A DNA stretch of 25,073 nt from a virus. A model generated the notes under the pieces. The model was not told the DNA's origin. It was given only the letters and a program-made list of their open reading frames with translations, and ran no database searches. The stretch spans positions 1-25,073 of the IMG/VR virus record IMGVR_UViG_3300037882_004954; one strand, given 5' to 3'. Both the position numbers and the translations under genes were made by a program. This document shows, one piece after another, positions 1-25,073 of this stretch (position 1 is the first letter of the stretch; the number at the start of each line of letters is the position of its first letter).

Positions 1-15
1 ACGCTCTTCCGATCT
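1..15 (+). other. Residual Illumina adapter
   Basis: The first 15 bases, ACGCTCTTCCGATCT, are identical to the last 15 bases of the Illumina TruSeq read-1 adapter. They are almost certainly untrimmed library sequence and not phage DNA. Biological sequence should begin at about base 16, so the true upstream context of the terminase gene is missing. Confidence 0.93.
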
Positions 16-58
16 CCCAAATTTTTGCATCCGCAAGTAATGGTAGGGGGGGTATCTG

Positions 59-595
59 ATGGGTGCTCGTGGTCCGAAACCGAAACCCGCGGCGCTCAAA
101 TTGATTGCTGGGAACCCCGGTCATCGTCCGATTGATTTGACAGAGGGAATTCACCCGCGTGTTGAAATTCCGCAATGCCCGCGCCACCTCAATGAGTTCG
201 CCCGCGCCGAGTGGAAACGCATCACAGCGCTGCTGGAGCCGCTCGGTTTAATTAGTGGTTTAGACCTAGCTGTGCTCGCGGCGTATTGCCAGTCGTACGG
301 CACTTGGGTTTTTGCGGCAACCAAAATAAAAGAGCTTGAGAAAACGCTCTCCGGATCAGGCTACGAGCAGGAGACGGCATCAGGATACAAGCAGCTCACG
401 AATTGGTACGTGATACAAAACAAATCGATGGAGCAGGTGCATAAATTTGCGTCTGAATTTGGCATGTCGCCCGCCGCGCGAAACAGCGTGATGGCGTCTG
501 CTAATTACATTGATCCCCATGCGCCAGAGTTACCTGGCGTGCCCGCCGCGCCGCTGAAGCCAACGCTTGCCAGTTTTAATCAAAACGTAAAATGA
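59..595 (+). CDS. terS: Terminase small subunit (P27 family)
   Basis: Predicted 178-residue DNA-recognition subunit of the packaging motor, which marks phage DNA for the large subunit. The N-terminus reads GARGPKP then LIAGNPGHR, the hallmark of P27-family small terminases, and the length is normal for the family. The middle and C-terminal parts are helical (for example around WKRITALLEPLGLISGLD), as expected of the oligomerising region. The start is chosen because it carries the conserved N-terminal motif and follows a purine-rich GGTAGGGGGGG tract. The stop overlaps the start of the large-subunit gene in an ATGA. Only 43 bases of genuine upstream sequence are present, so promoter and cos/pac site cannot be judged. 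Confidence 0.95.
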   Translation: MGARGPKPKPAALKLIAGNPGHRPIDLTEGIHPRVEIPQCPRHLNEFARAEWKRITALLEPLGLISGLDLAVLAAYCQSYGTWVFAATKIKELEKTLSGSGYEQETASGYKQLTNWYVIQNKSMEQVHKFASEFGMSPAARNSVMASANYIDPHAPELPGVPAAPLKPTLASFNQNVK

Positions 596-2310
596 CGACC
601 AGTTTCCCCGCCCGCGCGAAAGGTTATGCCGCTCGCGTGTTGAGTGGCGACCTCGTTGCGGGCAAGTGGGTCAAGGCAGCATGCGCAAGATTCGTTGACG
701 ACATCGCGCGACAAGAGTCTGAGTGGCTGTACTATTTTGATGATGACGCCGCAGGGCGCGTCTGCACCTTTGTGGAAATGATGCCGCACGTTGAGGGGCG
801 ATGGGCAAGTGAGCACATCGTGATTGAGGATTGGCAAGTATTCATTCTTTGCAATCTATTCGGGTGGCTGCACAAAGAAACCAAGCTGCGGCGGTTCCGC
901 CGATTCTATGAAGAGGTGGCGCGCAAGAATGGCAAGTCCCCCATCGCTGCTGCAATTTGTTTGTATCTCACGTTCGCCGATGGCGAGCCGGGCGCGCAAG
1001 TTTACTCGTTTGCTACGGGTAAGGATCAAGCAAAAATTGTCTGGAAGACTGCGCGTGAAATGATTAAAAGCGAGGCGGGTTTCGCTTCGCTCGGCGCAGC
1101 ATTTAACACCAGTGCAATTTACTCGGTTCAGTCCGCCTCCACGTTTCGTCCGCTCGCGAAAAATTTCGGCAGTCTTGATGGACTCAATACACACGGATTC
1201 ATGGCCGACGAATTGCACGCGCAAAAAGAACGCGGACTTTATGATGTGATGGATTCGTCCACAGGCGCGCGCTCGCAGCCGCTCGGTGGCGCGATCACCA
1301 CCGCAGGCTCCGACCGCGCGGGCATCTGTTACGAGGTGCGAAGCTACGTCGTTAAAATTTTGAACGACGTACTGCACCAACACGACGGACTCGGCTACAC
1401 CATCAGCGGCGACCGAGCCGTTGACGACACATGGTTCGGGATCATCTACACCATTGATGACGACGACGATCCGTTTGACGAATCGTGTTGGATCAAGGCT
1501 AACCCAAACCTAGGCGTGTCCGTGCAATTGGACGACATGCAAAACCAAGCGCGCAAAGCGCGCGCGATGGCATCTTCGCTCGGTGAATTTCTCACCAAGC
1601 GACTCAACGTGTGGGTGAATGCCGACCACGCATGGATGGACATGCGCGCGTGGGAAGCGTGCGCAAACCCCGCGCTGCGTGAAGAAGATTTTGCTGGCGA
1701 AGAGTGCATCGCCGCCTTCGACCTCGCGAGCAAAGTTGATTACGCAGGCAAAGCGAAGGTCTTCAAACGCGATAAAAAATATTTTGCGTTTACGAAATTT
1801 TGGCTGCCCGAGCGCGCGGTCGAAAATTCAAGTAACAGCCAGATACACGGCTGGGCGCGCGCGGGGTGGATTGATGTCACCCCCGGCGAAGTGCTTGATT
1901 TCAACATCGTCGAGCAAAGTGCGCGTGATGATCTCGCTGCGCACAACGTCAAAGAAATGCCCTACGACCCGTGGCAAGCCACGCAATTTGCCACGAATCT
2001 CATGAGCGCAGGCGCGCCGATGGTCGAGTACAGGCAGGTGCTGGCGACGATGAGTGAGCCGATGAAGGAGCTTGAAAGACTCGTTTTGTCTGGCGAGCTA
2101 GAGCACGACGGCAACCCCGTCATGACGTGGATGATTTCAAACGTGGTGTGTCACCGTGACGCGAAAGACAACATCTACCCACGCAAGGAAAAAGTGGAAA
2201 ACAAAATTGATGGCCCCGTGGCGCTCATCATGGCGCTGGGTCGGTGGTTAGCGCAAAAACCTGCGGGGCCGGATATCGGGCGATTTATCACTGACATGGT
2301 GCGCACGTGA
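592..2310 (+). CDS. terL: Terminase large subunit
   Basis: Predicted 572-residue ATP-driven packaging motor and DNA-cutting nuclease of the Terminase_1 (HK97-like) family. The ATPase domain shows a Walker A, ARKNGKS, at residues 110-116 and a Walker B-like FMADELHA near 203-210. The C-terminal RNase H-like nuclease domain shows acidic residues in the usual order: D377 in AAFDLASKVD, D459 in PYDPWQ and D540 in KIDGPVALIMALGR. Length and all catalytic elements look intact. The gene is coupled to the small subunit by ATGA and to the portal gene by GTGA. It acts at the portal vertex during head filling. Confidence 0.97.
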   Translation: MTTSFPARAKGYAARVLSGDLVAGKWVKAACARFVDDIARQESEWLYYFDDDAAGRVCTFVEMMPHVEGRWASEHIVIEDWQVFILCNLFGWLHKETKLRRFRRFYEEVARKNGKSPIAAAICLYLTFADGEPGAQVYSFATGKDQAKIVWKTAREMIKSEAGFASLGAAFNTSAIYSVQSASTFRPLAKNFGSLDGLNTHGFMADELHAQKERGLYDVMDSSTGARSQPLGGAITTAGSDRAGICYEVRSYVVKILNDVLHQHDGLGYTISGDRAVDDTWFGIIYTIDDDDDPFDESCWIKANPNLGVSVQLDDMQNQARKARAMASSLGEFLTKRLNVWVNADHAWMDMRAWEACANPALREEDFAGEECIAAFDLASKVDYAGKAKVFKRDKKYFAFTKFWLPERAVENSSNSQIHGWARAGWIDVTPGEVLDFNIVEQSARDDLAAHNVKEMPYDPWQATQFATNLMSAGAPMVEYRQVLATMSEPMKELERLVLSGELEHDGNPVMTWMISNVVCHRDAKDNIYPRKEKVENKIDGPVALIMALGRWLAQKPAGPDIGRFITDMVRT

Positions 2311-3557
2311 GTAGTGGGCTGAATCGCTTTCTGAGATGGTTTGGTTTGGGCGGTGTTTTGGCTGACCGCAAGGGTACGCTTTCGGGTATGCCGACAACAA
2401 GCAACATCAGCGGCGCGATGAGCGTCTCGCCTGATCGCGCATTCCAGATCGATACTATCTGGGCGTGTATTGATCGCCGCGCCAGCACGATTGCCAGCCT
2501 ACCTCTTTTTGTTTACGAAGCCACAGGTGAAACAAAAACGCTTGCCCGTGGAAATCGGCTGTACCAGTTGCTGCACGACACTCCTAATTCGCGCATGACG
2601 CCATTTGAGTTTTGGCGTTCGATGGTCATGTTCCACGACTTGCGCGGCGTGGCATACGCCCGCGTAGATCGCGCCGAAGGTGGCGAAGCTGTCGCGCTGT
2701 GGCCGATGCCAACGGATCAAGTTGAGCCGGTGATGCAGGACGACGGCAGTATCATTTATTGGTATCGGATCGGCAGCAGCAATATTCCGATATCGGAAAA
2801 CAATGTGCTGGTTCTAAAAAATTTGGGCAACGGCACAACATGCTTGAACAAACTTGAGTTCATGCGCGCCTCCATCAGTGAGGCGATTTGGGGGCAGGAT
2901 AATGCCATCAAAACTTTCGCCAGCGGCGGCAAGCCAACGGGTGTTTTGATGATCGACAGCGTTCTGACTGACGAACACCGCATCGCGCTGAAAAAGAATT
3001 TTGCGGAAATCGCAGAGGGCACAACGTCTCGGTTATACGTTTTGGAGGCTGGCATGAAATACCAGCAACTCTCCATCACGCCAGAGCAGCAGCAACTGTT
3101 GGAGACGCGCAAATACTCGGTCGAAGAGTTGTGCCGTTGGTTTGATGTGCCACCCGTGTTGGTGCATCACAGCAACGTCACGGCGTGGGGCTCAGGCATT
3201 GAGCAAATCATTGACGGTTTTTATAAATTCGGCATTCGTCCGATGTTGGTCAACATTGAGCAGGCTGTTGCCAAGCGGGTCATGTCGCCTGCGCAGCGGG
3301 CGCGTTTGAAAGTTGAATGGAGTTTTGATGCGCTGCTGCGCGGCAACGCCACGCAGCGATTTGAGCTTTACGCAAAGGCTTTGCAAAACGGATTCATGAC
3401 GCGCAACGAAGCGCGCCAACTTGAGAACCTGCCCCCCGTCATCGGCGGTGACGAGTTGACGGCGCAGGTCAATCTCGTGCCCCTGAGCATGATGGGAAAA
3501 ATTCAACCACCGAAATCAGGAGGCAGCAATGCTGACCAAAACGCTATCTCTCAGTAA
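2307..3557 (+). CDS. Portal protein (HK97 family)
   Basis: Predicted 416-residue portal subunit. In this family twelve copies form the ring at one capsid vertex through which DNA enters and leaves. Recognisable segments are RRASTIASLPLFVYE near residues 57-71, a central IWGQDNAIKTFASGGKPTG near 193-212, and EELCRWFDVPPVLVHH near 273, all typical of HK97-type portals. The start is GTG, overlapping the terminase stop as GTGA. The 3' end overlaps the protease gene by 29 bases, which carries that gene's ribosome-binding site. Position between terminase and protease is canonical. Confidence 0.95.
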   Translation: MSSGLNRFLRWFGLGGVLADRKGTLSGMPTTSNISGAMSVSPDRAFQIDTIWACIDRRASTIASLPLFVYEATGETKTLARGNRLYQLLHDTPNSRMTPFEFWRSMVMFHDLRGVAYARVDRAEGGEAVALWPMPTDQVEPVMQDDGSIIYWYRIGSSNIPISENNVLVLKNLGNGTTCLNKLEFMRASISEAIWGQDNAIKTFASGGKPTGVLMIDSVLTDEHRIALKKNFAEIAEGTTSRLYVLEAGMKYQQLSITPEQQQLLETRKYSVEELCRWFDVPPVLVHHSNVTAWGSGIEQIIDGFYKFGIRPMLVNIEQAVAKRVMSPAQRARLKVEWSFDALLRGNATQRFELYAKALQNGFMTRNEARQLENLPPVIGGDELTAQVNLVPLSMMGKIQPPKSGGSNADQNAISQ

Positions 3558-4209
3558 AGTTGATTTGAAATTCGATGGTGACACCGGCAAGTTTGCTGGT
3601 TACGCGTCCGTCTTTGGCGGTCTTGATTCTTACGGCGACACCATCGTCAAAGGCGCGTTTGAAGAAACCTTGCGCGCGCGCGGTCTTCCAAAAATGTTTT
3701 ACAACCACGATTGGCACATGCCTGTTGGCAAATATGCGAATGTGTTTGAAGACGACATCGGGTTGCGCGTTGAAGGCGAGCTGACTCCCGGATTGAGTTT
3801 GGCGTCTGACGTTCGCGCCGCGATGCGTCACGGCACGATTGAAGGGCTTTCAATTGGCGGCTTTATCAAGCGCGGTGATTACGATGAAACGGAAGCGGGT
3901 CGAACGATCCGCAAATGGAGTCACCTTGTCGAGGTCTCGCCGGTTGTTTTCGCCGCAGACGGGGCCGCTCGGATTGACCCCGACAGTATCAAGACGGCTG
4001 GCTTTAACGACATGCTCGATGAGATCGCGCGCGTGAGCACCGTTCGAGAGTTTGAGCAGTTCCTGCGGGATGCAGGGGCGTTCACAAAAGGGCAAGTCAC
4101 TGCGCTGACAGCCCGCGCAAAACATGTATTCGCCCAGCGGGATGCTGGCGAAGATGCTGCTGCGCAAATGAAGGCGATTGCAGCACGGCTTAAAAAAATG
4201 GCGGGTTAA
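3529..4209 (+). CDS. HK97-type prohead protease (S78)
   Basis: Predicted 226-residue serine protease that cleaves the capsid protein's N-terminal scaffold domain and itself during head maturation. The fold signature is clear: GYASVFGGLDSYGDTIVKGAF at residues 24-44, a probable catalytic His60 in YNHDWHMPVG, and a probable catalytic Ser108 in GLSIGGF. A conserved-looking VEVSPVVFAAD follows at 134-144. The start is supported by an AGGAGG box just upstream (around 3521-3526) inside the end of the portal gene. The C-terminal 80 residues are helical and charged, as in proteases that co-assemble with the capsid inside the prohead. Confidence 0.95.
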   Translation: MLTKTLSLSKVDLKFDGDTGKFAGYASVFGGLDSYGDTIVKGAFEETLRARGLPKMFYNHDWHMPVGKYANVFEDDIGLRVEGELTPGLSLASDVRAAMRHGTIEGLSIGGFIKRGDYDETEAGRTIRKWSHLVEVSPVVFAADGAARIDPDSIKTAGFNDMLDEIARVSTVREFEQFLRDAGAFTKGQVTALTARAKHVFAQRDAGEDAAAQMKAIAARLKKMAG

Positions 4210-4252
4210 TTCTCGCTGCACCTATTTACATCGGAAAACACAGGAGCACCAA

Positions 4253-5446
4253 ATGGACGAAGATATCAAACTAATTATGAAGTCGCTTGACGGCATCGAG
4301 GCTCAACTCGCCGCCAACGAAGAAAAGGCGAAAGCCGAATCCGCCGCTGCGGGCAGCGTCAGCGTCGAAACCAAAAATGCGCTTGCCGTAATCGGCGCGC
4401 AGCAAAAAGAATTGGCAGATCGTTTGTTGTTGATCGAGCAAAAGGCAACTGCCAAAAATGACGATTCTGCCAAGGCTGTTAAAACTGTTGGCGCAGAGTT
4501 CTGCGATTCTGTGGAGTACAAAGGCATCAGCAGCATCCTTTCCGCAGGCAATAATCTGGCGGGTCGGGCGATTTCGTTGGCAGTGAAAAACACCATCACC
4601 AACCCCATCGGCAACACGTTTGACGAGCGCCGCCCCGGTGTTGTTGGTGGCGCGTTCCGCATGTTCACGCTAGAGCAGCTGCTCGCCACGCTGCCGTGCA
4701 ATTCGAACGCGGTCACGTACGTGCGCGAAGCCAGCTTTACAAACGCCGCAGCCGAAGCGGCCGAAGGCGTGGCGCGCGCGGAATCGTCAATCACCACCAG
4801 CGTCGTCACCGAGCCGGTCGCCACTGTTCCGCACTGGTTGAAAATCACCAAGCAGCTTGCAGCAGATAACGCCGCGCTCGCGGCTTACATCAACATGCGT
4901 TTGATGTACGGCGTGAATATGCGCGTTGAAAATCAAATCATCGCAGGCAACGGCACGGCCCCCAACATCAGCGGATTCACCAAAGCGGGCAATTTCACCG
5001 CGCACGGTTACACCGCCGCATCGTTGACGGCCGCAGGCTTGCTCAATAACCGGTTCGATTTGATTGGCAAGATGATCGGCGATAGCCAGCTGGCGGATTA
5101 CCCGGCAGACACGATCATTGTTAACCCCGCAGACTGGTGGACGATGCGTTTGGCGAAAGATAGTCAAGGTCGCTATCTGCTGGGCGATCCCGGCTCCGCA
5201 GTGCCGCCATCGCTTTACGGATTGCCGGTGGTTGCCAGCAACGCCATGACGGCGGCAAACGTCATTGTCGCCAGCTTGGCGCAGTCTGCCACCTTCTACA
5301 ACCGCGAAGGTGTGAATGTCTCGATGAGCGATTCTGACACCGACAACTTCACGAAAGGTCTCATCACCATCATGGCCGAGCGCCGTTGCATGCTGGCGGT
5401 TGAGCGCCCAGCTGCGGTGCGTTTCGGGCTGTTGACGCCTGCATAG
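4253..5446 (+). CDS. Major capsid protein (HK97 fold)
   Basis: Predicted 397-residue major head protein. The first ~70 residues are a charged Ala/Glu/Lys-rich helix, matching the delta/scaffold domain removed by the upstream protease. The rest matches the HK97 capsid pattern: LEQLLATLPCNSNAVTYVRE around 138, TVPHWLKITKQLAADNAAL near 194, and VNPADWWTMRLAKD followed by GLPVVASNAM toward the end. The start at 4253 is preferred over an in-frame ATG at 4178 because AGGAG lies at 4242-4246 and the earlier ATG sits inside the protease gene. The gene ends in TAG and is followed directly by a strong terminator. Confidence 0.95.
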   Translation: MDEDIKLIMKSLDGIEAQLAANEEKAKAESAAAGSVSVETKNALAVIGAQQKELADRLLLIEQKATAKNDDSAKAVKTVGAEFCDSVEYKGISSILSAGNNLAGRAISLAVKNTITNPIGNTFDERRPGVVGGAFRMFTLEQLLATLPCNSNAVTYVREASFTNAAAEAAEGVARAESSITTSVVTEPVATVPHWLKITKQLAADNAALAAYINMRLMYGVNMRVENQIIAGNGTAPNISGFTKAGNFTAHGYTAASLTAAGLLNNRFDLIGKMIGDSQLADYPADTIIVNPADWWTMRLAKDSQGRYLLGDPGSAVPPSLYGLPVVASNAMTAANVIVASLAQSATFYNREGVNVSMSDSDTDNFTKGLITIMAERRCMLAVERPAAVRFGLLTPA

Positions 5447-5466
5447 CGCGTCTAAAAGTAACGCAG

Positions 5467-5494
5467 ATGGGCGCGCATGTCGCGCCCATTTTTT
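5467..5494 (+). terminator. Intrinsic terminator after the capsid gene
   Basis: ATGGGCGCG (5467-5475) and CGCGCCCAT (5481-5489) form a perfect 9-bp GC-rich stem with a 5-base loop, followed by five T. It begins 20 bases after the capsid stop codon. It would lower transcription into downstream genes while capping the abundant capsid message. Confidence 0.9.
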
Positions 5495-5517
5495 ATAACC
5501 GCAAAAAAGAGATTCGT

Positions 5518-5829
5518 ATGAGTCAGGTAAAAATAAAATTTACAGCCACTGGCTGTAATACCAGTTTTGGTAATTTCGTTTCAGGTGACATCGCCGTCGT
5601 GTCGCGAGGGCTTGCAAACCATTTTGTGAGCGAGCAACAGTGCGCTGAATTCGTTGCAGCAAATAGCGCTTCTGGCGACACCGATTTCAAAGAAACTTCA
5701 AAGTCTTCGACGAAAAAACAAAAACCGGCTGATGCCGCCCCTCCCGGTGATGCGTCTGCCCCTGCCGCCGCCCCCGAAGCGCCGGGTCAATTTAATCTTG
5801 CAGACACCCGCGCGAACACCGAAGATTAA
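5518..5829 (+). CDS. Small hypothetical head-region protein
   Basis: A 103-residue protein not assigned to a family. The first ~60 residues look like a small folded domain (MSQVKIKFTATGCNTSFGNF, then a hydrophobic/charged stretch). Residues ~60-100 are a low-complexity Lys/Ser then Ala/Pro-rich tail, probably disordered. An in-frame ATG at 5467 is rejected because it lies in the terminator stem; the start at 5518 has a weak AAGAGA ribosome-binding site. The place between capsid and connector is where decoration or accessory head proteins are often found, but that role is only inference. Confidence 0.75.
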   Translation: MSQVKIKFTATGCNTSFGNFVSGDIAVVSRGLANHFVSEQQCAEFVAANSASGDTDFKETSKSSTKKQKPADAAPPGDASAPAAAPEAPGQFNLADTRANTED

Positions 5830-5844
5830 ACATAAGCCGCCATC

Positions 5845-6429
5845 GTGAAATTAAAAATAATTACTGACGCTGCGGTAGAGTTTGTTTCGCTAGTTGAAAT
5901 GCGCGCGCAGTGTCGGCTGGTAGCGGTTGGTTCGCCAGCCGCGCATCCGGAAGATGACTTGCTAAAAATTTACATTACCGCCGCTCGCGAGTGGGCGGAA
6001 AATTTTTGCGCGCGCACCTTCGCAGTCAAGACGTTGGAGTTGTCGCTTGACGCGTTTCCGGCGGACGGTCAGATACTGATGCCCGGCTCGCCGGTGGTCA
6101 GCGTGGCATCCGTCACGTGCGTGTTGCCAGATGGCGGCGAGTTTGTTGTGCCGCCCGCTGCGTACGAGTTGATTGATTACGGTATCCCGCACATCTTGAA
6201 ACCAATTCACGGTGGGTCGTGGCCGCAAGTGCGCGATGACCAAAACGTAATTCGCGTTCGGTATCAGGCAGGGTACGCAGCATTGCTGCCCACCAGTGTT
6301 CGTCAGGCAATTCTGCTGCTTGCCGCACACTACTACGAGCACCGCGAATCGGCGTCTGAGCAAAAAACAGAAACCATCCCGCATGGCGTTGCACCACTGC
6401 TTGCGCCGTACAGAATTTTAGGAATTTGA
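5845..6429 (+). CDS. Head-tail connector (phiE125 gp8 / gp6-like)
   Basis: Predicted 194-residue connector that sits under the portal ring and extends the DNA channel. It matches the phiE125 gp8-type pattern: an N-terminal MRAQCRLVA helix with HPEDDLLKIYITAAREWAENF, a beta-rich middle (PVVSVASVTCVLPDGGEFVV), and a C-terminal IRVRYQAGYA followed by VRQAILLLAAHYYEHRE. The start is GTG, 15 bases after the preceding stop, with no strong ribosome-binding site. The following gene starts one base beyond its stop. Confidence 0.88.
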   Translation: MKLKIITDAAVEFVSLVEMRAQCRLVAVGSPAAHPEDDLLKIYITAAREWAENFCARTFAVKTLELSLDAFPADGQILMPGSPVVSVASVTCVLPDGGEFVVPPAAYELIDYGIPHILKPIHGGSWPQVRDDQNVIRVRYQAGYAALLPTSVRQAILLLAAHYYEHRESASEQKTETIPHGVAPLLAPYRILGI

Positions 6430-6430
6430 A

Positions 6431-6757
6431 ATGCGCGCAGGCAAGCTCCGCACGTACATTCGCATTGAACAATTTACGGAGCAGCGCGGAGCAGCGGGCG
6501 GCGTCACGCGCGTGTGGACGACCTTTGCCACGGCGTGGGCTGAGATTGCGCCGCGCGGCGGGGCAGAACAAAACAATGCCGGGCGCGACAACAGTGTTGT
6601 CGATACGGTGATTCGCATTCGCCACATTGATGGTGTCACGTCCGGGATGCGCATCGTTGCGGGCGTCACGTATTACAACATTGCTGCCGCGTTCGACAAA
6701 AAAGGCAATCGTGAAATGCTCACAATTGAATGCAGCACGGGAGCGAATCAGTCATGA
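6431..6757 (+). CDS. Head closure / head-tail adaptor
   Basis: Predicted 108-residue head-tail joining protein of the SPP1 gp16-like family (Phage_H_T_join). Supporting pattern: AGKLRTYIRIEQ at the N-terminus, WTTFATAWAEIAPRGG in the middle, then a beta-strand-rich DTVIRIRHIDGVTSGMRI and a C-terminal GNREMLTIECS. Length is typical. An AGGA box about seven bases upstream supports the start. The stop overlaps the next start as ATGA. In this family the protein plugs the connector after packaging and docks the tail. Confidence 0.9.
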   Translation: MRAGKLRTYIRIEQFTEQRGAAGGVTRVWTTFATAWAEIAPRGGAEQNNAGRDNSVVDTVIRIRHIDGVTSGMRIVAGVTYYNIAAAFDKKGNREMLTIECSTGANQS

Positions 6758-7272
6758 GTGCAAAAATTTCCGGGCTAAAAGAATTGTCTGCGGCGCTCCG
6801 GGAGTTGGGGCCCGACATTTCACGCAATGCGTTGCGATCATCTGTGCGTAGTGCGGCGAAAAAGGTCATAGATGAAGCGCGTCGCCGCGTGCCGAAAAAC
6901 ACAGGGCAGCTCAGTCGCGCGATCTACATGAAGCAGTTGCGAAAAGAGTCCGGCGACGATCGTCAGACCTTCATCGTTGGCGTGCGGCAAGGCCCGAAGG
7001 TAAATCGCAAGACAAAGCAAAAAGATTATTCGCAAGACGGCTATTACGGTCGATACATCGAGTTCGGTCATTTCACGCGTGGGCAGAAAAAGGTTGCGCG
7101 CACCAATATCGGCAAGATTGCGCAGCACAAAGGCGGCTCGCTTAAATGGGTTCCGGCGCAGCCGTTCATGTCACCTGCGTTTGATTCGCGGAAAGAAGAT
7201 TCCGTCCGCGTTATCGCAGAAACCATCGCGCGGCGAATCAAGCGGGCGCGTGCGAAAGCGGGCGTCTCGTGA
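6754..7272 (+). CDS. HK97 gp10-like tail-joining protein
   Basis: Predicted 172-residue member of the HK97 gp10-like family, found at the head-tail interface. Recognisable: KISGLKELSAALRELG, ARRRVPKNTGQLSRAIY, YGRYIEFGHFTRG and the C-terminal PAQPFMSPAFDSRKED, the standard signature of the family. The start at 6754 (ATGA overlap with the preceding stop) is preferred over an in-frame ATG at 6730, which would overlap the previous gene by 28 bases. The protein is very basic at its C-terminus. Its stop overlaps the next gene's GTG. Confidence 0.92.
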   Translation: MSAKISGLKELSAALRELGPDISRNALRSSVRSAAKKVIDEARRRVPKNTGQLSRAIYMKQLRKESGDDRQTFIVGVRQGPKVNRKTKQKDYSQDGYYGRYIEFGHFTRGQKKVARTNIGKIAQHKGGSLKWVPAQPFMSPAFDSRKEDSVRVIAETIARRIKRARAKAGVS

Positions 7273-7628
7273 GCGTCGAGTCGGAATTTTTTTCAATCGT
7301 AAACGGCGCGCAGCCTAACGCCACATTTTGGGCGGGCGATGTTACGCCAAACCTAAATGCGCCGTTTGCGATTTTGCAAATTGTGGGCGGAGATCGAGAA
7401 TCAAATCTTGCGGGCACTGTGGGTAATTGGCGAAGGGTGCGCGTGCAGGTGATTGGTTTCAGCGCCTCGTTTGAGTCTGCGTTGTTGCAGCGCGACGCAA
7501 TCATTGCTGCGTTGCGCGTGTGGTTGCTGCTGCCGGTTCTCGATGGTGAGCCGATTCATGTTTTTGATGATGAGGCAAAGCTGCACGGTTTTTTGCAAAT
7601 TTGGGACGTGAGCGAGGAAACCGCTTAA
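7269..7628 (+). CDS. Tail terminator-like protein (DUF3168)
   Basis: Predicted 119-residue protein resembling DUF3168, whose members cap the tail tube and join it to the head. It begins SVESEFFSIVNG and has an FAILQIVGGDRE segment. WRRVRVQVIGFSASFESA is followed by LLQRDAIIAAL, and the pattern ends in HGFLQIWDVSEE. Start GTG overlaps the preceding stop as GTGA. Position directly before the tail tube gene fits. Assignment rests on pattern and order, so it is good but not certain. Confidence 0.82.
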   Translation: MSVESEFFSIVNGAQPNATFWAGDVTPNLNAPFAILQIVGGDRESNLAGTVGNWRRVRVQVIGFSASFESALLQRDAIIAALRVWLLLPVLDGEPIHVFDDEAKLHGFLQIWDVSEETA

Positions 7629-7690
7629 CCCCACAAGTCCCGCGTGAGCGGTGTCGTTTCACTTTATTTCTTTAACCAAAGGAGTCTCAA

Positions 7691-8332
7691 ATGTCAGCCG
7701 CAAATATCTATTCAGCACAAGGCGCAACACTCACCATTGGTGTTGCTGCCGCCGCCAAAACGATCACCGCAATCACCAAAGCGGTTAACGCTGTTCTCAC
7801 ATTTTCTGCCGCGCACGGCTTCCTCGGTGGCGAGGTCGTTTCAATTGCCGCCGTTGGGGGCATGACGGAGATCAATGGTCGCACGGGCGTTGTGCGTCCA
7901 CTCACCACCACCACGGCGGAGTTGGTTGGCGTTGATTCAAGCGCCTTCACAACCTACACCACCGGCGGCACAGCCGCGCCATCTGCGGCAGTAGTTGGTA
8001 ATTGGAAAAGCTGGTCAGGCTTCTCTGGTCAGACGTCAGACATTGATGTCACCGACCTCAGTTCAACCGCGATGGAATATGTCGGCGGTTTAGCTGATAA
8101 CGGCGAATTTAATATCAGCGTGCAAACCAACGATACCGACGTTGGGCAGCAGGCTTTGCAGTCAAACCGCCTCGCAACCGGGCTGAACAGCGTGTTTACG
8201 GTCACGCTCAAGAATGGCAAGAAGCGCACCTTTAGCGGCTACGTGAAGCAGTTCAGCGAGGAAGGCGGCGTCAACAATGTGTTGATGAGCAACATCGTTA
8301 TCCGTATCAGCGGCGCAATCGTGCGCTCCTAA
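7691..8332 (+). CDS. Major tail tube protein with FCCH-like insertion
   Basis: Predicted 213-residue tail tube subunit. The tube core is seen in the N-terminal strand (residues 1-22) and in residues ~100-213, including WKSWSGFSGQTSDIDVTDLSS, FNISVQTNDTD and FSGYVKQFSEEGG. Residues ~24-94 instead follow a pattern well known from phage virion proteins and annotated as the ubiquitin-activating E1 FCCH-like domain: VLTFSAAHGFLGGEVVSI, GGMTEINGRTGVV, and a terminal TTYTTGGT. It looks inserted in the tube fold and may decorate the tail surface. An AAAGGAG box at 7679-7685 supports strong translation, and an intrinsic terminator follows. Confidence 0.9.
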   Translation: MSAANIYSAQGATLTIGVAAAAKTITAITKAVNAVLTFSAAHGFLGGEVVSIAAVGGMTEINGRTGVVRPLTTTTAELVGVDSSAFTTYTTGGTAAPSAAVVGNWKSWSGFSGQTSDIDVTDLSSTAMEYVGGLADNGEFNISVQTNDTDVGQQALQSNRLATGLNSVFTVTLKNGKKRTFSGYVKQFSEEGGVNNVLMSNIVIRISGAIVRS

Positions 8333-8351
8333 TTTATTGATATTGCTTTGC

Positions 8352-8382
8352 AGCCACGCGGCGACGGTCGTGTGGCTTTTTT
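8352..8382 (+). terminator. Intrinsic terminator after the tail tube gene
   Basis: AGCCACGCG (8352-8360) pairs with CGTGTGGCT (8369-8377) in a 9-bp stem with one G-U pair and an 8-base loop, followed by five T. It begins 19 bases after the tail tube stop and mirrors the terminator after the capsid gene. Confidence 0.87.
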
Positions 8383-8425
8383 ATTTCCCGATTATGAGTA
8401 TCAAACTTACATTAAAGGTTTCATC

Positions 8426-8827
8426 ATGAAAAAAGCAGCGCTTAGAAAAGGCGATATTTTCGCCACCAGAGACCTCGCTACACAGGAGATTGATGTGCCT
8501 GAGTGGGGCGGTGTTGTTTATGTCCGCGAGTTGGCGGCGCGGCAGGCGATTGCGTTAGAGAAAATCGCAAGCCCCGGCGGCACGGAGGCCGTCGAAGATC
8601 GCGGCCGCCGCATGATGGATTTCATGTTGGTCGAATCGGTCTGCGACCACGAGGACAAACCGATCTTTACTGCCGATGATTTGCCTGCGCTGCATGAAAA
8701 AAAATCGGCGGTTCTGATGCGGCTGTTTAACGCCGCCTTAAAAATTAACGGGCTTGATAAAGCGAGCGCAGAGGCCAGCGCAAAAAAATCCGATGGGGAG
8801 ATCGCCGCCGCTTCGCCTTCCGTTTAA
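8426..8827 (+). CDS. Tail assembly chaperone (gpG-like)
   Basis: Predicted 133-residue tail assembly chaperone, the counterpart of lambda gpG, which coats the tape measure before tube polymerisation. It opens KKAALRKGDIFATRDLATQE and IDVPEWGGVVYVREL, a frequent start for this group, and its C-terminus is Ala/Ser/Lys-rich. The start at 8426 is chosen over an in-frame TTG at 8348, which lies at the base of the terminator; an AAAGG box lies at about 8414-8418. An A7 slippery site near its 3' end leads to a longer product. Location between tail tube and tape measure is diagnostic. Confidence 0.88.
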   Translation: MKKAALRKGDIFATRDLATQEIDVPEWGGVVYVRELAARQAIALEKIASPGGTEAVEDRGRRMMDFMLVESVCDHEDKPIFTADDLPALHEKKSAVLMRLFNAALKINGLDKASAEASAKKSDGEIAAASPSV

Positions 8828-9120
8828 GCCTCGCGCTCGGTTTCCCCCACCCCGATTTTCTGCTGGAAAAAATTAGCGCGCGCCAACTCGAAGAGTGGCG
8901 CGCGTACGCAAGCATCGAGCCTTTCGGTGCGATGGGTGACGATTGGCGTTTTGGAAAGTTAATCGCCGCGACACTGAATGTCCACCGTGGGCAAAACAGT
9001 CCCGCCGTCGAGTGGGACGAAATGTTTTGGTGGACAGATCGGTACGCATCACAGCTTGAGCCAATCGTGCTCGATGAAGATGAAATGCTTGCTGTTTTTG
9101 ACCGCACATTTAGAGGTTAA
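8426..9120 (+). CDS. Tail assembly chaperone frameshift product (gpGT-like)
   Basis: Predicted ~231-residue fusion made when ribosomes slip -1 at 8782-8788, with the first 121 residues of the gpG-like protein joined to 110 residues read to 9120. The extension contains DFLLEKISARQLEEWRAYASIEPFG and DDWRFGKLIAATLNVHRG. This matches the DUF4035/gpT-like pattern of tail assembly proteins. In lambda the G:GT ratio is fixed by the frameshift frequency, and the T part binds tail tube protein while G binds the tape measure. No independent start with a good ribosome-binding site is seen for the second half, which supports production by frameshifting. Confidence 0.87.
8782..8788 (+). other. Probable -1 ribosomal frameshift site (A AAA AAA)
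   Basis: In the gpG frame the codons read GCA AAA AAA TCC, giving the heptamer A AAA AAA, a classic -1 slippery site. The -1 frame has stops at 8755 and 8758 and is then open from 8761 to a stop at 9118-9120, so any slip must occur between 8761 and 8827, and this heptamer lies in that window. No clear downstream stimulatory hairpin was identified by eye. Confidence 0.85.
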
Positions 9121-9123
9121 TTA

Positions 9124-12100
9124 ATGTCCCAAAATCTCGCGTCACTCGTTGTTTCGCTTGAGGCGAATATCGCCAAGTTCAGCAGCGATATGACGCGTGC
9201 CGAGCAGATCGCGGGCAACGTTGGCAAGAACATCGAAGCGCGGTTTGATTCGATGGGCTCTGCCGCGCTGAAGTTCGCGGGCGCATTGGCAGCAGGTGCA
9301 TCATTCGCGGCGCTGAAGTCCATGTCAGATGCAGCGGTCGCGACGGCTGCGAAGTTTGACGACATGGCGGAGGCGACTGGTCTCAGTGTTGAAAAAATTT
9401 CGCAGCTTGCGGTGATGGCAAAAATCGGCGGGCATGACATGGGTGCGCTGGGCGAGGCGTCCACAAAGCTGATTAAAGGGCTCAAAGGCATCAACGGCGA
9501 AGGCAGCGCCACAGCCGCCGCGTTGAAATTTCTTGATGTCAAAGCGAACGACGCAACTGGCAAGCTGCGCAGCATGGATGATCTGCTGCCTGAGATTGCC
9601 CAGAAAATGGCAGGCTACGAAAACAGCATCGACAAATCCGCGCGCGCGCAGGATTTATTCGGCAAGTCTGGCAACCAGCTGCTGCCGCTGCTGAATGATC
9701 TTGCTGATGCTGGGCGCGTGAATGTCAACGTGACCGCCGAGCAGGCAGCCGCTGCCGAGCGATATGAAAAAACGCTCAAAGCCATTGGTGTCCAAAAGGA
9801 TTTGCTAATTCAGAAGATCGTTCTGGATTCGCTGCCTGCGATGCAGGCATTCGCTGACATCATGCTCACCAGCAAGACCAGCGCCGATGGCCTTGGCGGA
9901 TCAATTGACCGACTTTCCAAAGATGGCAGCATCGCCACATGGGCGACCGAAGGCGGCTACGCGCTCGCAGGTTTGATCGATTACGCGCGCACCACAGTTG
10001 CTGCTGTGCTTGCAGTTGTCGATAGTTTCAAGGTGGTTTACGCGGACATCGCCGCGATTGGTTCCGGTCTTGCTGCTCTGAGTACCGGCAATGTCGCAAA
10101 GCTAAAGCAGGCTTTGGATGATCGCAACGCCACGCTGGAGGCGGCGAACAAGCGCTGGTCAGAATTGCTGGACATGAATACCAGCAAAACGCGTGATGCG
10201 TACGAGCAGCAGTTAAAAATTAACGACCTCGTGCGCCGCGCAAACAGCGGCGAGTTCGCGGATCAAAATGATCGCCGCGCTGCGCGCGCAAAGCCAGTTG
10301 TCGATTATCGCGGCGTGGATGACCGTGCACAAAAGGCCAAAACCGACATTGATGAATTAGCATTACTGATGCAGCAGCTTGGTGAAAAAGCCGCCGGCTT
10401 CGAAAACACATTCGGCAAAGCAATTGCCACACTGAACACAGGGCTTGCCAGCGGCCGCATCACGGTCGAGCAGTACGCGGTATCGTATTCGCAATTGATC
10501 GCGCAGCAGCCCGTGTACAAGAAGGCGCAAGAAGACGCCAGCCGCGCGTTGGAGCAGTGGGTGAGGGGGTTAGAGGAAGCGGCGAAGGCGCTTGAAAAAT
10601 CGCGTGATGCGGCAGACGGATTTGCCGCCGCGATGCACGGTCTTGTTGAAGATGCCGAGTTTGAGTTGTCGCTTGTCGGGCGCACGGCGGATGAGGTGAG
10701 CAAACTCACGGCGTTGCGCAAGATTGATTTTGATGTGCGTCGCGCAGCGGCATCGTTGGCGACGGATGAAGAAGGTCGGCTGCTTGACCCGGAATCGCTC
10801 ACGCGCATTCTGGCGGCGGCAGATGCCGCGAAAGAGCGTATCGGGAAAATTGCTGAGACACGCGGCGTGCTTGAATCAACCGTGCGTGCGCTCACGAGCA
10901 TTGAGCAAGTTGGTCGCGACGCGTTCGTCGGGTACATCAGTGGCGCGGAGAACGCGGCGAGTATCACGAAGCGTCTGGAAAGCGCGCTGAAAAATGGGCT
11001 TTACCAGTTGCTCTGGGACATGACCGCGAAAGAATGGTTTATCAACATTCGCGCGGGTGTCGCAGGCTCTGGCGGCAACATCCTCTCCAGCCTCGGCAGC
11101 CTGTTCGGTGGCGGCGGCGGTGGCGGCAACATCCTATCGAGCCTGAGCAGCCTGTTCGGCGGTGGCGGCAGCGGTGGCGGTGGTGGTGCATTCGCGACCA
11201 CAGGCGGCATTGATGGCCCCGCCACGGCGGCATCAAACGGGTCTGGCATGTTGGGCAGTCTTGCCAGTCTTGGCGGTTCTATGGGCGGCTACATTGCCGC
11301 CGCAATTGCGTTATCTCGATTATCAAGCGCGGGCGCTACCGCGCTCAGCCGCGCGTTTGGGCAAAGCCCGCAGCAGCAGCGGGCTGCCTCGCGCTGGGGC
11401 AACATCGGCATTTTGCCGGGATTAATCGCAGGTTTCGCCACACGTCCCGGCGGCGCGAAAGAGGAAGGCGGCTCGTGGCAGCAGTTCACTGGTGCAGGTG
11501 CGCTGGCGAATCAAGCCTACTATGGCGGCTTCCCCGGTAACGCCGCGTATCGCCACACCAATCCCAACGATCTCGATACCGGCATGTTCGGCGCGGTCGG
11601 GGGCATCGGTGCGAGTTATTTTGATTTTCTGCGGCGCGCGGGCGCGAGCAGCAACGGCGTGACCTTCGGGCTTGATTTTGACCGCGACCCCAAAGGCACG
11701 GCGGGCTCGCGCATCTGGGGCAACGTCAACGATGCGCAGGGCAATTCGATTTACCGCTCCTTCGCGGACGTGGGGCGTGACCCTGCGAAGTTTGAATCGC
11801 AGATGACGCTCGAAGCAAAGCGTATGTTGCTCGCGGCGCTCAAAGCCACCGACCTGCCTGATGCGATTGATCGGCTGTTTGCGAATGTGGACGTGAGCAG
11901 CATCACGAACGAGGCGGCGGATGCGCTCATGGCGCGCGCGCAGGCATACGCTGATGCGCTCAAAGCCATCAACGACAGCATCGCGCAGCTCGATGCGCAG
12001 CTTGCAGGTTTGGCGGACGATGGCATCGCCGCGCTCACGCGGCAGGTCACCACACTGCGCGATAACGTCACCGCCGCCCGCGCCGCATGGAATGAATCGC

Positions 12101-13281
12101 TGACGGGCGACGACCCCACTGCGCAGCTGGCAGCACAGCAGGCGCTGATGCAGGCGGTCATGGCGCGGTACGAATTTGAGGCGAAAGCGATTGATGACCT
12201 CAAAAATCAAATCCTCAGCATCCAGTCTGGGCGTTACGATTTCCGTGGGCAAATGCAAAATCGATACGCGGGTATTGGCTACGGCAGCGATAGCACCTTT
12301 GCGCACAACATGCGCCTCGGTCAATTGCAGGGCAACATCGACGGCGCGACCAATCCTGAGCAGCGCCTCGGTTTTATCAATGCCGCGCTCGCCACGGTGG
12401 ACAACATGGTGGCGGGCTACCGCGAAACTGTGCAGCGCCGGTACGCCGCGCTGGAGCGCGCGCAGCAAGATTCGTTGGCGTTGCAAACGCGCGCCATCGA
12501 CATGCGCCGCGAAGGGCTTGAGGCGGAGTTAGCCCTACTGGGCGACATGGCGGGCGCAGCTGAGTCAGCCCGTGCCGCCATCCGCAGCCTCACGTTCAGC
12601 GGCGCGAACCCGCTGTCTGGTTTTGGTCGTCTCAATTTGGCGGGCGCGGATGTCGAATCGCTCAGAACGCGATTACAGACCGCACAAGGTGGTGACCGCG
12701 CCAACATAGCTAACCAGTTAATTCAGGCGCTGCAAGGGCGGTTGTCGCAAGCCGCAGAGTTATACCAACGGCCGTCTGACGAATACGTCAGCCTGTACAA
12801 CGAAACCATGCGCTATCTGGGCGACGTCGAATCGCTGGCGCAAACCGATGCCGCGCGCGCGTTGGCGCTGCAAGAGCAAATCCAAGCACTCACCGTTGAG
12901 CAAAACGCGCTCACGCAAAATCTGATCGACTACACCGCGCAAATGAATGCCGACATACAGGCATTTAACGACACCATGCTGCCGATCTACCAGCGCCTCG
13001 AATCGCAGGGGCTGGTGGCGTACGACGCGGCAGAGCGCGCCGCCGCCGCCCAACTGGCTGTGCTGGGCACGCAAATGGATTTGCTGTCCGATATCCGCAG
13101 CGTGTTGCGCGAAATACGCGACAAGCCAAACACGCCCACCACCAGCGGCGTCACGCTCAAAGGTGCATCTGATCGCACGCCGGTTGTTTTGCAGGTTGAT
13201 GGTCGGCAGATGGATGCGTGGCTGGTTGTTGCCTCCGGCGAAAACGCGCGAGCGATCAAGCAAAAATTGGAAACCGCATGA
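9124..13281 (+). CDS. Tape measure protein
   Basis: A 1385-residue tail length-determining protein. The N-terminus (LASLVVSLEANIAKFSSDM) is the usual tape-measure opening, and long Ala-rich coiled-coil segments run through the molecule. Hydrophobic stretches lie near residues 47-70, 280-320 and 705-740, the kind thought to assist membrane passage of DNA. A Gly-rich duplicated segment occupies residues 650-683. By the usual 0.15 nm per residue rule the tail would be about 200 nm long; that is an estimate. A GAGG box about eight bases upstream supports the start. The stop overlaps the next gene as ATGA. No lytic enzyme domain was recognised. Confidence 0.95.
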   Translation: MSQNLASLVVSLEANIAKFSSDMTRAEQIAGNVGKNIEARFDSMGSAALKFAGALAAGASFAALKSMSDAAVATAAKFDDMAEATGLSVEKISQLAVMAKIGGHDMGALGEASTKLIKGLKGINGEGSATAAALKFLDVKANDATGKLRSMDDLLPEIAQKMAGYENSIDKSARAQDLFGKSGNQLLPLLNDLADAGRVNVNVTAEQAAAAERYEKTLKAIGVQKDLLIQKIVLDSLPAMQAFADIMLTSKTSADGLGGSIDRLSKDGSIATWATEGGYALAGLIDYARTTVAAVLAVVDSFKVVYADIAAIGSGLAALSTGNVAKLKQALDDRNATLEAANKRWSELLDMNTSKTRDAYEQQLKINDLVRRANSGEFADQNDRRAARAKPVVDYRGVDDRAQKAKTDIDELALLMQQLGEKAAGFENTFGKAIATLNTGLASGRITVEQYAVSYSQLIAQQPVYKKAQEDASRALEQWVRGLEEAAKALEKSRDAADGFAAAMHGLVEDAEFELSLVGRTADEVSKLTALRKIDFDVRRAAASLATDEEGRLLDPESLTRILAAADAAKERIGKIAETRGVLESTVRALTSIEQVGRDAFVGYISGAENAASITKRLESALKNGLYQLLWDMTAKEWFINIRAGVAGSGGNILSSLGSLFGGGGGGGNILSSLSSLFGGGGSGGGGGAFATTGGIDGPATAASNGSGMLGSLASLGGSMGGYIAAAIALSRLSSAGATALSRAFGQSPQQQRAASRWGNIGILPGLIAGFATRPGGAKEEGGSWQQFTGAGALANQAYYGGFPGNAAYRHTNPNDLDTGMFGAVGGIGASYFDFLRRAGASSNGVTFGLDFDRDPKGTAGSRIWGNVNDAQGNSIYRSFADVGRDPAKFESQMTLEAKRMLLAALKATDLPDAIDRLFANVDVSSITNEAADALMARAQAYADALKAINDSIAQLDAQLAGLADDGIAALTRQVTTLRDNVTAARAAWNESLTGDDPTAQLAAQQALMQAVMARYEFEAKAIDDLKNQILSIQSGRYDFRGQMQNRYAGIGYGSDSTFAHNMRLGQLQGNIDGATNPEQRLGFINAALATVDNMVAGYRETVQRRYAALERAQQDSLALQTRAIDMRREGLEAELALLGDMAGAAESARAAIRSLTFSGANPLSGFGRLNLAGADVESLRTRLQTAQGGDRANIANQLIQALQGRLSQAAELYQRPSDEYVSLYNETMRYLGDVESLAQTDAARALALQEQIQALTVEQNALTQNLIDYTAQMNADIQAFNDTMLPIYQRLESQGLVAYDAAERAAAAQLAVLGTQMDLLSDIRSVLREIRDKPNTPTTSGVTLKGASDRTPVVLQVDGRQMDAWLVVASGENARAIKQKLETA
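11071..11172 (+). repeat. 51-bp in-frame tandem duplication in the tape measure gene
   Basis: Two adjacent 51-base copies (11071-11121 and 11122-11172) differ at only a few positions. They encode two 17-residue units, GGNILSSLGSLFGGGGG and GGNILSSLSSLFGGGGS, followed by more glycine. The unit is hydrophobic with glycine spacers and keeps frame. Confidence 0.9.
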
Positions 13282-16200
13282 CCATCCTGATCGACCCAAT
13301 CACTGGCAGCCAAGAGGGGCGCGAAGTCGCGGCTTACCTTACCGGCCCTATCGTGCCGGGGCAGGTATCGCGCTTTGCATTGGCGGTCGAGGCTGCTGTG
13401 CGTAATGGGCGGGCGCATGAGCCGCGCTTGGCGCGCATCCCCTCGCCCACTGATGCCATCAGCAGCGAGTACGGCGTGCAGCACTCGGGTGGGTTTAGCG
13501 CAGAAATTACTGCCGCCGATCTTGATGTCATCGGCGCTGCCGCCGATGGCTATTGGGATGGCTACTCTCTGCTCTCGCAATACGGCGAATCGCCCGCCGC
13601 GTTTACCCGCAACCTGCCTATCCCCGTCCCCGATCACGAGAGCATCTACCGCTGGACATTGCCCAACGAATTCGCGCCCGCTGCAGGGTGTAGGCGCGAT
13701 CACAATTTATTGAGCGACACCGATGTGCTCGCCACACAATCAATCGCCGTCGCCGCAGGCACGCACATCCTCGTGCTTGGCAAATGCACTGGCAGCATCA
13801 CGCTCTCAGGCGCTGCCACAGGCATGCTCGTGGGCAGTGCGGCCAACCGCAAACAACTCATCGTCACCACCACTGCTGGTTCACTCACGCTCACCGTCAC
13901 AGGCACGGTGTCACAGGCCATGCTGTTGCCGATGCAGGGCGCATCGCATTTGGTTGCACCCGAGTATGTGCCGCACAGTAGCACCAGCGTGTGGCCACAC
14001 AACGGCTTCGGCGTGCGCGGTGTGGTGTGGCGTCGCACCGCGAATGCCAACACGGTTGATGGCAGCGGCAACATCACCGATGTGCCGCCGCAGATGCAGC
14101 GGCAGGCGTGGCTCGCATTGCCGGGGCGCGCAGGCAATTTTGCAACGACCCCAAATGCCACCGCGGATCAAATTGCAGGTGACATAGAATTGGTCGCCCG
14201 CGTGATGCCGAGTGCAGCAATAGGCACAATGACGCTTATCTCGGCAAGCTACGCTGGTGCCGGGGTGGATACAAATTTTCTTTGGCAGTACGACCTTGCA
14301 AATAATCGCTGCGTATATTATTGGGCGGTGGGCGCGTCGCTGCATGTAGTTGTCAGCACCGCGATCACGCAGACGCCCGGCGCGATCTGGTTGCGATTGC
14401 GTCACACAGTTAATGATGGCGCTGGCAATCGTGTAATTGCCTTTGCGCAATCACACAACGGCGTTGATTGGTCTGACATCAGCACATCAACTGCTGCCGC
14501 AGGCGTTGGCGCGCGAAATCCTGGCACAGGCACGTGGCGCATCGGTGCGTTTGATGCGGCGGGGACGCTCGATTTGTTTGGCGGCAAAATTTACTATGCC
14601 GTTGCGCGAGGCGGAATTGGTGGCGCTGCTGTGGTTGAGTTTGATCCATCGCGTATCGCCGCAGCTGCGGTGCAGGGGGTGATGGTCACTGGCGAGACGT
14701 GGACGATCAATCAATCCGGCGCAGGCAATGTCGCGCGCGTTGCTGAGGCGCACACAGATGCGTCGCAGTTGCCGTATCGCCACGACCCCGCTCAGACGCA
14801 GCTCGTCACGGCGGAGATTAATTCTTGGGCGGAGATCGGCACCACAACGCCAACGGCGGCAGCGGGCCCAGATGGATTGCTCTCGGGCTGGACGCTCACC
14901 GATAATGACGCCGCCGCCAGCGAGTATCGTTATTTTTATGTTACCGTGCCCGCAGATTCCCGCGCGCGCGCGATCATGGTCATGGTTGCTAAGGATGCCA
15001 TCACGTCTCGGTTCGTCGGCGTGTCGATGCAGCATATCGGCGGCGCAGCTAATTGTGTACACATAAATTCTGCGACTGGTGCGTATGTGCAGGAGGCTGG
15101 CTCTGTTGGTACGGTCAGCGTGGTTGACGTCGGCGCGTACTGGCAAGTGCGCCAGAGTCAGGTCAACAACGGCACATCAACCACGTTGCGTGTGAGTTTA
15201 ATTCCCGCCATAGGCACAGTGCTCGGCACGCCAAACGCCGCCGCTGTTGGCAGCGCCACATTCGCGTGGCCAATGTTGGTAGTTGGTGACCGGTGCGAAA
15301 ACTTTATAACGCCCGCTGCGGGCGTACGCAACACATCGGCGCTCGATTTCCCAGCGTTGCTCAGCAACGCCGAAGGCGCGGTGTACATTGAGCATCGTCC
15401 CGAATGGCTTGGCGAGCCTGGTGTGGTTTATTGCGTGGCAGCGCAAGCTGCTGGCGTTAATGGTGTTTATGCGTACAGTATTTCGGGGAACATTTATGCC
15501 TTCGATGGCGCAAATAGCCCTAACGGCGGTGCGCTCACGCTCGGCGTTAATCGCAGCGTCGTCGGATGGTCTGGGGATTCTGCGCGGATGTATCTTGATG
15601 GCGCTGCGCAGGCAGGCGACAACTACACCGGCGACTGGGGTGGTGGCAATTTTTGCGTCGGCCATCGCGGCGGCGGCTCAGAGCCCATGCAAGGTGGCAG
15701 CCTCGGCCCTTTGAAATGGTTTCGCCGCCGCCCGCCATCGCAGCAACTCGCCGCGCTCAACAGCGCACCAGAGCCATTCGGGCGCGGGCAATTTGAGTGG
15801 CTGCGTGACAACATTCGCGGCACGACGTGGGAGCTAGTATTGGTCAGCACTCTCGCGCGCGCGAATGCGGCTGTGCTCTCGCTCACTGATACGCGCCGTG
15901 GCGTTGCGCGCCGTGTCAGCGTTAGCAAAAACAAATTGCAAATTCAATTTACCGATATCGACACCGCCGCGCTGGATCGCGTGTATCCGTTTTTGCGTTA
16001 CACAAAAGAGCAGCTGCCCAACATCAACGCCGCGCACATCGGGCGCGTGGCAGCAGATTGCAGTGCGGGCGTGATTGAAAAAATTCCGCTGGCGTACATC
16101 AACACCAACGGCACAAATATTTTTACGTTTGCGATTTGCGAAAAACGCGCGTCAACCACGTACACCGTCAACACGATCTATCGTGATGGCCGCATCGTCA

Positions 16201-17999
16201 CCGCCAGTGAATACACGGTGGGCGTCAGCACGATGGCGGATGGTACGCAGTTGGTCAGCATCACGTTTGCACGTGAGCAGCGCGATACGTCTGGGCGGCA
16301 ATACGAATTTAGCGCAGACATCACCGTCACGGGTGATGCATCGCCATCGGCAGAAATTCAGCGCCTGTTGATTCGCGCGAGCATCCCCGTCGATACCGCC
16401 AGTTTCACAGCGGCGATTACTGAGGATGCCGCGCGCGGCTTTACCATCGCCGCTGGGTACACGCAAGAAACAAAGCTGAAATCCATCATCGAGGACTTGC
16501 TATTTGTTGCGCGCGCTGACCTCGCAAAGACCGACAGTGGTGCGTGGGCGATCACGCAAGACAAGCTGCGCACCAGCGTGGCGACGGTGCGCGAGGCGGA
16601 TGGGTTGATCGACGTTGATGTGGTCGAAGAGCCGATGCCGCCGCAGGCATATGAATTGAAATACCGACCGCGCGCGCCGGGTGGAACCGATTGGCAATTT
16701 ACTGCGCAGCGTGCAGGTACGGGCACGGGCGAAGTGCGGCGGCTGGTAAACCCATACATTTATGATGGCGCGGTGGCAGATCGTTTGATCGACTACATCA
16801 GCAAGCGCGACAACGGTCTGCGCACCGCGCGCATGACGCTGTGGGGCGCGATGTTTGAGAACGGCGATGCGCTCACCGTTGACGGTGTGAGCTGCTGGCG
16901 TGGCCAGCGCGAGTGGCTGATCCGTGGCGTTGAGCGCCCTGTCGACGCGAATCAAATCACCGCGCGGCAATACGATGCCAGTATTTACACTTACACGCCC
17001 GGCACGATACCTGCGGGCGCGACAAACGGGTACGCGCCCGATTATTCGCAGACGCCACCCACCGCGCCAACGGCGCTCACATACGTGAGCGGCAGCAGCG
17101 GTACATCCATCGCCGTCGATGGCGTTGCCCGTGCACACATGGCATACACTGCCGCGCCGCCTGCGGTCAACGCGGCGCGAATCATGTTCGCCGCGACCGA
17201 TGCATCAGGTGCAATCGCGCGCGTGGAGGGCAAACGCAACGGCGCAGTGTTTGAAGGCGTGCTCACGGGGCTACGCCCGGGCGTGAGCCACACGGTGCAG
17301 GCGTATGCAATAAATGCAAATGGCATTGATGGCACAGTGGTGTCTGAGGTGCGCGCATCGCCGGGTTATGCCGTTGTGCCTGCCACGCCGGGCGCGACCG
17401 CATCGACAACGCAGGTCGGTACGGCGAAATTGCGGTTTGATTTTTCACCATCAACCTCGCCCAACATCGCGTATTACGAGGCGCGATTCTCAAACGACTC
17501 GGTGAATTTTGGCGCAAATATTAAATTCGGCACGTCGAGTGTTGAGGGCAGTTTTAGCAATGCCGCCGTGGCGGCTGGCTTTGGGTACGCGGACATCCGC
17601 GCCGTCGATACGTTCGGCAATGTCAGTGCGTGGCGCGGGATTTTTTCGGGCGCGATTGGGCGGTGGGTTAATGACAACAACATCATCAGCGGCGGCGTCA
17701 ACACGCCGTCGCTTGGGAATGGGGCGATCACGCAGTCGCGCACAAACACCAGCGTCGGATTCGCGGCGTACCTTGTGCCCGCAGGCGGCGCGCTAAATAT
17801 CGGCCTTAGTAAATACGCGTTTGCGCCGTCGCTGGTTTCGTTTGGCGATCTTATTGGCGGCACGGGCGCATTGGTTTATTTGATGGCCAGCACTGACATT
17901 ACCAAAGCGGGCGGCGCTGATGTATCACGTCTGCGCCTGAAAAACGACGCCGCCACAGAATCCAACGTGCAGGCGGACTACAGGATTTTTAACCCATGA
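13278..17999 (+). CDS. Large modular tail-tip / receptor-binding protein
   Basis: A 1573-residue tail protein directly after the tape measure, where the tip or central fibre normally lies. Approximate modules: 1-275 N-terminal domain; 279-460 a concanavalin/LamG-like beta-sandwich (starts LALPGRAGNFATTP); 513-680 a jelly-roll, carbohydrate-binding-like domain (EINSWAEIG, ending MLVVGDRCENFI); 685-832 a second LamG-like domain ending WFRRRPPSQQLAALNS; 835-1235 a hub-like tail domain; ~1258-1455 two fibronectin-III-like repeats (ALTYVSGSSG, GLRPGVSHTVQAYA); then a C-terminal tail. Start at 13278 (ATGA overlap) is preferred to an upstream in-frame start at 13218. Module limits are judged by eye; a role in receptor or polysaccharide binding is inference. 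Confidence 0.85.
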   Translation: MTILIDPITGSQEGREVAAYLTGPIVPGQVSRFALAVEAAVRNGRAHEPRLARIPSPTDAISSEYGVQHSGGFSAEITAADLDVIGAAADGYWDGYSLLSQYGESPAAFTRNLPIPVPDHESIYRWTLPNEFAPAAGCRRDHNLLSDTDVLATQSIAVAAGTHILVLGKCTGSITLSGAATGMLVGSAANRKQLIVTTTAGSLTLTVTGTVSQAMLLPMQGASHLVAPEYVPHSSTSVWPHNGFGVRGVVWRRTANANTVDGSGNITDVPPQMQRQAWLALPGRAGNFATTPNATADQIAGDIELVARVMPSAAIGTMTLISASYAGAGVDTNFLWQYDLANNRCVYYWAVGASLHVVVSTAITQTPGAIWLRLRHTVNDGAGNRVIAFAQSHNGVDWSDISTSTAAAGVGARNPGTGTWRIGAFDAAGTLDLFGGKIYYAVARGGIGGAAVVEFDPSRIAAAAVQGVMVTGETWTINQSGAGNVARVAEAHTDASQLPYRHDPAQTQLVTAEINSWAEIGTTTPTAAAGPDGLLSGWTLTDNDAAASEYRYFYVTVPADSRARAIMVMVAKDAITSRFVGVSMQHIGGAANCVHINSATGAYVQEAGSVGTVSVVDVGAYWQVRQSQVNNGTSTTLRVSLIPAIGTVLGTPNAAAVGSATFAWPMLVVGDRCENFITPAAGVRNTSALDFPALLSNAEGAVYIEHRPEWLGEPGVVYCVAAQAAGVNGVYAYSISGNIYAFDGANSPNGGALTLGVNRSVVGWSGDSARMYLDGAAQAGDNYTGDWGGGNFCVGHRGGGSEPMQGGSLGPLKWFRRRPPSQQLAALNSAPEPFGRGQFEWLRDNIRGTTWELVLVSTLARANAAVLSLTDTRRGVARRVSVSKNKLQIQFTDIDTAALDRVYPFLRYTKEQLPNINAAHIGRVAADCSAGVIEKIPLAYINTNGTNIFTFAICEKRASTTYTVNTIYRDGRIVTASEYTVGVSTMADGTQLVSITFAREQRDTSGRQYEFSADITVTGDASPSAEIQRLLIRASIPVDTASFTAAITEDAARGFTIAAGYTQETKLKSIIEDLLFVARADLAKTDSGAWAITQDKLRTSVATVREADGLIDVDVVEEPMPPQAYELKYRPRAPGGTDWQFTAQRAGTGTGEVRRLVNPYIYDGAVADRLIDYISKRDNGLRTARMTLWGAMFENGDALTVDGVSCWRGQREWLIRGVERPVDANQITARQYDASIYTYTPGTIPAGATNGYAPDYSQTPPTAPTALTYVSGSSGTSIAVDGVARAHMAYTAAPPAVNAARIMFAATDASGAIARVEGKRNGAVFEGVLTGLRPGVSHTVQAYAINANGIDGTVVSEVRASPGYAVVPATPGATASTTQVGTAKLRFDFSPSTSPNIAYYEARFSNDSVNFGANIKFGTSSVEGSFSNAAVAAGFGYADIRAVDTFGNVSAWRGIFSGAIGRWVNDNNIISGGVNTPSLGNGAITQSRTNTSVGFAAYLVPAGGALNIGLSKYAFAPSLVSFGDLIGGTGALVYLMASTDITKAGGADVSRLRLKNDAATESNVQADYRIFNP

Positions 18000-18607
18000 A
18001 AATGTTTGTTCGCGTGGCACTGGATGCCGCCAATAAAATCATCGGATTTGAGGGGCAAGAGACGCCATTTGACACGGTGGCGTTGGCGGACATTGACGGT
18101 TTGCAGATTGCTGATTTGGGTCTTGTAGATTTGCCGCAGGCGACCGAAACGACGCAGGTTGTTGCGTGGTTGCGCGAAAACATTTCTGCGCACCCGGTGG
18201 CCGGCACGCATCAAGATGCGCCGCTGGTGTCAATTAAAAGTGCGGCGCGCGACGCCATTTCGTGGACGCCATGCCGCGATATTGATGTCATCGCGCACCT
18301 CGAAACGCGCGGCGATTTCGCGCTGCCTGATGCGGCGCTGATGCATTTGCGTGGGGAATTTACCCAGAGGGAAATTTGCTCCCCGCGCGCATTGCGGGCG
18401 CTTGGTTTGTCGTTCTCGGAAATTCGCGCGCTGCCGAAATTTCAAGCAGCCCTCGCGCGACAAAAAGAGAAGGCAAATGCGCCAATCATTGCCGCGCTTG
18501 CGGTGGCCGCGACGGAAAAAATTAACCGCGCGAATGCAGCGCGATTTCATCGCCGCGTTGAAAAAGCCGCGGCCCGCCATCCGAAACCAGAGCAAAAAAT
18601 ATCATGA
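17996..18607 (+). CDS. Hypothetical tail-region protein
   Basis: A 203-residue protein of unrecognised family, joined to both neighbours by ATGA overlaps. The N-terminus (KMFVRVALDAANKIIGFEG) is beta-rich, residues ~95-150 are charged and helical, and the C-terminus is a basic Ala/Lys/Arg helix. Its place between the tail tip and a second binding protein suggests a tip accessory or assembly factor, but nothing in the sequence proves this. No signal peptide or membrane segment is seen. Confidence 0.8.
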   Translation: MKMFVRVALDAANKIIGFEGQETPFDTVALADIDGLQIADLGLVDLPQATETTQVVAWLRENISAHPVAGTHQDAPLVSIKSAARDAISWTPCRDIDVIAHLETRGDFALPDAALMHLRGEFTQREICSPRALRALGLSFSEIRALPKFQAALARQKEKANAPIIAALAVAATEKINRANAARFHRRVEKAAARHPKPEQKIS

Positions 18608-19344
18608 GCCTACTCTATACCAACAGAATCATCCCTGTTACAGCCACCGCCACCAGTGCGCAGGCAGACTACGCCGCCGCCAACGCGCTTACGCAGGCGC
18701 TGCGCGTGACTTGGCGCAGCGCCAACACGGCGCAATCGGATATCGTGATTGACCTCGGTGTCGCGGTCACGTTGCGTGGTCTCGGTATCAGTGAGATTAA
18801 CGCGGGCAGTGTGGTGATTGCGTCGTCGCCCGATAACGTGACCTACACTGATCGCGCCACGCTCGCGTTCACGGCGGATCGTTTCGCGCGCCGCCGTGCG
18901 TGTGCCGCGCTCAATACATCCGCGCGATATTGGCGCATCCGCATTGCGGCGGGCACGCCCCTCGATGGCGCTGCGTGGTGGCAGATCGGCAGCATTTATT
19001 TGTGGGGTGCGTCCACCGAAATCGTCGCGCCGCAATATGGCTTTGCCGTGCGCACCGCGCACAACGAAAGCCGCGAGACGTTGGCGAATGGGCGTACCGC
19101 AGTGGCGTCGCTGGGCACGCGGCACGATGTGATGACGGGCAAATTTGGCGTGACAAACGCGTTGGTAATTGGCGATCTGCTCGCCGCGATGCGTACTGGT
19201 GCGGTGTGGCTTGACCTGCAATTGCCCACACGCGCGTGGATGACGTGGCCGATCATCGCCAACGCGACGGACGACGAGGAATCCATCACGCAATCTATCG
19301 AGCATTCTGAAATTAAACTTGACGCGAGAGAGGTGGTCGCATGA
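18604..19344 (+). CDS. Tail protein with discoidin-like domain
   Basis: A 246-residue protein. Residues ~1-135 resemble a galactose-binding (F5/8 type C, discoidin-like) beta-sandwich: SDIVIDLGVAVTLRGLGISE, VVIASSPDNVTYTDRA, and RYWRIRIAAG preceding a short IGSIYLWG strand. Residues ~140-246 form a second, unassigned part with LATRHD/TGKFG-type turns. It is coupled to both neighbours by ATGA overlaps and ends the tail block. Phages often carry such proteins at the tail tip, where they may touch host glycans; here that is inferred from fold pattern and location. Confidence 0.78.
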   Translation: MSLLYTNRIIPVTATATSAQADYAAANALTQALRVTWRSANTAQSDIVIDLGVAVTLRGLGISEINAGSVVIASSPDNVTYTDRATLAFTADRFARRRACAALNTSARYWRIRIAAGTPLDGAAWWQIGSIYLWGASTEIVAPQYGFAVRTAHNESRETLANGRTAVASLGTRHDVMTGKFGVTNALVIGDLLAAMRTGAVWLDLQLPTRAWMTWPIIANATDDEESITQSIEHSEIKLDAREVVA

Positions 19345-19778
19345 AAAAAAATTGGCGAGACAATTTTGTTGAGGTCGCGCTCTGGCTGGTGGCGTGTGCT
19401 GGCGCAGTGTTGTTGTCGCTGGTGATCGGCGGGTGCGACAACAACTCCAAAGGCACGAATGGGTTAAAGCCTGCGACGTACACGCAGCCGCTGCGTGTGA
19501 CGACATCGCATCTGGAGGCGCAGATTGTGCTGGGTAATTCGCCAGACGAAGTGACGCGCTGGTGCATCGCGGCGTCGCCTGCGTTAGAGAAGCAATTGAG
19601 CTTTGGGCAATTCGCAAACGGATGCGCGACACCGCCATATTCGCCGGGCAACGCGTCGGGCAGTTGGCTGATTTACAGCGTCGCCCCGCGCGATTGGAAT
19701 GACCACGCGAGCCTTGCGATTTTGGGGCACGAAATTGCCCACGCGCTCGGCGCGCAACACGAGGCGGGGAAACGATGA
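19341..19778 (+). CDS. Lipoprotein with C-terminal metzincin-type zinc motif
   Basis: A 145-residue protein with a lipoprotein signal: charged start (KKNWR), hydrophobic core (residues 11-31) and a lipobox-like VIGG/C with Cys32. Asp33 at the +2 position is the E. coli inner-membrane retention signal, so the mature protein should face the periplasm from the inner membrane. Residues 130-140 read HEIAHALGAQH, an exact HExxHxxGxxH zinc-protease consensus. The chain ends five residues later, so the Met-turn of true metzincins is absent. It stands between the tail block and the lysis genes, coupled by ATGA on both sides. A cell-wall or envelope role is possible; enzymatic activity is unproved. Confidence 0.8.
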   Translation: MKKNWRDNFVEVALWLVACAGAVLLSLVIGGCDNNSKGTNGLKPATYTQPLRVTTSHLEAQIVLGNSPDEVTRWCIAASPALEKQLSFGQFANGCATPPYSPGNASGSWLIYSVAPRDWNDHASLAILGHEIAHALGAQHEAGKR

Positions 19779-20062
19779 GTCCACCGCAGGCAGAGTTGAC
19801 GATTTACGATTTGTCGCAGCGCATGGACGCGCTGGAGGCGGCGCAAATAAAATTGCGCGCGGACATCAATGACCTCGTGCCCGGCGGCGATGTGGACGGG
19901 CACAGGATGTATCACGCGGGGCTGATCGAGGAGCAGCTTGATCGCAAAAAAATGCGGCAAGCGGTAATCGAAAAAACATTGACCGCGCTGATTTGGGCGG
20001 TGATCGTTGGCGTATTTATTGCCCTGTGGCACGAGTTGCAAAACCAAGTTAAGAGAGGGTGA
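19775..20062 (+). CDS. Holin-like coiled-coil protein with one membrane segment
   Basis: A 95-residue protein. Residues ~5-60 form a heptad-rich, charged coiled coil (SQRMDALEAAQIKLRAD, then LIEEQLDRKKMRQAV). Residues ~69-87 (LTALIWAVIVGVFIALW) are a single transmembrane helix, followed by a short polar tail ending VKRG. This N-terminal coil/C-terminal anchor layout resembles XhlA-like phage membrane proteins and some small holins. It directly precedes the membrane-anchored transglycosylase, so a holin or holin-partner role is likely but not shown. The start overlaps the preceding stop as ATGA. Confidence 0.72.
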   Translation: MSPPQAELTIYDLSQRMDALEAAQIKLRADINDLVPGGDVDGHRMYHAGLIEEQLDRKKMRQAVIEKTLTALIWAVIVGVFIALWHELQNQVKRG

Positions 20063-20063
20063 C

Positions 20064-21026
20064 ATGATGAAAAATTTACTGCGTGTTTTTGGTTGGCGGG
20101 TTGGGCTGGCCGCCGTGTTTACGATTGCCGCGTTTGCGTTGATGCAGCCGCTGACGGCGTGGACAGGTGTGCCAGAGGTGGCGAATGTGTTGCCTGCGTT
20201 GGCAGTGATGTTTTGGATTGAAATATCGCTGCTGATCGGGCGGAAAATTTTGTCGCCCAAAATCGACCAGCAGGAGATCATGACGGCGGCGGTGACGCAT
20301 GAGCCACACGGCGCGACGGCGGTGTCGGTGCTGCTGGTGGGGCAGCAGCTATTTCGCCTCGCGGTATTGGTGGCGATCATTTATTTCGCGCCCACGGCGC
20401 GAGCGGCGGATGCGCCCACAAAGCCGCTGCCCGGCGATGCGGCGATGCTGCTGCCGATGCTTAAAATCGAGATGCAAAAATATTGGCCAGCCGTGACGCC
20501 GCGCGCGTGGATCCCTGCACTGATCGAGCAGGAATCGCTGTGGCGGGTCAACGCCAAACTCAAAACCGCGCGCGAGCACGGCTGCGGACTGGGGCAATTT
20601 ACAATTGCGTACCGTGCGGACGGATCCGCACGATTTGACGCACTCGCGGAAACGCGTGCGCTCGATGCATCGCTCGCGGGGTGGAGTTGGCGAGACTGCG
20701 CCAACGCGGAAATGCAGCTGCGTGCGGTGGTACTCAAACTCAAAACCCTCGACCGCCAATGCGAGCCGCTGATGGCGGGCAACCGCAACACCAAAGCGTG
20801 CGCGGGTGCGTCGTACAACGGCGGGTTTGGCAGCGTCACCAAACGCATCAGGGCGTGCGCAGCGGCGGCAAATTGCAATCCGGGGGTGTGGGCTGCCAAT
20901 CTCGACCAGCACTGCCCGCAGGCGCGGGTGCGGGTGGCGGGGTATGGCGAATCGTTTTGTGACATCAATAGCAAATATCCGGCCAAGATCGAGGCGCGCA
21001 TGCCCAAATACACGGCGGTGATGTGA
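20064..21026 (+). CDS. Membrane-anchored lytic transglycosylase endolysin
   Basis: A 320-residue protein with two parts. Residues ~11-30, 40-60 and 84-109 are three hydrophobic membrane segments, and the third ends at ARAAD, a plausible signal peptidase site (112-115). Residues ~125-320 match the soluble lytic transglycosylase (GH23, lysozyme-like) pattern: IPALIEQESLW with probable catalytic Glu157, GCGLGQF at 173-179 in place of the usual GLMQ, and CAGASYNGG at 246-254. Eight cysteines in this domain suggest disulfides in the periplasm. It would cleave peptidoglycan. The start at 20064 (or ATG 20067) follows an AGAGAGGG box; an in-frame start at 20007 is rejected as it lies inside the previous gene. 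Confidence 0.85.
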   Translation: MMKNLLRVFGWRVGLAAVFTIAAFALMQPLTAWTGVPEVANVLPALAVMFWIEISLLIGRKILSPKIDQQEIMTAAVTHEPHGATAVSVLLVGQQLFRLAVLVAIIYFAPTARAADAPTKPLPGDAAMLLPMLKIEMQKYWPAVTPRAWIPALIEQESLWRVNAKLKTAREHGCGLGQFTIAYRADGSARFDALAETRALDASLAGWSWRDCANAEMQLRAVVLKLKTLDRQCEPLMAGNRNTKACAGASYNGGFGSVTKRIRACAAAANCNPGVWAANLDQHCPQARVRVAGYGESFCDINSKYPAKIEARMPKYTAVM

Positions 21027-21571
21027 TGGGGCTATCTACACTCATCCCGTGGCCGTATCGCGCCGTGGCGGGGCTCCTGTTGGTTCTGGCGGCGGTTTTG
21101 AGCGGCTTTGTGGTCGGCAAAAAGTGGGAGCAAGGCAAAGACGCGCGTGAATTTGTGGCCGCCACTGCGCGCGTGGCGAAGCAAGACAAAGCCGCACGGG
21201 TGGAGGTAGCCCGCGAGGCGGACAAATCAGAGGCGCGTGCAGAGCGCACGCGAATAATTTATCGTGACGTGATTAGAGAGGTGGTGAAATATGCAGAAAC
21301 TGACAATGGCCGCAGCGTTTGCCTTAATGCTGACTGGGTGCGGCAGCACGACCGTGCCGCCGCGCCCGACTTACCCGCGACCGGAGGCCAAGCTGCTGCT
21401 GCCGCCAGGCAGCCTGATGCCGATACCGCTGGCAGCGCCAGCAACGCCAGCAACGCCAGCATCCTCGCTGTCGTCGCCACCAACTACGAGACCTGCATCC
21501 GATGGCGAGAGCAGGTAATAGGCTGGCAGGCGTGGTGGCGAGCCGCAGGGCTGGCGTTGCAGCATGAGTGA
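21026..21571 (+). CDS. Rz: Rz-like inner-membrane spanin
   Basis: A 181-residue i-spanin candidate. An N-terminal membrane anchor (residues ~12-31, AVAGLLLVLAAVLSGFVVG) is followed by KKWEQGKDA and a long charged helix of coiled-coil type, as in Rz proteins. It spans from the inner membrane to the outer-membrane partner and fuses the membranes at lysis. The start ATG shares a base with the preceding stop (TGATG); GTG at 21023 is an alternative. The partner gene is nested entirely inside in another frame, which is the classic Rz/Rz1 arrangement and probably explains the Ala/Gln-rich low-complexity region near residues 110-145. Confidence 0.87.
   Translation: MGLSTLIPWPYRAVAGLLLVLAAVLSGFVVGKKWEQGKDAREFVAATARVAKQDKAARVEVAREADKSEARAERTRIIYRDVIREVVKYAETDNGRSVCLNADWVRQHDRAAAPDLPATGGQAAAAARQPDADTAGSASNASNASILAVVATNYETCIRWREQVIGWQAWWRAAGLALQHE
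21291..21518 (+). CDS. Rz1: Rz1-like outer-membrane spanin lipoprotein (nested)
   Basis: A 75-residue lipoprotein encoded in the +1 frame wholly within the Rz gene. The signal (MQKLTMAAAFALM) ends in a perfect lipobox LTGC with Cys17; Gly18 at +2 allows outer-membrane sorting. The mature 59 residues are proline-rich (PPRPTYPRPEAK, then PATPATPASS), the hallmark of o-spanins. An AGAGGTGG ribosome-binding box lies about six bases upstream. It would pair with the Rz-like protein across the periplasm. Confidence 0.9.
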   Translation: MQKLTMAAAFALMLTGCGSTTVPPRPTYPRPEAKLLLPPGSLMPIPLAAPATPATPASSLSSPPTTRPASDGESR

Positions 21572-22369
21572 TGGAGGCGCGGCGGCGCCGATCATCCCGT
21601 GGATCGGCGGCAAGAGCCGATTGTATGATCGGATCGTGGCGCTGATGCCGCCGCACACCTGTTACGTCGAGCTATTTGCGGGTGGTGCGGCGGTGTTTTT
21701 GAGGCGACCTGTCGCGGCAAAATCGGAAATTTTGAACGACGTAAATGGTGATCTGATTAATTTGTATCGGGTGGTGCAAAGCCATCTCGATGAGTTTGTG
21801 CGGCAGTTTGATTGGTCGCTCAATTCACGCGCGGTTTTTGAAAATCACCAATCGCACCCGGCGCAAAATCTGACCGACATCCAGCGTGCGGCGCGGTTTT
21901 TTTATTTACAGTGCAATTGTTTTGGTGGCAAGGTTGAGGGGCAGACTTTTGGCGTCGACTCCACAGGGGGGGGGGGCTCACGCGGCAAAAAATAGAGCAC
22001 AGCCTCGCTGCCGCGCATCGACGGCTGTGTGATGCGGTGATTGAGTGCGGGCACTGGCGGGCGTGCTTTGAGCGGTACGACCGCCCCTACACATTTTTTT
22101 ATCTCGATCCGCCGTACTGGCAGACCGATGGCTACGGTGTGGATTTTCCGTGGGCAGAGTACGAGGCCATTGCCGCCGCCATGCGCGGCGCCAAAGGTAA
22201 AATGCTTTTGTCGATCAACGACCACCCGGACATCCGGGCGCTGTTTGCCGGGCTGTGGATGGAGGGGTTGAGCATCGACTACACCATCGGCGGGGGCGTC
22301 AACGGCCATGTGACGCGCGGGGAATTGGTGATCGCAAACTACGCGCCGGGCGGCGATTTGTTTGGCTGA
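21564..22369 (+). CDS. Dam-type DNA adenine methyltransferase, out of frame at an 11-G tract
   Basis: D12-class N6-adenine methyltransferase. The first frame (21564-21995) encodes PWIGGKSR (residues 12-19) and the AdoMet-binding YVELFAGGAAVFL (34-46), then runs through poly-G (21966-21976) into TAG at 21993. The other half lies in a different frame, open from before the tract to 22369, and contains the catalytic DPPY (22106-22117) and LSINDHPDIRALF. Twelve or nine G would join the halves into a protein of about 268 residues, normal for the family, so only the tract length breaks the gene. It could be phase-variable or a homopolymer error. The product would methylate phage DNA. The start overlaps the Rz stop by eight bases. 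Confidence 0.85.
21966..21976 (+). repeat. Poly-G tract (11 G) inside the methyltransferase
   Basis: Eleven consecutive G lie between the AdoMet-binding half and the catalytic DPPY half. At this length the reading frame is broken; one more G or two fewer restores it. Long poly-G tracts are established slipped-strand contingency sites in several Gram-negative bacteria. Confidence 0.93.
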
Positions 22370-22436
22370 CCATTTTGCTGACGGCGGCAAAATAGTCGCG
22401 CCGTGAGACTCTAATATCGGCGGGCAGTTTCAGGCA

Positions 22437-22703
22437 TTATTGCTTGGAAACGCCCGTATTTAATTGTTTTTTAATTTCAAATAATTCAAAAAACGCAGGA
22501 TGCATCCGCGCATCGCCCGCCTCCCACTGTCGCCAAACGCGATCTGTGGTGTGGACGAGTCGCGCGGCGGTGGTCTGTGTTAATGTGCCACGCGCGGCCC
22601 GCACCTCGGCTGGTGTTGGGTGGCGCAGTCGCCCTGCGGTTGTTGCGCGGATAAATGACTTTATAAAATCGCGCCAATCCTCCAGCAGCCACGCCGGTTG
22701 CAC
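22437..22703 (-). CDS. Small HTH DNA-binding protein
   Basis: An 88-residue (GTG start) or longer protein. Residues ~30-75 form a Cro/CI-like helix-turn-helix: PTPAEVRAARGTLTQTTAARL, VHTTDRVWRQWEAGD, then MHPAFFELFEI, a common phage regulator pattern. The start is uncertain: the frame is open for 26 more codons up to the stop of the upstream Aca2-like gene, with which it is in phase, and no clear ribosome-binding site precedes the GTG. Its first ~19 residues (QPAWLLEDWRDFIKSFIR) lie within the 126-bp repeat also present at the window end, so the N-terminus appears to be acquired by duplication. Last gene of the minus-strand cluster; probably a regulator. Confidence 0.75.
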   Translation of the reverse strand: MQPAWLLEDWRDFIKSFIRATTAGRLRHPTPAEVRAARGTLTQTTAARLVHTTDRVWRQWEAGDARMHPAFFELFEIKKQLNTGVSKQ

Positions 22704-22773
22704 CAGTGGCAGGCAGGCGCCGTCAGGTGTGCGACCAGCCTTGCAGATGGGGTCGGGCGGCAGCGCCAGCGGG
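22648..22773 (-). repeat. 126-bp direct repeat, copy A
   Basis: Aligns without gaps to 24915-25040 with about 14 mismatches (near 89% identity by eye), most of them in one ~28-base stretch; the first ~70 bases differ at only two positions. Both copies have the same orientation and code in the same frame on the minus strand (LPPDPICK.GR.PDG.CLPL, then the QPAWLLE segment). Copy A covers the start of the HTH gene and ends nine bases from the stop of the Aca2-like gene. Confidence 0.95.
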
Positions 22774-22781
22774 TTAGTTTT

Positions 22782-23243
22782 TTATAACGGTCCAACAGAA
22801 TTCAGCGCCCAAAGCTCTCTATTTTCTTGAGAATCAGCACGTCGGTTTAGCCATTTAAAATATTCGCCCGCATCAAATGCTACAAGCCTGACTAGGTCGC
22901 CGTATTCTGCGTGCAAATGCGCTAGTGCGGATTGCGCTGGTCGCCACAAAATGGCATCGGCCGGCCAGTCTTCGCTGCGACCGTAATACAGCAGCGCCAC
23001 GTTGTGAGAGCCGTCAATTGACTTACTCTCGGAGGCGGTTGCGCGCGCTGTAAACGCGTCAATTATTGTTGTTCGATAGTCGCACAGCTCGCGCATTCGT
23101 GCGGCGACATCATCAGGCACTTTGCGTTTACCGGCCTCCCAATGCTCCCACGCGCGGGTGGATGTGCCTGAGACAAGCAGCGCCGCCTCGGCGGTCGAGA
23201 AAAATAACAACCGGCGCAACGCCGCGATTTCGATTGCGATCAT
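22782..23243 (-). CDS. Aca2/YdiL-like (DUF1870) HTH regulator
   Basis: A 153-residue putative autorepressor. Residues ~4-52 are a helix-turn-helix of the YdiL/Aca2 type: ALRRLLFFSTAEAALLV, TSTRAWEHWEAGKRKVPDDV and a following RMRELCDYRTTIIDAF helix. The C-terminal part (AILWRPAQSALAHLHAEYGDL, residues 97-117) parallels the WRLSQSVAAL-type segment recalled from Aca2. Aca2 is known to repress acr-aca operons through inverted repeats at their promoter. Here the start overlaps the preceding stop (TAATG) and a GGGGAG box lies upstream, so it is coupled to the acidic 103-residue gene. Family assignment is from pattern memory; YdiL-type regulators also occur without anti-CRISPRs. Confidence 0.78.
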   Translation of the reverse strand: MIAIEIAALRRLLFFSTAEAALLVSGTSTRAWEHWEAGKRKVPDDVAARMRELCDYRTTIIDAFTARATASESKSIDGSHNVALLYYGRSEDWPADAILWRPAQSALAHLHAEYGDLVRLVAFDAGEYFKWLNRRADSQENRELWALNSVGPL

Positions 23244-23554
23244 TACGCGCTCCCCGGTTGATGTGATATGCCGCCGCCGCGCAAATCCTCCAGCACTGCC
23301 TCCTGCATTAAATCATCCTGTGTGGCGTTTCGTGCCCCGCCCCGCAGTAGGTGTTGGTGATACCAGCCCACCAATAGGCTTGCCACATTATCCTCGTGTG
23401 CGTTTTTAAAAATCGCCACATCAATATTGTTGGCAGCGCATATTTTTTCGATTGGCTCCCAATCAAAAACTACTTCGCCAGTTTTTATGCGATGCAGGTT
23501 CAGGTCGGCAAAATCGACATCATCGGGCACAGCTATTTTTTTGTATTCGTTCAT
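23243..23554 (-). CDS. Acidic 103-residue protein, function unknown
   Basis: An acidic small protein without signal peptide or membrane segment. The N-terminal half reads VDFADLNLHRIKTGEVVFDW and then PIEKICAANNIDVAIF; the C-terminal half reads DNVASLLVGWYHQHLLRGG and QDDLMQEAVLEDLRGGG, mostly helical. I have an impression of similar unnamed proteins beside phage and plasmid regulators but no function. The start at 23554 is chosen over ATG 23572 because AGGAG (minus strand, 23561-23565) is correctly spaced for it. It lies directly upstream of, and translationally coupled to, the Aca2-like gene, the usual place for an anti-CRISPR; that is guilt by association only. An antitoxin-like or other counter-defence role is equally possible. 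Confidence 0.8.
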   Translation of the reverse strand: MNEYKKIAVPDDVDFADLNLHRIKTGEVVFDWEPIEKICAANNIDVAIFKNAHEDNVASLLVGWYHQHLLRGGARNATQDDLMQEAVLEDLRGGGISHQPGSA

Positions 23555-23598
23555 TTTGATCTCCTGCCCCATCGTGTGAGGATGGGGGGCGGGGTTAA

Positions 23599-24507
23599 TT
23601 AAATTTTACAAAATCCATCGCGCAACTCCACAGCCTGTCTGCGTTGCGCTGCGATTACGGCGAGCGCCAAGCGGCGCGACTCCTCATTGTTGGTAGGCTG
23701 CGGCAAATTTTTTGCTAAGTAATGTGAGTTGATGTTGAGGTTGTGGCGTTGTGCAAATGCGCGGCTGCCATAGCTACAGTTGCCAGCAGATATGCTATCG
23801 GCGAGGCAAACATATATGCCGTTTTTAGATGCCTGTTTCAAAATTTTTGCATCACGCGCGGCGGCTTTTTTTGTTTCCGCGCGCTTGGTGGCGTTGGCCA
23901 CCAAAATCGCAACGATTGATTTAATGCCTGCGACGATATCGCCGCTGCTAGGGTGATAGTCAGCGCCGTCACGATTGCGGACAATTTTTATGCCGTTGGC
24001 ATCAGATGCCCAGCGGTAGCCGCGCGGGGCGACAAGCGCGATCTGTTGATCGGCAATGACTGCGCCTAATACTGAGCCATCGGCGCTAACGCGAGCGATT
24101 GATCTCATTTGTGGCGTGTAGTTGTAGCCTACGCGCCCACGATGAACGCCTTTGTAGTTAAATCCCTCTGATGACATGCCGTAGGCTGTAGATATGTTGG
24201 CCGCGACTGGCGCTTCCCAATTTTTTAGCCTTGGATTTTTAACCAGAGCCTCAAATTTTGCGTCGTATCCATGTTTTTTTCCGAGCGGGATTATTGTATT
24301 TTTACAATCAATTTCGCGCTGTAATTTTGGCGCCGCGCGCAATATATAAACGCGCTCGTGTTTTTTGATTTTTGCGCGCGCGATGCCTTTCGCTAATTTT
24401 TGCAGCTCACGCACTTGGCCGGCGTTGAACAAACCGCTCGAGTCGTAGCTGATTTTTTCCGTTTTGTTTAGCGCGCGATAAATTTTTAATGCGTTTTTCT
24501 TTGCCAT
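23599..24507 (-). CDS. Basic 302-residue protein, function unknown
   Basis: First gene of the minus-strand operon. Residues 1-95 are Lys/Ala-rich and helical (VRELQKLAKGIARAKIKKH). Residues ~100-190 are Gly/Tyr-rich and beta-like (STAYGMSSEGFNYKGVHRG, then RVGYNYTPQMRSIARVSADG) with a GADYHPSSGDIVAG turn. Residues ~200-225 are a charged Ala helix, and residues 233-256 read VCLADSISAGNCSYGSRAF, which looks like a conserved small domain with two Cys. An AGGAG box (minus strand, 24517-24521) supports the start, and a strong promoter lies about 50-80 bases upstream. The DNA is visibly more A/T-rich than the structural genes, hinting at separate origin. A nucleic-acid-binding role would fit its charge but is unsupported. 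Confidence 0.82.
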   Translation of the reverse strand: MAKKNALKIYRALNKTEKISYDSSGLFNAGQVRELQKLAKGIARAKIKKHERVYILRAAPKLQREIDCKNTIIPLGKKHGYDAKFEALVKNPRLKNWEAPVAANISTAYGMSSEGFNYKGVHRGRVGYNYTPQMRSIARVSADGSVLGAVIADQQIALVAPRGYRWASDANGIKIVRNRDGADYHPSSGDIVAGIKSIVAILVANATKRAETKKAAARDAKILKQASKNGIYVCLADSISAGNCSYGSRAFAQRHNLNINSHYLAKNLPQPTNNEESRRLALAVIAAQRRQAVELRDGFCKI

Positions 24508-24559
24508 GTTTGTGATCTCCTAGAGTATCGATCTGCCCAGTTGGCTATTCGATGGGTTT

Positions 24560-24588
24560 ATTATGTTCGCAAAAACGAACAGAGTCAA
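24560..24588 (-). promoter_or_regulatory. Sigma70-like promoter of the minus-strand operon
   Basis: On the minus strand TTGACT (24588-24583; consensus TTGACA) is followed by exactly 17 bases and CATAAT (24565-24560; consensus TATAAT), five of six matches in each box. An A/T-rich run upstream (about 24590-24621) resembles an UP element. Transcription should begin near 24553, about 45 bases before the 302-residue gene. Confidence 0.85.
24564..24581. promoter_or_regulatory. Operator-like perfect dyad in the promoter spacer
   Basis: TGTTCGcaaaaaCGAACA is a perfect 6-bp inverted repeat with a 6-base spacer. It fills the space between the -35 and -10 boxes and touches the -10, so a bound dimer would block RNA polymerase. 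The natural candidate ligand is the Aca2-like regulator of the same operon; the small HTH protein is the alternative. Confidence 0.82.
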
Positions 24589-24650
24589 GCATTTTTTGCA
24601 AAATAATTAAAAATATTTTTTAGCAAGTTGGCACGGTTTTTGATTTGCAA

Positions 24651-24673
24651 GTCGCCAAGGAAATCTTGACGAC
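24651..24673. repeat. Inverted repeat downstream of the 66-residue ORF
   Basis: On the minus strand GTCGTCAAG and CTTGGCGAC form a 9-bp stem (one G-U pair) with a 5-base loop, beginning immediately after the TGA of the 66-residue ORF. There is no T run on either strand, so it is at most a weak terminator, an mRNA-end structure or a protein-binding site. Confidence 0.55.
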
Positions 24674-24874
24674 TCACACCAAAATCGGCTGCGGATTGCC
24701 CGCCGGATCATCGATCAAATAATAAAATTTGCCGCCTGCCGCGAGCGACGGGCGGCAATTGTGCGAGCCGAGCAAGCCATCGACCGCGCGCATTAAATCG
24801 CGCGCGGTGTAGCTGCCCTGCTCGGCAAGGAGTTTTTGCGCGGCGGCGACTGGGCAAATTGTTGAAGCGCCCAT
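24674..24874 (-). CDS. Small hypothetical protein
   Basis: A 66-residue candidate whose ATG follows the TAG of the upstream repeat-protein gene with no gap and in the same frame. It reads CPVAAAQKLLAEQGSYTARDL, then MRAVDGLLGSH and KFYYLIDDPAGNPQ, which has the amphipathic character of a real small protein. No ribosome-binding site is visible, and the start lies in a hairpin, so expression would depend on translational coupling. It could also be a former C-terminal part of the upstream protein. Function unknown. Confidence 0.5.
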   Translation of the reverse strand: MGASTICPVAAAQKLLAEQGSYTARDLMRAVDGLLGSHNCRPSLAAGGKFYYLIDDPAGNPQPILV

Positions 24875-24911
24875 CTAGTGGGCGTTTTCAGGCAAAAATG
24901 GTTGAAAACGC
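24864..24911. repeat. Two overlapping, mutually exclusive hairpins
   Basis: Hairpin 1: CGCCCA (24868-24873) with TGGGCG (24879-24884), loop TCTAG, extendable by A-T and G-U pairs on the + strand where TTTT follows. Hairpin 2: GCGTTTTCA (24882-24890) with TGAAAACGC (24903-24911), a perfect 9-bp stem with a 12-base loop. They share 24882-24884, so they cannot form together. They cover the TAG/ATG junction of the two minus-strand ORFs. Confidence 0.55.
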
Positions 24912-25073
24912 TCACGGATAAAAGACTTTATAAAATCGCGCCAACCCTCCAGCAGCCACGCCGGTTGCACCAGTGGCAGGCATGTGCCGTCGGGCGCTCT
25001 GCCTGATTTGCAGATGGGGTCTGGCGGCAGCGCCAGCGGGCGGCACACGCCGTCAGGCGCGCGGCCAGCCTTG
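24875..25073 (-). CDS. Partial Cys-containing 21-residue repeat protein
   Basis: Open reading frame entering from beyond the window and ending at TAG (24877-24875); the 5' end is missing. The visible part contains two tandem 21-residue units (KAGRAPDGVCRPLALPPDPIC and then KSGRAPDGTCLPL), each with a PDGxC and, in the linker, a PPDPIC. QPAWLLEGWRDFIKSFIRER and a short FQPFLPENAH tail complete the chain. The paired Cys and Gly/Pro content suggest small knuckles or disulfide loops. The same segment is duplicated at the HTH gene 2.2 kb away. No family was recognised; because the frame has few independent supports, it is a moderate-confidence call. Confidence 0.6.
   Translation of the reverse strand, partial: KAGRAPDGVCRPLALPPDPICKSGRAPDGTCLPLVQPAWLLEGWRDFIKSFIRERFQPFLPENAH
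24915..25040 (-). repeat. 126-bp direct repeat, copy B
   Basis: Partner of 22648-22773, same orientation and same coding frame on the minus strand. It lies within the partial Cys-repeat ORF near the window end, so the two copies bracket the promoter, the 302- and 103-residue genes, the Aca2-like gene and the 66-residue ORF. Confidence 0.95.
24986..25073 (-). repeat. 63-bp tandem repeat truncated by the contig end
   Basis: The GCCGTC-containing unit at 24986 recurs at 25049, a 63-base (21-codon) period, and the second unit is cut off by the end of the window. The partial ORF therefore contains an in-frame tandem repeat of unknown copy number. Confidence 0.8.

Follow-up and report, generated by a model that had tools for sequence, protein, structure and literature searches.

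Does an operon that is controlled like an acr-aca operon also carry genes that act against host defence? The question is raised by a minus-strand operon at one end of a virus record of 25,073 bases, the whole of which was analysed and is referred to here as the window. Operons linked to aca genes are the chief route to new anti-CRISPRs. An earlier note, made from the letters of this DNA, had read the locus as a 302-residue and a 103-residue protein followed by an Aca2-like autoregulator under a self-repressible promoter, and had proposed that the 103-residue protein, and less likely the larger one, may inhibit CRISPR-Cas or another host defence.

The record is probably a fragment, since its end falls inside a gene and replication genes are absent. 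From left to right it carries the terminase, portal, protease, capsid, tail and lysis genes of a tailed phage, with all names except that of the terminase assigned by reading the translations. The closest terminase among cultured phages belongs to a Burkholderia phage (51%), and the host is probably a betaproteobacterium. The operon is accessory and sits at the lysis end, opposed to the late genes. It lies beyond the lysis genes and also beyond a gene for a D12-class adenine DNA methylase (window 21564-22369), which is split over two frames near 21995-22037, a sign of either a pseudogene or an assembly error. The two genes upstream of the regulator, referred to here as the cargo (P302 and P103), have a GC fraction of about 0.50 compared with 0.576 in the first 22 kb. 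The promoter, operator and genes are arranged as follows.

24560 to 24588, minus strand: sigma-70-type promoter, TTGACT-N17-CATAAT, matching the consensus at 10/12 positions.
24564 to 24581, minus strand: putative Aca2 operator TGTTCGTTTTTGCGAACA, a dyad TGTTCG-N6-CGAACA that fills the spacer between -35 and -10.
23599 to 24507, minus strand: P302 gene (302 aa), an open reading frame with a variable N-terminus, a predicted beta domain (136-177), a long helix and a C-terminal ADSxxAGNCxxG domain.
23243 to 23554, minus strand: P103 gene (103 aa, acidic), an open reading frame with homologues.
22782 to 23243, minus strand: Aca2-type HTH repressor gene (153 aa), overlapping the P103 gene by TAATG.
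22437 to 22703, minus strand: small downstream HTH open reading frame (88 aa) with a GTG start and without a clear ribosome-binding site.

P302 and P103 both have homologues elsewhere and are therefore real genes; membership of the 88-aa frame in the operon is unsure. In a viral contig (L027), a P302 homologue is followed by an HTH gene similar to this frame (45% over 60 aa). The open reading frames agree with the gene series of the earlier note, including the coupling by TAATG, and its description of the 103-residue protein as acidic fits a pI of 4.86; P302 is very basic (pI 10.15).

The surroundings of the operon have features of their own. A 126-bp direct repeat (89%; window 22648-22773 and 24915-25040) flanks the operon plus a 66-aa gene, and each copy ends in a similar hairpin. 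About 195 nt, coding for the HTH part of the 88-aa frame, are missing from the upstream copy. The repeat could provide a route for gain or loss of the cassette via homologous recombination. At the edge of the record, a minus-strand frame (window 25073-24878) runs off the contig end and encodes repeated KAGRxPDGxCxPL peptides, with an inverted repeat of 13-nt arms (window 24878-24915) at its end.

The earlier note had placed the regulator in the YdiL/Aca2 family and named a profile search as the check, and that search bears the assignment out: the 153-aa protein matches Pfam PF08965 (Aca2_YdiL) with 64.4 bits and E 1.4e-17 against a cut-off of 23.8, and residues 1-116 align to profile positions 1-115. 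It also matches the solved Aca2 structures in the PDB (7EZY, E 6e-14; 7VJO, 8W35 and 7B5J, E 1e-11) and the Salmonella YdiL structure (1S4K, E 1.5e-5), and it aligns to the aca2 product of Pectobacterium phage ZF40 at 31% identity over 88%. In ZF40 Aca2, Arg30 of the recognition helix contacts DNA and is required for autorepression (PMC8434428); it aligns to R30 of the window regulator, so that even the residue number is shared. A tree of 20 relatives places the regulator, with 93/93 support, beside proteins from L113, L116, L097 and L098, the last two of which are solitary chromosomal genes. Because it falls outside the clade of experimentally proven Aca2 proteins, apart from ZF40 and L105, its sequence is best described as "Aca2-like, long form" and not as Aca2 in the strict sense.

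The promoter, with TTGACT beginning at 24588, CATAAT ending at 24560 and a spacer of 17, has a geometry identical to that of the aca2 operons of Pm86 and L117. Taken by themselves, the hexamers are not significant in the window (3 found, 2.9 expected). Unlike them, the dyad, its position and the genes downstream are the significant part of the evidence: the window has no second exact TGTTCG-N6-CGAACA, and the pattern turned up in 0/100 dinucleotide shuffles. The earlier note had located the minus-strand promoter with a dyad in its spacer correctly. The operator IR1 of the ZF40 acrIF8-aca2 operon, TGTTCGCGATTGCGAACA, has identical half-sites, agrees with the window dyad at 15/18 bases and occupies the equivalent promoter position. 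The same dyads, or co-varying ones, are found in aca2 operons elsewhere. A scan of viral contigs with the operator pattern returned mostly chance matches, with an adjoining aca2 gene in 3/24.

Between the promoter and the P302 gene, the transcript has a predicted structure of its own.

24526 to 24554, minus strand: leader hairpin 1 (predicted fold), with outer stem UCGA/UCGA, internal loops AUA/AGA, inner stem GCC/GGC and loop AACUG.
24516 to 24524, minus strand: leader hairpin 2 (predicted fold), CUC-UAG-GAG, which holds the Shine-Dalgarno GGAG.

The predicted folds of 16 other aca2 leaders and that of the window share a first hairpin whose 4-5 nt loop has A as its first and G as its last base; usually, a small Shine-Dalgarno hairpin comes next. 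Hairpin 2 is weak alone and has an equivalent position in most of these 17 leaders. Among 15 aca2 leaders other than that of the window, all 105/105 cells of the 7 pairs of hairpin 1 are standard pairs and 37 are double changes, in an alignment made by hand to the structure and padded with N, which biases the counts in favour of the structure. A covariance model (R2) built from these 15 leaders, with the window left out, finds the window leader as its top match when both strands of the 25 kb are searched (24552-24528, minus strand; 17.8 bits, E 0.039), and over 200 nt around the leader the E value is 3e-4. The second-best match elsewhere in the window scores 17.3 bits, nearly as high, and the result therefore serves as support and not as proof. 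The closest leader is that of L116, in which 3/7 pairs differ from the window by compensated changes. In 2024, binding of the ZF40 Aca2 to its own mRNA leader, in addition to DNA, was reported.

Taken together, the family, Arg30, the operator half-sites and the leader match argue well for Aca2 control at both promoter and mRNA, and an autorepressed operon with operator and leader is very probably what this sequence encodes. The self-repressible promoter of the earlier note thus gains strong support, and the leader RNA element is new to the picture. At the start of infection, the strong promoter would be free, and P302 and P103 would be made in a burst. The product of the last gene, an Aca2-type dimer, would occupy the dyad in the promoter spacer and block RNA polymerase. 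To judge from ZF40 Aca2, the dimer probably attaches to the leader hairpins as well, masking the ribosome-binding site. The operon would then be shut down at two levels. As for the products of the burst, P103 in the first place and P302 in the second, their most likely role would be to counter a host defence, for example CRISPR-Cas.

How far does such control predict anti-CRISPR cargo? In a published survey, an acr gene lay upstream of 35/1223 Aca2-like proteins, a base rate of 3% (PMC9410906). Among about 17 phage operons with both operator and leader, 3 carry a recognised Acr, a count based on ZF40 plus 4 other cargo genes checked: AcrIF8 in ZF40 (L029), an AcrIF9 homologue in L109 (E 3e-18) and an AcrIF6-like protein in L105 (E 8e-6). 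The cargo of the L116 and L114 operons has no PDB match. Operator and leader hairpins also accompany unnamed cargo in L101, L102, L103, L114, L116 and L067. Cargo of about 300 aa is found in the aca2 operons of L103 and L111/L112 as well, so the size of P302 does not exclude it. A survey for cargo homologues recurring beside aca genes, which the earlier note had put forward, went against its reading: neither P302 nor P103 has a homologue in the other 15-odd aca2 operons surveyed. Over their own lengths, the two proteins match no known Acr in PDB, Pfam, PHROGs or NCBIfam, in keeping with the remark that neither resembles a familiar anti-CRISPR. The regulator lies inside the Aca2/YdiL family and neither cargo protein belongs to a family of unrelated known function. 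Of the earlier interpretation, the Aca2-like autoregulator is strongly supported and the counter-defence role is plausible. No proven or homologous acr gene lies upstream of the regulator; judged by its sequence, the operon appears to be like acr-aca operons in control only.

The relatives of P103 are more informative than P103 itself, which receives no named function from Pfam, PHROGs, NCBIfam or PADLOC and whose AlphaFold model (pLDDT 65) has no significant fold match in the PDB. Its relatives are found on phage contigs (L002, L003/L004), on 8 conjugative plasmids and in 23/401 genomes of one family, which makes it a family of Burkholderiales, plasmids and phages with chromosomal members included. 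An empty scan of the genome collection with a two-row alignment was a false negative, overturned by the HMM search in genomes. The P103 relatives of L002, L003/L004 and L060 have an extra domain of some 40 residues fused to the N-terminus, and in L002, L004 and L060 this domain is homologous to residues 7-49 of AcrIF25 (E 1.8e-9, 1.7e-11 and 1.4e-9); the window P103 lacks it. From its sequence, we read this common domain as a putative ribbon-helix-helix (RHH) DNA-binding domain. An HTH gene comes after the P103 gene in L070. On chromosomes, many relatives are short stand-alone genes with tadA-, mpl- or aroF-like neighbours, and this speaks against a family that is purely anti-CRISPR. Some genomes show an expansion, with at least 8 copies of the family in G641 and 12 in G710. 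The RHH-fused P103 operons of L060 (4330-4480) and L002 (190-258) have no aca2 gene; the leader of each shows a GC hairpin followed by a small Shine-Dalgarno hairpin (CCCGG-N5-CCGGG, TCCTnATAGGA), not significant against shuffles. A direct repeat ATTGTTTyCCGTrCATwAAT surrounds the L002 promoter.

P302 likewise has no named family in Pfam, PHROGs, NCBIfam or PADLOC, and neither it nor P103 has a tblastn match among cultured phages. Back-translated scans for P302 and for the repressor alone returned nothing because single-sequence peptide patterns are too strict. Relatives were found with the degenerate pattern A-D-S-x-x-A-G-N-C-x-x-G: it hit 24 stretches of viral contigs, 14/24 of which encode P302 homologues by blastp (the family spans L019, L022, L013/L006, L018, L020, L015, L027, L012/L009, L007, L026, L011 and L028, and also L035). 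All share the C-terminal domain and differ in their N-termini. A stricter pattern found 3 contigs only among 85,000 prokaryote genomes, and among 399 genomes of one order searched with a profile L035 was the sole full-length homologue, with weak matches in 1 other genome. Since these searches returned so few matches, the family, though unnamed, is almost purely viral. The AlphaFold model of P302 is confident only over 136-300 (beta domain, long helix and helical C-terminus) and has no significant fold match in PDB or BFVD; the structure predictions that the earlier note had proposed thus gave no match for either cargo protein. The C-terminal region matches phrog_1196 weakly in 10/13 family members (best E 2e-5). 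In L022 (934-2556) and L027 (1764-3499), an RHH-like gene and then a small HTH gene come after a P302 homologue, a layout like P302-P103-Aca2 with unrelated partners. A fixed P302-RHH-HTH cassette is true of these two contigs and roughly of the window; other homologues are without it, and it is kept as a lead only.

Several readings of the cargo have to be weighed against one another. Anti-defence cargo is the most likely single reading, held tentatively, with other regulation of phage or host nearly as likely. In its favour are the operons of the same plan with known Acrs (ZF40/L029, L109, L105), the P103 relatives that carry the AcrIF25 N-terminal domain on phages and conjugative plasmids, the distinct GC content of the cargo and the adjoining DNA methylase gene. 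Against it count the low base rate together with the lack of an Acr match, of a fold match and of recurrence beside aca2. The length and high pI of P302 would be unusual in an Acr, its C-terminal domain is distantly related to a phage tail-region protein, and the clade of the regulator is shared with solitary chromosomal regulators, just as P103 has its stand-alone chromosomal relatives. The whole explanation, Aca2-type burst and shut-off with anti-defence cargo, falls somewhat short of an even chance. That the cargo inhibits CRISPR-Cas specifically is unlikely. A bolder version is more doubtful still: P103 would be a new anti-CRISPR family, the effector half of phage and plasmid proteins with an AcrIF25-type N-terminal domain, with a separate Aca2, operator and leader here replacing the built-in regulator and P302 forming a second, virus-restricted counter-defence family.

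The same Aca2-type control could equally serve accessory proteins of the phage whose task is the regulation of phage or host genes or host takeover, with P103 a partner of DNA-binding domains, P302 a nucleic-acid-binding protein and Aca2 keeping a costly early operon brief. This is a serious possibility, if short of the favoured one in plausibility only by a little. The ties of P103 to DNA-binding modules, fused (L002, L003/L004, L060) or adjacent (L070), are what it would lead one to expect, as are the RHH-like and HTH genes after P302 homologues in L022 and L027, the chromosomal P103 relatives near housekeeping genes and the high pI of P302; Aca2-like proteins are also known to control other genes (PMC8434428, PMC9410906). 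It fits less well with the known Acrs under this operator and leader in L109, L105 and ZF40, and with P103 relatives that travel on conjugative plasmids and share a domain with AcrIF25.

An operon of the toxin-antitoxin kind, in which P302 would be the toxin, P103 the antitoxin and the Aca2-like protein their shared repressor, is improbable. The gene order and predicted autorepression do resemble three-gene toxin-antitoxin operons, and the HTH of the regulator is weakly similar to the MqsA antitoxin (NCBIfam), a likeness of Aca2 noted in the literature (PMC9410906); yet neither Pfam nor PADLOC has a toxin family that P302 matches, and homologues of P302 and P103 occur together at no other locus found. 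Slightly less probable again is a remnant or mosaic, a regulator captured with unrelated neighbours and non-functional cargo, to which the flanking 126-bp repeat with its one HTH-deficient copy and the split methylase would point, since the three frames are intact, tightly spaced and coupled, and operator and leader are retained with their compensated stems.

With anti-defence cargo as the preferred reading, both cargo genes merit testing, given how well the regulator, operator and leader are identified. Two unnamed families gain a regulatory context, P302 with about 12 viral relatives and P103 with its members on phages, plasmids and in Burkholderiales, and the domain that P103 relatives have in common with AcrIF25 is a concrete lead.

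Set beside known systems, the operon shows its likenesses unevenly. P302 shares with PHROG 1196, labelled "tail assembly chaperone", an AGxCxxGxxxFxxRHxLD-like motif that is also present in L095, a true phrog_1196 protein in an apparent tail module. P302 differs in its 302 aa, its added N-terminal and beta domains and its place on the minus strand outside the tail module; as a PHROG 1196 tail protein it was rejected, the match being partial and weak (profile 33-87 of 128) and the gene lying past the lysis genes, on the other strand. AcrIF25 (PDB 8JDH, 8JDI) has N-terminal ~40 residues homologous to the extra domain of the P103 relatives in L002, L004 and L060. Its C-terminal domain, which removes Cas7 (PMC13131331), is unmatched in P103; a second stretch is not significant, and the window P103 is also without the N-terminal domain. 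The YdiL/SO3848-type regulators belong to the same Pfam family as the window regulator, which resembles 1S4K and groups with L097 and L098, but those genes are solitary whereas the window gene ends an operon with a putative Aca2 operator and leader.

The closest counterparts are aca2 operons. That of L116 (88-aa cargo, 154-aa Aca2) shares with the window ACTCTAGGAGAT, a 3' internal loop AGA, a compensated outer stem, membership of the long-form Aca2 clade and a similar operator, CTGTTCGTATTTTACGAAC; its single acidic cargo protein is unrelated. Compared with acrIF8-aca2 of ZF40, the window has two cargo genes, neither of them AcrIF8-like, and a longer repressor with a C-terminal extension that falls in a separate clade. 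Nevertheless, the two operons have in common the half-sites TGTTCG/CGAACA between -35 and -10, a leader hairpin followed by a Shine-Dalgarno hairpin, aca2 as the last gene, Arg30 in its product, and a position beside lysis genes with a methylase gene close by.
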